Assembly (NCBI GenBank): GCA_024699495.1
Contig: JAILPK010000001.1
Location: forward strand, 18,817 to 82,816
Direction of reading: 5' to 3'
Length of the DNA: 64,000 bases
From: Bacteroidaceae bacterium
GTDB taxonomy: Bacteria > Bacteroidota > Bacteroidia > Bacteroidales > Bacteroidaceae
The notes under the pieces were generated by a model, which saw only the letters and a program-made list of their open reading frames with translations, did no database searches and was not told where the DNA came from. Below are positions 1-64,000 of this stretch, in pieces. The stretch's first letter is position 1; every line of letters begins with the position of its first letter. The translations under genes were made by a program, and so were the position numbers.

Positions 1-126
1 CAACTGCTGTGAGCGGTCGTCCAACTGGTTTGCCTGTGCGAGAAGCACCGAAGAGAAGAGTATGCTGACGACAGCAGTCACCAGCACCCCAGGCATTATC
101 CGTCTAATGTTTTTCAGGTTGTTCAT
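1..126 (-). CDS. Partial CDS, N-terminus of a signal-peptide-bearing exported protein (truncated by window edge)
   Basis: Reverse complement from 126 reads MNNLKNIRRIMPGVLVTAVVSILFSSVLLAQANQLDDRSQQL without stop to the window edge; consensus promoter upstream at 185-216. Confidence 0.6.
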   Translation of the reverse strand, partial: MNNLKNIRRIMPGVLVTAVVSILFSSVLLAQANQLDDRSQQL

Positions 127-184
127 CGATGTTTATGGGGCTATCTTGTTTTTTTGAATGCGGTCTTAACCGCTTTAGCCGGTG

Positions 185-216
185 CAAATATAGTTATTGC
201 AACTCAAACCTCCAAA
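185..216 (-). promoter_or_regulatory. Bacteroidetes-type promoter TTTG-N20-TATATTTG for the leftmost minus-strand gene
   Basis: CAAATATA at 185-192 and CAAA at 213-216 on + strand, i.e. TTTG-N20-TAnnTTTG on the minus strand. Confidence 0.6.
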
Positions 217-458
217 TTTTTATACAAACTTTTAATCTTTGCAAACTTAAAACTGACAAGTTGATAGCCAAAGACTGCTTTTGACATATCAAAAACACAC
301 CTAACCATCAAGTTTTTAGACCTTGACCATCAGTTTATTCAAGTTAAAGATTTACGCTAACTGTACAAACGCTTGTTTATTAGGTAATTATCTTTTTTAA
401 GATTATTTAATACGCAATTGTTTGTGCTTAATTAATAAATTTTGCTTAAATTCGCGGC

Positions 459-1388
459 ATGAAAGTAGCCCCCTATCACACACCAGTCCTCTTAAAGCCA
501 GCAGTGGCGGGCCTTTTGACGCATTTGGACGGGGTCTATGTAGATGTTACATTCGGCGGCGGCGGGCATAGTGGAGCTATATTGGAGCAGCTCTCTGAAG
601 GAGGGCACCTCTATTCCTTCGATCAGGATGCCGATGCGCAGGCAAACACAGAGCGGGAGCCCTTCTGTAGTCGCAGGGGGCAATTCACCTTTGTCCGCAG
701 CAATTTCCGTTATCTTCACAACTGGATGCGATATTACGGGGTGGAGCAGATCGACGGACTTTTGGCAGATCTTGGGGTCTCGAGTCACCATTTTGACACC
801 GAGGACCGCGGATTCAGTTTCCGTTTCGATGCGCCGCTTGACATGCGAATGAACCAGCGGGGAGGGCAGACGGCGGCGGACCTGGTCAACAAGGCGGATG
901 CGGAGGTGCTGACCCGCATATTCCGGTTCTACGGCGAGCTGCGCCAGGCAAATCGTCTCGCAGATGCTATCGTCAGAGAGAGAGCCAAGGGGGAGATTAA
1001 AACCACAGGGCAGCTTGCCGACATACTCTCGCCTCTGTGCAGCAGAGAGCACGAACGGAAAGATCTGACCAAAGTGTTCCAGGCTCTGCGTATCGAAGTC
1101 AACCACGAGATGGACGCGCTGCAGGAGATGCTGATGGCCGCAATCAGACTGTTGGCGCCGGGCGGCAGGCTCGTAGTGCTGTCATATCATTCTATTGAGG
1201 ACCGCATCGTGAAGAATCTTATGCGTGCCGGGAACCTGGAGGGTAAGGTGGAGAGAGACTTCTTCGGCCGCACTCAGGCACCGCTGATTCCATTGGGCAA
1301 GCCTGTTATCCCTTCGGCAGAAGAGCTGGAGATGAACCCGAGGAGCCGCAGCGCAAAACTGAGGGTAGCGGCCAAACCGGAAGAATAA
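459..1388 (+). CDS. rsmH: 16S rRNA (cytosine(1402)-N(4))-methyltransferase RsmH (MraW)
   Basis: HTPVLL, DVTFGGGGHSGAIL and SYHSIEDRIVK motifs; first gene of dcw cluster. Confidence 0.97.
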   Translation: MKVAPYHTPVLLKPAVAGLLTHLDGVYVDVTFGGGGHSGAILEQLSEGGHLYSFDQDADAQANTEREPFCSRRGQFTFVRSNFRYLHNWMRYYGVEQIDGLLADLGVSSHHFDTEDRGFSFRFDAPLDMRMNQRGGQTAADLVNKADAEVLTRIFRFYGELRQANRLADAIVRERAKGEIKTTGQLADILSPLCSREHERKDLTKVFQALRIEVNHEMDALQEMLMAAIRLLAPGGRLVVLSYHSIEDRIVKNLMRAGNLEGKVERDFFGRTQAPLIPLGKPVIPSAEELEMNPRSRSAKLRVAAKPEE

Positions 1389-1449
1389 GGAGTAGAGAAA
1401 AACACAATCGAGCGATAATCGGCAATTCGACAAGGAGCGGAAGCGATAT

Positions 1450-1986
1450 ATGAAAAAGGAGAACATAAAAAATAACGAAATCCCTCTTGAGGTGACTTGG
1501 GGGGAAGGGGACGACCCCGTGGCAGTGGGCGATAAGGGCGACACGGCTGCGGAGGTTGCTGATTCCGTGCCTGACGAGGTGGACAGTGCGATTCCCGAGG
1601 CTGTTCTGGACAATGGGGAACAGTCCAACGGCAAGACCATCTGGATGAGATTGTTCCAGTCGGAGGACCTCCCGCAACTGACTCTGCGTGAAATCCTCGG
1701 GGGCGACTTCCTGCTCGGCACCTTCATCCGCCGGGAAATATGGTTCATTATGCTCCTCGTGCTTTTGGGAATTATATACATCACCAACCGCTATGCAGCG
1801 CAGCAGGAAATAATTCACGAAGAGAACCTGCGCAAGGAACTGGTGGAGAAGAAGAATTTTGCTCTGACAAGATACAGCGAGCTGACTCAGCAGAGCCGGC
1901 AAAGTGTGCTGGAACAGAAACTGCGTCTATATGGCGACAGCACCCTGACTATTCCCAAGGAGCCGCCATTCATCATAAAGAAATGA
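1450..1986 (+). CDS. ftsL: FtsL-like cell division protein with acidic N-terminal extension
   Basis: Single TM (WFIMLLVLLGIIYITNRY) followed by coiled coil; position between rsmH and ftsI. Confidence 0.75.
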   Translation: MKKENIKNNEIPLEVTWGEGDDPVAVGDKGDTAAEVADSVPDEVDSAIPEAVLDNGEQSNGKTIWMRLFQSEDLPQLTLREILGGDFLLGTFIRREIWFIMLLVLLGIIYITNRYAAQQEIIHEENLRKELVEKKNFALTRYSELTQQSRQSVLEQKLRLYGDSTLTIPKEPPFIIKK

Positions 1987-2100
1987 CGGGAAGGCCGCGA
2001 AAACAGAGGATAAGCCGCGGGAAAGCCACGCATTCAAGAAGATAGAAGACAAACGAAAAGATTAAGAAGAGACCGGAAGACAAAGGAGAAATAACCAGAT

Positions 2101-4191
2101 ATGAATTTCGACAAGAAACGAACCATACCACGCTATTCGGCTATCATCATCATTCTGGCGATGGTAGGAGCGGCCATAATCGGCAAGGCAGCCTACGAGA
2201 TGTATTTCCGTGCTGGCTATTGGGAGACCGTGAGGAAGCGTATGGCAGCCGAGCAGCGTGACATACCCGCAGCCCGCGGCAATATCTATTCTGCTGACGG
2301 CCAGCTTATGGTTGGCTCAATGCCGATTTACACTATCTGTGCCGATTTCGCCGTGATAGACCGCAAGGACAGCGTGGCCGAAAAGAAACTGCGTATCTGG
2401 CGCGACACCACTTACGAGCGGGAGGCAGACAGCCTCTGCATCGGACTGAGCCGTCTTTTCCCCGAGTATTCTGCAGCCGAATTCCGCAAGAAACTGGATC
2501 AGGCACGCCTCAACGGCAAGCGTTATGAAGCCGGGCAGAGAGGCATCCGCCGCACAATAACACTTGCGAACAACGTGTCATATATCAAATACCGCGAATT
2601 CCTGAAACTCCCTTATGTCCGTTACGGACGTATGAAATCCGGATTCTACGGAGACGAGATACCACAGCGCCAGAAGCCTTATGGCAATATGGCCAAACGC
2701 ACTCTGGGCTCACTGATGACCACCAACGACTCGGCCAAGAACGGACTCGAACTGGCTTACGACTCCATCCTGCGTGGAGAAAACGGCAAGCAACACCGCG
2801 AGAAGGTGCGCTCTTATTGGATGGACAAGACAGACTTGGAGCCTGTGGACGGGCTCGACCTCATCACCACAATCGACGTGGGAATGCAGGATGCAGCCGA
2901 GAAAGCCATCGTAAAGAAACTGAAGGAAATCAACGGCGAAATCGGAGTTGTGGTGCTCATGGAGGTAGCCACCGGCGATGTCAAGGCAATAGTAAATATG
3001 ACGAGAATGCCGGACGGCCGCTATGCAGAGGTGAAGAACAATGCGATAACAGACCTCTGGGAGCCGGGTTCTACGTTCAAAACGGCGTCGATGATGGTGG
3101 CTCTTGAAGACGGAAAGGTAGATATGGACGACTATGTTGAGACGGCCAACGGACAGTGGATGATGCATGGGCGCACGATGAAAGACCACAACTGGCGCCG
3201 GGGCGGCTACGGACGCATCTCCATTCCCGAAGTGCTTATGTATTCCAGCAACGTTGGCATCAGCCGTATCATAGACGACAACTATAGGGATAATCCCGAG
3301 AAATACGTTGACGGCCTTTATCGCGAGGGCGTGGGTGTACCCTTCGACCTGCCGTTCCCCGGAGCGGGCAAGCCTTATGTTCGCCGCCCGAAGCCCGATG
3401 GCAGCAACTGGAGCAAGACAGCTCTGCCATGGATGAGCATAGGCTATGAGACACAAATACCTCCCATTTACACTCTGACGTTCTATAATGCAATCGCCAA
3501 CAACGGACGCATGGTGAAGCCGCGTTTCGTGAGAGAAATCAGAAAAGACGGGCAGACAGTGAAGGAATTCCCCGTGGAAGTAGTCAAAGAGCGGATCTGC
3601 TCACCCCATACGCTGAAAGACATTCATACTATCCTGGAGATGGTTGTGAATCACCCCAAAGGCCTCGGCCGCAAAGCAGGCTGCAAGCAGTTTAAAGTGT
3701 GCGGAAAAACAGGCACTGCGCAGGTGGCCGACGAACATGGCTCCTACCACAACGGGACGGCCCGCTATATGGTCAGCTTCTGCGGATTCTATCCCAGCGA
3801 GGCTCCCAAATATAGTTGCATAGTGTGCATCAAGAAGAGCGGTCTGCCGGCAAGCGGCGGCGGACAGTGCGGACCTGTGTTCAGCGAGATAGCCCAGACA
3901 GTGATGGCAAAAGGCGTATTCCGGCAAGCTGAAGAGGCCGCAGACAGCACGTCGATATTCACCGCTCCGCCAGCTCCGGCCCTGCCGCAACTGACCCAGG
4001 GCACGATGCCAGACCTGACTGGTTTGGGTGCGCGGGATGCGGTAAGACTTGTGGAGAAGCTCGGTCTGCGGGCCCGTATCCATGGCAGAGGCATTGTCTG
4101 TGCCCAAGACATCAAAGCTGAATCCAAGGTGACCAAAGGCCAGGTGGTGACACTCACCCTGAAAGCCCCCGGAGAGAAGCAAAAGAAGTGA
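2101..4191 (+). CDS. ftsI: Peptidoglycan D,D-transpeptidase (FtsI/PBP2x-like) with C-terminal PASTA domain
   Basis: Transpeptidase motifs STFK (WEPGSTFKTASMM), SSN and KTGTAQ; C-terminal PDLTGLGARDAVRLVEKLGL. Confidence 0.93.
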   Translation: MNFDKKRTIPRYSAIIIILAMVGAAIIGKAAYEMYFRAGYWETVRKRMAAEQRDIPAARGNIYSADGQLMVGSMPIYTICADFAVIDRKDSVAEKKLRIWRDTTYEREADSLCIGLSRLFPEYSAAEFRKKLDQARLNGKRYEAGQRGIRRTITLANNVSYIKYREFLKLPYVRYGRMKSGFYGDEIPQRQKPYGNMAKRTLGSLMTTNDSAKNGLELAYDSILRGENGKQHREKVRSYWMDKTDLEPVDGLDLITTIDVGMQDAAEKAIVKKLKEINGEIGVVVLMEVATGDVKAIVNMTRMPDGRYAEVKNNAITDLWEPGSTFKTASMMVALEDGKVDMDDYVETANGQWMMHGRTMKDHNWRRGGYGRISIPEVLMYSSNVGISRIIDDNYRDNPEKYVDGLYREGVGVPFDLPFPGAGKPYVRRPKPDGSNWSKTALPWMSIGYETQIPPIYTLTFYNAIANNGRMVKPRFVREIRKDGQTVKEFPVEVVKERICSPHTLKDIHTILEMVVNHPKGLGRKAGCKQFKVCGKTGTAQVADEHGSYHNGTARYMVSFCGFYPSEAPKYSCIVCIKKSGLPASGGGQCGPVFSEIAQTVMAKGVFRQAEEAADSTSIFTAPPAPALPQLTQGTMPDLTGLGARDAVRLVEKLGLRARIHGRGIVCAQDIKAESKVTKGQVVTLTLKAPGEKQKK

Positions 4192-4226
4192 AGCAATCGT
4201 AAAAGTTCAGAAAATAAAAGCTGTTT

Positions 4227-5678
4227 ATGAAACTATCTGAAATAATAAAGAACATTAAGACGCTCAACGTAGTTGGAAACGCTGACGTGAATATCAGTGA
4301 TGTGCAGATAAATTCGCGTCAGGTCGCTCCGGGCACTTTGTTCATCGCCATCCGCGGGACAGTAACCGACGGGCACAAATTCATACCTGGTGCCTTAGAA
4401 GCGGGGGCTTCTGCAGTAATATGCGAACAGATTCCTGATGAGCGCCCCGCAGGCGTGACATTCATCCAGGTAGAGAACTCTGAGGCTGCAGCCAGTCCGG
4501 CCGCTACCGCCTTCTTCGGGAATCCCACCGAGAAGCTCGACCTGATAGGCGTGACTGGCACCAACGGCAAGACTACAATAGCTACCCTGCTCTATACAAT
4601 GTTCAGGCAGATGGGGTATAAGTGCGGTCTCATTTCTACCGTTTGCAATTACATTGACGGTGAGGCGATCCCTACTGAGCACACAACCCCGGACCCGATC
4701 ACTCTGAACCGCCTGCTCGGTAAGATGGCCGACGAGGGGTGCAAATATGCGTTTATGGAGGTGAGCAGCCACAGCGTTGTGCAGCATCGCATCGGCGGAC
4801 TGAAATTCCGTGGCGGCATCTTCACCAATCTTACCAGAGACCATCTCGACTACCATAAGACCTTCGAGAACTATCGCGATGCCAAGAAAGCATTTTTCGA
4901 CTCTCTCGGTCAGGATGCTTTCGCCGTAACCAATGCTGACGACAAGAACGGGGCAGTGATGGTTCAGAACACCAAGGCAAAAGTATATACCTATTCGCAG
5001 CGCACGCTGGCCGACTTCCATGCGCGTATTCTGGAGGAAGGCTTCGACGGCATGCAGATAGAGATGAACGGCCGCGAGCTGAATGTGCAGTTCATCGGCC
5101 ATTTCAATGTAAGCAACCTGCTGGCGGTTTATGGAGCCGCAGTCAGTCTTGGGCGCAAACCCGAGGATGTTTTGCTGCAGCTCAGCACCCTGCATCCCGT
5201 GAACGGCCGCTTTGAAACTATCCGTTCCAACGACGGCGTGACGGCCATAGTGGATTATGCACATACGCCTGATGCCTTAGACAATGTGCTGGCGACCATC
5301 AACGAAATTCTGCAGCATCGCGGACAATGCATCACAGTCTGCGGCGCAGGCGGCAACCGCGACAAGGGCAAACGTCCGCTGATGGCGCAGAGCGCCGTGC
5401 GTGCCTCTGACCGCGTAATCATAACCAGCGACAACCCACGTTTCGAGGAGCCTCAGGACATTATCAACGACATGCTGGCCGGTCTGAATGATACTGACAT
5501 GAAGAAAGTGATTTCCATTGCCGACCGCCGCGAGGCCATCCGCACTGCGACTATGCTGGCCCAGCCAGGCGATGTGATACTCATCGCCGGCAAGGGACAT
5601 GAGGACTATCAGGATGTGAAGGGTGTGAAGCATCATTTCGACGACCATGAGGTGGTGCGCGAGGCATTTGGTATTTAA
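4227..5678 (+). CDS. murE: UDP-N-acetylmuramoyl-L-alanyl-D-glutamate--2,6-diaminopimelate ligase
   Basis: [16 protein letters not shown]-loop, DYAHTPDAL and DNPR motifs. Confidence 0.95.
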
Positions 5679-5720
5679 TAAATGGCTATTTGTTCTAAAC
5701 ACTAAAAAAGTTATCCATAG

Positions 5721-6983
5721 ATGCTATATTATTTTTTCAGATATCTCAGCCAGTTCGGAATCTCTGGTTCCCACTTGTGGACGTATATCAGCTTCCGCGG
5801 ACTGCTCACGCTGGTTCTCTCGCTGATTATCTCGGCGTGGTTCGGCGAGTGGTTCATAAAATATATGAGGAAACGCAAAGCCGTTGAAGAGCAGCGCGAC
5901 GCAAGTATCGACCCTTACGGAGTGGAGAAGCAGGGAGTCCCCACGATGGGTGGCGTAATCATCATCGTGGCGACAGTGGTTCCCAGCCTCTTGTTCGGGC
6001 GTCTGCGCAACATATATATGCTCATCATGCTCGTCACCATAGTGTGGTTCGGTCTGCTTGGTTTCCTCGACGACTATCTGAAAATGAAGCGCAGCAAGGA
6101 TGGTCTGAAGCCTATCTTCAAACTGGCCGGGCAGGCTCTGCTCGGACTGGGCGTAGGCCTTACCCTGTGGCTCAGTCCAGATGCTGTAATCCGCGAGAAC
6201 ATCACCATCAAACAGCAGAATGGCGTGGAGGTTGTTCATAAGAGCGACCCCGTAAAATCCACCCTCACCACAATCCCGTTCGTAAAGAACAACAACCTGA
6301 GTTACACCGAGGCGATGTCCTTCTTCGGAAAATACAAGCATGCTGCCGGTTGGATATTCTTCGTTATCGTCACCACATTCGTTGTCATGGCCGTGTCCAA
6401 CGGAGCGAACCTCAACGACGGGATGGACGGGCTCTGCGCCGGCAATTCTGCTATTATGGCTTTGGCATTGGGCATTCTGGCCTATGTGAGTTCGCATCTG
6501 AATATGGCTGCATACCTGAATATAATGTTTGTGCCCGGGTCGGAGGAACTCGTGATTTTCCTTCTGGCTTTCGTAGGCGCTCTAATCGGTTTCTTATGGT
6601 ATAATGCATATCCGGCCCAGATATTTATGGGTGACACAGGCAGTCTGGCCATCGGAGGCGTCATAGCCGTCACAGCAATAATAATCCACAAGGAACTGCT
6701 CATCCCCATCCTCTGCTTTGTCTTCCTGATGGAGAGCATCAGCGTTATCCTGCAGACCGAAGTGGCTAAATACGGAAACAAGCGCGGCAAAAAACTCCGC
6801 GTGTTCAAGCGCGCACCGCTCCACGACACCTTCCGCGTAAAGCCGGGGCAGCTGCCTGCCGATTTCCACGTGTTTCTCAACTGGCCGCGGGGATGCTGGC
6901 TTGAAAGCAAGATAACCGTTCGTTTCTGGATAGTCACTATCATGATGGCCGCATTAGCTATCATAACCCTCAAAATCAGATAA
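5721..6983 (+). CDS. mraY: Phospho-N-acetylmuramoyl-pentapeptide-transferase
   Basis: GVPTMGG, LDDYLK, NLNDGMDGL and APLHDTF motifs; many TM segments. Confidence 0.95.
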   Translation: MLYYFFRYLSQFGISGSHLWTYISFRGLLTLVLSLIISAWFGEWFIKYMRKRKAVEEQRDASIDPYGVEKQGVPTMGGVIIIVATVVPSLLFGRLRNIYMLIMLVTIVWFGLLGFLDDYLKMKRSKDGLKPIFKLAGQALLGLGVGLTLWLSPDAVIRENITIKQQNGVEVVHKSDPVKSTLTTIPFVKNNNLSYTEAMSFFGKYKHAAGWIFFVIVTTFVVMAVSNGANLNDGMDGLCAGNSAIMALALGILAYVSSHLNMAAYLNIMFVPGSEELVIFLLAFVGALIGFLWYNAYPAQIFMGDTGSLAIGGVIAVTAIIIHKELLIPILCFVFLMESISVILQTEVAKYGNKRGKKLRVFKRAPLHDTFRVKPGQLPADFHVFLNWPRGCWLESKITVRFWIVTIMMAALAIITLKIR

Positions 6984-6998
6984 TTCATCAATCGCAAT

Positions 6999-8330
6999 AT
7001 GGATAGAATCGTTATATTAGGAGCCGCAGAGAGTGGTGTAGGAGCCGCCGTATTGGCCAAGAAAGAAGGCTTCGACGTGTTTGTCTCCGACATGGGTAAG
7101 ATAAAGGCCCACTACAAAGAAATGCTCAACGAGCGGGGCATAGCGTGGGAAGAGGGGCAACACACCGAAGACCTCATTCTCAATGCGAAGGAGATAATCA
7201 AGAGCCCGGGAATCCCCGACAAGGCCGCCATGGTCCAGAAGGTGCGCGCTGCAGGCATACCTATAATCAGCGAGATAGAGTTTGCCGGAAGATATACTGA
7301 CTCCAAGATGGTCTGCATCACGGGCTCAAACGGAAAGACCACCACTACAAGCCTCATCTATCACATTTTCAAGAATGCGGGCTACGATGTGGGACTGGCC
7401 GGAAACATCGGCAACTCACTTGCCCTGCAGGTGGCTGAAGACCCCCATGCCATATATGTGATCGAACTTTCCAGCTTCCAACTGGATAATATGTATAACT
7501 TCCGGGCCAACATCGCTGTTCTGCTCAATATCACTCCCGATCACCTCGACCGATATGACTTCAAGATGCAGAACTACACAGACTCGAAGATGCGCATCAT
7601 ACGTAATCAGACCAAGGATGACGCCTTCGTATTCTGGAATGACGATCCTGTCATTGCCCGGGAACTGAAGAAATACAACATAGAGAGCCGCCTCTGCCCC
7701 TTCAGCATCCTGAAGAAGGACGGAATGATCGGCTATATCGCCGACGGAGAGTATGTAATCGAGGAGCCGACCCCGTTTAATATGGAGCAGGAAGAGCTCT
7801 CGCTCACCGGCAAGCACAACCTCTACAACAGCCTTGCCGCAGGCATCACGGCTGATCTGAGCGGAATAGACAGCGAGCAGATCCGCAAGAGCCTGAGCAA
7901 TTTCAAAGGCGTAGAGCACAGGCTGGAGAGCGTGTGCGACGTGCGCGGAGTCCATTATGTCAACGACTCCAAAGCCACGAATGTAGATGCCTGCTGGTAT
8001 GCTCTCGACAGCATGAAGACACCGGTTATACTCATTCTTGGCGGTCTGGACAAGGGCAACGACTATGAGGCAATCCGTGAGCTGGTGCGTCAGAAATGCC
8101 GCGGACTGGTGTTCCTCGGTGTTGACAACCGGAAACTGCACGAGTTCTTCGACCCCATGGGCATCCCTACAGCTGAGGTGCATTCCATGCGCGACTGCGT
8201 TACTGAATGTTATCGTATGGCGCAGCCCGGTGACACTGTCCTGCTGAGCCCCTGTTGTGCCAGCTTCGACCTGTTCAAGAATATGGAGGACCGCGGCGAG
8301 CAGTTCAAGGAATATGTCCGGGCCCTGTAA
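6999..8330 (+). CDS. murD: UDP-N-acetylmuramoylalanine--D-glutamate ligase
   Basis: ITGSNGKTTTTSLIYH, HRLESV and NDSKATN motifs; dcw context. Confidence 0.95.
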   Translation: MDRIVILGAAESGVGAAVLAKKEGFDVFVSDMGKIKAHYKEMLNERGIAWEEGQHTEDLILNAKEIIKSPGIPDKAAMVQKVRAAGIPIISEIEFAGRYTDSKMVCITGSNGKTTTTSLIYHIFKNAGYDVGLAGNIGNSLALQVAEDPHAIYVIELSSFQLDNMYNFRANIAVLLNITPDHLDRYDFKMQNYTDSKMRIIRNQTKDDAFVFWNDDPVIARELKKYNIESRLCPFSILKKDGMIGYIADGEYVIEEPTPFNMEQEELSLTGKHNLYNSLAAGITADLSGIDSEQIRKSLSNFKGVEHRLESVCDVRGVHYVNDSKATNVDACWYALDSMKTPVILILGGLDKGNDYEAIRELVRQKCRGLVFLGVDNRKLHEFFDPMGIPTAEVHSMRDCVTECYRMAQPGDTVLLSPCCASFDLFKNMEDRGEQFKEYVRAL

Positions 8331-8361
8331 ACAAGAATAACCCTGAATACCCCAACAGTCA

Positions 8362-9558
8362 ATGGACAAAAAACTCAACATAGGTTCTTTCTTCGAAGGC
8401 GACAAAATCTTCTGGCTGGTGTTGTTCGTTCTTTGCATCATCTCAGTTCTGGAGGTCTATTCTGCCTCCAGCAACATGAGCTATCAGAGCGGCGCATTCT
8501 GGAAGCCGGTGATGGGTCACATGGTGACTATCATCTTGGGGGTGATTGTCGCTTGGATAGTGCATCGCATCCCCTGCCGTTACTTCGGTGGCATAGTGCT
8601 CTTCGGCCCGTTGCTGAGCATAGTGATGCTATTCACGGCGCTGCTGATGGGGAGTGATGTCAACGGGGCCAACCGCTGGTTTAACATCTTCGGCATTTCC
8701 TTCCAGCCCTCTGAGGTGGCCAAGGGGTCATTGATTGTAGTGGTTGCGTGGCTGCTCAGTATCATCCGCGACAAGAACAACCGCGGAACGATGGACACTT
8801 TCTGGTGGATATTCTGCATCGCAGGCCTCATCTGCATCCTTATTGTTCCTGAGAATTTCTCCACTGCTGCCCTGACGGCCGTGGTAGTCCTGCTGATGAT
8901 GATTATCGGTCAGGTGCCCTGGAAACCGTTGGGCATAATCGCAGGGATTGTGGTTGTCTGCGGCTCCATCGGATATACTACGCTGAAGATGTCATCCGAA
9001 GAGACCATTCAGGAACTCAGTGAGTTGCCTATGTTGCATCGCCTGCCCACCTGGGCCCACCGCCTGAACAACCACTCCGAACTGCCGCCGGACCCGAATG
9101 ACTACGACCTCGGCACAAATCCGCAGATTACCCAGGCGCATATCGCCATCTCCAGCAGCAATATCCTTGGCTGCGGTCCTGGCAACAGCCGCGTGCGTGA
9201 CTTCCTGCCCCAGGCTTATTCTGATTTCATCTATGCCATTATCTTGGAAGAGTTGGGCCTCATCGGCGGTTTCCTTGTGATGTTCATGTATATCATATTA
9301 TTATATAGGGCGGCGCGCATAGCCTCACGATGCGAGAAGAACTTCCCTGCCTTCCTCATCATAGGTTTGGCTCTGCTCATAGCCACGCAGGCCATGGTGA
9401 ATATGTGCGTGGCTGTCGGCATTGCGCCTGTTACCGGACAGCCGTTGCCATTGGTGAGCAGAGGCGGTTCATCGATTCTGATGAACTGCATATACATTGG
9501 AATGATGATAAGCATCAGCCGCTCTGCCCGTCAGAAAACCGAAACGGCGAATTCATAA
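8362..9558 (+). CDS. ftsW: FtsW SEDS-family glycosyltransferase
   Basis: Multi-TM, GLIGGFLVMFMYIILLYRA and PLVSRGGSSI motifs. Confidence 0.94.
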   Translation: MDKKLNIGSFFEGDKIFWLVLFVLCIISVLEVYSASSNMSYQSGAFWKPVMGHMVTIILGVIVAWIVHRIPCRYFGGIVLFGPLLSIVMLFTALLMGSDVNGANRWFNIFGISFQPSEVAKGSLIVVVAWLLSIIRDKNNRGTMDTFWWIFCIAGLICILIVPENFSTAALTAVVVLLMMIIGQVPWKPLGIIAGIVVVCGSIGYTTLKMSSEETIQELSELPMLHRLPTWAHRLNNHSELPPDPNDYDLGTNPQITQAHIAISSSNILGCGPGNSRVRDFLPQAYSDFIYAIILEELGLIGGFLVMFMYIILLYRAARIASRCEKNFPAFLIIGLALLIATQAMVNMCVAVGIAPVTGQPLPLVSRGGSSILMNCIYIGMMISISRSARQKTETANS

Positions 9559-9618
9559 TAACCAAACAATATAGCATTTCAAGCGAGCACTTAACACATA
9601 ATTAATTATAATAACTAA

Positions 9619-10743
9619 ATGAAACCTTTAAGAGTCATAATCAGCGGAGGCGGCACTGGCGGACATATATTCCCCGCTCTCAGTATAGCCAACGCCATCA
9701 AGAATATAAAACCGGAGGCCGACATCCTCTTTGTCGGGGCTGAAGGCAGGATGGAGATGCAGCGCGTGCCGGCAGCCGGATACCCCATCAAGGGGTTGCC
9801 CATAGCTGGTTTCGACCGTAAGCATCTCTGGAAGAATATCGCCGTGCTGTGGAAAATATTCAAAAGTCAGCGTATGGCCCGCCGCATAATCCGTGATTTC
9901 CGTCCGGACGTCGCTGTTGGCGTAGGCGGATATGCCAGTGGTCCCACACTTAACATGGCCGCCAAGATGGGTATTCCCACCCTCTTGCAGGAGCAGAACT
10001 CGTATGCCGGAGTGACCAACAAACTGCTCGCAAAGAACGCACGCAAGATATGCGTGGCATACGAGGGGATGGAACGTTTCTTTCCGAAGGAAAAGATAAT
10101 TCTTACGGGTAATCCCGTGCGCCAACAATTGGCTAAATGCCCGTTCTCACATGCTCAGGCAGTGGAAAAAATCGGGCTGAATCCCATCCGGCCGGTTGTG
10201 CTTATCATCGGCGGAAGCCTTGGCGCGCGAACCATAAACGAGAGTGTGCTGAACAGTTTGGGTGCCATTGCCGAGACCCGGGTGCAGTTTGTGTGGCAGA
10301 CGGGCGGCTATTATTTCAATGAGATTCAGAAGACACTTACAGAACGGGGATGCCCGCAGAACCTGAAGGTGACAGACTTCATCAGCCACATGGATGAGGC
10401 CTACCGCGCCGCCGACCTGGTGATAAGCAGAGCCGGAGCCAGCAGCATCAGTGAGATATGCCTGTTGGGAAAACCGGCGATTCTCGTCCCCTCACCCAAT
10501 GTGGCAGAGGACCATCAGACCCATAACGCGATGGCTCTGGTAAACCGAAACGCTGCGCTCATGGTCCGGGATGCCGATGCCGTAGAGCAGCTCATCCCGC
10601 TTGCGATAAAGACCCTTACCGAACCGACCAATCCTTACCGCAGTCTCGGAGAAAATGCTTTGGCAATGGCTTTCCGCGACTCTGCAGAGGTGATAGCCAA
10701 CGAGGTAATAAAATTGGCTGAGGAGCAGCAAAAAGAAAAATGA
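9619..10743 (+). CDS. murG: UDP-N-acetylglucosamine--N-acetylmuramyl-(pentapeptide) pyrophosphoryl-undecaprenol N-acetylglucosamine transferase
   Basis: SGGGTGGHIFPALSIA and QEQNSYAG motifs. Confidence 0.96.
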   Translation: MKPLRVIISGGGTGGHIFPALSIANAIKNIKPEADILFVGAEGRMEMQRVPAAGYPIKGLPIAGFDRKHLWKNIAVLWKIFKSQRMARRIIRDFRPDVAVGVGGYASGPTLNMAAKMGIPTLLQEQNSYAGVTNKLLAKNARKICVAYEGMERFFPKEKIILTGNPVRQQLAKCPFSHAQAVEKIGLNPIRPVVLIIGGSLGARTINESVLNSLGAIAETRVQFVWQTGGYYFNEIQKTLTERGCPQNLKVTDFISHMDEAYRAADLVISRAGASSISEICLLGKPAILVPSPNVAEDHQTHNAMALVNRNAALMVRDADAVEQLIPLAIKTLTEPTNPYRSLGENALAMAFRDSAEVIANEVIKLAEEQQKEK

Positions 10744-10760
10744 CCCACGACTCTGCCGTC

Positions 10761-10858
10761 TGACTTGTCAACTAAACGAGTAGTTAAGCCGTTACCAATC
10801 CTCTAAAGAATCAACTAGTCAACTACTCAAGAACTCAAAAACTCAAGAACTCAACACG
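10761..10858 (-). repeat. Octamer-periodic dispersed intergenic repeat, copy A
   Basis: On minus strand: gagttcttgagtttttgagttcttgagtagttgactagttgattctttagaggattggtaacggcttaactactcgtttagttgacaagtca; shares core with copies B and C. Confidence 0.8.
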
Positions 10859-10870
10859 ATTTACACAGCA

Positions 10871-12271
10871 ATGGTAAAATCAGTATATTTCGTTGGAATT
10901 GGCGGCATCGGCATGAGTGCCATTGCCCGGTATTATTTGCAGCGGGGCCTCGTCGTGGCAGGGTATGACAAGACTCCGACACCTCTCACAAGAGAGATGG
11001 AACGCGAGGGAGCCCTGATCCATTATGATGAGGACGTGAATCTGATTCCCGAGGCTTGCCGTGATGCCTCGACCACCTTGGTCGTATATACTCCTGCCAT
11101 TCCGGAATCCCACGCCGAGCTACGCTATTTCCGTGACGGAGGCTTCGACTTGCAGAAGAGAGCTCAGGTGTTGGGCTCGCTTACCCGCACCCACAAGGGG
11201 CTCTGTGTCGCCGGCACCCACGGCAAAACTACCACATCTAGCATGACTGCCCACCTCCTTCACCAGAGCCATGTGGACTGCAACGCCTTCCTCGGAGGTA
11301 TCACGAAAAACTATGGCACCAACTATATCCTGGCTCCGGGCAGCGACTATGTTGTAATCGAAGCAGATGAGTTCGACCGCTCTTTCCATCATCTCTCACC
11401 TTTCGCCACTGTAATCACTGCCACCGATGCAGACCATCTGGACATATATGGCACAGAGGAGGCCTATCTCGAGAGCTTCCGCCACTATACAGAACTCATC
11501 CAGTCGGGCGGTTTCCTCGTCCTGCACACGGGCCTGAAGATGCAGCCCAACACTCCCGCAGACGTCACCACATTTACCTACGGGCGCGAGGAGGGCGACT
11601 TCCATGCTGACAATATCCGCATGGGTGGCGGAGAGATAATATTCGACCTGGTATCTCCGCTCGGTAATATCAGCGACATCCGTCTTGGCGTTCCAGTGGG
11701 AATCAATATCGAGAACGGCATCGGAGCTATGGCTCTGGCGCAGATTGCAGGCCTCACGGCTGAGGAGATAAGAAAGGGCATGGCCTCATTCAAAGGTGTT
11801 GACCGGCGCTTCGACTTCCATCTGCGCACCCCCGAAAAGGCATATATCTCCGACTATGCCCACCACCCGGCCGAGATACGCCAGTGTGTCAAGAGCATCA
11901 GAGAGGTTTATCCGGACAAGCGCATAATGGGCATTTTCCAACCCCATCTCTACAGCCGCACAGCAGACTTCTACCGTGATTTTGCCGACTCCCTGTCGCT
12001 GCTTGATGAGGTCGTGCTTACAGAGATCTATCCCGCCCGCGAGCAGCCAATACCCGGAGTAACAAGCAAACTCATCTATGACAACCTGCGCCCGGGCATT
12101 GCGCGGCGCATCATCGAGAAGAAGGACGTGCTCGACGTGGTGGCAGAAGGTGCTTTTGACATACTCATCACTATCGGGGCCGGCGACCTTGACAACTACG
12201 CCGATGCCATAGCTGAGACAATAAAAAAGACACTCCCCGAGGCCACATCTGCTCCGGAAGAGAAGAAATAA
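10871..12271 (+). CDS. murC: UDP-N-acetylmuramate--L-alanine ligase
   Basis: FVGIGGIGMSAIARYY and AGTHGKTTTSSM motifs, YAHHPAEI. Confidence 0.96.
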   Translation: MVKSVYFVGIGGIGMSAIARYYLQRGLVVAGYDKTPTPLTREMEREGALIHYDEDVNLIPEACRDASTTLVVYTPAIPESHAELRYFRDGGFDLQKRAQVLGSLTRTHKGLCVAGTHGKTTTSSMTAHLLHQSHVDCNAFLGGITKNYGTNYILAPGSDYVVIEADEFDRSFHHLSPFATVITATDADHLDIYGTEEAYLESFRHYTELIQSGGFLVLHTGLKMQPNTPADVTTFTYGREEGDFHADNIRMGGGEIIFDLVSPLGNISDIRLGVPVGINIENGIGAMALAQIAGLTAEEIRKGMASFKGVDRRFDFHLRTPEKAYISDYAHHPAEIRQCVKSIREVYPDKRIMGIFQPHLYSRTADFYRDFADSLSLLDEVVLTEIYPAREQPIPGVTSKLIYDNLRPGIARRIIEKKDVLDVVAEGAFDILITIGAGDLDNYADAIAETIKKTLPEATSAPEEKK

Positions 12272-12280
12272 ATCAAAAAT

Positions 12281-13084
12281 ATGGGAAAAGACAATAAGAC
12301 ATCAAGCCGGCATAATCCCGTTTCCGACCAACAGGAGCAGTCCGGAAAAGACTCTGCGCTGAAGGTGATGGTTAAGATAATCATCCTTTTCGGAGTAGCC
12401 GCCTATCTTGTCTTCGCCCTTGTCCTGCGCGGGGAGAGAGGGCAGGAGAAGGTCTGCACCGGCTTGGATGTGATCATCAACGACGAACTCAACACCGGCT
12501 TCATTAATGAAAACGAGGTGAGAGAGATGCTGGTGGCAAAAAAACTCTTCCCTGAGGGACGCTCTTTGTCCGAGGTCGATTTGGAACAACTGGAGAAAGT
12601 CCTTACTGCCAGTCCTTACATCGATGCAGCTCTGTGCTATCAGACGGCCGAGGGGCGCGTCACTATTCAGGTGACACCCCGCCATCCGGTGCTGCATGTA
12701 ATCAACGACCATGGCGACGACTTCTATATAGACAATTTCGGAGAGACGATGCCACGCGGACATCATGTGATCGACCTGATTGTGATGACGGGCAACGTTC
12801 CGCGAGCGAAAGCCGGGAAATTGTATTCACAGTTGGGCACCCGTCTCGAGGACGATGAGTTCTGGAATCAGCAGATAGAAGAAATTCATGTCACATCCGA
12901 GGGCGAACTGGAACTCACGCCGCGCATAGGTCAGCATCTGATACTTCTCGGAGACACCTCGAACATAGACGACAAACTGTCGCGCATGCGCATATTTTAC
13001 GAACAGGGGCTGAATAAAGCCGGATGGAACCGCTATAAGACAATAAGCCTCAAATACGCCAATCAGGTTATCTGCACTAAATAA
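12281..13084 (+). CDS. ftsQ: Cell division protein FtsQ-like
   Basis: N-terminal TM then POTRA-like region; located between murC and ftsA. Confidence 0.82.
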   Translation: MGKDNKTSSRHNPVSDQQEQSGKDSALKVMVKIIILFGVAAYLVFALVLRGERGQEKVCTGLDVIINDELNTGFINENEVREMLVAKKLFPEGRSLSEVDLEQLEKVLTASPYIDAALCYQTAEGRVTIQVTPRHPVLHVINDHGDDFYIDNFGETMPRGHHVIDLIVMTGNVPRAKAGKLYSQLGTRLEDDEFWNQQIEEIHVTSEGELELTPRIGQHLILLGDTSNIDDKLSRMRIFYEQGLNKAGWNRYKTISLKYANQVICTK

Positions 13085-13212
13085 AAGCCGTTCCCGCCCC
13101 AAAGGGAGACAACTGCTTACAGGAAAACGAATCAATAAAATATATAACCAGCCAGACTTTTCCGCCCACACGCCACAGAGAACAGGCGGGGAGTCCGTTA
13201 ACTACAACAAAT

Positions 13213-14601
13213 ATGGGAACAGACAAGACAATTGTTGCTATCGAACTCGGTTCTTCTTCTATCCGGGGTATCATTGGGCAACGCAGAGCTGACGGCACGC
13301 TGCTGCTGCTCGGCTACGAGAGGGAGAACACACCCGACTGTGTACGCAATGGAGTTATTTTCAACATCGACAAGACAGTGCAAGCCATCACCAACATCCT
13401 GAAACGCATCGAGGAAAGGCAGAAAGTGTATGTAAATAAAGTCTATGTCGGCATTAGCGGACAGTCCTTACGTACGGTGAAGAACGAAGTAATCCGCAAT
13501 TTTGACGTTAAGGTTTCCATCAGCGACGAGATTGTGGACAGTCTGATGCAGGACAATTGTGCGCGAATATACAATGATTATGAGATTCTCGACGTGGCTC
13601 CTCAGGAGTTCCGCGTGGGGACCCGCATGACAAATGAGCCTGTGGGAGTTATGGCAGACCACATCGAAGGCTACTATCAGAATGTCGTGGCGCGCACAGT
13701 GCTCAGCGAGAACATTAAACGCTGCTTCCAGGCTCTCGGCAAAGAAATTGCCGGTTTCTATATCTCACCGCTTCTGCTGGCCAACTATCTGCTCACAGAT
13801 ATAGAGAAACGCTCAGGGTGCGCTTTGGTTGACCTCGGAGCCGACACCACCACAGTTGCCGTTTACGAGAAGAACATATTGCGCCATCTCGTAGTTATCC
13901 CGCTGGGAGGTAACAATATCACTGCTGACATCGCCTCGGCCCTGAAGATGGAGATGGAAGAGGCTGAGCAGCTCAAGCGCTCCCTCGGCTCCGCCTATTA
14001 CGACGAGACAGAGGACGCAACCATCCGTCAGATAAACATCTCCAACGGGCGCACCATAGATGAGAAGGTGCTGCGTGACATAATCGAGGCCAGACAGCAG
14101 GAGATTCTGGAGAATGTCAAACATCAGATAGCTGTATTCAGCGAGCATCTGCTCGCGGGAGTGGTCTTCACCGGTGGAGCTGCCAACATTAAGAATATTG
14201 AGACAGCCTTCGCTAATTATGCGCATTTCGACAAGCAGATAAAAATTCGCTTCACATCTGCCACCCCTGAATATACTACCAGCCTCAAGCTCGACCCGCA
14301 GGCCAACAACATAGCCACTCTGGTCGCTATGCTGCGGCGTGCCAATGTCGAGTGCACCAGCGAGAAACCTCTCGAGCCCACACTAGACTTCGACGCTCTG
14401 AGCACCGAGGCCGCCGCCACCCCGCCGGCAGCAGGCGAGGGCGTAGTCACAAAGGCAGAGGCCAAGCCTGCCGACACCCCGGAGGAGATAGAAGGTGAAC
14501 AGAAAGAGAGTGATTCTGAAGACAAGCAGAAACCAAATATCTTCTCCAAGTTCGGAAAGACAGTATCCAAGATACTCGCCGGACTCGTGGAAGAAAGCTA
14601 A
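13213..14601 (+). CDS. ftsA: Cell division protein FtsA with C-terminal amphipathic helix
   Basis: IVAIELGSSSIRGIIG, VDLGADTT and FTGGAANI actin-fold motifs; C-terminal IFSKFGKTVSKILAGLVEE. Confidence 0.95.
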   Translation: MGTDKTIVAIELGSSSIRGIIGQRRADGTLLLLGYERENTPDCVRNGVIFNIDKTVQAITNILKRIEERQKVYVNKVYVGISGQSLRTVKNEVIRNFDVKVSISDEIVDSLMQDNCARIYNDYEILDVAPQEFRVGTRMTNEPVGVMADHIEGYYQNVVARTVLSENIKRCFQALGKEIAGFYISPLLLANYLLTDIEKRSGCALVDLGADTTTVAVYEKNILRHLVVIPLGGNNITADIASALKMEMEEAEQLKRSLGSAYYDETEDATIRQINISNGRTIDEKVLRDIIEARQQEILENVKHQIAVFSEHLLAGVVFTGGAANIKNIETAFANYAHFDKQIKIRFTSATPEYTTSLKLDPQANNIATLVAMLRRANVECTSEKPLEPTLDFDALSTEAAATPPAAGEGVVTKAEAKPADTPEEIEGEQKESDSEDKQKPNIFSKFGKTVSKILAGLVEES

Positions 14602-14611
14602 ATGGACATCC

Positions 14612-14645
14612 CCTAAGCCCCCGAAAAGATAATCGGGGGGATTAA
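14612..14645. repeat. C/G-rich inverted repeat (cccccga...tcggggg) between ftsA and ftsZ
   Basis: cccctaagcccccgaaaagataatcggggggattaag forms a hairpin. Confidence 0.6.
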
Positions 14646-14761
14646 GACATCCATCATAGAGATGAATTAAAACAGAGACATTTATTTTCAAGACATAAAC
14701 CATCAGACTCATTCCGTAAAATAAAACAAGAGACGGGGGAGAGTCCATTAAAAATACCACT

Positions 14762-16099
14762 ATGGCAGACGAACATAAAACAGAGACTGGCGGCATCCAG
14801 TTTATAATGAAAACCAACAACCCCAGCATCATCAAGGTGGTGGGAGTCGGAGGCGGCGGAGGCAATGCCGTCACACACATGTATAACGAGGGCATTCACG
14901 ATGTGACTTATGTCCTCTGCAACACTGACAAGAAAGCGCTTAGCGACTCTCCCGTGCCCAACAAACTGCAGCTCGGCGAAGGCCTCGGAGCCGGAAACCG
15001 ACCAGAGCGCGGACGGCAGGCTGCGCTGGACAGCATCGACAAAATCAAAGAACTCTTCAACGACGGCACACGCATGGTATTCATCACCGCCGGTATGGGA
15101 GGCGGAACGGGCACAGGCGCTGCTCCTATCGTTGCCCAGTGCGCACGAGAGATGGAGATTCTCACCATCGGAATTGTCACCATCCCGTTCCTCTTCGAGG
15201 GACACATGAAGATCGGACAGGCTCTCAAGGGAGTGGCTGAGATGTCGAAACACGTGGATGCGCTGCTCGTAATCAACAACGAACGCCTGCGTGAGATTTA
15301 TCCTGAGCTTACCGTCCGCAACGGCTTCGCAAAAGCTGATGACACCCTGTCTATTGCTGCTAAGAGCATAGCCGAAATCATAACCATGAGGGGAATAATG
15401 AACTTGGACTTCCAGGATGTCAAGACTATCCTTAAGGACGGAGGCGTTGCCATAATGAGCACCGGCTTCGGCGAAGGAGAGAACCGCGTGACCAAAGCGT
15501 TCCAGGAGGCTCTTCATAGTCCGCTGCTCAACAACAACGACATCTTCAACTCCAAGAAAGTCCTTTTCTACATCACCTTCGGCACCTCCGACTCTGCAGA
15601 CGAGCTCACGATGGAAGAGATGAACGAAGTGAATGAGTTCATGGCTCAGTTCCATCAGGACGTGGTGGAGACAAAATGGGGACTTGGAACTGATGACACC
15701 CTCGGCAACAAGATAAAAATAACCCTGCTCGCTTCTGGGTTCGGACTGAAGAATGTGCCCGGACTGGAAAGCGGCGATCCCACCCCCATCACACGTGAGG
15801 ACGAGGACCGTAAGCGCAAGGAGGCTGAAGACAAAGAGAACCTGGAAGACCTCATTGGAGAGTATTACAAGGATCAGGAGAACCGACCCAAACGCCCCCG
15901 CCGCCATATCTATATATTCGAGGATTCCACTTTGGACAACGATGAAGTCATCCAAATGGTCGAATCTCTGCCTACAGCCAACCGCCAAAAGGCTGACTTA
16001 CGGCGAATTATGGACAAGGCATCAGCGGACGAGTCGATGACCACCAGCGAAACCGCATCTGCAGACTCTCCTGAGCAGCCGATAAAATTCATCCTTTAA
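14762..16099 (+). CDS. ftsZ: Cell division protein FtsZ
   Basis: VGVGGGGGNAVTHM, GMGGGTGTGAAP and NNERL tubulin-family motifs. Confidence 0.98.
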   Translation: MADEHKTETGGIQFIMKTNNPSIIKVVGVGGGGGNAVTHMYNEGIHDVTYVLCNTDKKALSDSPVPNKLQLGEGLGAGNRPERGRQAALDSIDKIKELFNDGTRMVFITAGMGGGTGTGAAPIVAQCAREMEILTIGIVTIPFLFEGHMKIGQALKGVAEMSKHVDALLVINNERLREIYPELTVRNGFAKADDTLSIAAKSIAEIITMRGIMNLDFQDVKTILKDGGVAIMSTGFGEGENRVTKAFQEALHSPLLNNNDIFNSKKVLFYITFGTSDSADELTMEEMNEVNEFMAQFHQDVVETKWGLGTDDTLGNKIKITLLASGFGLKNVPGLESGDPTPITREDEDRKRKEAEDKENLEDLIGEYYKDQENRPKRPRRHIYIFEDSTLDNDEVIQMVESLPTANRQKADLRRIMDKASADESMTTSETASADSPEQPIKFIL

Positions 16100-16127
16100 T
16101 ATTCAACTGTTCCCGACAAGAGGCTGT

Positions 16128-16300
16128 AAGTTTTTGAGTCCTTAAGTTTTTGAGTTTTTGAGTAGTTTACAAGTGGTTAGTAGTCGAGTTGGTCCTTTAG
16201 AGGATTAGTAATGGCTTAACTTCTTAGACTCTTAAACCTCTTAAACTCTTGAACCTCTTGAACTCTTAAACCCCTTAAACCTCTTAAACTCTTGAACCCG
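16128..16300 (+). repeat. Octamer-periodic dispersed intergenic repeat, copy B, with 3' extension of CTCTTAAAC-like tandem units
   Basis: agtttttgagtccttaagtttttgag...ggtcctttagaggattagtaatggcttaac..., then cttaaacctcttaaactcttgaacctcttgaactcttaaacccc. Confidence 0.8.
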
Positions 16301-16330
16301 CGGCTTACCGCGAACACGGAGCTGCTGCCC

Positions 16331-17185
16331 TCAGAATTTATCCCGACATTGCTCCATCAGCCACTTGGGGGTGGAGGTGGCGCCACAGATGCCTATGCTC
16401 TCTGCTGCAGAGAGGTCCAGCTGCAGAGAGTCTATCTCGTCGGGACTGTCTATCATGAATGAATGGGGGTTCGCTCTTCGGCACTCTTCGAAAAGGGCGC
16501 GTCCATTGCTGCTCTTGCGTCCGCAGACAAAGAGGACGATATCGTGGCGGGAAGCAAATTCGCGGATGTGAGAAATACGATTCGCCACCTGACGGCATAT
16601 AGTGTCGTAGAAGGTGAATGTGGCATTAGGAGCGATATGTTCACGTATGTATTCTACCACCTGACGGAAACCGTCTAATGATTTGGTGGTCTGACTATAG
16701 AGGGCGATGTCGCGCGTGAAGTCCAGCATGGCTGCCTCATCGGGGGTCTCTATGACGATGGCAGTGCCTTCAGTTTGTCCCACCAGCCCCAGCACCTCGG
16801 CATGGCCACGTTTGCCGTAGATCACAATCTGCCGGCTATGCTCCGGGTCGGAGTCGTATTCGCGTTTGATTCGTTCCTGCAGATGCAGCACCACAGGGCA
16901 TGTGGCATCAATTATATTAATGTTGTTTGATGCAGCCTGGAGATATGTGGTCGGCGGTTCCCCGTGGGCCCGTAGGAGAACGCTCGCATCATGAAGTCTT
17001 GAGAACTGCTCATGGTCGATTGTCACCAGTCCCATGGCGCGAAGCCGTTCCACCTCGCGCCCGTTGTGGACTATGTCACCGAGACAATAAAGCTTACGTT
17101 CCCGGCTGAGTTCCTCCTCTGCTTTTCCGATGGCGCGAGTCACTCCGAAACAGAAGCCAGAGCCAGTGTCGATTTCAACAAACAT
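16331..17185 (-). CDS. ispH: 4-hydroxy-3-methylbut-2-enyl diphosphate reductase
   Basis: GFCFGVTRAI, RAHGEPPTT, ATCPVVLHLQ and SSNGRALFE motifs. Confidence 0.95.
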   Translation of the reverse strand: MFVEIDTGSGFCFGVTRAIGKAEEELSRERKLYCLGDIVHNGREVERLRAMGLVTIDHEQFSRLHDASVLLRAHGEPPTTYLQAASNNINIIDATCPVVLHLQERIKREYDSDPEHSRQIVIYGKRGHAEVLGLVGQTEGTAIVIETPDEAAMLDFTRDIALYSQTTKSLDGFRQVVEYIREHIAPNATFTFYDTICRQVANRISHIREFASRHDIVLFVCGRKSSNGRALFEECRRANPHSFMIDSPDEIDSLQLDLSAAESIGICGATSTPKWLMEQCRDKF

Positions 17186-17227
17186 AGATGATGAGATTAA
17201 CTAATAGGGAAAGATAAGTGACAAGCT

Positions 17228-17947
17228 CTAATTAGTTAATTTGTGGTATAAATCTAACAGCCACTGATTCTGCTCCTCGATGGTGAGACTGCTGTTGTCC
17301 AAGACGTATGCGTCAGGAGCCTGGCGCAGAGGCGCCACAGCCCGGGTAGAATCAATGCGGTCGCGCTCCTGCAGGTTTTGCAGGATCTCGTCAAAGGATA
17401 CCTCTTCTCCCTTGGCCCGCAGTTCGTCGTAGCGGCGCTGGGCACGGACTTCGGGGGAGGCGGTCACAAACACTTTCATCTCTGCATTGGGAAAGACTGC
17501 TGTTCCGATGTCACGCCCGTCCATCACTATACCCCCTTTCTGTCCCATGGACTGCTGGAGAGCCGTCATCGCTTCTCGCACAAACGGCAGGGCCGCAACG
17601 GGGCTGACATGAGCTGACACCTCCATGGTGCGGATCTGGCGCTCAACGTTGACGCCATTGAGATATGCATCCGGGCGTCCGGAGGAGGGGTTGAGATGAA
17701 ATGCGATATTTATCTCATTCATCCGGGCCTGCAGTTGTTGTTCATCCACGGCCCCGTCCCCGCTGATCAGCCCTTGTTCGATGCAGAACAGGGTGCAGCA
17801 TCTATACATGGCCCCGCTGTCAATATATATATATCCGATTCTGCGGGCCAAGTCCTTGGCCATTGTGCTTTTGCCGCAGGAGCTGTGTCCGTCGATTGCA
17901 ATTGTGATACGTCTGGAAGCGGAAGAAGTGTTCTCTGTATTATTCAT
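17228..17947 (-). CDS. cmk: Cytidylate kinase
   Basis: [28 protein letters not shown] and MDGRDIGT motifs. Confidence 0.96.
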
Positions 17948-18026
17948 ATATTATATTTTTAGCTGTGTTGCTTAAATATCATTCTGGGCAGAAGAATATC
18001 ATATTGTGGTGCGTAAGCCGAAAGAC

Positions 18027-19058
18027 CTACAGCCTAACCTGGGCATTAAACATCAGGCCCGGGGTGGAGACGTGGTATTTTGAGTATGCGAGGTCAATGC
18101 GGAAGCGCTTGACGTGAACCCCTGCGCCGAATGAGAGGCCGGAGCCGTGGCTGCTGCCTGCCGATTTCATCTCACTGGCGCGGCGGAAATTGAAGCCAGC
18201 TGAGAGATGGAAGAATGAGGAGGGGATTATGTCAACACCCAACTGGAAGTGGTTCAGCAGAATCTTGCCGAATTTCTCGTCGTGCTCGGGGTTGTAGAAA
18301 TAGTCGCTGCTCCAACGGGTTAAGTCCGTCATCGTCACGGTGAAACGGATGGGCGCTTCGGCAAGCCGCTTGGTAAAACCGACGCTCAGATCATACGGAA
18401 GCCGCTCGTGGGTATCTGCAAAGGCCTTCACCTGACCGCCTAAATGGGAGGCAACGAGGGAGAATGAGAAGTCGTTCTCCTGATTGTAATAATTGAGGCC
18501 AAGGGAGGCTGCCAGGGCAATGCTCGTATATGAGGCGTATTTGGAATAGATGAACTCGGTGGTTACGCCCCCGGCCCAGCGCTCCCCAAGCATATAGGTG
18601 TAGCCGCCTGTTAGCAGCATGTCCAGAGCGCGAAACTGCCCCACGGATATGCCTTCGACCGTGGTCTCCTGCATTGAACCGTAACCGAGGAACTTGGCCC
18701 CCAATGCCCATGTGCCCCGTTTGCCCGCCGCCTTTACGAATGAGACATTCCCCATCTTGCAGCCCTGCATATATGTCAGGAAACCGAGATTGAGAGTGCG
18801 GTCCTCGACATTTGCCATTAGGGCTGGATTGAAGAAGAAGAGGGACGCATCGTCGTCGGGCATAGAGACGGAAGTCCCGCCTAAAGCCATAGAGTGGGCA
18901 GATGAAGGCAGGCTGAGGAAGTTGAAGACCGAGGTCCCCTCTTCCTGTGCGCTGACGGCTCCGGAACAGGTGAGCAGTATCATCGCAAGAGTCGATAATT
19001 TCAGAAAAATATGTCGGGAGAACATTCGCTTGTCGTTTTCGGGCACAAAAATACTCAT
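18027..19058 (-). CDS. porQ: PorQ-like type IX secretion system outer membrane protein
   Basis: Signal peptide and FNFLSLPSSAHSMALGGTSVSMPDDDASLFFFNPAL motif typical of PorQ; neighbours cmk. Confidence 0.8.
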   Translation of the reverse strand: MSIFVPENDKRMFSRHIFLKLSTLAMILLTCSGAVSAQEEGTSVFNFLSLPSSAHSMALGGTSVSMPDDDASLFFFNPALMANVEDRTLNLGFLTYMQGCKMGNVSFVKAAGKRGTWALGAKFLGYGSMQETTVEGISVGQFRALDMLLTGGYTYMLGERWAGGVTTEFIYSKYASYTSIALAASLGLNYYNQENDFSFSLVASHLGGQVKAFADTHERLPYDLSVGFTKRLAEAPIRFTVTMTDLTRWSSDYFYNPEHDEKFGKILLNHFQLGVDIIPSSFFHLSAGFNFRRASEMKSAGSSHGSGLSFGAGVHVKRFRIDLAYSKYHVSTPGLMFNAQVRL

Positions 19059-19271
19059 TATTTCCTAATATAAACGTAAATAAACCTGCTTTTCGGGTGT
19101 GAGAAGCCCTTTTTTTGCAAAAAAAACCGTTTGCGAGCAAAAAAAATGGCCCAAAGGGAAGTGTGTATCAAAAAGATTAACTACTTTTGTGCCGAAGCAA
19201 GTGATGTAAAAAGCAAAACTGTGCAATCATTGCCTAAATCTGTAATATAATAAAACGAACGAAAATAAATC

Positions 19272-19988
19272 ATGGAAGAAACCAAGTCAATGACTGAAGA
19301 ACTGCGCGGTCAGCGTGGTACCAGCCTGTTATTGGGCTATGTTCTGGTGCTCGGCCTCATGTTTGTGGCTTTCGAGTACACTACAAGAGAAATTAAGATT
19401 GAGGAAATGGAACCCATCTACGAAAGCAATTTCGAAGAGGACATGATACCTATCACTCAGCAGAAGGAAGTGATGGCTCCCCCTCCAGCAGCCGCACCCA
19501 AGGTAGCTGAGATCCTGAATATCGTGGAGGATGATACCGAGCTGGCAGAAGAAGAGGTCCAGACATCTGAGGAAGTGAATCAGGCTATCAGCACAGTGAC
19601 CGGCGAAGGAGCTCCTACCGCAGTTGTTGCATCAGCCCCTGTTGGCCCCGTGCGTGAGGAATCGGATGACGACCGCATCTTCGAAGTCGTGGAGGTGAAT
19701 GCCTCATTCCCCGGCGGTGATGAAGAGTGTTATCGTTGGCTCGCAGAGCACATTCACTACCCGGCCATCGCTAACGAGCAGGGCATTCAGGGACGCGTGT
19801 TTGTGCAGTTCGTGGTAAACAAGGACGGCTCTATCGTGGATGTTAAGGTGCTACGTTCACCGGACCCCTCACTCTCCAAGGAAGCTGAGCGCGTCGTGAA
19901 GATGATGCCAAGATGGAAGCCGGCACGTCAGGGTAACAAGCCTGTGCGTTCACGCTTCAACTTGCCTGTGATGTTCCGCTTGCAGTAA
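19272..19988 (+). CDS. tonB: TonB family energy transducer
   Basis: N-terminal TM, proline/acidic linker, C-terminal VQFVVNKDGSIVDVKVLRSPDPSLSKEAERVVKMMPRWKPARQGNKPV domain. Confidence 0.92.
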   Translation: MEETKSMTEELRGQRGTSLLLGYVLVLGLMFVAFEYTTREIKIEEMEPIYESNFEEDMIPITQQKEVMAPPPAAAPKVAEILNIVEDDTELAEEEVQTSEEVNQAISTVTGEGAPTAVVASAPVGPVREESDDDRIFEVVEVNASFPGGDEECYRWLAEHIHYPAIANEQGIQGRVFVQFVVNKDGSIVDVKVLRSPDPSLSKEAERVVKMMPRWKPARQGNKPVRSRFNLPVMFRLQ

Positions 19989-20081
19989 TCCGCTTATACA
20001 TTATTAATTATTATTACTATATTTTATATAGAGAAAGAGAGTGAGGAACTGCGGTTCTTCACTCTTTATCATCCTTAGTAT

Positions 20082-21086
20082 ATGTTCTCTTTACAAGAAA
20101 TAATGAATATGGTGGCGGAGGCCATCAAGCAAGTGCCGGACCGCACTGAACCCAAAGGACTGTATGAACCGGTAAGGTATGTTCTTTCGATGGGAGGCAA
20201 GCGCATACGCCCGGTGCTGATGCTTATCGCATACGGAATGTATAGGGATGACATCGGGAGTATTATGCCCACAGCACTCGGTATAGAGACATACCACAAT
20301 TATACTCTGTTGCACGACGACCTGATGGACAGGGCAGAGGTGCGCCGCGGAAAACCATGTGTGCACCGCAAGTGGGATGACAACACGGCAATACTGAGCG
20401 GTGACGCAATGCTCGTGCTGGCATACCAGCTTATGGCTAAGGCCAAGACGGAATGCCTGGCCGAGGTGCTGACGTTATTCACAAAGACAGCTCTGGAGAT
20501 AGGCGAAGGCCAACAATATGACATGGATTTCGAGCAGCGGATGGATGTGGGCGAGGAGGAATATATCGAGATGATTCGGTTGAAGACCTCTGTTCTGTTG
20601 GCCTGTGCTCTCAAAATCGGAGCAATCCAGGCCCATGCGCCAGGTCCTGATGCCGACATGCTCTACAGGTTCGGTGAACGAATCGGACTGGCTTTTCAGC
20701 TGCAGGATGACCTGCTTGACGTTTATGGAGATTACCGCACATTCGGCAAGCAGATCGGCGGTGATATCTTGTGCAACAAAAAAACATATATGCTGATTCA
20801 GGCTTTGCGTAACGCCGACAGTGGGCAGCGTGAACAGCTGGAGCGCTGGCTGAATGTCAGAATCGAGGACTCGGGGAATGCCAATGGTCGCAGCGAAGAA
20901 GAACTACAGAAGATTCAGGCTGTGACTGACATCTACGATGCCATCGGTGTCCGTAAGATGGCAGAAGCAAAGATTGGCTTATACTTTGATGAGGCTATGG
21001 AATGCCTCAGGGCTGTCAATGTGCCAGAGGAACGCAAACAAGTGCTCAAAGAACTGGCCAACCAGCTAATGAACCGCAAAGTATGA
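20082..21086 (+). CDS. Polyprenyl (geranylgeranyl/octaprenyl-type) diphosphate synthase
   Basis: GGKRIRPVL, HDDLMDRAEVRRGKP and QLQDDLLDVYGD prenyltransferase motifs. Confidence 0.92.
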   Translation: MFSLQEIMNMVAEAIKQVPDRTEPKGLYEPVRYVLSMGGKRIRPVLMLIAYGMYRDDIGSIMPTALGIETYHNYTLLHDDLMDRAEVRRGKPCVHRKWDDNTAILSGDAMLVLAYQLMAKAKTECLAEVLTLFTKTALEIGEGQQYDMDFEQRMDVGEEEYIEMIRLKTSVLLACALKIGAIQAHAPGPDADMLYRFGERIGLAFQLQDDLLDVYGDYRTFGKQIGGDILCNKKTYMLIQALRNADSGQREQLERWLNVRIEDSGNANGRSEEELQKIQAVTDIYDAIGVRKMAEAKIGLYFDEAMECLRAVNVPEERKQVLKELANQLMNRKV

Positions 21087-21874
21087 CGATAATAGACACG
21101 CATAGTCACATCTATGGCCCGGAGTTCAGCGATGATGTCGCCGATGTGATTGTCCGTGCGAAGGAGGCGGGGGTGGAGAAGATATTCCTGCCCAACATAA
21201 ATCTCGGGACGATAGTCCCGATGATGGAACTCTGCCAGGCTTATCCCGGATGTTGCTATCCTATGATGGGGCTTCATCCGGAGGATATCGGAGACGACTG
21301 GCATGAGGTGCTCGATGAGATGGAATCTCTTCTGAAAGACAGAAATCACCCTTATATTGCTGTTGGCGAGGTCGGTCTGGACTATTATTGGAGCCAGGAG
21401 CGGTATGAGGAGCAGAAGGAGGTGTTCATGATTCAAGCTGGATGGGCCAAAAGGTATGATCTGCCTCTGGTAATCCACACCCGGAATGCGCACCGGGAGA
21501 TGGTGGAATTGATGAGAAGTGCATCGGAAGAAGAGAGCCTGCGCGGGGTGTTCCACTGCTTCAGCGGAAGCTCGGAGGAGGCACGCGAATTGCTTGACTT
21601 CGGTCAGTTCATGCTCGGAATAGGAGGCGTGGTGACGTTCAAGAAATCTCAGTTGCCTGATGTCCTGCGGGATGTGGTGCCCATAAACCGGATAGTAGTC
21701 GAGACGGACGCACCATATATGGCTCCAGTTCCATATCGCGGAAAGCGGAATGAAAGTGGTTTTGTCAAGGCCGTCGTGGAGAAGTTGGCAGACATTTATG
21801 GGATGAGTGCCTCTTCGGTGGCAGAAATTACCACTAACAATGCCCTAAATACATTCACGAGAGCCAGGAAATAG
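21083..21874 (+). CDS. tatD: TatD family metal-dependent hydrolase
   Basis: IIDTHSHIYG, AVGEVGLDYYW, VFHCFSG and ETDAPYMAP motifs; ATG at 21083 overlaps the upstream stop (ATGA), so the ORF-track start at 21002 is too early. Confidence 0.93.
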   Translation: MTIIDTHSHIYGPEFSDDVADVIVRAKEAGVEKIFLPNINLGTIVPMMELCQAYPGCCYPMMGLHPEDIGDDWHEVLDEMESLLKDRNHPYIAVGEVGLDYYWSQERYEEQKEVFMIQAGWAKRYDLPLVIHTRNAHREMVELMRSASEEESLRGVFHCFSGSSEEARELLDFGQFMLGIGGVVTFKKSQLPDVLRDVVPINRIVVETDAPYMAPVPYRGKRNESGFVKAVVEKLADIYGMSASSVAEITTNNALNTFTRARK

Positions 21875-22041
21875 CTAAATTAACCCCTAAAATGAAGAAA
21901 AAATGCCTCAATAACAACTTTTTTTTGGCAAAAGTGAGGAATATAGCTAAAAAAGGGTTATTTTTGTAGCGCATTTTGTGGCAACAATAAAGAAAACGAA
22001 CAAATAAAATAACATTAATCATCATTTAATTACAATTCACA

Positions 22042-22902
22042 ATGAAAAAGTATTTTGCATTTGTTGCAATGGTCGCTGCCTTCACATTCGGCATGACCAA
22101 TTCAGTGATGGCTCAGGACGAAGCTGCTGAAGCCCCAGAAACCGAGCAGGTTGATTCTGCTGCCGTTGACAGTGTTGCTGCCGACAGCGTTGCTGCCGAC
22201 AGCGTAGCTGAAGCTGCTCCCGAAGAGACAGTTGCTCCCGTAGAGGAGGAAGAGGGCCTGCATAAGACTCTTAAAACTAAGTTCATTGAAGGTGACGCCG
22301 GCTTCATGAGCCTCGTTGCCATCGCCCTTGTACTCGGTCTCGCTTTCTGTATTGAACGCGTTATCTATCTGACTCTTGCTCAGGTAAACACCCAGAAGTT
22401 CATGAAGGCCATTTCCGACAAGGTGGCTGCCGGTAAGGTTGAAGAGGCTATCGCTTACTGTGAGGGTACTCGCGGACCTGTCGCTCAAATCAGCAAAAAA
22501 GCTCTCACTGCTCTGAACAGCACTGACCAGAACGATATTGCAACTATCGAACGTACCATCAACATCGAGGCTGAGGTTCAGGGTGCTTACCTCGAAGAGA
22601 ATTGCTCATGGATCACCCTCTTCATCGCCATGGCTCCTTCTCTCGGATTCCTTGGAACTGTGATCGGTATGGTGCAGGCATTTGACGATATCGAGCGCGC
22701 TGGTGATATCAGCCCGACAGTCGTTGCCGGCGGTATGAAGGTCGCCCTTATCACAACCATCTTCGGTATCATCGTTGCCCTCGTGCTGCAGGTGTTCTAC
22801 AACTACATCCTCTCACGCGTTGAGGCTTTGAATTCCAACATGGAAGAGGCTGCAATGAGCCTGCTCGACACTTGTGTCAAGAGCCCGAAATGCCAGAAGT
22901 AA
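22042..22902 (+). CDS. exbB: MotA/TolQ/ExbB proton channel family protein with signal peptide and Ala/Asp/Val-rich linker
   Basis: APSLGFLGTVIGMVQAFDDIERAGDISPTVVAGGMKVALITTIFGIIVAL motif; N-terminal MKKYFAFVAMVAAFTFGMTNSVMAQ. Confidence 0.93.
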   Translation: MKKYFAFVAMVAAFTFGMTNSVMAQDEAAEAPETEQVDSAAVDSVAADSVAADSVAEAAPEETVAPVEEEEGLHKTLKTKFIEGDAGFMSLVAIALVLGLAFCIERVIYLTLAQVNTQKFMKAISDKVAAGKVEEAIAYCEGTRGPVAQISKKALTALNSTDQNDIATIERTINIEAEVQGAYLEENCSWITLFIAMAPSLGFLGTVIGMVQAFDDIERAGDISPTVVAGGMKVALITTIFGIIVALVLQVFYNYILSRVEALNSNMEEAAMSLLDTCVKSPKCQK

Positions 22903-22921
22903 TTTAAATAAGGAATGAACT

Positions 22922-23419
22922 ATGAAACTACAAAAGTTGTCTAACTACGCGCTGCTTGGATGCATCATTGTCGGTGTTATCTGTTTCGCCCTGTTCTTCC
23001 TGGTCGATTACAATAACATGGACTTCGATGGCGTTCACACATCGCCTGCACTGACGGATCTCATTCTGGTCCTGATGTATTTGTTCTTTGTTCTCACGGC
23101 TGGTTTAACCATCTGGAGCCTCGTGCGCGGTATAAAGGTCAATTCCGGTAATTCCGGACCCAGCCCCACCGGCATCCCCTCAAGCAAGATTACCATCTGC
23201 ACATGGGGCGGTGTTATTCTGGCTCTCGTCATCGGTCTGATCTGTGGTCTTGGTGAAGATGCTTTCACCACTGTCTCAGGTAAGGTCACTTCCGGCGGAA
23301 TGGTTACAGTTGTTGATATGTTCCTGGTGGCAATCTATATCCTGGCCATCGCTACCATCGCCACGGTTGTGGTTAGCATGAGCGGATACCTCACCAAGAG
23401 TGCAACTCCCAAGGAATAA
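22922..23419 (+). CDS. Conserved multi-pass membrane protein of exbB-exbD operon
   Basis: About four TM segments, co-directional and tightly packed between ExbB and ExbD genes. Confidence 0.75.
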   Translation: MKLQKLSNYALLGCIIVGVICFALFFLVDYNNMDFDGVHTSPALTDLILVLMYLFFVLTAGLTIWSLVRGIKVNSGNSGPSPTGIPSSKITICTWGGVILALVIGLICGLGEDAFTTVSGKVTSGGMVTVVDMFLVAIYILAIATIATVVVSMSGYLTKSATPKE

Positions 23420-23463
23420 ACGGTCTGAGAAATTGTAAATCATAAAAATTGTACAATTAAACT

Positions 23464-24051
23464 ATGGCAAGAAAGAAGAAAAAAGTGCCAGGACTGAACT
23501 CCAGTTCAACAGCCGACATCTCCTTCATTCTGCTGATTTTCTTCCTGGTGACCACATCTATGGATACAGATATGGGCCTCGCACGACGTCTGCCTCAGCC
23601 GCCTGAAAAAGACCAGGAAAACGCTCAGATTGACGTGAAGGAACGTAACGTGCTGAATGTCCGTATGAATGCAGCGGGTAACCTGATGGTGAACCACGAC
23701 TTCATCGACATCGCACAGTTGCGGGCGCGCGCCAAGGAGTTTATCGAGAATCGGAATAATCTCTCGAGTCTCCCTGAAAAGCACGCCAAGAATATCGACT
23801 TGCTGGGTCAGTGCTATGTGACGGACAAGCACGTTATTTCAGTGCAGACCGACCGAGGCACACCATATAATATTTACTTTGAGGTGCAGAACGAATTGGT
23901 AGCAGCCTACAACGAGTTGCGTGATGATCTCGCAATCGCCAAGTTCGGCCGCCCGTACGCACGCCTCTCAGAGGATGAGCAAGTTGCAGTTCGCACATAT
24001 TATCCCCAGAAGATATCTGAGGCCGAACCGAAAAATTATGGAGGAAACTAA
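23464..24051 (+). CDS. exbD: ExbD/TolR family biopolymer transporter (first copy)
   Basis: GLNSSSTADISFILLIFFLVTTSMDTD motif. Confidence 0.92.
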   Translation: MARKKKKVPGLNSSSTADISFILLIFFLVTTSMDTDMGLARRLPQPPEKDQENAQIDVKERNVLNVRMNAAGNLMVNHDFIDIAQLRARAKEFIENRNNLSSLPEKHAKNIDLLGQCYVTDKHVISVQTDRGTPYNIYFEVQNELVAAYNELRDDLAIAKFGRPYARLSEDEQVAVRTYYPQKISEAEPKNYGGN

Positions 24052-24053
24052 TC

Positions 24054-24503
24054 ATGGCTAAACAGCAAAAACGTGAAATGCCTGAGATGAACACATCATC
24101 TCTCCCTGACTTGATTTTCACCATCCTGTTCTTCTTCATGATTGTGACTACCATGCGTGAGGTAACGCTGAAGGTAAAGTTCACCGTACCTTCTGGAACA
24201 GAATTGGAGAAACTGGAGAAGAAGTCATGCGTATCTTTCATTTACGTAGGTCCTCCTACAGATCAGCTCCGTGCACAAATGGGTAGCGGTACCCGCGTTC
24301 AGCTCAATGACCGCTACGCTGAACCGCGTGAGGTGATGGATTTCGTAGCCCAAGAGCGCACGACTATGTCCGACCCTGCATCACAAGTGATGTCTATGAA
24401 GATAGACCAGCATACTCAGATGGGAATTATCACCGATATCAAGGAAGTGCTGCGAAAATCATGGGCACTGAAGATTAACTATTCGGCTACTCGCCGCAAT
24501 TAA
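24054..24503 (+). CDS. exbD: ExbD/TolR family biopolymer transporter (second copy)
   Basis: EMNTSSLPDLIFTILFFFMIVTTMREV motif; directly follows first ExbD. Confidence 0.9.
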   Translation: MAKQQKREMPEMNTSSLPDLIFTILFFFMIVTTMREVTLKVKFTVPSGTELEKLEKKSCVSFIYVGPPTDQLRAQMGSGTRVQLNDRYAEPREVMDFVAQERTTMSDPASQVMSMKIDQHTQMGIITDIKEVLRKSWALKINYSATRRN

Positions 24504-24524
24504 ATAATCTTATAATAACGAATT

Positions 24525-24552
24525 AAGGGGCTGTTTTTACAGCCCCTTTTTT
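24525..24552 (+). terminator. Rho-independent terminator of exbB-exbD operon
   Basis: AAGGGGCTGT-TTTT-ACAGCCCCTTTTTT. Confidence 0.88.
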
Positions 24553-24604
24553 GTGTCTTCTCTTCGTTGACCACCAAAAATCACCAAGTGAACTTTGAAG
24601 AAAA

Positions 24605-25504
24605 TTAAAGCATCTTATATTGTTTGGGTGAATATCCGGTCATCTTCCGGAAGAAGCGGCCAAACATACTTTGTGAGGGAAAGTTCAGGTTGTCGCTGAC
24701 TTGCTTTACACTCATGTCGCTGTTTCTCAGCAGAGCCTTTGCTTCCAAAGCAACGTATTCATCAATCCATTGCATACCGTGTTTGCCGCTGACCTCGCGG
24801 ATAGTGGTACTCAGGTATTTTGGGGTAAGACACATCCGGTCGGCATAATAGCTGATACTGCGTTCGCGCCTGAAATCCTGATCAAGAAGCGAAAGGAAAT
24901 CCCGGAAGATCTGTTCCTTGCGTGTCGGCGGTTTATACATGGAGGGAACATCCTGGGCATTTCCCAATTCCATATTTTTGATTATCCAAACCTCAAACAA
25001 GCGCTTAATAACCTCAGCTTTGTTTTCATAGTCAGGTTCAGACAGTTCTCTCTTTATGAATCTGTAAATATCTAAATTCCGTTGTAATGATTCATCGGAC
25101 TCGATATTGCGAATAAAGAAATGAAAATATCTGTCAGCCAGGGACATATAGAGGCCCATCTTTCGGAGAACGCCTTTGACAATATTGGCATCAATAGCCA
25201 TTAGAATCAGTTTCGTATTGTCAACGCTGTTCTTCAACTGCAACACGCAGCCAGACATGATAACAAGAATCTGACGTTGATGAACAGAGATGGGCTGAAG
25301 ATTCACTGTAAGGTCCAATCCCCCCTCTAATATCCAACAAACGAACATTGTCTCTGTCTTGACAGGGAAAGGGTCGATCTCCTGCCGTTCAACATGTTGG
25401 TCAATGTTATCAAATATCCAGCAACTGTTTTTCAGCCAATAAACATTAATAGAGGGTGGGGGGGAGGATAGATTAAGAGTCAGTGGTGTTTTATCAGATG
25501 TCAT
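24605..25504 (-). CDS. AraC family transcriptional regulator
   Basis: C-terminal double HTH: YADRMCLTPKYLSTTIREVSGKHGMQWIDEYVALEAKALLRNSDMSVKQVSDNLNFPSQSMFGRFFRKMTGYSPKQYK. Confidence 0.93.
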   Translation of the reverse strand: MTSDKTPLTLNLSSPPPSINVYWLKNSCWIFDNIDQHVERQEIDPFPVKTETMFVCWILEGGLDLTVNLQPISVHQRQILVIMSGCVLQLKNSVDNTKLILMAIDANIVKGVLRKMGLYMSLADRYFHFFIRNIESDESLQRNLDIYRFIKRELSEPDYENKAEVIKRLFEVWIIKNMELGNAQDVPSMYKPPTRKEQIFRDFLSLLDQDFRRERSISYYADRMCLTPKYLSTTIREVSGKHGMQWIDEYVALEAKALLRNSDMSVKQVSDNLNFPSQSMFGRFFRKMTGYSPKQYKML

Positions 25505-25646
25505 TGTAATGGCGTATATTCATAAAATTGTGCACAAAGGTAATTATTTTGTGTGGAAAATATGAATATATAGGAGTTGCAGCTTCTATTTTATGTGTTT
25601 TTAACTCAGAAAGCGATGCGTTTTTGACTCTATAACTTATGTGCAT

Positions 25647-27086
25647 TCAACTCTGAAACTCTGATGGCCAATTGACCAGGAAGACACGTTCAGTGGCCCG
25701 GGTAAGTGCAGTATATAACCAACGGAAATAGTCAGGCGAAAGCATATCTTCAGTTATAAATCCCTGATCTATAAAGACATGCTGCCATTGGCCGCCTTGA
25801 GCTTTATGGCATGTCACGGCATACGCATATTTCACTTGCAAGGCATTGAAATAAGGATCTTCTTTTACTGCCTTCATACGTTCGCGTTTGGTGAGAATCT
25901 CTTCATAGTCGTCCCAGACTTGATCGAAAAGTTGCTGCATACTGCTGCGAGGCAGGGCTGGAGCCTCTGCCTGAAGGGTGTCCAAAATGATTGTGGCATC
26001 CACTTCAAAGTCGTCGAAATCGGGGAAGCAGAGTGTAACATCAGCAAAGCGAAAACCATATTCATCCCTTACATTACGGAAGTGTCGCACCACTGCAATG
26101 TCTCCGTTTGCAATAAAATCCATCTGTTTTGTATCCTGATTCTCTTCGGAAGGTTTAACCCAGTGGTAGTTATTACGGACGATGATAAGCTGGTCACCAT
26201 AAACTAATTCGTCGTCATAATCCAAGACCCTTGCCCGAATACCGTTGTTATAAGCGTTTGCCCTCTTGTTGGAACGTGTGATTACTATTGTTCCGTCAAA
26301 GCCGCAATAATCATACGAATTCTCTAATGTTTCAATGAGCTCATTTCCGGGAACATTGACAATATCAGCAAAACCAGTCAGTTTGAGTTTGGGAAAGGAA
26401 TAGATGTCATTGTCTGCTATCAGAGAACGTAATGCTGTGGCGTTCCAGAGGATTCCACTTGCATCAAGCTGCCTGACAACCTGCTTGAGCGATGTCTCCA
26501 TCACATTCAGACCATAACATTCCAGTGACTCGCGAAACAGGGCCGGGCTTTGTTCCTCGCCTACGGGGGGCAGCTGAGCAGTGTCGCCCACCATGAGGAG
26601 ACGGCATCCCTCGCTTCCGTAAACAAAATGAATCAGGTCGTCAAGCAAACGCCCTGTGCCAAAGACGCCTGTCTCCGTCCCTTCGTTGGAGACCATCGAT
26701 GCCTCGTCAACGATAAAAAGAGTATGCTTCATCAGATTCACTCCTTGAAGGAAATCGACCATGTCCCCCGTAAAAGCCTTCTGCCGGTAAATACGCTTAT
26801 GAATTGTATAAGCCGATTGCCCCGAGTGCAAAGAGAATACTTTCGCCGCTCTCCCCGTAGGTGCCATGAGAACCACATTCTGTTTAAACTGGACTAAAGT
26901 CCTGACTAAAGCACTCACCAAAGAGGTCTTGCCAGTGCCCGCATACCCACGAAGAATGAAAATGGATTCATTATCACGGTTAAAAATGAAAGAGGCAAGC
27001 AAATTGGCAGCCAAAAGTTGGTCTTTTGTGGGTTGGAAGGGGCAATTTTCTATAATTACTGCCCTCATTTGGTCAATTATAGTCAT
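25647..27086 (-). CDS. RecD-like / AAA-family ATP-dependent DNA helicase (UvrD_C_2 type)
   Basis: GYAGTGKTSLVSALV Walker A, VDEASMV, GDTAQLPPVGEEQSPAL and YAVTCHKAQGGQW motifs. Confidence 0.92.
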   Translation of the reverse strand: MTIIDQMRAVIIENCPFQPTKDQLLAANLLASFIFNRDNESIFILRGYAGTGKTSLVSALVRTLVQFKQNVVLMAPTGRAAKVFSLHSGQSAYTIHKRIYRQKAFTGDMVDFLQGVNLMKHTLFIVDEASMVSNEGTETGVFGTGRLLDDLIHFVYGSEGCRLLMVGDTAQLPPVGEEQSPALFRESLECYGLNVMETSLKQVVRQLDASGILWNATALRSLIADNDIYSFPKLKLTGFADIVNVPGNELIETLENSYDYCGFDGTIVITRSNKRANAYNNGIRARVLDYDDELVYGDQLIIVRNNYHWVKPSEENQDTKQMDFIANGDIAVVRHFRNVRDEYGFRFADVTLCFPDFDDFEVDATIILDTLQAEAPALPRSSMQQLFDQVWDDYEEILTKRERMKAVKEDPYFNALQVKYAYAVTCHKAQGGQWQHVFIDQGFITEDMLSPDYFRWLYTALTRATERVFLVNWPSEFQS

Positions 27087-27181
27087 TCAGAGAGAAAAAA
27101 ATATGTTTTGATGAAGATTATTTCAATTATTCTTTATAATTTTGCGATGCGAATTAACAAAAAAAGTATCATATATCCAAC

Positions 27182-27868
27182 ATGAAAAAGGTTTTTAACG
27201 TGCTTTTAGCACTTTGTGTGGTCGGCCTGCTCTTCATATGCTGGCGCAGCATCCAGGACGACATTGATTTCAACGAGGAAGTAACCGAGCGTGAAAATGC
27301 TGTTAAGGAGCGGTTGCTGCAAATCCGCGCCGCCGAAGAAGAGTGGAAACTGCAGAGCGAAGTAGGCGATTACTGCGACAGCCTCTACAAGTTGGTGGAA
27401 TTCGTCCGCAACGGACGTATCCCAAAAATCGTAAAGGAGGGCGTCCTTTCAGATGAGCAGATGGAGAAAGGCCTTACCGAAGTAAAAGCTGCAGCAATAG
27501 TGAACAGCGGTGATCAGGCAGCAATCAAAGCTAACGGTCTTGAGGGCTTCCGTCGTGACACTACATGGGTTCAGTTGAGCGATTCACTCTTTGGCCCGGA
27601 CTTCTGTGCAGACAGTTTGCGTTACATTCCTTTCTCACAGGGTGATACCTTCATGCTCCAGTCGTTCACAAACCTCACCCGTTCTGGCACTCTGCAATAT
27701 GTTATGGAGTGCTGTGCTCCAGACTCGTCTTTCCTCAAGGGAATGGGCCGCATGGGTGACCGTCTTATCACCAACCGTCGTCAGCTTGCTGATGATATGG
27801 GTAACTATCCTGGACTGAAGATTGGTGACCTCAACAATTGGAACAACAATGCCGGCAACTGGGAGTAA
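27182..27868 (+). CDS. Conserved hypothetical protein with N-terminal TM anchor
   Basis: Long ORF with N-terminal hydrophobic segment VLLALCVVGLLFICW; good coding character. Confidence 0.75.
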   Translation: MKKVFNVLLALCVVGLLFICWRSIQDDIDFNEEVTERENAVKERLLQIRAAEEEWKLQSEVGDYCDSLYKLVEFVRNGRIPKIVKEGVLSDEQMEKGLTEVKAAAIVNSGDQAAIKANGLEGFRRDTTWVQLSDSLFGPDFCADSLRYIPFSQGDTFMLQSFTNLTRSGTLQYVMECCAPDSSFLKGMGRMGDRLITNRRQLADDMGNYPGLKIGDLNNWNNNAGNWE

Positions 27869-28664
27869 GACTCACATACCGCAAAACTTATCCATCCGCC
27901 TGCGTGCGGATGGATTTTGTTTTTTTGTCTGCAATCCCCACGATAGCAGTCTGATACGTTGCGAGTGTTTTGACGTCGGAAAGGATGAAGATATGGGTGA
28001 GCGCATGCAGGCAGAGCTTGGTAGACCCGAATATTTCAATCACAGCATTGACCAAGTGTTTGTGCTCTCCACAGAAAATATCACCCACATACCTCTTGAG
28101 GAATTCAAGAGAGAGAATGCTGATGCGATGTATGAGCTTACGTTCAATCATCCCAATATGGAGAGTATTCATGTAAGCTATAATATTTTACCGCATCTTG
28201 AAACGGTGGAGCTTTACAGCATCCCCAGAAATGTGGAGCACGCTATTCTGCAATATTATCCCACCGCGCGTTTTTTCGGTGCGCATGCTATGCTTATGGA
28301 ACGTCTGCTCCGGCTTGATAACGAGAAGGAAGAAGGGGTCAAACTGTTCTTCATATACCCTGATGGTGACAAACTGACAACATTGTATTTCGAAGAGGGA
28401 AGACTGCGGATGTCAAATACATTCACGGCTCACAATGCTCCAGATGCTCTCTACTATATTCTTTATGCCTGGAAGACTCTTGGCCTTGATTCCGAGCGCG
28501 ATCAATGCATATTGCTTGGTGATACTCCATGGCTGAATGAACTTTCAACCTATGTGGCAAATATAATCAGGATCAACCCGGCCACACTCTTCCCCAATAT
28601 CCCTCTGGCAAAGGAAAAGGATGTGCCTCTTGATACCGCAGCTCTGCTTCTGAACCGCATCTGA
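27849..28664 (+). CDS. DUF3822-like family protein
   Basis: LSIRLRADGFCFFV start and overall arrangement upstream of rsmD as in Bacteroidales; start codon uncertain (27822 or 27849). Confidence 0.75.
   Translation: MPATGSKTHIPQNLSIRLRADGFCFFVCNPHDSSLIRCECFDVGKDEDMGERMQAELGRPEYFNHSIDQVFVLSTENITHIPLEEFKRENADAMYELTFNHPNMESIHVSYNILPHLETVELYSIPRNVEHAILQYYPTARFFGAHAMLMERLLRLDNEKEEGVKLFFIYPDGDKLTTLYFEEGRLRMSNTFTAHNAPDALYYILYAWKTLGLDSERDQCILLGDTPWLNELSTYVANIIRINPATLFPNIPLAKEKDVPLDTAALLLNRI
27890..27928 (+). terminator. Terminator-like hairpin plus U-tract embedded in the 5' end of the DUF3822-like CDS
   Basis: ATCCATCCGC-CTGCGT-GCGGATGGAT followed by TTTGTTTTTTTG. Confidence 0.6.
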
Positions 28665-28708
28665 GCATTCACAATTTGTCATCCTCCTTTATCCGTACAA
28701 TAACAGCA

Positions 28709-29254
28709 ATGCGTGTCATAACAGGTAAATACAAAGGTAGGCATTTTGACGTGCCACGTACATTTAAAGCACGTCCCACAACTGACTTCGCCAAGGAGAG
28801 TCTCTTTAATGTGCTCCAAGGTTATATGGAGTTTGAGGAGGATAAGACCATGGCTCTTGACTTATTTGCAGGAACGGGCAGCATTACTCTTGAAATCCTG
28901 AGCAGAGGGTGCAGACAGGTCGTTGCAGTTGAAAAAGAACCACTGCATTGCCGTTTCATAAACCAATATCTGCAACAGCTGAAGGAGAATAAGGCTATTG
29001 TACTTCGAGCTGACGTATTCAAATACCTCAATAACGCGAAAGCGGAGAGCTTCGATTTCATTTTTGCCGATCCGCCATATGATATACCAGACCTGGCCTT
29101 GCTGCCTGACAAAATATTTTCTGATAACTCTTCTATACTTAAGCCCGGTGGCATATTCGTATTAGAACACGGGAAAAGAAATGACTTTTCGTCACATCAG
29201 CATTTTGTAGAACACCGCGCTTACGGGAGCGTTAATTTTTCTCTATTCAGATGA
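28709..29254 (+). CDS. rsmD: 16S rRNA (guanine(966)-N(2))-methyltransferase RsmD
   Basis: MRVITGKYKGRHFDVP, LDLFAGTGSITLEILSRG and FIFADPPYDIP motifs; ORF-track start 28676 likely too early. Confidence 0.93.
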   Translation: MRVITGKYKGRHFDVPRTFKARPTTDFAKESLFNVLQGYMEFEEDKTMALDLFAGTGSITLEILSRGCRQVVAVEKEPLHCRFINQYLQQLKENKAIVLRADVFKYLNNAKAESFDFIFADPPYDIPDLALLPDKIFSDNSSILKPGGIFVLEHGKRNDFSSHQHFVEHRAYGSVNFSLFR

Positions 29255-30036
29255 AGCATTTCTGTCTTGACGACTCTCCGCAATTCCATCTAGTGGAATT
29301 AGTAGAAACCACTTCTACCAATTCATTCCTTGCGGACTATCAGCCTCCAAGAGAAGCTGCAGTAACTGTGGTGACTGCGGATTTTCAGAACGCGGGCAGA
29401 GGGCAGGCTAATAACAAATGGGAGTCGGCTGCCGGCCAGAACCTGCTTTTCAGCATTAAGATTCATCCGCACAGCCTCCCTCCAACAAAAATCTTTGTGC
29501 TGAGCGAAGCTATTGCTCTTGCTGTTCGGGATGCCGTTGACACTGCTCTGAAGGAATCTGATGTCGTCGGTCATTCAGTAACTGTAAAATGGCCCAATGA
29601 CATATATGCAGATGATAAGAAGATTGCAGGAATCCTCATAGAAAACGAGCTGCAGGGGCAGACTATAGCGCGCGCAATAATAGGAGTGGGATTAAATGTT
29701 AACCAGGAATCATTTGTGAGCGACGCCCCCAATCCTGTTTCTCTATTTCAACTGACAGGCAAGGTCCACGAGCGGCAATTCATTCTTGGCCACATCATCA
29801 GTGTCTTCACATCGCTTTATGAATGTATTCAAAGGTGTGATTACTCTCTTGTTCATGAAACATATCTTCAATATCTCTATCGTAATAACGGAATATATGA
29901 GTTTAAAGATTCTAATGGAGTATTTGAGGCCAATATAATAGAAGTAAAACCTGATGGCATTATTTGCCTTCGGGATACTTACGGGAACATTCGGGAATAT
30001 GCTTTTAAAGAGGTGGAGTGGTGTTTGAGTTCTTAA
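29251..30036 (+). CDS. birA: Biotin--[acetyl-CoA-carboxylase] ligase
   Basis: VELVETTSTNSFL, GRGQANNKWESAAGQNLLFSI, VKWPNDIYADDKKIAGILIEN motifs. Confidence 0.93.
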   Translation: MKHFCLDDSPQFHLVELVETTSTNSFLADYQPPREAAVTVVTADFQNAGRGQANNKWESAAGQNLLFSIKIHPHSLPPTKIFVLSEAIALAVRDAVDTALKESDVVGHSVTVKWPNDIYADDKKIAGILIENELQGQTIARAIIGVGLNVNQESFVSDAPNPVSLFQLTGKVHERQFILGHIISVFTSLYECIQRCDYSLVHETYLQYLYRNNGIYEFKDSNGVFEANIIEVKPDGIICLRDTYGNIREYAFKEVEWCLSS

Positions 30037-30139
30037 GTTCTTGAGTTTTTGAGTAGACAAGTAGACGAGTTGAGAAGTTAGTTCCTTAGAGGATAGGTAA
30101 TGGCTTATCTACTTAACTACTTGCTTACTTATCCACTTT
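30027..30139 (+). repeat. Octamer-periodic dispersed intergenic repeat, copy C
   Basis: gagttcttaagttcttgagtttttgagtagacaagtagacgagttgagaagttagttccttagaggataggtaatggcttatctacttaactacttgcttactt; overlaps birA stop codon. Confidence 0.85.
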
Positions 30140-30193
30140 GAATCTTTGGCCTTTGGACGATTTCTCATTTTTATAATTAATAATAATACTAAT

Positions 30194-30904
30194 ATGGCTA
30201 AATTTAATCGTATCTTGCTAAAACTTTCTGGCGAAAGCCTAATGGGATCAAAAAAGTATGGAATAGACGAGCAGCGTCTGTCTGAATATGCAGAACAGAT
30301 TAAAGAAGTTCATGCAATGGGAGTGCAAATTGGCATCGTCATCGGAGGTGGAAATATCTTCCGCGGCCTGAGCGGGGCAGGCAAAGGTTTTGACCGCGTT
30401 AAAGGCGACCAAATGGGAATGTGCGCAACTGTCATCAACTCGCTCGCCCTAAGCAGCGCCCTCGGCTCTGTTGGAGTGAAAAGCAGGGTGCTGACGGCTA
30501 TCCGCATGGAACCCATCGGCGAGTTCTATACAAAGTGGAAGGCCATAGAGGCTATGGAGGCTGGTGAGGTTGCTATCATGAGTGCAGGCACCGGCAACCC
30601 TTATTTTACGACAGACACAGGTTCCAGTCTGCGAGGAATAGAAATAGAGGCAGACGTGATGCTAAAAGGCACGCGTGTGGACGGAGTTTATACGGCTGAC
30701 CCAGAGAAAGACCCCACGGCAGTAAAGTTCAAGGACATCACCTATGATGAGATCTACGTGCGCGGTTTGAAGGTAATGGACCTGACGGCAACTACAATGT
30801 GCAAAGAAAACAAACTGCCTATCTATGTGTTCAATATGGATATTTACGGGAATCTGAAGAAGGTCCTGGATGGAGAAGAGATAGGCACATTGGTTCACAA
30901 TTAA
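30194..30904 (+). CDS. pyrH: UMP kinase
   Basis: FNRILLKLSGESLMG, GGGNIFRG, DQMGMCATVINSLAL and DGVYTADPEKDPTA motifs; start corrected to MAKFNR. Confidence 0.96.
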   Translation: MAKFNRILLKLSGESLMGSKKYGIDEQRLSEYAEQIKEVHAMGVQIGIVIGGGNIFRGLSGAGKGFDRVKGDQMGMCATVINSLALSSALGSVGVKSRVLTAIRMEPIGEFYTKWKAIEAMEAGEVAIMSAGTGNPYFTTDTGSSLRGIEIEADVMLKGTRVDGVYTADPEKDPTAVKFKDITYDEIYVRGLKVMDLTATTMCKENKLPIYVFNMDIYGNLKKVLDGEEIGTLVHN

Positions 30905-30965
30905 CCAGGCTGATTATTGTAGGCCTTTAATAGCTGCCGGAATCAAAAGGAAAAGAATCAAAAAA

Positions 30966-31008
30966 AGTGCACCCCAAAAGTTAGACTAAAACTTTTGGGG
31001 TGCACTTC
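30966..31008 (+). terminator. 18-bp perfect inverted repeat downstream of pyrH; terminator-like and IS-end-like
   Basis: AAGTGCACCCCAAAAGTT-AGACTAA-AACTTTTGGGGTGCACTT. Confidence 0.7.
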
Positions 31009-31065
31009 AATCTGACTTCCGGGGTTCATTTTATTTTAGTTCAATGTTTTTCCCTTCACATTATG

Positions 31066-33009
31066 TTAATTGTCCAATTCCTCATACTTGGAATGTTTGG
31101 ACTTATACTCAGGAACAATCTGCTTCATCTGTCTCACGGTTTCCATATCATCATATAGATAACTCTGTGCTACGAGCGCGTCTATCTGTGCGGCAATTGT
31201 ATCATAGTCGTATTCACGTACTTGTGCAATCTTAATCTTCTTATGGAATGTGGGCTTAGTCAGCTCTTCGTCATTCAAGACCTCCTCATATAGTTTTTCG
31301 CCATCGCGCAGTCCGGTGAACTCTACCTTAACATTTTTTGCTCCGCTTAAAATAATCATACGTCTTGCCAAATCAGCTATTTTCACAGGCTTGCCCATAT
31401 CAAAGACAAAGATCTCTCCACCCCGACCCATCGTTCCTGCTTCAAGAACCAGTTTGCATGCCTCTGGTATAAGCATGAAGTAGCGGATTATGTCAGGATG
31501 AGTAACAGTTAACGGGCCACCCTTGCGAATCTGCTCTTTGAAGATTGGAATTACAGATCCGTTTGAACCAAGCACATTACCAAATCTGGTAGTTACAAAC
31601 TGACATACTTCTTTTGGCTTGCCAGAAGCATCTTCAGCAGCAGCGGCCTCGTCATGAAGCTTTCGGTTGAGAGCTTGAACGTAAATCTCGCAAATTCGCT
31701 TAGAACAGCCCATCACGTTCGTCGGGTTAACTGCTTTGTCAGTGGAAATCATTACGAATTTCTTAACTCCGTATTTCACAGCTAAATCCGCTATCACTCG
31801 CGTTCCGTCAATGTTATTCTGCACAGCCTCACTGGGGTTGTCCTCCATCATAGGTACGTGCTTGTAAGCTGCGGCGTGGAAAACATAATCCGGACGATAT
31901 TTCTTGAATAAGCTTTCCATGCGACGATGCTTTGTAATGCTCGTCACGACAGTCTCGGCTTTGATGTTAGGATAGTCGTTTGCCATCATAAGGCGGATGT
32001 CATGTTGCGGAGTTTCAGCTTCATCAACCAAAACGAGTTGGCTGGGTGAGAATTTGGAAATCTGGCGTACCATCTCTGATCCGATAGAGCCGGCCGAACC
32101 CGTAATGAAAATACACTTGTTATTCAGCATATTCCCGATCACGTTCATGTCGACTTCAATTTCTTCTCGTGGCAGCAGGTCCTCAATTTGCACCTCTTGT
32201 AATTGCGATGTGTTTATGTCTGAAGTGCCATCCCAAGTCTGTGCGAGATTCAGAGTGTAGATGGTAATGCCTGCTTCTATCAGACTATCCACCATGGCCT
32301 GATTCTCTGAAATACGTTCCTTTTTGAGCGGTGAAACGAGAAGTGTCTTGGCCTTAAACCTACGCATATTCTCTATCAGATGTTCATCGTTGGCAAAAAC
32401 GTTTATGCCCATGAGCATGTGCCCGGGCATATCTGTTGAGTCAGAGATAAAACCCTTTAGGGTGAATCGCGCCGGTTCTTCCATCCTTATGGCTTTAGCC
32501 AGCATCAGTCCTCCGGCTTTGCAACCATATATAAACACTGGCTTTGTAGCGTCAGCCTCTCTTGCTAAGTCAAAAAGATATTTAACAATGATGCGTGTTC
32601 CCACCATAACCAGTGTTGCAAGCAGCCAAGAGAAGAGGAGTTCTCGAACAGGAATGGGGACGAGCCATTGGTCAACGTTGAAGACCAGACGCATGAACTC
32701 GATGACGGCAATACCTATAAAGTTGGCTACTGCTACTCGGTAAAGGTCAGTAAATCCGGAGTAACGGACAACCCCCTTATACGTATGCATAACTCTGAAC
32801 CCTACTATATATGGGATTAGATACAGCAACAATGTTCCTACTAGAGGCCAGAATATCATAGCAGTTGCTGTAGCGCCCTTATATAGTGTATATGAAAAGA
32901 GCATCGAGAAAAACACTACCAGGCAATCGAAAAGCAAAACTATCCAATATGGTGTCGCCCTATTAGAAAAATAGTGTGACGTTATCTTATATATAACGTT
33001 CATAGGCAA
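31066..33009 (-). CDS. Polysaccharide biosynthesis nucleoside-diphosphate-sugar epimerase/dehydratase (PglF/WbpM/CapD-like)
   Basis: N-terminal TMs, IFITGSAGSIGSEMVRQI, VFHAAAYKHVPMMEDNPSEAVQNN, ISTDKAVNPTNVMG motifs. Confidence 0.94.
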   Translation of the reverse strand: MPMNVIYKITSHYFSNRATPYWIVLLFDCLVVFFSMLFSYTLYKGATATAMIFWPLVGTLLLYLIPYIVGFRVMHTYKGVVRYSGFTDLYRVAVANFIGIAVIEFMRLVFNVDQWLVPIPVRELLFSWLLATLVMVGTRIIVKYLFDLAREADATKPVFIYGCKAGGLMLAKAIRMEEPARFTLKGFISDSTDMPGHMLMGINVFANDEHLIENMRRFKAKTLLVSPLKKERISENQAMVDSLIEAGITIYTLNLAQTWDGTSDINTSQLQEVQIEDLLPREEIEVDMNVIGNMLNNKCIFITGSAGSIGSEMVRQISKFSPSQLVLVDEAETPQHDIRLMMANDYPNIKAETVVTSITKHRRMESLFKKYRPDYVFHAAAYKHVPMMEDNPSEAVQNNIDGTRVIADLAVKYGVKKFVMISTDKAVNPTNVMGCSKRICEIYVQALNRKLHDEAAAAEDASGKPKEVCQFVTTRFGNVLGSNGSVIPIFKEQIRKGGPLTVTHPDIIRYFMLIPEACKLVLEAGTMGRGGEIFVFDMGKPVKIADLARRMIILSGAKNVKVEFTGLRDGEKLYEEVLNDEELTKPTFHKKIKIAQVREYDYDTIAAQIDALVAQSYLYDDMETVRQMKQIVPEYKSKHSKYEELDN

Positions 33010-33029
33010 TTTCTGATATTAATTTATTC

Positions 33030-35096
33030 TTAGTCCTCAGCAGAAGACTCCTCGGCTTTCGGAGCACGCATTTCTGCATCGACAGCCTTGATTTTCTCTG
33101 CTAACAGCGCCAACTCACTCTTGAGTTTATCCACTTTTTTTGTCAATTCGGCCACCAGGCTGTTGCCGGTCTTGCTCTTGGCGCTGAGGAATGTCAGGTT
33201 TGTCTCATAGGTCTGAATCTCAGCCTTCTGTTGCTCATAGATACGAAGCAGACGTTCTTTTTCGCGAGATAATGTGCTACTGCCCTGATCTACAGCACGA
33301 CGTATTGACTTCTGGAAACCTTCCAGCCTACGGCGGGCTGCGCTCTGGCCAAACTGCTTGTATAGCTGGTCTGTTATCTCGCGATAGGCAGCATAAACCT
33401 TATCCTTGTCGCGGAAAGGCACGTGGCCCACCTCGTTCCATTGCTGTTGTAGCTGACGCACTTGCTCAATCGTGGCTTCAGATGTTTCTGCAGTGAGAGC
33501 CTTCAATTGTTCTATGATGTCATGCTTAGCGGAGAGGTTAGCCTGCTCTTCGCTGCGAGCGCTTGCAGTCGCTTTCTGCTTCGCCTCAAAGAAATGGTCG
33601 CAGGCGGCGGTGAAGCGTTTCCACAACTGCTCGCTATATTTGCGTGGAACAGCTCCTATAGCCTTCCAGCGCTTTTGCAGTTCAATCAGTTTGTCAGTTG
33701 TCTTACGCCACTCGGTGCTCTCTTGCAACGCTTCGGCCTCTTCAACCAATTTGCGCTTCAATTCCAAGTTTTCAGACTGTTCGTCCTTGATTGTCTTGAA
33801 GAATTCAGCTTTGGCTGTGAAAAAGTTGTCACAGGCGACGCGGAAACGGTCGAACACGCGTTGGTTCATCTTATGTGGAGCATAACCTATAGTCTTCCAT
33901 TCTGCTTGGAGAGATAGCACCTCTTTTGTCTTTTCGTCCCAAAGGGCGAAAGACGTCAAGACTGAGGTATCTATAGCTTCAACCTGTTCGCAGAGTTCAG
34001 TCTTGCGTGTGAGATTGGCTTCTTCACGTGCTTTTATTGCCTCGAAATGTTCCTGATGGCGCTTGTTTATCACCGTGCTTGCAGCCTTGAAACGCTCCCA
34101 GATGCTTTCGCGCAGTTCTTTGGCCACCGGGCCGATTTCCTTATAATCAGCATGCAAAGCCTGCAATTTATTGAATGCTGAGATGATGTCGGTCTCATCG
34201 GCCAGGCGTTCAGCAGCTTCAATAATGCGGTTCTTTGCCTCCAAATTCTTTCTGAAGTCATATTCGCGGGCCTCAATATGCAGTTTCAGCTGGTCATAGA
34301 ACTGCTCCACATAGAGTTGGAATGTTTTCCATATTTCTGTGGCTTTTTCTGCAGGAACAGACTTTATTTCTTTCCATTCAGCCTGTAGCTGCTTAAACTC
34401 ATCAAAATGACTGTTAGCCTCCTCGGGGGATGTGGCCAACTGCTTGATGCGCTCTATAATAGACAGCTTACGTGCGAGATTATCTTCTTTTTGGCGCTCG
34501 GCCTCCTCTGCCAACTTAGCTCGCTGTTCGCGTACGGTTTGCATCGCTGACTTGAAGTTCTCCTCAATCACATCTGGTTCAGGACGGTAATCTTCAGCAT
34601 TTCCGCCAGCCTCGATAAATGCGTTGCGTGCGGCTAGTTGGTCTGCTTTCTGGAATTTATAGAACACCTGTTTCAGCAAATCCAGTTCTTGGCGGTCGCC
34701 TCCGTCTCCTGCCTCACAGATTTCTTTCAGGCGTTCCAGCACCTGCTCTTTTGTCTCAAAGATTACCTTCCCTTCTTCGGCTGTGTTGTCCGGCTCTGCA
34801 ATCTCTTCTGGTTCAGAAGCATCATCAGCCGGGGATTCGACAGTCTCTGGCTCTTCATTTTTTGATTCTAAGGGTGCAGATTCTGCAGCAGCGGCCTCTG
34901 ATATATCTGTGTCTGCTGCAACAGGTTCGGCAATTTGGGAATCGTTTGCTGATTCCGCAACCTCTATGTTTTCTGTTGAATCTGATGTTGTCTCCGCAGC
35001 CTGTGCCTCAACCTGAGGGGCAGCCTGCTCCTTTGATGTTTCTGCAACTTCGGGCTCAATAGGAGCGGAGGTCTGCAGTTCTTCATTCTCAGTCAT
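33030..35096 (-). CDS. DUF349 domain-containing protein
   Basis: Repeated W..IG..P....LW.RF..A.D.FF coiled-coil repeats; acidic low-complexity N-terminus. Confidence 0.88.
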   Translation of the reverse strand: MTENEELQTSAPIEPEVAETSKEQAAPQVEAQAAETTSDSTENIEVAESANDSQIAEPVAADTDISEAAAAESAPLESKNEEPETVESPADDASEPEEIAEPDNTAEEGKVIFETKEQVLERLKEICEAGDGGDRQELDLLKQVFYKFQKADQLAARNAFIEAGGNAEDYRPEPDVIEENFKSAMQTVREQRAKLAEEAERQKEDNLARKLSIIERIKQLATSPEEANSHFDEFKQLQAEWKEIKSVPAEKATEIWKTFQLYVEQFYDQLKLHIEAREYDFRKNLEAKNRIIEAAERLADETDIISAFNKLQALHADYKEIGPVAKELRESIWERFKAASTVINKRHQEHFEAIKAREEANLTRKTELCEQVEAIDTSVLTSFALWDEKTKEVLSLQAEWKTIGYAPHKMNQRVFDRFRVACDNFFTAKAEFFKTIKDEQSENLELKRKLVEEAEALQESTEWRKTTDKLIELQKRWKAIGAVPRKYSEQLWKRFTAACDHFFEAKQKATASARSEEQANLSAKHDIIEQLKALTAETSEATIEQVRQLQQQWNEVGHVPFRDKDKVYAAYREITDQLYKQFGQSAARRRLEGFQKSIRRAVDQGSSTLSREKERLLRIYEQQKAEIQTYETNLTFLSAKSKTGNSLVAELTKKVDKLKSELALLAEKIKAVDAEMRAPKAEESSAED

Positions 35097-35206
35097 AGTC
35101 TTGTGTTTTATTGAAAAAAATCACTTTCTGTTTTTAGAATCAATAATCTTTTTGCAAATAACGGGAAAAATGTTGAAGTAACCTAAGAAAAATGCAAAAA
35201 AATATA

Positions 35207-36133
35207 TCAAATCCACGTTTTATGCCTTGCATACCACCAAAATGCGGCAGTCAACAATACCGAAAGGGCAACAGCAAACGGGAAACCAATAGGACTTGAC
35301 TCCATGCCATTCACGAGGTTCATGCCGAAGAAACTGGCTATCAGGGTGGGCACCATCAGGAACATGCTCACAAGAGTTAGGGTTTTCATCACCGTGGACA
35401 TGTTATTATTGATGATATTTGCATATGTGTCCATCGTGGAGTCAAGGATATTCGTATAGATGGCGGTGGTCTCGCGGGCCTGGCTCATTTCGATGTTTAC
35501 ATCTTCAATAAGGTCTGCGTCAAGTTCGTCCACAGGAAGCTTAAATTTCAGCTTCGATAGCAGAGTCTCGTTACCACGAATAGATGTTGCAAAATATGTT
35601 AGGCTGTCTTGCAGTCGGCTCAGACTTATCAGGTCCACATTGTCCACCTTTCGGTCAAGATGCTGCTTGGCTGCCTCTATCAAGGCGCTTATCTGCTTCA
35701 GCCGTTTTAGATACCAGACGGCCGATGACAGGAACAGTCTGAAGACCATGTCCACCGAATCCATAAATCCTACGCCACGCTTCTGCTGGAAGGTGACAAA
35801 GTCTATCATCATGTTGGTCTCAAAATGGCATACTGTGATGCAGACATCTTTGTTTAGAATAATTCCAAGGGGAATGGTGGTATATGGTGTTCGCGATCGA
35901 ACCTCCTTGACATAAGGAATACGAAGAATTATGAGCATCCACCCATCGTCAAACTCGTAACGGGCGCGTTCATCCGTATCGGCAATGTCATCAATAAAAT
36001 AATCAGGGATATGCAGCTCATCCTGCAAGAAAAGGGCATCATCCTGAGTTGGGCATGTTACCTGCACCCAACAATCCGGCTGCCATTGGTCTAGCGTGTG
36101 CAGACCATTCTTTGTGTTCCAATAAGTTCGCAT
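35207..36133 (-). CDS. corA: CorA family magnesium/cobalt transporter
   Basis: C-terminal two TMs with GMNLVNG motif (SFFGMNLVNGMESSP). Confidence 0.9.
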   Translation of the reverse strand: MRTYWNTKNGLHTLDQWQPDCWVQVTCPTQDDALFLQDELHIPDYFIDDIADTDERARYEFDDGWMLIILRIPYVKEVRSRTPYTTIPLGIILNKDVCITVCHFETNMMIDFVTFQQKRGVGFMDSVDMVFRLFLSSAVWYLKRLKQISALIEAAKQHLDRKVDNVDLISLSRLQDSLTYFATSIRGNETLLSKLKFKLPVDELDADLIEDVNIEMSQARETTAIYTNILDSTMDTYANIINNNMSTVMKTLTLVSMFLMVPTLIASFFGMNLVNGMESSPIGFPFAVALSVLLTAAFWWYARHKTWI

Positions 36134-36263
36134 CTGGCGTTTCCTCCATGCTTTTGTTCTAATGAGGAGCTAAAAGTCGCTTCTGCGAACCCCGCTCCCT
36201 TAGAATTGATAATTCTCCGGGTGATAGTCGTCCATTTATTTGTAATCTCTGGTTTTGCGGCGG

Positions 36264-36297
36264 CAAAGGTAAGCAAAATAAGTTATTTGCAGACAAA
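36264..36297 (-). promoter_or_regulatory. Bacteroidetes-type promoter upstream of corA (TTTG-N22-TACCTTTG)
   Basis: CAAAGGTA at 36264-36271 and CAAA at 36294-36297 on + strand. Confidence 0.45.
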
Positions 36298-36332
36298 TAT
36301 GAGGCAAAAATATTTCAAAAAGGCTTATTTCC

Positions 36333-36364
36333 TTTGGTAATTCACTCGGTTTACAGTACCTTTG
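36333..36364 (+). promoter_or_regulatory. Bacteroidetes-type promoter upstream of gpmI (TTTG-N20-TACCTTTG)
   Basis: TTTG at 36333-36336 and TACCTTTG at 36357-36364, 45 bp before the ATG. Confidence 0.75.
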
Positions 36365-36408
36365 CCGCGCAAAATCAATCAAAAAGAACCAAAACATAAC
36401 TATTTCTT

Positions 36409-37929
36409 ATGGCAAAGAAAGCTATGCTGATGATCCTCGACGGATGGGGCATCGGTAACAAAGGAAAAGGTGACGTGATCTATCAGACGCCAACACCTTA
36501 CATGGACTATCTAAACACCACTTATCCCAACAGCCAACTGCAGGCCAGCGGCGAGAACGTCGGACTGCCCGACGGACAGATGGGCAACTCGGAAGTGGGA
36601 CATCTCAACATCGGAGCTGGACGAGTGGTTTATCAGGATCTTGTCAAAATCAACCGCGCCTGCAAGGACAACTCCATCCTTGAGAACCCCGAAATCCAAA
36701 GCGCATTCAACTACGCCGTGCGCGAAGGCAAAGCCGTTCACTTCATGGGCCTCACCTCCGACGGCGGCGTGCACTCCAGCCTCGAACATCTCTTCAAGCT
36801 GTGTGACATCGCCAAAGAATATAAGGTGCAAAATACTTTTGTTCACTGCTTCATGGACGGGCGTGACACCGACCCCAAAAGCGGGGTGGGCTTCATTCGC
36901 CAGTTGCAGGCCAAATGTGAGGAGACAGGTGCTATTATTGCCAGCATCATCGGCCGCTTTTATGCCATGGACCGCGACAAGCGTTGGGAACGCGTAAAAA
37001 TTGCGTACGACCTGCTCATCAGCGGTGAGGGCGTTCAGGCTAAGGATATGGTTGAGGCCATGGAACTCAGCTACGCCGACGGCGTCACCGACGAGTTCAT
37101 CAAACCCATCAACAACGCCAACATCGACGGCACCATCAAGGAGGGCGACGTCATCATCTTCTTCAACTACCGCAACGACCGCGCCAAGGAGCTCACCATA
37201 GTCCTCACTCAGCAGGATATGCCCGAGCAGGGAATGAAGACTATCCCCGGCCTGCAGTACTATTGCATGACCCCCTACGACGCATCGTTCAAGGGCGTGC
37301 ACATCCTCTTCCCCAAGGAGAACGTGGAGAACACCCTCGGCGAGTACATCAGCAATCAGGGACTCAAGCAGCTCCACACAGCCGAGACCGAGAAGTACGC
37401 ACACGTCACCTTCTTCTTCAACGGCGGACGCGAGCAGCCCTACGAGGGCGAAGACCGCATCCTCGTGGCCAGTCCGAAGGTAGCCACCTACGACCTCAAG
37501 CCCGAGATGTCAGCCTACGAGGTCAAGGACAAGCTCGTCGCAGCCATCAAGGAGGACAAGTACGACTTCATCGTCATCAACTTCGCCAACGGCGACATGG
37601 TGGGCCACACCGGAGTCTATGAGGCCATCGAGAAAGCCGTCGTGGCCGTTGACGCCTGCGTCAAGGAAGTAGTGGAGACCGCCAAAGCCATGGGCGACTA
37701 CGAAGTGATTATCATAGCTGACCACGGCAACGCAGACAATGCCATTAATCCTGACGGCACGCCCAACACAGCCCACAGCCTGAATCCCGTTCCTTTCATA
37801 TATATTACTGAGAACAAGCAGGCTGCAGTGGAGAATGGTATCCTTGCCGACGTAGCTCCTTCTATCCTCCATATTATGGGGCTGGAGCAACCCAAGGATA
37901 TGACTGGCCATAATCTTATCAAGGACTGA
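36409..37929 (+). CDS. gpmI: 2,3-bisphosphoglycerate-independent phosphoglycerate mutase
   Basis: [42 protein letters not shown] and IADHGNAD motifs. Confidence 0.97.
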
Positions 37930-37950
37930 TACAAATCATTATATAATTAT

Positions 37951-37985
37951 GAAACAAGGGGGTGAGTACATCCCCTTGTTTCGTT
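37951..37985 (+). terminator. Rho-independent-like terminator hairpin after gpmI
   Basis: GAAACAAGGGG-gtgagtacat-CCCCTTGTTTC. Confidence 0.75.
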
Positions 37986-38067
37986 TATATCAGTCAGCAG
38001 ACTGCCGCTAAAAATCTGATTGCCTGATGTTGAAGAAGGCAGCGCCAAGAATTAGAATCCGAAATGG

Positions 38068-41000
38068 TTAGCTGCTTTTGGAATCTGTGGATAGAACTTC
38101 ACGAAGAAATTGTGAAGTGAAGCCTTTGCCAGAAGCTGCTATCTGTTCTGGGGTGCCAACAGCTACTACATTTCCCCCCTCGCGCCCGCCTTCTGGTCCC
38201 ATATCCACGATATAGTCTGCACTCTTGATGACATCGAGGTTGTGTTCGATGACGATTACAGTGTTGCCTCGGTCAACAAGTCGCTGCAAGACGAGGAGCA
38301 GAGCGCGAATATCTTCAAAATGTAGGCCCGTGGTTGGTTCGTCCAGAATGTATAAAGTCCGCCCTGTATCACGGCGGGCTAGTTCTGTCGCTAATTTGAC
38401 ACGTTGACTTTCGCCACCGCTCAATGTGGTGCTGCTCTGTCCAAGTTTAAGGTATCCGAGTCCGACTTCCTGCAGGGTTTTTATTTTCTGCAGTATGTTT
38501 GGTTGGTTTTCAAAGAATTCGACAGCCTGATTTATAGTCATATCCAACACGTCGGCTATGCTTTTGCCGCGGAAACGCACCTCAAGTGTTTCTCGGTTAT
38601 ACCTGCGTCCGCGACATTCCTCACAGGGGACTGTGACGTCTGGCAGGAAGTTCATCTCGATAGACTTGTATCCATTTCCTGCACATGCCTCACAGCGTCC
38701 TCCCTTTACATTGAATGAGAAACGTCCCGGCTTATAACCGCGAATGCGGGCCTCTGGCAAACTGACGAAGAGACTCCGGATATCGTTGAAAACGCCAGTA
38801 TAAGTTGCAGGATTGCTACGGGGCGTGCGCCCAATAGGGCTCTGGTCAACATCCACAATTTTGTCGATTTGTTCAATCCCCTTGATCGCTTTATATGGCA
38901 GAGGGTCCCGTAAAGAGTGGTAGAAGTGTTGAGATAAGATTGGTTGCAGGGTGTCGTTGACAAGGGTCGATTTTCCAGATCCGCTGACGCCAGTGACGCA
39001 TATCAGTATTCCAAGGGGAAAGTCCACTGTCACATCTTTCAGGTTGTTGCCTGTGCATCCGCTTATACGCAAAGCCCCTTGGTTCGCGCTCCGGCGAGTT
39101 GCAGGTATCTCGATGCTGCGTTCATGAGTCAGATAGCTAAGAGTCAATGATTTTTCATTATGGCGCATTTCCTCTGACTGGACATCCCGTTTGCTTTTTT
39201 CTTCATGGGGGAGGGTTGTGGTATCCGTTTTTTTTGTCGGGATGGGAAAGGTCGGTTTTCCCTGATACATCACTTCGCCGCCGAAACGACCAGCAGCCGG
39301 CCCGATATCTATAAGCCAGTCGGCGGCATGCATGATGTCCTCGTCATGTTCAACTACAATAACTGTGTTCCCCGTGTTGCGCAGAGCTTTGAGGGAGTTG
39401 ATGAGACGGCGGTTGTCCCGTTGGTGCAGGCCGATGCTTGGCTCATCGAGGATATATAGTACGTTTACCAGTTTTGATCCTATCTGCGTGGCGAGGCGGA
39501 TGCGTTGGCTTTCTCCACCTGACAGACTCATGCTGGAACGGGATAGACTGAGATATGTTAGCCCTACATCACACAAGAACTGTAGGCGCTCACTTATCTC
39601 CTTAAGAATTTCGGGAGCTATCTGTCGCTGGCGTGCAGACAGTCTTACAGCCGTTTCGTTGATATCAGGATGGGCAATGATGTCCCCTTTCTCTGTGCTC
39701 TTATCTGAGCTAACGCCTACAGGCGTATCAATTTCTTCTTTAAGTTTATTGACCCACTGAGAGAGTTCGCTTATGTCCATGTCGGACAGCTCTGCAATAT
39801 TGTGTCCGCCGATGCGGTAGTGAGTGGCTTCTCGGTTGAGACGGGACCCGCCGCATTCCGGGCAGGTCGCCGTGCGACTAAACTGTGCAGCCCATTTCTG
39901 CGCTGTTGCGCTGCTGTCGCCGTCTTGTATTGCCTCGATATATTTTGCGAGTCCGTCGTATGTGACATAATAATCATTTGTAGTGTGCGCTACAGATGCT
40001 GGTATTCGCAGGCGGTCTGCCGACCCATAGATAATCTGTTCCACGGCTTCGTCTGGCACATCGGATAGGGGCGTGCGCATATCGCATCCAAATTCATTGA
40101 GGATAGTTTCCAACTGCCAAAAAATCATGCTCTGTTTGGCTTTGCCTATCGGAGCTATGCCACCGTCATGAACACTTAGTTTCCGGTCCGGAATGACCTT
40201 GTCCACGTCAATAAGGTTTACATATCCGAGACCTTTGCACTGGGGACACCATCCCTGTGGCGAATTGAATGAGAAGTTGTGGGGCGCGGGGTCGGCATAA
40301 CTCATCCCTGTTGTCGGACACATAAGTCTGCGCGAATAGTGACGGATGGTTTCAGTCTCGGCATCAAGCACCAACATCATACCATCACCCAGTTTCATCG
40401 CAGTGGCTACAGACAAGGTGAGGCGCTTGGGAACTGTTGAAATGCTGGTGCTGGACTCGCGGTTCTCTACTTTTATTCTGTCCACTACCACCTCAATGGT
40501 GTGATTTTTGTAGCGATCTAACTTCATGCCTTGAACCAATTCCTGCATCTCGCCATCTATTCGCACCCACATATATCCACGTCGTCTTGTCTGTTCCAAC
40601 AATTCGCGATAGTGGCCCTTGCGGTTGCGCACAAGCGGCGCTAACAGTTGAATCCGATGCCCAGCATAGTCGGTTTGTATGCGCTCTACTATCTGTTCCT
40701 CAGTATATTTGACCATCTTTTCGCCAGTTTGCCACGAATAGGCTTCTCCTGCACGTGCAAAAAGGAGGCGAAGGAAGTCATATACCTCAGTGGTTGTTCC
40801 TACTGTAGAGCGAGGATTTTTGTTGGTGGTCTTCTGCTCGATACTGATTACAGGCGAAAGTCCAGAAATTTTGTCCACATCAGGGCGTTCCAGACCGCCG
40901 AGGAAATTGCGGGCATAGGCCGAGAATGTCTCGATATAGCGACGTTGACCTTCAGCATAAATTGTGTCAAAGGCCAAACTGCTCTTTCCGCTTCCGCTCA

Positions 41001-41115
41001 GACCGGTGATGACGGTAAGGGAGTTGCGCGGAATCTGCACGTCAATATTCTTCAGGTTATTGACGCGAGCTCCAATTACATTGATGAAATCTTTATCAGG
41101 GTGTTCCAGTTCCAC
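38068..41115 (-). CDS. uvrA: Excinuclease ABC subunit UvrA
   Basis: GLSGSGKSSLAFDTIYAEGQRRY, two LSGGESQR motifs and CPECGG zinc motifs; likely GTG start at 41115 (VELEHPDKDFINVIGARVNNLKNIDV), ORF-track start 41148. Confidence 0.95.
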   Translation of the reverse strand: MELEHPDKDFINVIGARVNNLKNIDVQIPRNSLTVITGLSGSGKSSLAFDTIYAEGQRRYIETFSAYARNFLGGLERPDVDKISGLSPVISIEQKTTNKNPRSTVGTTTEVYDFLRLLFARAGEAYSWQTGEKMVKYTEEQIVERIQTDYAGHRIQLLAPLVRNRKGHYRELLEQTRRRGYMWVRIDGEMQELVQGMKLDRYKNHTIEVVVDRIKVENRESSTSISTVPKRLTLSVATAMKLGDGMMLVLDAETETIRHYSRRLMCPTTGMSYADPAPHNFSFNSPQGWCPQCKGLGYVNLIDVDKVIPDRKLSVHDGGIAPIGKAKQSMIFWQLETILNEFGCDMRTPLSDVPDEAVEQIIYGSADRLRIPASVAHTTNDYYVTYDGLAKYIEAIQDGDSSATAQKWAAQFSRTATCPECGGSRLNREATHYRIGGHNIAELSDMDISELSQWVNKLKEEIDTPVGVSSDKSTEKGDIIAHPDINETAVRLSARQRQIAPEILKEISERLQFLCDVGLTYLSLSRSSMSLSGGESQRIRLATQIGSKLVNVLYILDEPSIGLHQRDNRRLINSLKALRNTGNTVIVVEHDEDIMHAADWLIDIGPAAGRFGGEVMYQGKPTFPIPTKKTDTTTLPHEEKSKRDVQSEEMRHNEKSLTLSYLTHERSIEIPATRRSANQGALRISGCTGNNLKDVTVDFPLGILICVTGVSGSGKSTLVNDTLQPILSQHFYHSLRDPLPYKAIKGIEQIDKIVDVDQSPIGRTPRSNPATYTGVFNDIRSLFVSLPEARIRGYKPGRFSFNVKGGRCEACAGNGYKSIEMNFLPDVTVPCEECRGRRYNRETLEVRFRGKSIADVLDMTINQAVEFFENQPNILQKIKTLQEVGLGYLKLGQSSTTLSGGESQRVKLATELARRDTGRTLYILDEPTTGLHFEDIRALLLVLQRLVDRGNTVIVIEHNLDVIKSADYIVDMGPEGGREGGNVVAVGTPEQIAASGKGFTSQFLREVLSTDSKSS

Positions 41116-41809
41116 TGGTCGTATCCTCCTTGATACCGGTAAGGACATTTACGTCCTTGCGAATATTATATACATGGCCGTCTGCACCGCGTGCAGAGAC
41201 ATTCACAAAATAGACTCCGTCCTTTACGCGTTTGCCTTTGTACGTGCCATCCCAGCCACCGTTGATATCTGTCCATTCATAAAGTTTGTGTCCCCAACGG
41301 TTGAATATTATTGCGCGGAACTCTACAATGCTCTGATGGTTGGACTTTGCCTTGTATATGTCATTGTGCGCATCTCCGTTAGGTGAGAAGGCATTTGGCA
41401 TCTCTAATTTACTCTCAGGAATGACTACAGAAAAGCCGGTGTCTTCTTCTTTGGTGTCATAGGTGATTTGGTTCCCGTCTTTGGAGAAAGTAGCCATAAG
41501 TCTCACTATGAATGAACCGCTTCGGGTGAAAGTGTATTCCAAGTTCTCCTCGAATCTGTGCACGAGCACGTCGGTGGTGTCTTCTGCAGCATATATTTTC
41601 CATTCGTAGCGGGCATCCCATCCGTCTATGTCAGACGGGTTTGCAGCAAACGAGGCCTGAATAGGCGCTGAGACACCTGCAGATGCATCATCGGTCTCTT
41701 CTCCGTTTCCCAAAACGTAGGTTGCCGTTGGGGCGCAGGTCTGGGCATAGGTGAAAAGAGGGAATAGGAGAAGGAAAAATAGCATACCCCATCTGCTGTC
41801 TGTTTTCAT
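41096..41809 (-). CDS. Secreted protein with gliding-motility-associated C-terminal (CHU_C, T9SS type B-like) domain
   Basis: Signal peptide MKTDSRWGMLFFLLLFPLFTYAQT; C-terminal MPNAFSPNGDAHNDIYKAKSNHQSIVEFRAIIFNRWGHKLYEWTDINGGWDGTYKGKRVKDGVYFVNV. Confidence 0.88.
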   Translation of the reverse strand: MKTDSRWGMLFFLLLFPLFTYAQTCAPTATYVLGNGEETDDASAGVSAPIQASFAANPSDIDGWDARYEWKIYAAEDTTDVLVHRFEENLEYTFTRSGSFIVRLMATFSKDGNQITYDTKEEDTGFSVVIPESKLEMPNAFSPNGDAHNDIYKAKSNHQSIVEFRAIIFNRWGHKLYEWTDINGGWDGTYKGKRVKDGVYFVNVSARGADGHVYNIRKDVNVLTGIKEDTTSGTGTP

Positions 41810-41899
41810 GGATATGAAATTCCGACGGCATATTGAAGTTCTGTAACGTGCTTTTTTAATGTTACTCATAATGATTCTATAATGTTGTTGTGCAAGGCC

Positions 41900-42877
41900 T
41901 TACCTACTCAACACTTCCAACGCGGTGATTAGTTCGCGCTTAAGGGGCTTGTCACTTTTTACGGCATTGGAGAATGGAACATATACGACCTCATCGTTCT
42001 TAATGCCTATCATCACGTTGCGCTGGCCGTCCAGAATGGCGTCTATAGCTCCAACACCGAGGCGTGAAGCTAAAATGCGGTCGCCAGCCGACGGAGAGCC
42101 GCCGCGTTGAAGATGACCGAGGATTGATACGCGGACATCATATTCAGGATATTCGTTACGCATGCGTTCTGCGTAATACATAGCACCGCATTTAGGACTT
42201 TCCGACACAATGACGATGCTGCTGGATTTGGATTTCCTTATACCTCTTCCGATGAAGTTGGCCAGTTGGTCAACAGCGGTGTTGTCCTCGGGGATAATGG
42301 CTGCCTCGGCACCTGCTGCGATAGCAGAATTCTGTGCCAGGAATCCGGCGTCTCTGCCCATAACTTCCACGAAAAATATGCGTTGGTGCGAGGTGGCTGT
42401 GTCACGGATCTTATCCACACATTCCATGATGGTGTTAAGTGTGGTGTCATAACCTATCGTGAGGTCTGTGCCGTTGAGGTCGTTATCTATGGTCCCGGGC
42501 AGTCCGATGCATGGCACATCATATTCCTGTGCGAAGAGCCGTGCGCCGGTGAGGGAGCCGTTGCCTCCGATTATGATCAGTGCATCTATGCCGGCTGCTT
42601 TCATGTTCTTGTAGGCTTTGGCACGTCCTTCCTCTGTCATGAATTCCTTGCTCCGGGCTGTTTTCAAGATGGTTCCACCGCGGCTGATGATGTTGCTGAC
42701 ACTCTCTGTGGTGAATTCCTTAATCTCGTTGTTGATAAGACCTTCATAACCTCTGTAAATAGCCTTGACTTTGAAGTCGTTGGCTATAGCAGCGCGGGTC
42801 ACGGCCCGAATGGCAGCATTCATGCCCGGTGCATCTCCTCCAGAGGTGAGTATTCCAATGCAGTTTATCTTATTCAT
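41900..42877 (-). CDS. pfkA: ATP-dependent 6-phosphofructokinase
   Basis: [37 protein letters not shown] and [14 protein letters not shown] motifs. Confidence 0.96.
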
Positions 42878-45555
42878 GCTTGTGTGGTGTTTAAAGCCAG
42901 TTCGACGAATTTATCCAGGGCAGCACTCAGTCCGTCAGCATTTCGGCCTCCGGCAGTGGCGAAATGAGGCTGTCCTCCTCCTCCGCCCTGAATGAGCTTA
43001 GCTGCGTCGCGAATCACCTTGCCCACATTCACGCCATTATCCTTAACTAAGTTGTCTGATGCGCCGCATGTGAGCAATGGCTTGTCTTGATTCATACTTC
43101 CGATGGCGATAAGTGCGTCAGGCACTTCGGCCCGAATCTGGAAAACTATGTCCTTCACCGTCTCCGGGGGGAGAAGTAACAAACCTTTTATTATTGTTAT
43201 ATCGCCTTTGTGTTCGGCCTTTTCTATCAAAACTTTCTTGGCCAGTTGCCCTTTTTCATGTATAAAGCCCTCTACTTGCTGCTTCATCTCTGCGTTTTCC
43301 ATTATTATGCGTTCGATGTTGGCACGCACGTCAGGTTGACCGTTGAACATATTCCGGATAGCCATTACGGTGTCTTCCATGGCATAGAGCATTTCCTCAA
43401 CCTTTGTACCAGTGATGGCCTCGATGCGTCGGATGCCTGCAGCAACACTGCTCTCGGAGATGATTTTGAACATCCCAATCTGACCTGTTGCCTTGACGTG
43501 GCATCCACCACAGAACTCTACGCTTTTCCCAAACTGAACTACGCGCACGTGGTCGCCGTATTTTTCGCCGAAGAGAGCGATGGCGCCCAATTCCTTAGCC
43601 TTTTCGATAGGAACATTGCGATGGTCTGTCAGAGATATATTCTCACGTATGCGTCCGTTCACGATGCGCTCCACCTCACGCAGTTCTTCAGGTGTAACCT
43701 TCTGGAAATGACTGAAGTCGAAACGCAGTCCGTCTGGTGAAACCAAAGAGCCCTTCTGTTCCACATGTGTGCCAAGCACTTCACGCAGAGCTTGGTCAAG
43801 GAGGTGGGTAGCGCTATGGTTGGCTTCTGAAGCATGGCGCTTGTCAGTATCAACACATGCCATAAACTCTGCGTCGAGGCATGCAGGCAGTTGCTTTGCA
43901 ATATGCACAGTAAGACCGTTCTCGCTCTTGGTATCTATAATCTCAATGGTGTCGTTCTCGCTTACTAATACGCCTTGGTCGCCTACTTGTCCGCCCATCT
44001 CAGCATAGAATGGAGTCTTGTCCAGGACAATTTGATATGAGGTCTGCTTTTTCTGTGTGATACGACGGTATCTAAGAATGTGGCAGGCGGTTTCTGTATA
44101 GTCCCAACCTACGAATATGCTATCTCCGTGTTGGGCTTCATTTTCGTTAGCTTTCTCACCCTCTTGGACATGGCTTACAGTAACCCAATCGTCTGTTTCA
44201 ACCTTTGCTGCGTTCCTGGCGCGGTCTTTCTGCTTCTTCATTTCTGTGGTGAAGCCATCCTCGTCAACACCTAATCCGTTCTCGCGACAGATGAGCTGAG
44301 TGAGGTCGAGGGGAAATCCATAGGTGTCGAAAAGCGTGAATGCTTCCACACCGCCAATCTCTTTCTTTTCAGCAGCCTTGGTTTCTGCCATCACCTTGTC
44401 GAGCAGGCGGATGCCAGTCTCCAGTGTGCGCAGGAAGGATTCTTCTTCCTCTTTCATCACTTTAGAAATAAGCTCTTGTTGAGCTACGAGTTCTGGGTAT
44501 GATGCCCCCATCTCTGCGGTGAGGGTAGGCAGCAGACGATAGATGAATGCCTGTTTCTGGCCTAAGAAGGTATAAGCATAGCGGACAGCGCGACGCAAAA
44601 TGCGTCGAATCACGTATCCTGCTTTGGCATTTCCTGGCAACTGGCCATCAGCAATAGAGAAAGCTACGGCGCGGATATGGTCGGAAATAACGCGCATAGC
44701 CACATCTATATCTTCTCCCTTAGCTTCACCGGATTCATATTTCAGGCCGGTCAGTTCTTCTATTTTTTTGATTATCGGTTGGAATACATCTGTGTCGTAG
44801 TTACTGTGTTTACCTTGCAGAGCACGTACTAACCGCTCGAAGCCCATTCCAGTGTCTATCACGTTCATTCCGAGAGGAACTAATGAACTGTCGGCTTTGC
44901 GCTCAAACTGCATAAACACGATGTTCCAAATCTCAATAACCTGTGGGTCGTCTTTATTCACTAAATCACGGCCAGGCACTTTGGCTTTTTCTTCAGGTGT
45001 TCGGCTGTCCAGATGAATCTCTGAGCAGGGACCACACGGACCGGTGTCGCCCATTTCCCAAAAGTTGTCATGCTTGTTGCCGTTGATTATGTGGTCGGCA
45101 GGGACGTGCTTGCCCCAATATCTGGCAGCCTCGTCATCGCGTGCAATCCCCTCTTCAGGAGAACCCTCGAAGACGGTGACATATAGGTCATTTGGGTTTA
45201 ATCCCAACACATCTACGAGATATTCCCATGCCATGTCTATGGCGCCCTCTTTGAAGTAGTCACCGAAAGACCAGTTGCCGAGCATCTCAAACATAGTATG
45301 GTGATAGGTGTCGTGCCCGACTTCCTCCAGATCGTTGTGCTTGCCGCTAACGCGAAGGCATTTCTGAGAGTCGGCGCGGCGGCGTGGCTCCGGGTCTTTA
45401 GTTCCGAGTATAATATCCTTCCACTGGTTCATACCAGCGTTGGTGAACATCAGGGTAGGATCGTCTTTAACCACCATCGGAGCCGATGGTACGATAGCGT
45501 GTCCTTTGGATTCAAAGTACTTCTTGAATGAATCGCGGATTTCGTTTGCAGTCAT
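42874..45555 (-). CDS. alaS: Alanine--tRNA ligase
   Basis: [44 protein letters not shown] and EFCGGCHV motifs; start refined from ORF-track 45621; stop overlaps pfkA start (ATGA). Confidence 0.95.
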
Positions 45556-45712
45556 CATGTGTTTTATGTTATTGCCGTTATTTTTCATATTTTGGGCGCA
45601 AAGGTACAAAAAAACTTTCAAAAGCTGTTCAAATCCCTCTTTTCTTTAAACTTTTACACATAATTTATATATATGGCAATAAACTGTTTTTTTTTGCGTT
45701 CTTATTAAAGAA

Positions 45713-48682
45713 ATGGAATATAGACGTCCGATAGGATGGTTTGCAGCCCTGCTGATGGTAGGGTTGCTATTGTCGTGTTCAACGCAGAAGAACACGGCAG
45801 GAAGCAGACGTTGGCATTCCATGACAGCCCGGTTCAACACCATTTATAACGGGCAGCGGGCTTTTGAGGACGGTTTGGAGGCGCAGGTCAAGGGACATCG
45901 AGACAACTACAACGAACTCCTACCTATGTTTATCTCCATAGACAAGAAGACGGCTGCAATGGGGAAAAGCAACTATGAAACCGCCATCACCAAGGCTGAA
46001 AAGGCTATCAAACAACATTCAATCAAGAAGAAGCCGAAGAGACCGCGCGGACGTAAGATGACGCCTAAAGAACAGGCTTATTATAATCAGCGCGAGTTCA
46101 ATCCTTATCTGCGCAAGGCATGGATGATGTTTGCTGATGCGCAGTTCCAAATGGGAAATTTTATTGAGGCCGCGTCCACATATAACTATATTATTCGTCT
46201 TTACGAGAATAGCCCTGACGTGTCCAGCGTAGCCCGAGCCAAACTGGCCCGCTGTTACCTCATGCTCGAGTGGCCATATGATGCAGAAGATGTTCTCAAC
46301 AAGATGCAGCGCGACAGCATCACATCGCGCGGCCAAAAAGAACTCGATGCCACCAAAGCTGCCTTTCTCATCTTTAACCAGAGATATGAAGAGGCTATCC
46401 CACTGGTGAAAACCGCAACCAAAAATGCCGGTGACCGTCAGTTGAAAGCGCGTCTTTGGTTCCTTATTGGACAATTGTATCGTCAGGTCGGCAACAACAA
46501 GGAGGCTTATAAGGCGCTGTCCAAATGCACTCGTCTCAATCCATCGCACGACTTAGGTTTCAACGCCCGCATCCTGCAGACCGAAGTGATGGCCAAGGGT
46601 CAGGGCAAGGCTATGTTGAAGCGCCTCGACCGAATGGCTAAAGACCCTGCCAACAAGGATTATCTCGACCAAATTTATTATGCCAAAGGCAATATATGCA
46701 TAGCCAGCATGGATACAATTCATGCAATATATGCATGGAAGAAGGGCATAGAGGAGAGTACCCAGAACGGATTTGCCAAGGCAGTGCTTTGCGAACGCCT
46801 TGGGGAATTGTATTGGCAACAGCAAAACTATATAGATGCCCGCGAGTGTTACGATTTGCTCGTAGGACTTACGGACAAAGAAAGTAAACAGTATCCTGAA
46901 ATTAACCGTCGCAGCAAAGTCCTCGGTGAGGTGGAACCTCATCTGTCAGCCGTAAAACTGCAAGACAGCCTGCAGGCATTGGCCAAACTGCCTGAAAAGG
47001 AATATCTCGCTGTAATTGACAGGGTCATAGAAGAACTGAAGAAGAAGGAGAAAGAGGCCGAGGAAAAGGAATGGGAGAAAAGCCAGTCAGTTAACCGCCA
47101 AACAGCAGGTGGAGCAGGCGGATCGACCGCTCGTGGTAGTGGAGCTTCGACTACAGCCCGGGCTGGTGCAGGCCGGGGTCGCCAGACGACCACCTTCTAT
47201 TTCTACAATGCTCAAAGCGTGATGCAGGGAAAACAGGAATTCCAACGCAAATGGGGCAAACGCTCAAATGAAGACAACTGGCGACGAGCCAACAAGACAG
47301 TGCTTGCAGGTGACGAATACTCAGAATACGACTATGCTGCAGAAGATTCGCTCGCGGCCGTCGCAGACAGCGTTGCAGCAGGCGGCCATGAAAGTGGGGC
47401 AGGGGAGGAGGTGCTCTCTGAGGAGGAACAGGCTCTCAAGGACTCTCTGGCCAACGACCCCCACAATCGCGAATACTATCTTCGTCAGATCCCTTTCACT
47501 GAGGAGCAGATGGCAGCCTCCGACCAACTCATATCCGATGGGCTATACAATGGTGGAATCATACTTATGGAGAAGGTAGAGAATTTCCCATTGGCACGTC
47601 GCACCCTGTTGCGGGCCGTGAACAAATTCCCTGAGCACGAGCATCTGGATGACATATATTATCATCTGTTCCTGCTCTCTTTGCGTGAGGGAAAAGAAGA
47701 GCAGATTTCTCTTTACAGGCAAAATTTGCTTGCTCTATTTCCTGACAGTAAATATGCCAGGATTGTAAGCCACCCAAGGTTCTTGCAGCTGGCATCCAAC
47801 GGCCGTCATCTTGAAGATTCTCTCTACGCAGAGACCTATGAGGCATACAAAGCAGCTGACTATGCTCTCGTGAACAGTAACTTCGAAATATCTACATCCG
47901 ATTTCCCCGAAGGTGTCTATCGTGGTAAATTCCTCTTCATTCACGCTATGACGCAACTCTATACGGGACACCATGATGCCTTCCTTGAGGAACTCAAAGA
48001 GATGGTGAAGTCATATTCAAAAGATGAATTGGCTGAGATGGCCGGACTTATTGTTAAGGGTGTGCAAGAGGGGCGGTTGCTTGCCCCGGACAAGTGGGAT
48101 AATGGCGATATATGGTCGCGTCACTCGCTTGCTTCCAATAGTGACAGCACCGCTGTCTCTGACAGCCTCGTGGCAGACCCCTTACAACCATTCGTTTTCC
48201 TATTGGCATATCCCACCGGTGCGCTTGACGAGAACCAGCTTCTTTTCGAGATTGCCCAGTATAACTTCACCTCGTTCATAGCACGCAACTTCGACATGGA
48301 GCTTGTGCCTGGAGCAGAGATAAGCCAACTGAGAGTTAAGGGATTCCAATCATACGATGAGGTCCATGCATATGCTCAACAGCTGTATTCTGCACCAGGT
48401 ATGAGAACGCGTCTCGAGGGCATTCGCGGTATTCTCATCTCCGAGGCCAATCTGAAGCTGCTTGGCACCAAATATAGCTACGAAGAATATGCTGACTTCT
48501 ATGAGGAGATGCTGTCGCCGATAGAACTTCCTGAGGACATAAATATCGACGAACCAACGGATATTGGCACAACTGACCCCGATGACTTGCCAGCCGACGC
48601 CGACACCCTTGACCCTGAGGGGGATGGTGAAGAGGAAGAAGACGAAGAGGAAGAAGACGAGGATGACTGGCTCTATGAATGA
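45713..48682 (+). CDS. porW: PorW/SprE-like TPR lipoprotein associated with type IX secretion
   Basis: Lipobox-like LLLSCSTQKNTAG, TPR repeats, TTTFYFYNAQSVMQGKQEFQRKWGKRSNEDNWRR region, long C-terminal acidic tail. Confidence 0.8.
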   Translation: MEYRRPIGWFAALLMVGLLLSCSTQKNTAGSRRWHSMTARFNTIYNGQRAFEDGLEAQVKGHRDNYNELLPMFISIDKKTAAMGKSNYETAITKAEKAIKQHSIKKKPKRPRGRKMTPKEQAYYNQREFNPYLRKAWMMFADAQFQMGNFIEAASTYNYIIRLYENSPDVSSVARAKLARCYLMLEWPYDAEDVLNKMQRDSITSRGQKELDATKAAFLIFNQRYEEAIPLVKTATKNAGDRQLKARLWFLIGQLYRQVGNNKEAYKALSKCTRLNPSHDLGFNARILQTEVMAKGQGKAMLKRLDRMAKDPANKDYLDQIYYAKGNICIASMDTIHAIYAWKKGIEESTQNGFAKAVLCERLGELYWQQQNYIDARECYDLLVGLTDKESKQYPEINRRSKVLGEVEPHLSAVKLQDSLQALAKLPEKEYLAVIDRVIEELKKKEKEAEEKEWEKSQSVNRQTAGGAGGSTARGSGASTTARAGAGRGRQTTTFYFYNAQSVMQGKQEFQRKWGKRSNEDNWRRANKTVLAGDEYSEYDYAAEDSLAAVADSVAAGGHESGAGEEVLSEEEQALKDSLANDPHNREYYLRQIPFTEEQMAASDQLISDGLYNGGIILMEKVENFPLARRTLLRAVNKFPEHEHLDDIYYHLFLLSLREGKEEQISLYRQNLLALFPDSKYARIVSHPRFLQLASNGRHLEDSLYAETYEAYKAADYALVNSNFEISTSDFPEGVYRGKFLFIHAMTQLYTGHHDAFLEELKEMVKSYSKDELAEMAGLIVKGVQEGRLLAPDKWDNGDIWSRHSLASNSDSTAVSDSLVADPLQPFVFLLAYPTGALDENQLLFEIAQYNFTSFIARNFDMELVPGAEISQLRVKGFQSYDEVHAYAQQLYSAPGMRTRLEGIRGILISEANLKLLGTKYSYEEYADFYEEMLSPIELPEDINIDEPTDIGTTDPDDLPADADTLDPEGDGEEEEDEEEEDEDDWLYE

Positions 48683-48853
48683 CGGCGATGTCAGGCCCGC
48701 AGTTAGGCGACAGATGTCTTTTACATTGGCCATCGCATTTCGTTGTGCGGCAAATGCTTAGGCCAAAATGCCTGCATATAATCGCTGACAGCCTATATCG
48801 GACAAGATCTCCGGACAAAACATAATTATAAGGACACTAAAATTTATACATAT

Positions 48854-50416
48854 ATGAACGGACTCCTCCTTTGGGTTGATGATGAGATAGAACTGCTTCG
48901 CGGACATATCCTCTACCTTCAGAAGAAAGGATATGAAGTGGACACCGTAAGTAATGGCTTTGATGCCGTTGACCGTTGTGCTGAGCGCACATACGACCTC
49001 ATCCTTCTCGATGAAAACATGCCAGGTATCAGCGGGTTGGAAACACTGCAGCGCATCAAAGAGATTTCTCCCGCCACCCCAGTAGTCATGGTTACGAAAA
49101 GCGAAGAGGAGAATATCATGGATCAGGCTATCGGAAGCAAAATTGCTGATTACCTGATAAAACCTGTTAATCCCAACCAGATTCTACTTACACTCAAGAA
49201 GAATATACACAGCCGTGAGATTGTCTCGGAACATGCCCAGACGGCCTACGGACAGGCATCAACACAGATGAATCTGCTTATTCAGGACGCCACCCGCATA
49301 GAAGACTGGATGGAGATATATCGCCGCCTTGTGGCTTGGGAACTGGACCTGACCGGGACAGACCCTGCCATCAGGGAAATGTTGCAGATGCAGAAGAGCG
49401 AGGCCAACCGTGATTTTGCCAAATTCATTGCAAAGAAATACCTGCAGTGGGTCGCAGACAAAGATGTCAGCGGGCGCCCGATTATGAGTCCTGACATATT
49501 TAAGAAGAAGGTGTTCCCAGCTCTTGACCGGGGGGAGAAGGTATTCCTCATTGTCATTGACAACTTCCGCTATGATCAGTGGCGCATGTTATATGGCGAA
49601 TTGGCTGATCTCTTCACTATAGAGGAGGATTTGTATTGCACCATCCTCCCCACAGCCACCCAATATGCACGCAACGCTATTTTCTCCGGCCTGATGCCAA
49701 ACATCATTGCTGAGATGTTCCCGGATTTGTGGGTCGATGAAGACTCTGAAGAAGGTAAGAACCTCAATGAGGCACCCCTCATACAGACTCAATTCCAACG
49801 TTATCGTCGCAGCAACACCTTCACCTACCATAAGATAAATGACTCTGTTGCAGCTGAGAAACTCGTCTCACGATTGCCACAGTTGAATAAGTATGACCTT
49901 AATGTCTGTGTCCTTAACTTCATAGACATGCTTAGCCATGCCAGAACGGAAAGCCGCATGGTCAGAGAACTGGCTTCCAACGAAGCGGCTTACCGTAGCA
50001 TCACACTCAGCTGGTTCCGCCACTCTGCGGTCGGAGAACTCTTCCGTGCGCTCGCACTTAGCGATTACCATATCATCATCACTACAGATCACGGTTCCAT
50101 CCGTTGCAGCACTCCAATTCGGGTGAAGGGTGACAAAAACACAAACACCAATCTTCGTTATAAACTGGGAAAGAATCTCGAATATAACCCCAAAGAAGTT
50201 TTTGACATTACTGATCCGCATCGCGCACAACTGCCTGCCCCTAACCTTTCTACCCGTTATATTTTCGCCACTGGAGACTCTTTCTTCGCCTATCCCAACA
50301 ACTATAACTACTACGTCAATTATTACCGCGACACTTTCCAGCATGGAGGAATTTCAATGGAGGAAATGCTCGTTCCCATAGTAGAACTTACACCAAAGCG
50401 GAAACGCCCTATTTAG
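48854..50416 (+). CDS. porX: PorX-like bifunctional response regulator with PglZ (alkaline-phosphatase-fold) domain
   Basis: N-terminal receiver (LLWVDDEIELL, LILLDENMPG, VTKSE, YLIKPVNP) fused to PglZ domain (FLIVIDNFRYDQWR, TDHGSIRC). Confidence 0.9.
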   Translation: MNGLLLWVDDEIELLRGHILYLQKKGYEVDTVSNGFDAVDRCAERTYDLILLDENMPGISGLETLQRIKEISPATPVVMVTKSEEENIMDQAIGSKIADYLIKPVNPNQILLTLKKNIHSREIVSEHAQTAYGQASTQMNLLIQDATRIEDWMEIYRRLVAWELDLTGTDPAIREMLQMQKSEANRDFAKFIAKKYLQWVADKDVSGRPIMSPDIFKKKVFPALDRGEKVFLIVIDNFRYDQWRMLYGELADLFTIEEDLYCTILPTATQYARNAIFSGLMPNIIAEMFPDLWVDEDSEEGKNLNEAPLIQTQFQRYRRSNTFTYHKINDSVAAEKLVSRLPQLNKYDLNVCVLNFIDMLSHARTESRMVRELASNEAAYRSITLSWFRHSAVGELFRALALSDYHIIITTDHGSIRCSTPIRVKGDKNTNTNLRYKLGKNLEYNPKEVFDITDPHRAQLPAPNLSTRYIFATGDSFFAYPNNYNYYVNYYRDTFQHGGISMEEMLVPIVELTPKRKRPI

Positions 50417-50480
50417 GTCCTATGACCACAGGTCTTGTGAGTTTATCTATCCTCTAACAGTCAAAAACGTCTGAACACGA

Positions 50481-52082
50481 ATGATAAAAGAATTGCAACT
50501 GAGGTTGTCACCAGAGTGTGCTGCAACTGACGGGCTGCTCCGGCGAGCCGTGGCTTCCGAATCAGCCATTGACGAACGCAGCATCCATGCTATGAGGATA
50601 CTGCGCCGCAGCATTGATGCGCGCGGCAGGTCTGTCATGGTGAATCTCAGTCTTAGGGTTTATATTAACGAGGAACCGCAGGACGAGCCCTTCGAGCGAA
50701 CAGAATATTCAGATGTGTCAGACAAACAGTCAGTGATTGTGGTTGGTGCGGGCCCTGGAGGGCTGTTTGCAGCACTGCGTCTTATCGAACTGGGCCTCCG
50801 TCCGATTGTGTTGGAACGCGGTAAGGATGTCCGGTCGCGCAAGAAAGACATAGCGAGGATCAGCCGTGAGCATATTGTGGATGCTGAGAGTAACTATAGC
50901 TTCGGCGAAGGTGGTGCTGGGGCATATTCTGACGGCAAACTGTTTACACGCAGCAAGAAACGGGGTAATGTGCAGAAGATACTTAATGTTTTCTGCCAGC
51001 ATGGGGCTTCAACGGATATCCTCATTGATGCTCATCCGCATATAGGCACGGACCGACTGCCGCGGGTGATTGAGAACATGCGTAACACAATAATATCCCA
51101 TGGAGGCGAAGTGCATTTCCAAACCCGGGTCACGAATCTGACTGTGGATGGCGGAAAGGTCGTTGGCGTGGAAGCCGAAGACAGTTCTGCACAGGCGGAA
51201 GGCGGCGGTGTGCGCAGTTGCACGTTCAGCGGACCTGTAATACTCGCCACAGGCCATTCTGCCCGTGATATATATTATATGTTCGCGCGCAACAGGTGGG
51301 CTATAGAACCAAAAGGAATTGCCGTTGGCGTGCGTTTGGAGCATCCCTCTGAACTGATAGACAAAATCCAATACCACAGTCGCGAAGGACGCGGACGCTG
51401 GCTCCCTGCTGCCGAATATGCTTTCGTCCATCAGATCGGGGGACGTGGAGTTTATTCTTTCTGTATGTGCCCAGGCGGTTTCGTTGTTCCTGCAGCCAGC
51501 GGTCCTGAGCAGGTCGTGGTTAACGGCATGAGCCCGTCGGGCCGTAATTCTCGCTGGAGCAACAGCGGGATGGTCGTTGAGGTCCGCACGGAAGATGTCA
51601 GGGAGGAGTCGGAATATCCAGTGTTGAAGATGATGGAATTTCAGCAGCGCTTGGAGAAGATGGCCTGGCAGGAGGGGGGACGCCGACAGACTGCTCCAGC
51701 CCAGCGTATGGCGGACTTCGTCAACGGTCGCCTGGGCAGTTCGCTGCCCGTGAGCAGCTATGCTCCCGGCCTGGTGCCTTCTCCTCTTCATTTCTGGCTC
51801 CCGGACTTTATCTCTACCCGCCTGCGTGAAGGCTTCCGGGTTTTCGGGCGCCGAAGTCACGGTTTTCTCACCAACGAAGCATGCCTAATAGGTGTCGAGA
51901 CACGGACTTCTGCTCCATGTCGCATCCTCCGCAATGATGATAATCTCTGCCATTTAGACCTTGAAGGGCTCTATCCTTGCGGCGAGGGAGCTGGGTATGC
52001 TGGAGGAATTGTCAGTGCTGCGATTGACGGGGAGCGGTGTGCAGAGGCTTTGGCCAATGCGGTCTGTGTTGGTTCGCATTAG
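50481..52082 (+). CDS. NAD(P)/FAD-dependent oxidoreductase
   Basis: VIVVGAGPGGLFAALRLIELGLRPIVLERG dinucleotide-binding motif; YPCGEGAGYAGGIVSAAIDG C-terminal motif. Confidence 0.9.
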   Translation: MIKELQLRLSPECAATDGLLRRAVASESAIDERSIHAMRILRRSIDARGRSVMVNLSLRVYINEEPQDEPFERTEYSDVSDKQSVIVVGAGPGGLFAALRLIELGLRPIVLERGKDVRSRKKDIARISREHIVDAESNYSFGEGGAGAYSDGKLFTRSKKRGNVQKILNVFCQHGASTDILIDAHPHIGTDRLPRVIENMRNTIISHGGEVHFQTRVTNLTVDGGKVVGVEAEDSSAQAEGGGVRSCTFSGPVILATGHSARDIYYMFARNRWAIEPKGIAVGVRLEHPSELIDKIQYHSREGRGRWLPAAEYAFVHQIGGRGVYSFCMCPGGFVVPAASGPEQVVVNGMSPSGRNSRWSNSGMVVEVRTEDVREESEYPVLKMMEFQQRLEKMAWQEGGRRQTAPAQRMADFVNGRLGSSLPVSSYAPGLVPSPLHFWLPDFISTRLREGFRVFGRRSHGFLTNEACLIGVETRTSAPCRILRNDDNLCHLDLEGLYPCGEGAGYAGGIVSAAIDGERCAEALANAVCVGSH

Positions 52083-52209
52083 CAACAGGTGCTGCCAATT
52101 TAGCGTTATGTTGATAGGTTAGCTACAGTTTTTAGTGCTTTGACACCTGACTTTTTTTCGTCAGCCGACGCGTCAACCAGTCACCTTGCGGGAATGGGAC
52201 ATAAAAGAA

Positions 52210-52243
52210 AAACAGCTGATAACCTTTCGATTATCGGCTGTTT
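52210..52243 (-). terminator. Terminator hairpin downstream of tRNA-Pro
   Basis: Minus strand AAACAGCCGATAA-tcgaaagg-TTATCAGCTGTTTTT. Confidence 0.75.
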
Positions 52244-52250
52244 CCTTAAG

Positions 52251-52325
52251 TCGGGATGACTGGATTCGAACCAGCGACCACACGCCCCCCAGACGCGTAC
52301 TCTAACCGGACTGAGCTACATCCCG
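52251..52325 (-). tRNA. tRNA-Pro (anticodon GGG)
   Basis: Minus strand CGGGATGTAGCTCAGTCCGGTTAGAGTACGCGTCTGGGGGGCGTGTGGTCGCTGGTTCGAATCCAGTCATCCCGA; cloverleaf folds with loop CTGGGGG. Confidence 0.95.
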
Positions 52326-52363
52326 AACGTCTGCCCGAGAGGGCTTATTTCGTTTTGCGGGTG

Positions 52364-52395
52364 CAAAAGTAGTCGATTTTTTTGATGCCTGCAAA
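52364..52395 (-). promoter_or_regulatory. Promoter for tRNA-Pro (TTTG-N20-TACTTTTG)
   Basis: CAAAAGTA 52364-52371 and CAAA 52392-52395 on + strand. Confidence 0.7.
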
Positions 52396-52411
52396 TTTTT
52401 CTCTACTTTTG
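52381..52411 (+). promoter_or_regulatory. Promoter for aroA (TTTG-N19-TACTTTTG)
   Basis: TTTG 52381-52384 and TACTTTTG 52404-52411. Confidence 0.7.
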
Positions 52412-52446
52412 TGCCCAAAATAGTGAAAAAAGATATTCATAGCCTC

Positions 52447-53739
52447 ATGAGATATAGAATAACCATAGAAAAGAGTTTGTCTCTTAAAGTGAATCTTCCT
52501 TCAAGTAAGAGTATCAGCAATCGTGCTCTGATAATCAATGCTCTCTGTCCTGAAGGGGGGGAGAAAATAATAAACCTGTCAGACTGCGACGACACCAAGG
52601 TCATGCTACAAGCCCTTTCAAATCCAACTTTGGAAACTGTTGATGTGGGGGCGGCAGGGACGGCTATGCGTTTCCTCACGGCCTATTACTCATTGCAGCC
52701 AGGCAAGAGGGTAGTTACGGGGTCGCAGCGTATGTGCCACCGCCCTATCGGAGTGTTGGTAGATGCCTTGCGCTCTCTCGGTGCTGACATTCGTTATGTC
52801 GGTGAGGAGGGCTTTCCTCCTTTGGAAATCACAGGCAGGGAGTTGCATGGTGGTGAAATCGAACTTGCAGGTGATGTCAGCTCGCAGTATGTCTCAGCTC
52901 TGATGATGATAGGTCCGATGTTGAAGGAAGGTCTGAAACTCAAACTGAAAGGCAAGGTCGTAAGCAGGTCTTATATAAATATGACAAAAGAGATGATGTC
53001 GTTTTTCGGGGCTGATGTCCAGTGGCGGGGTGGGCGTAATGTCGTCATTGCTCCCAAACCATATCAATCTGTGGGCTATGCAGTAGAGGCTGACTGGTCG
53101 GCCGCCTCATATTGGTATGAAATTCTGGCTCTGTCTTCGGGGACTAAGACCATAGTATTCCTCTATAATTTATATAAAAAAAGTCTGCAGGGAGACTCAA
53201 GCGTTGCAGATATGTTCAGTAATTTAGCCATCGAAACACTATTTAGGGATAATAATATGTCATTAGATGGCAACGGTTGTTGTTTATTTCGTTACGGACG
53301 CTCTGTTAGGAGGCTCGAACTCGACTTCAAGAACAACCCGGATGTGGCACAAACTCTCGTAGTGACATGTGGCATGCGTGGAATACCGTTCCATTTCACC
53401 GGTCTGGAGACGCTCCGCATCAAGGAAACGGACCGTATAGTAGCCCTCTGTAGTGAGATGGCCAAGTTAGGTGTGCACATAATGATTGATGTAGATGGTA
53501 GTTCGCTGCTCTGGGAAGGTCCTGACCGTCAGGTTGGGGGCCGTGAGACATACCTGCATCCCAAACCGGGCACAGTAATCTCCACATATAATGATCACCG
53601 CATGGCGATGGCATTCGCCCCGGCCGCATTGGTTTTGGGCAGTATAGAAATCGATGATCCGGGAGTAGTCACCAAGTCTTATCCGTCTTATTGGAATGAC
53701 CTTAAGAATGCTGGATTTGATATACAGGAAATAGATTGA
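52447..53739 (+). CDS. aroA: 3-phosphoshikimate 1-carboxyvinyltransferase
   Basis: PSSKSISNRALIINAL, AGTAMRFLTAYYS, RIKETDRI and TYNDHRMAMAFAP motifs; start refined to MRYRITIEK because the promoter overlaps the ORF-track start. Confidence 0.93.
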   Translation: MRYRITIEKSLSLKVNLPSSKSISNRALIINALCPEGGEKIINLSDCDDTKVMLQALSNPTLETVDVGAAGTAMRFLTAYYSLQPGKRVVTGSQRMCHRPIGVLVDALRSLGADIRYVGEEGFPPLEITGRELHGGEIELAGDVSSQYVSALMMIGPMLKEGLKLKLKGKVVSRSYINMTKEMMSFFGADVQWRGGRNVVIAPKPYQSVGYAVEADWSAASYWYEILALSSGTKTIVFLYNLYKKSLQGDSSVADMFSNLAIETLFRDNNMSLDGNGCCLFRYGRSVRRLELDFKNNPDVAQTLVVTCGMRGIPFHFTGLETLRIKETDRIVALCSEMAKLGVHIMIDVDGSSLLWEGPDRQVGGRETYLHPKPGTVISTYNDHRMAMAFAPAALVLGSIEIDDPGVVTKSYPSYWNDLKNAGFDIQEID

Positions 53740-53858
53740 ACAGTCTTATATTACAAGAAAACACAGTTGACAGGCCCCGAGATTTGAGTGATGACCTGAT
53801 GAGCAGGTCTCAAAACGACGTGAGGGTGGAGTTGTCCAGACAATAACAAAACGCACTG

Positions 53859-54167
53859 ATGAAGAAAAAGGAAGATAATTTCGTATGTTGCGGTCAGCAT
53901 GCCGTATGTGAGCGTGAAAGCCTGCTTGCAGCTGCGAGCAGGGATATTGAGTATTACGAGGATGAAGAACTGGACCGCTTTCGCGGACGCGCCACTGACA
54001 GTTTCTCAGATGCCGAGACGGAGGAGTTTCGTGAAGTCCTATATACTATGCGCCCCGATGAGGTTGCCGGTTGGATTCGCAGTCTGACCTTGCGTGAGGT
54101 CCCTCTGCCCGATGGCATCCGTGATGAGGTGCTTGTCTTTGTCGAGGAACAGCGTGGAACGCTATAA
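53859..54167 (+). CDS. Small acidic conserved hypothetical protein with CCGxHxVCE motif
   Basis: 102 aa, MKKKEDNFVCCGQHAVCERESLLAAASRDIEYYEDEELDRFRGRATD; followed by shared bidirectional terminator. Confidence 0.7.
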   Translation: MKKKEDNFVCCGQHAVCERESLLAAASRDIEYYEDEELDRFRGRATDSFSDAETEEFREVLYTMRPDEVAGWIRSLTLREVPLPDGIRDEVLVFVEEQRGTL

Positions 54168-54200
54168 ATCCATTGTAATATCAGATAATTAATAATAATG

Positions 54201-54238
54201 ATCAAGCCCCTTTCCTCTGCGGAGAAAAGGGGCTTGAT
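54201..54238. terminator. Bidirectional terminator between convergent genes
   Basis: ATCAAGCCCCTTT-cctctgcggaga-AAAGGGGCTTGAT. Confidence 0.85.
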
Positions 54239-54271
54239 TATGTATGTCCACTTAGGCGTGGCAGTCAGGTC

Positions 54272-55165
54272 TTATCCTTCCTTAGGCTGCTCGTCATCAC
54301 CAGGAGCCTGGTCAATCAGTTCCATGAATTCATCGAGCTGCGGAGTGATGATAATCTGAGTGCGGCGGTTGCGGGTCTTGTTCTTCGCGTTGTCGTTAGG
54401 AACGATAGGATTATATTCTCCACGTCCTCCAGCAGTGAGGCGCTTGGGATCTACGCCGTATTTGTTCTGCAACTCCTGAACCACAGATGATGCGCGCAGG
54501 CAAGAGAGATCCCAGTTGTTTCGGATGTTTGTCTTGTTGATAGGCACATTGTCTGTGTTGCCCTCGATGAGGACGTCATAGTCTTTGTAGTCCTTGATGA
54601 TTTTTGCAATCTTCGAGAGGGTTTCGCTCGCACGGCTGTTGATGAGATAGCTGCCGCTCTCGTAGAGCATATTGTCAGCCAGGGAAACATATACAACGCC
54701 CTTTAGTACTTGGACGTCAACTTCCTTCAGCTCTTCCTTCGAGAGGCTGCGGGTCAGGTTGTTGGTCAGGGTGATGTTGAGGCTGTCGCTCTTGTCCTTG
54801 GCTTGTATCAGCTGCTTGATGAAGGCGTTGGATGCATTGATCTCATCTACCAGTTTGGCGATATTTACATTGCCCTCGCGAGCTTGCTGAATGCTCTGGT
54901 CCAGAGCTCCCTGCATTGCGCGGTAGTTGTCTTGCATTGCGGAGCGGGCAGCGCGGGCTTCCGTCATCTGAGATTCAAGATTTTCAACATTTGTTCGGCA
55001 TACAGCCAATTCGGTCTGTGTTGCCTGATTTTGTTCTTTCAGGGTAGCATAGGTACTTTTAAGCTCTTTGTGTTCAGCCTCCAAGGCCAAATACTTCTTC
55101 TTAGAAACGCACGAGGTGAGCATCAGCCCAGCTGCGCAAATGATAAGCATTTTCTTCATATTCAT
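54272..55165 (-). CDS. OmpA family peptidoglycan-binding lipoprotein
   Basis: Lipobox LMLTSCVSKKK, coiled coil, OmpA domain VLIEGNTDNVPINKTNIRNNWDLSCLRASSVVQELQNKYGVDPKRLTAGGRGEYNPI. Confidence 0.93.
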   Translation of the reverse strand: MNMKKMLIICAAGLMLTSCVSKKKYLALEAEHKELKSTYATLKEQNQATQTELAVCRTNVENLESQMTEARAARSAMQDNYRAMQGALDQSIQQAREGNVNIAKLVDEINASNAFIKQLIQAKDKSDSLNITLTNNLTRSLSKEELKEVDVQVLKGVVYVSLADNMLYESGSYLINSRASETLSKIAKIIKDYKDYDVLIEGNTDNVPINKTNIRNNWDLSCLRASSVVQELQNKYGVDPKRLTAGGRGEYNPIVPNDNAKNKTRNRRTQIIITPQLDEFMELIDQAPGDDEQPKEG

Positions 55166-55214
55166 TCTGGTTTCTGTTGGTTCAAAAATGGTTGTTTGTT
55201 GATTTGACTCGCCA

Positions 55215-55246
55215 CAAAGTAATAGGTTTATTCTGAAACCACCAAA
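55215..55246 (-). promoter_or_regulatory. Probable promoter of OmpA-family gene (TTTG-N20-TTACTTTG)
   Basis: CAAAGTAA 55215-55222 and CAAA 55243-55246 on + strand; one mismatch in the -7 box. Confidence 0.4.
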
Positions 55247-55344
55247 ATTTTACACTAATATTATATTAAAAAGGGTTAAATGTGCTTGCGCCTGCTAAAA
55301 GTATAAGGAAAAAAACATACCTTTGAGACCTAATTCTTTCAATT

Positions 55345-58290
55345 ATGAAACATCTTAGACTCCTTTGCTGTTGGCTGATCATCTCTTTCGCCACGCAATC
55401 CTTTGCCCAGGACATGACCGAACTGACGGCAACTGAAGTAGCTAACTATGCGCGGCGGACCAGCCGCCAATATGCCGGTATCCACGACCCGAGTATTGTG
55501 CAGACAGGCAATTTGTATTACATAATGGGAACCCATCAGGGTTTTGCCCGTTCCTCCGACCTGATGAACTGGACCGGGTTGGGTATGCGCTACGCACGGG
55601 TAAACTCTGATGGCACAGTGTCCTCATGTGATTTTGCAGATGCTTACAGCGTCAATCAGACGCGCAAGGTGCGTGCTTTGGTCAACGGCGAGGTGAAGGA
55701 AGTGGACTTTGGCACTTATGATGCAAAAGCATGGGCCCGATCAGGTGTCTCTACATATAATATAGGCGGCAACCTCTGGGCTCCGGATATCATATATAAC
55801 CCTACGATGAAAAAGTGGTGTATGTATATGAGCGTTAATGGCGACGGATGGCACTCCGTGATTGTCTTGCTCACTTCTAACACCATCACCGGCGAATTTG
55901 TTTATCAGGGACCTGTCACATTCTCCGGTTTCATCAACGGGTCTGACACTATTATATCTTGGAAGAAGACTGACTTGGAACTTGTCATCGGCGAGCAGTC
56001 CTCTCTTCCTTCCCGATATAACAAGGGTGGCGCATGGGGTAGTTATTGGCCAAACAATATAGACCCTTGTGTGTTCTATGATGCAGACGGCACCCTGTGG
56101 ATGAGCTATGGCTCCTGGAGCGGAGGTATATTTATGATCAGGCTTGATCCTACCACAGGCCTGCGTGACTACACAGTAACCTATCCTGTTACTACCGTTC
56201 GTGATGACCACGCCCTGTCTGATCCGTACTTCGGAATACGCATTGCAGGAGGTGACTATGTCAGCGGAGAAGGTTCTTATATAGAAAAGATAGGTAATTA
56301 TTATTATCTCTTTATGAGCAACGGCGGTCTTGAATCCAACAGGGGATATGTGATGCGTGTATTTCGCTCCAAGAACCCTGCCGGGCCTTATGTCGATGTC
56401 CGCGGAAATACTGCCATTTACGACTGGTATGCTTTGAATTATGGCCCGGGCAACACCGACACCCGCGGCGACTTGCTTATGAGCTCATACAGCGGATGGG
56501 GATTCCAGCAGCAGGGTGAGGGCCGCGTAGCTCAGGGTCACAACTCCGCCTTTGTAGATGATAAGGGCCGGGCTTTTGTGGTCTATCATACCCGCTTCGA
56601 CGGTGGTGGTGAGTGGTTCCAGGACCGTGTTCATCAACTCTTCCTCAACCGTAATGGCTGGCTGGTGTGCGCTCCGTTTGAATATAACGGAGAGACCCTT
56701 GTTCAGGATGATTTGGATAAGGGCTGCCTCTATACTGAAGACCAGATTGTGGGCAGATATTCAGTGCTTCAACACCGTTATCGTCTTAATCACGAACAGC
56801 GGGAGACTGTTACTCCTGTTTGGATGGAGTTCACCGAGGATAATAAAGTAGTCTGCGACGGCGAGGCCGTCGGCACATGGACGATGGTGGCAGGAACCGG
56901 CTACATCACAGTTGTCATCAACAGCGAACGCTATGACGGCGTTGTGACGCGTCAGACTGTAGAGACTTCTGTGGCCAAGGCCTTGTGCATCTCGGGTCTG
57001 AACGCCAGCTCTGGTGAGCCTATGTGGGCATATAAGATGGAGCCTGAATATGCTGTGGCTTTTACCGCAAAGGATTATACGTCAGAGATCAGTGACAATG
57101 ACATAATCAACAAGAACTTTGAACTCTCCACCGCCTATAATCAATATGGAGCGTCAATTCTCTGGACCTCTTCTGAGCCCGAGGTGGTTGAGCTTGTGCC
57201 TGATGGTCAGATGTATTGGGGACATTACAATCCTGCAGATACGGTAACGCCTCTTACACTCACTTGCCGTATTTCTGCTGGCAACTCATATTATGAACAG
57301 GCCTATTCTGTAAAGGCAGCGCGCAACACTATGACCGAGGCCCAGCGTGAAGAGGCCCTCTCATCTATGGTTGCCTACTACGACTTCGAACAGACCCTTT
57401 CGTCAACTGTAAACCAGATAGATCCTACCCAGAAGATGTCCTTCACCAAGGGCAATAGTGGAACTCGCCCGGAATTGGAGCGCGGGGTAACGCGGGAGTC
57501 ACGTCATGCTAACTTCTTCGCTGGCAGTTCTGCTGCAGAGGCGTCATATGCTGTATGCCCGAATCCGCTCAAAGACAAGGATTTGAAGGATGGCTTCAGC
57601 ATTTCGCTCTGGGTGCGTTCCGACGGCAGCACATCCGACTGGTGGCTTTTGCCAATATGGAGCATCACAGACAAGCGCGCCAATATGAGCACCCTCTCTC
57701 AGACGCTTTATTTCACTCCTAATGTGACGGTCGGATTCACCGCGGGCGACGATTATTTCTATGCCAATAAGCCGGTTGAAGATGCCACCAGTGGGACTGG
57801 ATACATGGACTCCTTCGCATGGAGATTCGTCACCTTCACCTGCGACAGTTCGGGTATTGCTACCTTCGTCAATGGCGTGAAGAAGTCAGTGAAGAAATTC
57901 GAGAGCAGCGCGGGCACGGCCAACACAGCATCCAAAGCGGCAGCCCTCTTCGACTTCTCCAAGGTGCTTGATATGGTTGCTTCGGCTCAGTATATGCAGC
58001 TCGGACTCGGCGTTAAGGGTCTGGGTACTCCGCTGTTCTCTGCCGATGACCTCATCGTCCATGAAAAAGCGCTTACCGCTTCGCAGGCTGCTACACTCAA
58101 CCGCATCGCTACTCGAGTAGCCGACTTCACCTCTGGAATCAACGATGTTCCATTCGCTGACACATCCGTCTCCGGAGCAGTCTCCGACGGCTTCATACGC
58201 GACCTCTCCGGACGCCGGGTAGCTGCCAAGGATATTCGCTCACTACCCTCTGGAATATATATATTAAACGGGAAAAAGATCAAGCGGTGA
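55345..58290 (+). CDS. Secreted glycoside hydrolase family 43 (arabinan endo-1,5-alpha-L-arabinosidase-like) with LamG-like domain and T9SS-like C-terminal tail
   Basis: Signal peptide; IHDPSIVQTGNLYYIMGTHQGFARSSDLMNWTGLG; C-terminal IRDLSGRRVAAKDIRSLPSGIYILNGKKIKR. Confidence 0.9.
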   Translation: MKHLRLLCCWLIISFATQSFAQDMTELTATEVANYARRTSRQYAGIHDPSIVQTGNLYYIMGTHQGFARSSDLMNWTGLGMRYARVNSDGTVSSCDFADAYSVNQTRKVRALVNGEVKEVDFGTYDAKAWARSGVSTYNIGGNLWAPDIIYNPTMKKWCMYMSVNGDGWHSVIVLLTSNTITGEFVYQGPVTFSGFINGSDTIISWKKTDLELVIGEQSSLPSRYNKGGAWGSYWPNNIDPCVFYDADGTLWMSYGSWSGGIFMIRLDPTTGLRDYTVTYPVTTVRDDHALSDPYFGIRIAGGDYVSGEGSYIEKIGNYYYLFMSNGGLESNRGYVMRVFRSKNPAGPYVDVRGNTAIYDWYALNYGPGNTDTRGDLLMSSYSGWGFQQQGEGRVAQGHNSAFVDDKGRAFVVYHTRFDGGGEWFQDRVHQLFLNRNGWLVCAPFEYNGETLVQDDLDKGCLYTEDQIVGRYSVLQHRYRLNHEQRETVTPVWMEFTEDNKVVCDGEAVGTWTMVAGTGYITVVINSERYDGVVTRQTVETSVAKALCISGLNASSGEPMWAYKMEPEYAVAFTAKDYTSEISDNDIINKNFELSTAYNQYGASILWTSSEPEVVELVPDGQMYWGHYNPADTVTPLTLTCRISAGNSYYEQAYSVKAARNTMTEAQREEALSSMVAYYDFEQTLSSTVNQIDPTQKMSFTKGNSGTRPELERGVTRESRHANFFAGSSAAEASYAVCPNPLKDKDLKDGFSISLWVRSDGSTSDWWLLPIWSITDKRANMSTLSQTLYFTPNVTVGFTAGDDYFYANKPVEDATSGTGYMDSFAWRFVTFTCDSSGIATFVNGVKKSVKKFESSAGTANTASKAAALFDFSKVLDMVASAQYMQLGLGVKGLGTPLFSADDLIVHEKALTASQAATLNRIATRVADFTSGINDVPFADTSVSGAVSDGFIRDLSGRRVAAKDIRSLPSGIYILNGKKIKR

Positions 58291-59630
58291 CCCCACTCTC
58301 GCTCTTCGAACTGAATAACCTCGTGCGCTCCGTATTAGAGAGCACACTGCAACCATCCTATTGGGTGAAGGCAGAACTGGCAGAGGCTCGTGTGGCCTCC
58401 AACGGTCATTTCTATTGCGAATTCGTACAGAAAAACCCTGATACAAACACCTTCCTGGCAAGAGCCAGGGGGGTGATGTGGAGTCGCACATACAATATCC
58501 TCGCCCCTCTATTCGAGCGTGCTACCGGCGAACATCTGCGGGCAGGCTTGAACATTCTTGTAGAGGTCGAGCCGGAATTCCACGAGGCATATGGCTATTC
58601 GCTCAAGGTCGTTGACATAGACCCCTCTTTTACTATGGGGGATATGGCCCGCCGGCGCAAGGAGATTCTCGACAGGCTCGCAGCCGACGGCATCCTCGAA
58701 GACAATAAGACTCTCCCCCTGCCGCTGCTGATGAAGAACATCGCTGTCATCTCCTCAGCTTCGGCCGCGGGATATGGAGACTTCTGCAACCAATTGAGTT
58801 CCAACCCTTACGGACTTCACTTTAATATTCAGCTCTTCCCCGCTTCAATGCAGGGGGAGAATGTGCCTCAGAGCATTATGCATGCTCTTGAGAAGATAGC
58901 CAATCAGTGCTACGCCGACGGACAGGCGTGGCACTGTGTTGTCATAATTCGCGGCGGAGGAGCTACCAGCGACCTGGCTGACTACGAAGACTTCAATCTT
59001 GCAGCAGCTGTGGCGCAGATGCCTGTCCCGGTCATCGTGGGCATAGGACATGAACGCGATGAGACTGTGCTTGATTTTGTGGCTAATACACGTGTGAAGA
59101 CACCCACAGCCGCCGCCGCATTCATCATTGAGCATGGGGCGCAGGAACTTGCCGAACTGCAGGCTCTTGCAGATAGCCTTCGCTCTGCTGCCTCACAACT
59201 CATTACCCAGCAGCATAATGAACTGGAATCCATAGCTAAACTCTTACCTCATATCCATGCTTTGCTCCACGAGCAGCAGACTCGGCAACTCGAAGCCCTT
59301 GCTGTTCATGTGGCGAGCGCCACACAGCGTTGTCTGTGGACATCCGCTCAGGATTTGGAGAAGATCCGGACTGCTATCAGTCAGGCTCTCACCACGAAAA
59401 TACAGAAAGAGAAGTTCTGGCTTCAGTCGATGGCTCAGAGTATCGACAGTTTTAACCCTGAGGTGCTGCTTAAGCGCGGATATACACTCACCTGCCTGCC
59501 CGACGGGCAGCTCGTGCGCTCTGTTGCTGACCTGCATTCGGGCGACAGAATCACTACGATTTTCGCCGATGGAACTGCTACTGGCATAGTGGAGGAGGTC
59601 ACTGAGTCTCGCGAGTTCTTGAGTTCTTGA
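58287..59630 (+). CDS. xseA: Exodeoxyribonuclease VII large subunit
   Basis: LSLFELNNLVRSVLESTLQPSYWVKAELAEA, IIRGGGATSDLADYEDFNLAAAVAQMPVPVIVGIGHERDETVLDFVA motifs; GTG start overlapping GH43 stop. Confidence 0.95.
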   Translation: MTPLSLFELNNLVRSVLESTLQPSYWVKAELAEARVASNGHFYCEFVQKNPDTNTFLARARGVMWSRTYNILAPLFERATGEHLRAGLNILVEVEPEFHEAYGYSLKVVDIDPSFTMGDMARRRKEILDRLAADGILEDNKTLPLPLLMKNIAVISSASAAGYGDFCNQLSSNPYGLHFNIQLFPASMQGENVPQSIMHALEKIANQCYADGQAWHCVVIIRGGGATSDLADYEDFNLAAAVAQMPVPVIVGIGHERDETVLDFVANTRVKTPTAAAAFIIEHGAQELAELQALADSLRSAASQLITQQHNELESIAKLLPHIHALLHEQQTRQLEALAVHVASATQRCLWTSAQDLEKIRTAISQALTTKIQKEKFWLQSMAQSIDSFNPEVLLKRGYTLTCLPDGQLVRSVADLHSGDRITTIFADGTATGIVEEVTESREFLSS

Positions 59631-59704
59631 GTTGATAGCTTCGCAGCTGACGAGTTGGGAGGTAAGTTCTTGAGTTCTTAAGTTCTTAAGTTTTGAGTTG
59701 ACAA
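59613..59704 (+). repeat. Octamer-periodic dispersed repeat, copy D (lacks the AGAGGAT core)
   Basis: gagttcttgagttcttgagttgatagcttcgcagctgacgagttgggaggtaagttcttgagttcttaagttcttaagttttgagttgacaag; overlaps xseA stop codon. Confidence 0.7.
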
Positions 59705-59744
59705 GGAGCTGTATTCCTGACCTTAACCAGAAATGCTTATTTTT

Positions 59745-59866
59745 TATAGATGGGATAGACAATATAGATAGGATAGACAATATAGATGGATAGACAATAT
59801 AGATGGATAGACAATATAGATGGATTGACAATATAGATGGGATAGATAATATAGATGGATAGAGTT
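59745..59866. repeat. Tandem array of 7 units of 17/18 bp (TATAGATG(G)GATAGACAA)
   Basis: Units at 59745, 59763, 59781, 59798, 59815, 59832, 59850 read directly from the sequence. Confidence 0.93.
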
Positions 59867-59923
59867 TATTATATAGAGGGCGCATAGAATATTATAATAT
59901 AGGAAATAAAAAATATAGAATAT

Positions 59924-60124
59924 ATGGAAGGTAAAGAAAAAGAAATCACCTATGAGAGCGCCAAGGAGCGTCTCGAGGCAATCACCAGCGAGTTGGAGGC
60001 TGGCAATGTGCATATAGACCTTCTTGCTAAGCGGCTTAAGGAAGCTCAGGAACTGTTGCGCTTCTGCAAAGACCAACTAACCAAAGCCGAAGAAGAGGTA
60101 ACAAAACTCTTGGAAGAACAATAG
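59924..60124 (+). CDS. xseB: Exodeoxyribonuclease VII small subunit
   Basis: TYESAKERLEAITSELEAGNVHIDLLAKRLKEAQELLRFCKDQLTKAEEEVTKLL. Confidence 0.93.
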   Translation: MEGKEKEITYESAKERLEAITSELEAGNVHIDLLAKRLKEAQELLRFCKDQLTKAEEEVTKLLEEQ

Positions 60125-60126
60125 AA

Positions 60127-60546
60127 ATGAAAATAACAATATCTTCTGACACGCCTGAGGTCATCGCCGAAGCTGCCCGACAGTTTATTGATGCCATCGG
60201 CGAACGCCGCATATTCGCGTTCTATGGAAAGATGGGGGCGGGCAAGACCACCTTCATCCGAGCCATCTGCGAAGGCCTCGGTGTTACTGACCCCGTCACC
60301 TCACCCACCTTTGCTATAGTCAACGAGTATAACGCTCAACCGGCCACACAGATTTTCCACTTCGACTTCTACCGCATAAAACGCCTCGAGGAAGCTTACG
60401 ACATAGGCTTTGAGGAATATCTCTATAGCGGTGCGCTCTGCCTGATTGAATGGCCAGAGTTGGTGGAAGAACTGCTTCCTACGGACACAGTCAACGTGGA
60501 AATCGCTGTTCAACCTGATGGCACGCGAATTGTAACCCTCCCATGA
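60127..60546 (+). CDS. tsaE: tRNA threonylcarbamoyladenosine biosynthesis ATPase TsaE
   Basis: GKMGAGKTTFIRAICEGLGVTDPVTSPTFAIVNEY, FHFDFYRIK, LIEWPE motifs. Confidence 0.95.
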   Translation: MKITISSDTPEVIAEAARQFIDAIGERRIFAFYGKMGAGKTTFIRAICEGLGVTDPVTSPTFAIVNEYNAQPATQIFHFDFYRIKRLEEAYDIGFEEYLYSGALCLIEWPELVEELLPTDTVNVEIAVQPDGTRIVTLP

Positions 60547-61265
60547 GCACTTACGCCGGCATCCGTCGCCGCACCCGCCTGCTTGCAGACAGTCTTGCGG
60601 ACTTCCTCTTTCCACGTTATTGCCTCGGATGCGGCCGCAGACTCGCAGTCACACAACACCTCGTCTGCCCCGACTGTGTCCTCAATATAATCCGCTTCAA
60701 TGCAGAAGATTCTCTCCATAGCCGCCTCTTGCGGTGGGGCGTGAGAATCCCGATGTATCATGTTGGCTCGTTTGCTTTTTACCGTCGTGATGAAGTCGTG
60801 GCGCGGTTGGTTCACTCGTTGAAATTCTTTAACAAACCGGAGATAGGCCGTTGGATGGGGCAATGGGCGGCTCAGGTGATGTCTTCAGAAGGCTTTTTTG
60901 ATGGAGTCGATGCTTTTGTGCCAATACCCATCTCCCGGTCTCGTCGTCGTCAGCGCGGCTACAACCAGGCTGAGCTTATTGCCCGGGGTCTGAGTGACAT
61001 AACCTCGATTCCTGTGGATACCTCCATCCTCTATCGCAAGCGTGATAATACTGCTCAGACTCATGTCTCACTCGTAGAGCGAGGTTCTAATGTCAAGGAT
61101 GTCTTTGCCCTGTTCGACGATTGCAAGGCGGAAGGCCGTTCGCTGATGGTGGTTGATGATGTGATAACGACAGGTTCCACAGCTGCCAATGCCATACAGA
61201 CACTTTCTGAGATTGAAGATATTCGTCTCTCGGTTTTTTCTTGGGCTGCAGTCAGAGAAATCTGA
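60543..61265 (+). CDS. comF: ComF family / phosphoribosyltransferase-domain protein
   Basis: CLGCGRRL zinc-finger-like N-terminus, FVPIPISRSRRRQRGYNQAELIARGL, LMVVDDVITTGST PRPP motif. Confidence 0.92.
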   Translation: MSTYAGIRRRTRLLADSLADFLFPRYCLGCGRRLAVTQHLVCPDCVLNIIRFNAEDSLHSRLLRWGVRIPMYHVGSFAFYRRDEVVARLVHSLKFFNKPEIGRWMGQWAAQVMSSEGFFDGVDAFVPIPISRSRRRQRGYNQAELIARGLSDITSIPVDTSILYRKRDNTAQTHVSLVERGSNVKDVFALFDDCKAEGRSLMVVDDVITTGSTAANAIQTLSEIEDIRLSVFSWAAVREI

Positions 61266-61533
61266 TTTTTTTTACTCATTGGGTCTTTTGTCTTTTTGTG
61301 TTTCCCAATGGAACCAAATCCGCCCTGTGCAGATTAGTGTTTCGTGCCTCATGGAAGGGTTTAATAGTCTTAGGAAGGTTTAGCCCTTAAAAAAACGTAA
61401 TTTTTCCATAGCCTTTATACTTGTTATGTGGTAAATGATTACCTTTGCGCCGTTTATGCTGAAAAAGACGATTAGATTTTTATTTTTCGACGCATTTTTA
61501 GTTAATTGTAAAAGAGAAAAACTGTAATTTAAG

Positions 61534-63777
61534 ATGAACGTAATCACAAAGACAGTCCAGCTCCCCGATGGCCGCGAAATCTCCATCGAAACTGGTAAGC
61601 TTGCAAAGCAAGCAGATGGTGCGGTGATGCTGCGCATGGGCAATACGATGCTCTTGGCCACAGTATGTGCTGCAAAAGACGCCGTTCCTGGAACGGATTT
61701 TATGCCTCTTCAAGTTGAATATCGCGAGAAATACTCCGCTGCAGGTCGTTTCCCGGGCGGATTCACGAAGCGCGAGGGTAAGGCAAATGACGATGAGATT
61801 CTTACTTGTCGTTTGGTGGATCGTGCGCTCCGTCCTCTTTTCCCCAGCAATTATCACGCTGAGGTTTATGTAAACGTAATCCTCTTCAGTGCAGATGGCA
61901 TTGACATGCCCGACGCTCTTGCCGGTTTTGCTGCCAGCGCTGCCCTCAGCTGCTCTGACATCCCGTTCGAAGGCCCTATCTCTGAGGTTCGTGTTGCTCG
62001 CATCGATGGCGAGTATGTCATCAACCCCACATTCGAGCAGATGAAGAGCGCTGATATGGACCTCATGGTCGGTGCTACCGAGGAGAACATCATGATGGTC
62101 GAGGGTGAGATGAAGGAAGTGTCCGAACAGGACCTGCTCGCTGCCCTCAAGGCCGCTCACGAGGCTATCAAGCCGATGTGCCGCATGCAGAAGGAGCTCT
62201 CCAAGGAGCTCGGCACCGACGTGAAGCGCGAGTACTGCCACGAGGTCAACGACGAGGCTCTGCGTGAGGCCGTCAAGGCCGCTTGCTATCAGCCGGCTTA
62301 CGACGTCACGAAGCAGGCTCTGGAGAAGCATGCCCGTGCCGAGGCTTTCGAGAAGATCCGCGAGGACTTCAAAGAAAAATATATGGCAGAACACGCCGAG
62401 ATTGCCGAGGATGCAGCCAAGGCTGAGGAGTTTAATGCTCTCGTTGACCGCTATTACCACGATGTGGAGCGCGACGCCATGCGCCGTTGCATCCTGGACG
62501 AGGGAGTGCGTCTCGATGGGCGTGGCACCACTGACATTCGCCCCATCTGGTGCGAGGTGAGCCCATTGCCTGGCCCTCACGGCAGCTCTATCTTCACTCG
62601 TGGTGAGACCCAGTCCCTGAGCACTGTTACCCTTGGTACCAAGCTCGATGAGAAACTGGTTGACGACGTGCTCGACCGCTCTTATATGCGTTTCCTGCTT
62701 CATTATAACTTCCCCCCGTTCTCCACGGGTGAGGCTAAGGCTCAGCGCGGCGTAGGCCGTCGTGAGATCGGTCACGGCCATCTCGCATGGCGCGCCCTGA
62801 AGGGTCAGATTCCTGCTGACTATCCTTACACAGTTCGTGTTGTGAGCGATATTCTGGAGTCCAACGGCTCAAGTTCCATGGCTACAGTATGTGCTGGAAC
62901 TCTCGCTCTGATGGATGCCGGTGTGCCTATCAAGAAGCCCGTCAGCGGTATTGCGATGGGTTTGATCAAGAACCCGGGAGAAGACAAGTATGCAGTCCTC
63001 TCTGACATCCTCGGCGACGAGGACCACCTCGGAGATATGGACTTCAAGACCACTGGCACACGCGACGGCCTCACAGCTACACAGATGGATATCAAGTGTG
63101 ACGGCCTCAGCTTCGACATCCTCGAGAAGGCTCTTATGCAGGCCAAGCAGGCTCGTGAGCACATCCTCGGCAAGATGCTCGAGACAATCGCTGAACCGCG
63201 TGAGGAACTGAAGCCTCATGTACCTCGCATCGAACAGATAATCATCCCGAAGGAGTTCATCGGAGCTGTGATTGGCCCTGGTGGTAAGATTATCCAAGGC
63301 ATGCAAGAAGACACCGGCGCAACTATCACCATCGACGAGGAAGACGGCGTAGGCAAGGTGCAAGTGAGCGGCCCGAATGCCGAAAGCATCAATGCTGCGA
63401 TGGCCAAGATCCGTTCCATCGTTGCCGTTCCTGAGGTCGGTGAGGTCTATGAGGGAACAGTTCGCACGATTATGCCTTACGGCTGCTTCGTAGAGTTTAT
63501 GCCGGGCAAGGACGGTCTGCTGCACATCTCCGAGATCGACTGGAAGCGCCTCGAGACCGTTGAGGAGGCAGGCATTAAGGAAGGTGACAAGCTCACCGTT
63601 AAGCTTCTGGACATCGACCCGAAGACCGGTAAGTTCAAGCTCTCCCACCGTGTCCTCATACCGAAACCTGAGGGCTATGTGGAGCGTCCTCCCCGTCAGC
63701 GTCGCGAGCGCCCCGAACGCCCCGAGCGTGGTGAGCGTCACGAACACAGCGACCACCGTCCCCGTCACGAGGAATAA
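61534..63777 (+). CDS. pnp: Polyribonucleotide nucleotidyltransferase
   Basis: Two RNase PH domains, KH ([25 protein letters not shown]) and S1 ([31 protein letters not shown]) domains, Arg/Glu/His-rich tail. Confidence 0.98.
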
Positions 63778-63880
63778 TCCTGAATCCCAAATAACTGTCA
63801 GTCCCGCTGCATCCATCCGGATATGGCGGGATTTCTTTTTGACCAAGGGCAAAGTGCAAATTGCCCATGGGAAAAACCAC

Positions 63881-63898
63881 TTTTGCCCAAGGGCAAAA
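63881..63898. repeat. Palindrome TTTTGCCC-AA-GGGCAAAA within GGGCAAA/TTTGCCC-rich patch
   Basis: Direct reading; related half-sites at 63844-63853 and 63861-63872. Confidence 0.7.
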
Positions 63899-63905
63899 CA
63901 CAAAT

Positions 63906-63971
63906 ACACCTTGATGTAATTGCACTTACACCTCGATGCAATCACCCTTACACCTTGATGTAATTGACGGC
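63906..63971. repeat. Three tandem 22-bp units (acacctTgatgTaatTgcactt)
   Basis: acaccttgatgtaattgcactt / acacctcgatgcaatcaccctt / acaccttgatgtaattgacggc. Confidence 0.88.
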
Positions 63972-63980
63972 CCCCCTTAA

Positions 63981-63997
63981 TCCCCCCGGAGGGGGGA
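63981..63997. repeat. C/G palindrome TCCCCCC-GGA-GGGGGGA
   Basis: Direct reading at window edge. Confidence 0.75.
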
Positions 63998-64000
63998 GAA

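What the first reader, a model, noticed from the sequence alone, without database searches (positions are those of the whole stretch)
10761..10858. Octamer-periodic dispersed repeat family, copy A in the murG-murC gap
Read on the minus strand this segment falls into about 8-bp units (gagttctt gagttttt gagttctt gagtagtt gactagtt ...) leading into ctttagaggattggtaacggcttaactact, then 8-bp units of opposite polarity (acttgtca actaaacg agtagtta when reverse-complemented). The core recurs in copies B (16195-16225) and C (30084-30114). The result is a large imperfect inverted repeat with a conserved centre, sitting in the leader of murC. No feature type in the list explains an 8-bp period around a roughly 24-bp core; candidates are a MITE/REP-like element or a structured RNA/terminator. 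I cannot exclude that it is a known Bacteroidales intergenic repeat.
Basis: seen in the sequence. Interest (0 to 1): 0.7.

Follow-up and report, generated by a model that had tools for sequence, protein, structure and literature searches.

The report
Octamer-armed intergenic element, IVP-gene kin
The odd repeat in front of murC is a recently inserted copy of a dispersed intergenic element whose arms are made of 8-base repeats, and its relatives in neighbouring species carry the gene of a small protein otherwise known from insertions inside ribosomal RNA, which may explain where many unexplained 7-9-base bacterial repeats come from.

Summary
The core occurs at A, B and C (0 expected by chance). 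In a third of the host genome it has at least 8 copies, always set in 8-bp (R)AGTNNNN arrays. Copy A is a lineage-specific insertion: the murG-murC gap is short and empty in all 29 relatives examined, including the closest (90% MurC identity). B is absent after ftsZ in 20 relatives.

The right end of A (GTAACGGCTTAACTAC) is shared with a dispersed family in 26 of 139 same-genus genomes (71 places, 2 for the reversed control). Most members are ORF-less inverted repeats. In three species the same outward-facing ends bracket an intact gene of PF05635 (23S rRNA intervening-sequence protein, four-helix-bundle, Avd-like).

More generally, PF05635 genes in this genus, across Bacteroidota and on cyanobacterial plasmids sit between two inverted arrays of 7-9-bp repeats. 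The arms pair with each other far better than swapped arms (p=6e-11 in the genus); control genes show nothing. They lie between stop and start codons of operon genes. One site (frdA-frdB) is empty, gene-bearing or ORF-less in different species.

Best reading: A, B and C are ORF-less, MITE-like relatives of intervening-sequence-like mobile elements outside rRNA. The mobility mechanism is inferred.

The parts
10761..10858 (-). Copy A: ORF-less octamer-armed element between murG stop and murC start
   Evidence: gap empty in 29 relatives
10811..10856 (-). A, left arm: about 5.6 units of (R)AGTNNNN
   Evidence: TRF period 8/16
10785..10816 (-). A, core GTTGATTCTTTAGAGGATTGGTAACGGCTTA; its end GTAACGGCTTAACTAC is the 16-mer shared with the genus-wide family and with PF05635-bearing elements
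10761..10784 (-). A, short right arm (TTAACTAC, then mixed-polarity octamers)
   Evidence: sequence
16127..16300 (+). Copy B: left octamer arm 16127-16186, core 16187-16218, right arm 16219-16299 with mainly 9-bp period (AACCTCTTA); 3' of ftsZ
   Evidence: absent after ftsZ in 20 relatives
30026..30138 (+). Copy C: cleanest inverted form, left arm 7 units of (R)AGT, core 30077-30107, right arm 4 units of ACTY; its first unit overlaps the stop codon of the upstream gene; in front of pyrH (ATG 30194)
59613..59697 (+). Further octamer arrays of the same family without a recognisable core, in the gap after the gene 58287-59630

Best explanation
A, B and C are ORF-less (MITE-like) members of a family of intergenic insertion elements. 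The fuller members carry a gene for a PF05635/TIGR02436 protein (four-helix-bundle '23S rRNA intervening-sequence protein', homologous to the Avd protein of diversity-generating retroelements) between two inverted arms built of 7-9-bp tandem repeats. Shown: dispersal, lineage-specific insertion, shared ends with gene-bearing elements, inverted tandem-repeat arms that match each other within gene-bearing elements, and placement between stop and start codons. Inferred: the elements behave like the intervening sequences of 23S rRNA, but in mRNA operons. The arms pair and set the insert apart from the neighbouring cistrons, so the insertion is tolerated. The four-helix-bundle protein binds the arms or the paired structure and drives copying. 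ORF-less copies such as A-C are moved in trans by such proteins, or are decayed remains of gene-bearing copies.
For: Core in >=8 copies in 31% of the genome. A absent in 29 relatives, the closest included; B absent in 20. The 16-mer at A's end: 71 places in 26/139 genus genomes, control 2. Of 30 such loci, 26 are ORF-less with the opposite arm AGTAGTTAAGCC 20-58 bp away, and 2 (L164, L166) contain a PF05635 gene between the same ends; L043 is a third. Pfam E 8e-39. The core motif GTTGNTTCCTTTnnGAGG recurs in the left arm of octamer-armed IVP elements L188, L189, L191, L200, L209, L213. All 10 mixed-polarity octamer clusters in this genome run AGT then ACT, as in IVP elements. Flanks of IVP genes: duplex energy own vs swapped arms -40.0 vs -26.1 (genus, n=33, p=6e-11), -39.2 vs -28.7 (phylum, n=29, p=5e-6), -38.4 vs -28.5 (cyanobacterial plasmids, n=8, p=0.0095); neighbour-gene controls -25.4 vs -26.2, p=0.81. 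Tandem periodicity in 51/66 flanks vs 2 shuffled. Both neighbours co-directional in 51/70. frdA-frdB: 34 empty, 16 with IVP gene in three different arm families, 13 with an ORF-less inverted repeat.
Against: In this genome's own ORF-less copies the arms do not pair better than swapped arms (p=0.88), and the folds are no better than shuffles, so a functional hairpin is not shown for A-C. The genome (86% complete) holds only two PF05635 fragments, so no intact gene-bearing partner is seen here. A lacks the AGTAGTTAAGCC opposite end typical of the 16-mer family ('single end'). The RAGTTCTT units of A-C were not seen around an IVP gene in the 30 genus loci read. No excision, transposition or RNase III cleavage was observed, and no convincing target-site duplication was established. 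The arm statistics include several orthologous loci (frdA-frdB), so loci are not all independent.
Confidence: 0.6

Rival explanations
1. Ordinary short-tandem-repeat (STRR/LSSR-like) islands: 7-9-bp units expand by polymerase slippage in intergenic DNA, invert by hairpin template switching, and have no tie to a mobile gene; the IVP genes merely land in or pick up such repeats.
For: Intergenic arrays of period 7, 8 and 9 of many unrelated units fill this genome and G015 and are nearly absent from coding DNA. Heptamer repeats without any known mechanism are described in Beggiatoaceae, cyanobacteria and Bacteroidetes (PMC4679880) and in Xanthomonas/Nostoc (PMC4692102).
Against: Slippage alone does not copy a non-repetitive core to 8 loci, nor give the same non-repetitive ends in 26 genomes. 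It does not explain why IVP genes are bracketed by inverted, mutually matching arms of different units at the same site, when control genes are not.
Confidence: 0.25
2. REP/REPIN-type element mobilised by a RAYT (Y1) transposase.
For: Short, dispersed, palindromic, intergenic, inverted pairs around a variable loop.
Against: No Y1_Tnp (PF01797) in the genome, although the control genomes ring; unit is an octamer array and not a GTAG-tagged 20-40-bp palindrome (the REP description in PMC3733652).
Confidence: 0.05
3. Cis-regulatory RNA: leader, attenuator or intercistronic hairpin of murC, pyrH and others.
For: Sits in a murC leader, in front of pyrH and after ftsZ; C can form a long imperfect stem (-33 kcal/mol).
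Against: Not conserved at murC in any of 29 relatives; fold not better than shuffles; no Rfam match; also found 3' of genes and between convergent genes.
Confidence: 0.07
4. Integron attC-like recombination sites (the AAGCCGA...CGGCTTAACT shape resembles attC).
For: Resemblance of AAGCCGAATG...GGTATTGGCTTAAC to the inner boxes of attC sites, recalled from general knowledge.
Against: Single copies between housekeeping genes, not cassette arrays; arms are octamer arrays. An integrase was not searched for.
Confidence: 0.02

Closest known systems
Intervening sequences (IVS) of 23S rRNA with S23p/IVP ORF (Coxiella, Leptospira; PMC4990558)
   Same: Selfish-looking insert, terminal inverted repeats able to form a stem, about 400-500 bp when the PF05635 ORF is present
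   Different: Here the elements lie between protein genes, not in rRNA; arms are 7-9-bp tandem arrays rather than a unique 28-bp repeat; RNase III excision untested; many unlinked copies per genome
MITEs of Bacteroidetes, e.g. BrickBuilt of Porphyromonas gingivalis (PMC4596501)
   Same: Non-coding, dispersed, intergenic, inverted ends plus tandem repeats in a Bacteroidales genome
   Different: BrickBuilt unit is 23 bp in one array between short inverted ends; here the inverted ends are themselves the arrays, and the likely partner gene is a four-helix-bundle protein, not a transposase
Intergenic heptamer repeats (TAACTGA in Beggiatoaceae, cyanobacteria and Bacteroidetes, PMC4679880; GGGNATC in Xanthomonas and Nostoc, PMC4692102)
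   Same: Short tandem units, intergenic, close to start or stop codons, strain-specific, origin unknown
   Different: Described as arrays without an associated gene; here inverted pairs bracket a core or a PF05635 gene
Avd, accessory protein of diversity-generating retroelements
   Same: Homologous four-helix-bundle protein (PF22296 and NF033474 hits below cut-off; homology also noted in PMC10053308)
   Different: No reverse transcriptase, TR or VR beside the gene; RT (PF00078) absent from G000 and present in only 42/139 genomes while PF05635 is in 126/139
REP/BIME/REPIN with RAYT
   Same: Short dispersed palindromic intergenic elements with variable loops
   Different: No Y1 transposase in the genome; octamer arrays instead of a tagged palindrome

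Membership tests
23S rRNA intervening sequence (IVS) | Located in 23S rRNA (helix 25 or 45) | tested here: not met
   Elements lie between protein genes: murG-murC, after ftsZ, before pyrH, frdA-frdB, beside etfA
23S rRNA intervening sequence (IVS) | Terminal inverted repeats able to form a stem | tested here: met
   For PF05635-bearing members: own vs swapped arms p=6e-11, controls p=0.81. For A-C themselves not supported
23S rRNA intervening sequence (IVS) | PF05635 ORF in the larger forms | tested here: met
   L164, L166, L043: Pfam E about 1e-38; A-C have none
23S rRNA intervening sequence (IVS) | Excised from the transcript by RNase III | not testable with these tools
   Needs RNA-seq or in-vitro cleavage
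MITE | Short, non-coding, inverted ends, several genomic copies | tested here: met
   About 100-170 bp, >=8 core copies in 31% of the genome, polarity always AGT then ACT in mixed clusters; A's right arm is short
MITE | Insertion polymorphism between relatives | tested here: met
   A empty in 29 relatives, B in 20, frdA-frdB alleles
MITE | Ends shared with an autonomous element | tested here: inconclusive
   16-mer end of A shared with PF05635-bearing elements in 3 species, but whether that gene mobilises anything is unknown
MITE | Target-site duplication | tested here: inconclusive
   Octamer-armed inserts at frdA-frdB mostly read TA[GTTGAC...GTCAAC]TA against TAA in empty sites; a TA duplication is possible but not established
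REP/REPIN-RAYT | Cognate Y1 (RAYT) transposase in the genome | tested here: not met
   PF01797 absent from G000 (genome 86% complete)
Known structured RNA | Match to an Rfam family | tested here: not met
   Only a tRNA in the window
Diversity-generating retroelement | Reverse transcriptase with TR/VR | tested here: not met
   No PF00078 in G000; 42/139 genus genomes only

The most novel reading that the evidence does not exclude
Across Bacteroidota and cyanobacteria, the mysterious intergenic 7-9-bp tandem repeats are the arms, or the ORF-less remains, of one class of mobile element run by PF05635 four-helix-bundle proteins without a transposase or reverse transcriptase. The elements insert precisely between the stop and start codons of operon genes, and rRNA intervening sequences are the special case that landed in 23S rRNA.
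Probability: 0.4. Interest if true: 0.9.

Novelty: new variant of a known kind. Interest (0 to 1): 0.72.

Why it matters
Two unexplained things would become one testable problem: the origin of 7-9-bp intergenic tandem repeats in bacteria, and how 23S rRNA intervening sequences and their protein move. The arms predict where such elements are, the frdA-frdB site gives empty, full and ORF-less alleles to compare, and the protein is a small, structurally known family (PDB 2gsc and 2rld) whose role can be tested. It would also add a candidate mobility protein that is neither a transposase nor a reverse transcriptase.

Tried and rejected
attC-like site: a shape resemblance only, not pursued with an integrase search. 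RAYT/REP: no Y1 transposase. Reverse transcriptase as partner: absent from G000 and rarer than PF05635. Rfam RNA: none. Core in the GTDB collection: one exact hit (L038, Paludibacteraceae), but it lies in a stretch that reads as the end of a gene and has no octamers around it, so taken as chance. Arm co-evolution in this genome's ORF-less copies: tested and not found. Occupancy of copy C in relatives was not tested, because the held G015 stretches do not contain that locus. No covariance model was built: the structure signal did not justify it. Literature: searches found no paper joining PF05635 genes to short tandem repeats; subscription journals are mostly not held.

Full report
WHAT WAS CHECKED. 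It never appears in 100 dinucleotide shuffles. The 8-bp periodicity is found independently by TRF. Arrays of at least three (R)AGTNNNN units number 54 in 813 kb of the host genome, 45 of them intergenic, against 5 for the reversed motif. Read as RNA, A, B and C fold no better than their shuffles, and the only Rfam match in the window is a tRNA.

COPY NUMBER. A pattern search of the whole genome with up to 3 mismatches finds A, B, C and one more. A wider scan with a 34-bp motif over 31% of the genome finds eight core copies (A, B, C, L119, L121, L153 and two in L130), while the reversed motif gives only 10-11-mismatch noise. All copies have octamers around them.

LINEAGE-SPECIFIC INSERTION. In 29 same-genus relatives the murG-murC gap is short and holds no such element. 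In the closest one (G015, MurC 90% identical) murC starts a few bases after the murG stop. After ftsZ, copy B is missing in all 20 relatives read, including G015. The element is therefore an insertion gained in this lineage, not an old murC leader.

THE WIDER FAMILY. The right end of A, GTAACGGCTTAACTAC, was sought as GTAWYGGCTTAACTAC in 139 genomes of the genus: 71 places in 26 genomes, 2 for the reversed pattern. Of 30 loci read, 26 are ORF-less: AGTAGTTAAGCC..., 20-58 bp of partly conserved sequence, then ...GGTATTGGCTTAACTACTTAACTAC, all inside 8-bp arrays of opposite polarity. The right side is conserved by selection of the loci; the left side is not. Two (L164, L166), and likewise L043, hold between the same two ends an intact 125-codon gene. 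That gene is PF05635, the 23S rRNA intervening-sequence protein (E 8e-39), TIGR02436 four helix bundle protein, with a sub-threshold match to Avd. Window copy A has the right end but not the typical left end. The core motif GTTGNTTCCTTTnnGAGG recurs in the left arm of other PF05635-bearing elements with AGTTGACG octamers (L188, L189, L191, L200, L209, L213).

A GENERAL RULE. PF05635 is in 126 of 139 genomes of the genus, up to 17 copies each, and in 116 of 148 genomes drawn from the phylum. Reading the flanks showed tandem units of about 7-9 bp on both sides, inverted relative to each other, with units differing from locus to locus: GTTAAGGA, GGTTATAA, AGTCGTTT, AGCTTAAT, CAAAGGCA and others. 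The duplex energy between the 100 nt before and after the gene is -40.0 kcal/mol in its own pairing and -26.1 when partners are swapped (33 genus loci, p=6e-11); -39.2 and -28.7 in 29 loci of other Bacteroidota (p=5e-6); -38.4 and -28.5 in 8 cyanobacterial plasmid loci (p=0.0095); and -25.4 and -26.2 for 69 neighbouring control genes (p=0.81). Periodicity is present in 51 of 66 genus flanks against 2 shuffled, mostly at lag 8; cyanobacterial flanks mostly use lag 7. Both neighbours run in the same direction as the gene in 51 of 70 cases, with median gaps of 53 and 45 bp.

ONE SITE, THREE STATES. At frdA-frdB, 34 of 70 genomes have an empty or nearly empty junction (most with 5 bp between stop and start) and 16 have a PF05635 element. 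These 16 show three unrelated arm families at the same position. Thirteen, the window's own genome included, have an ORF-less inverted repeat of yet another family, one may keep a scar, and six were not resolved. The arms therefore belong to the inserts and not to the site.

WHAT IT MOST LIKELY IS. Shown: A-C are copies of a dispersed, lineage-specifically inserted, non-coding element with octamer arms, and they share ends and motif with elements carrying a PF05635 gene. Inferred: A-C are ORF-less relatives that moved in trans or lost the gene, and the whole class works like the intervening sequences of 23S rRNA, which have inverted-repeat stems and a PF05635 ORF and are cut out by RNase III (PMC4990558), but here sits between operon genes. 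How the elements move is unknown. No Y1 transposase and no reverse transcriptase was found in this genome, and reverse transcriptases are much rarer in the genus than PF05635, so the four-helix-bundle protein with host enzymes is the leading candidate. Octamer-armed inserts at frdA-frdB mostly read TA[GTTGAC...GTCAAC]TA where empty sites read TAA, which hints at a TA duplication but does not prove it.

LIMITS. The host genome is an 86%-complete metagenome assembly with only two PF05635 fragments, so the partner gene is inferred from relatives. In this genome's ORF-less copies the arms do not match each other better than they match other copies' arms; all use the same octamer family, which weakens the test, but pairing is not shown for A-C. 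Several loci in the arm test are orthologous. Lineage-specific status was tested for A and B, not for C. The literature search covers open-licence papers only; heptamer repeats (PMC4679880, PMC4692102), rRNA intervening sequences (PMC4990558) and a Porphyromonas MITE (PMC4596501) are described there, but the link between PF05635 genes and short-unit inverted arrays was not found.

Noticed in passing
window 59745-59863: A 17-bp tandem array (TATAGATGGATAGACAA, 6.8 copies, 93% matches) directly after octamer arrays and before a small ORF (59925 on); a different repeat class in the same gap.
   Followed up: no
L304 (G000:C78:1450-2410) and 12 relatives (e.g. L286, L289, L299): frdA-frdB junction holds an ORF-less inverted repeat GACCCTCCCCTCACCCTCCC...GGGAGGGGCAGGGGGGTGGGTC with a partly conserved 70-90-bp inside; a second ORF-less element family at a PF05635 hotspot.
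   Followed up: partly
L249, L250, L252 (cyanobacterial plasmids): PF05635 genes sit inside CRISPR-Cas operons: between cas10 and cmr3 in Picosynechococcus, between cas6 and cas4 in Pseudanabaena and Anabaena sp. 90.
   Followed up: no
G000 and G015 intergenic DNA (loci L099-L153): Many unrelated arrays of period 7, 8 and 9, nearly absent from coding DNA, with different dominant units in the two species (AGTTGAC/AGTTCTT type against TCAATGN/AATTATG).
   Followed up: partly
L325 (G114): frdA-frdB gap of 56 bp with AACTCAAGTAAACGAGAAAAGTCA, resembling the leader of octamer-armed PF05635 elements at the same site: a possible excision or deletion scar.
   Followed up: no
window 16218-16299: Right arm of copy B has switched to a 9-bp period (AACCTCTTA) while its left arm keeps 8 bp.
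   Followed up: no
L184 (G000:C85) and L185 (G000:C49): The genome's only PF05635 matches are fragments, one of them at a contig edge; gene-bearing copies may be missing because repeats broke the assembly.
   Followed up: partly
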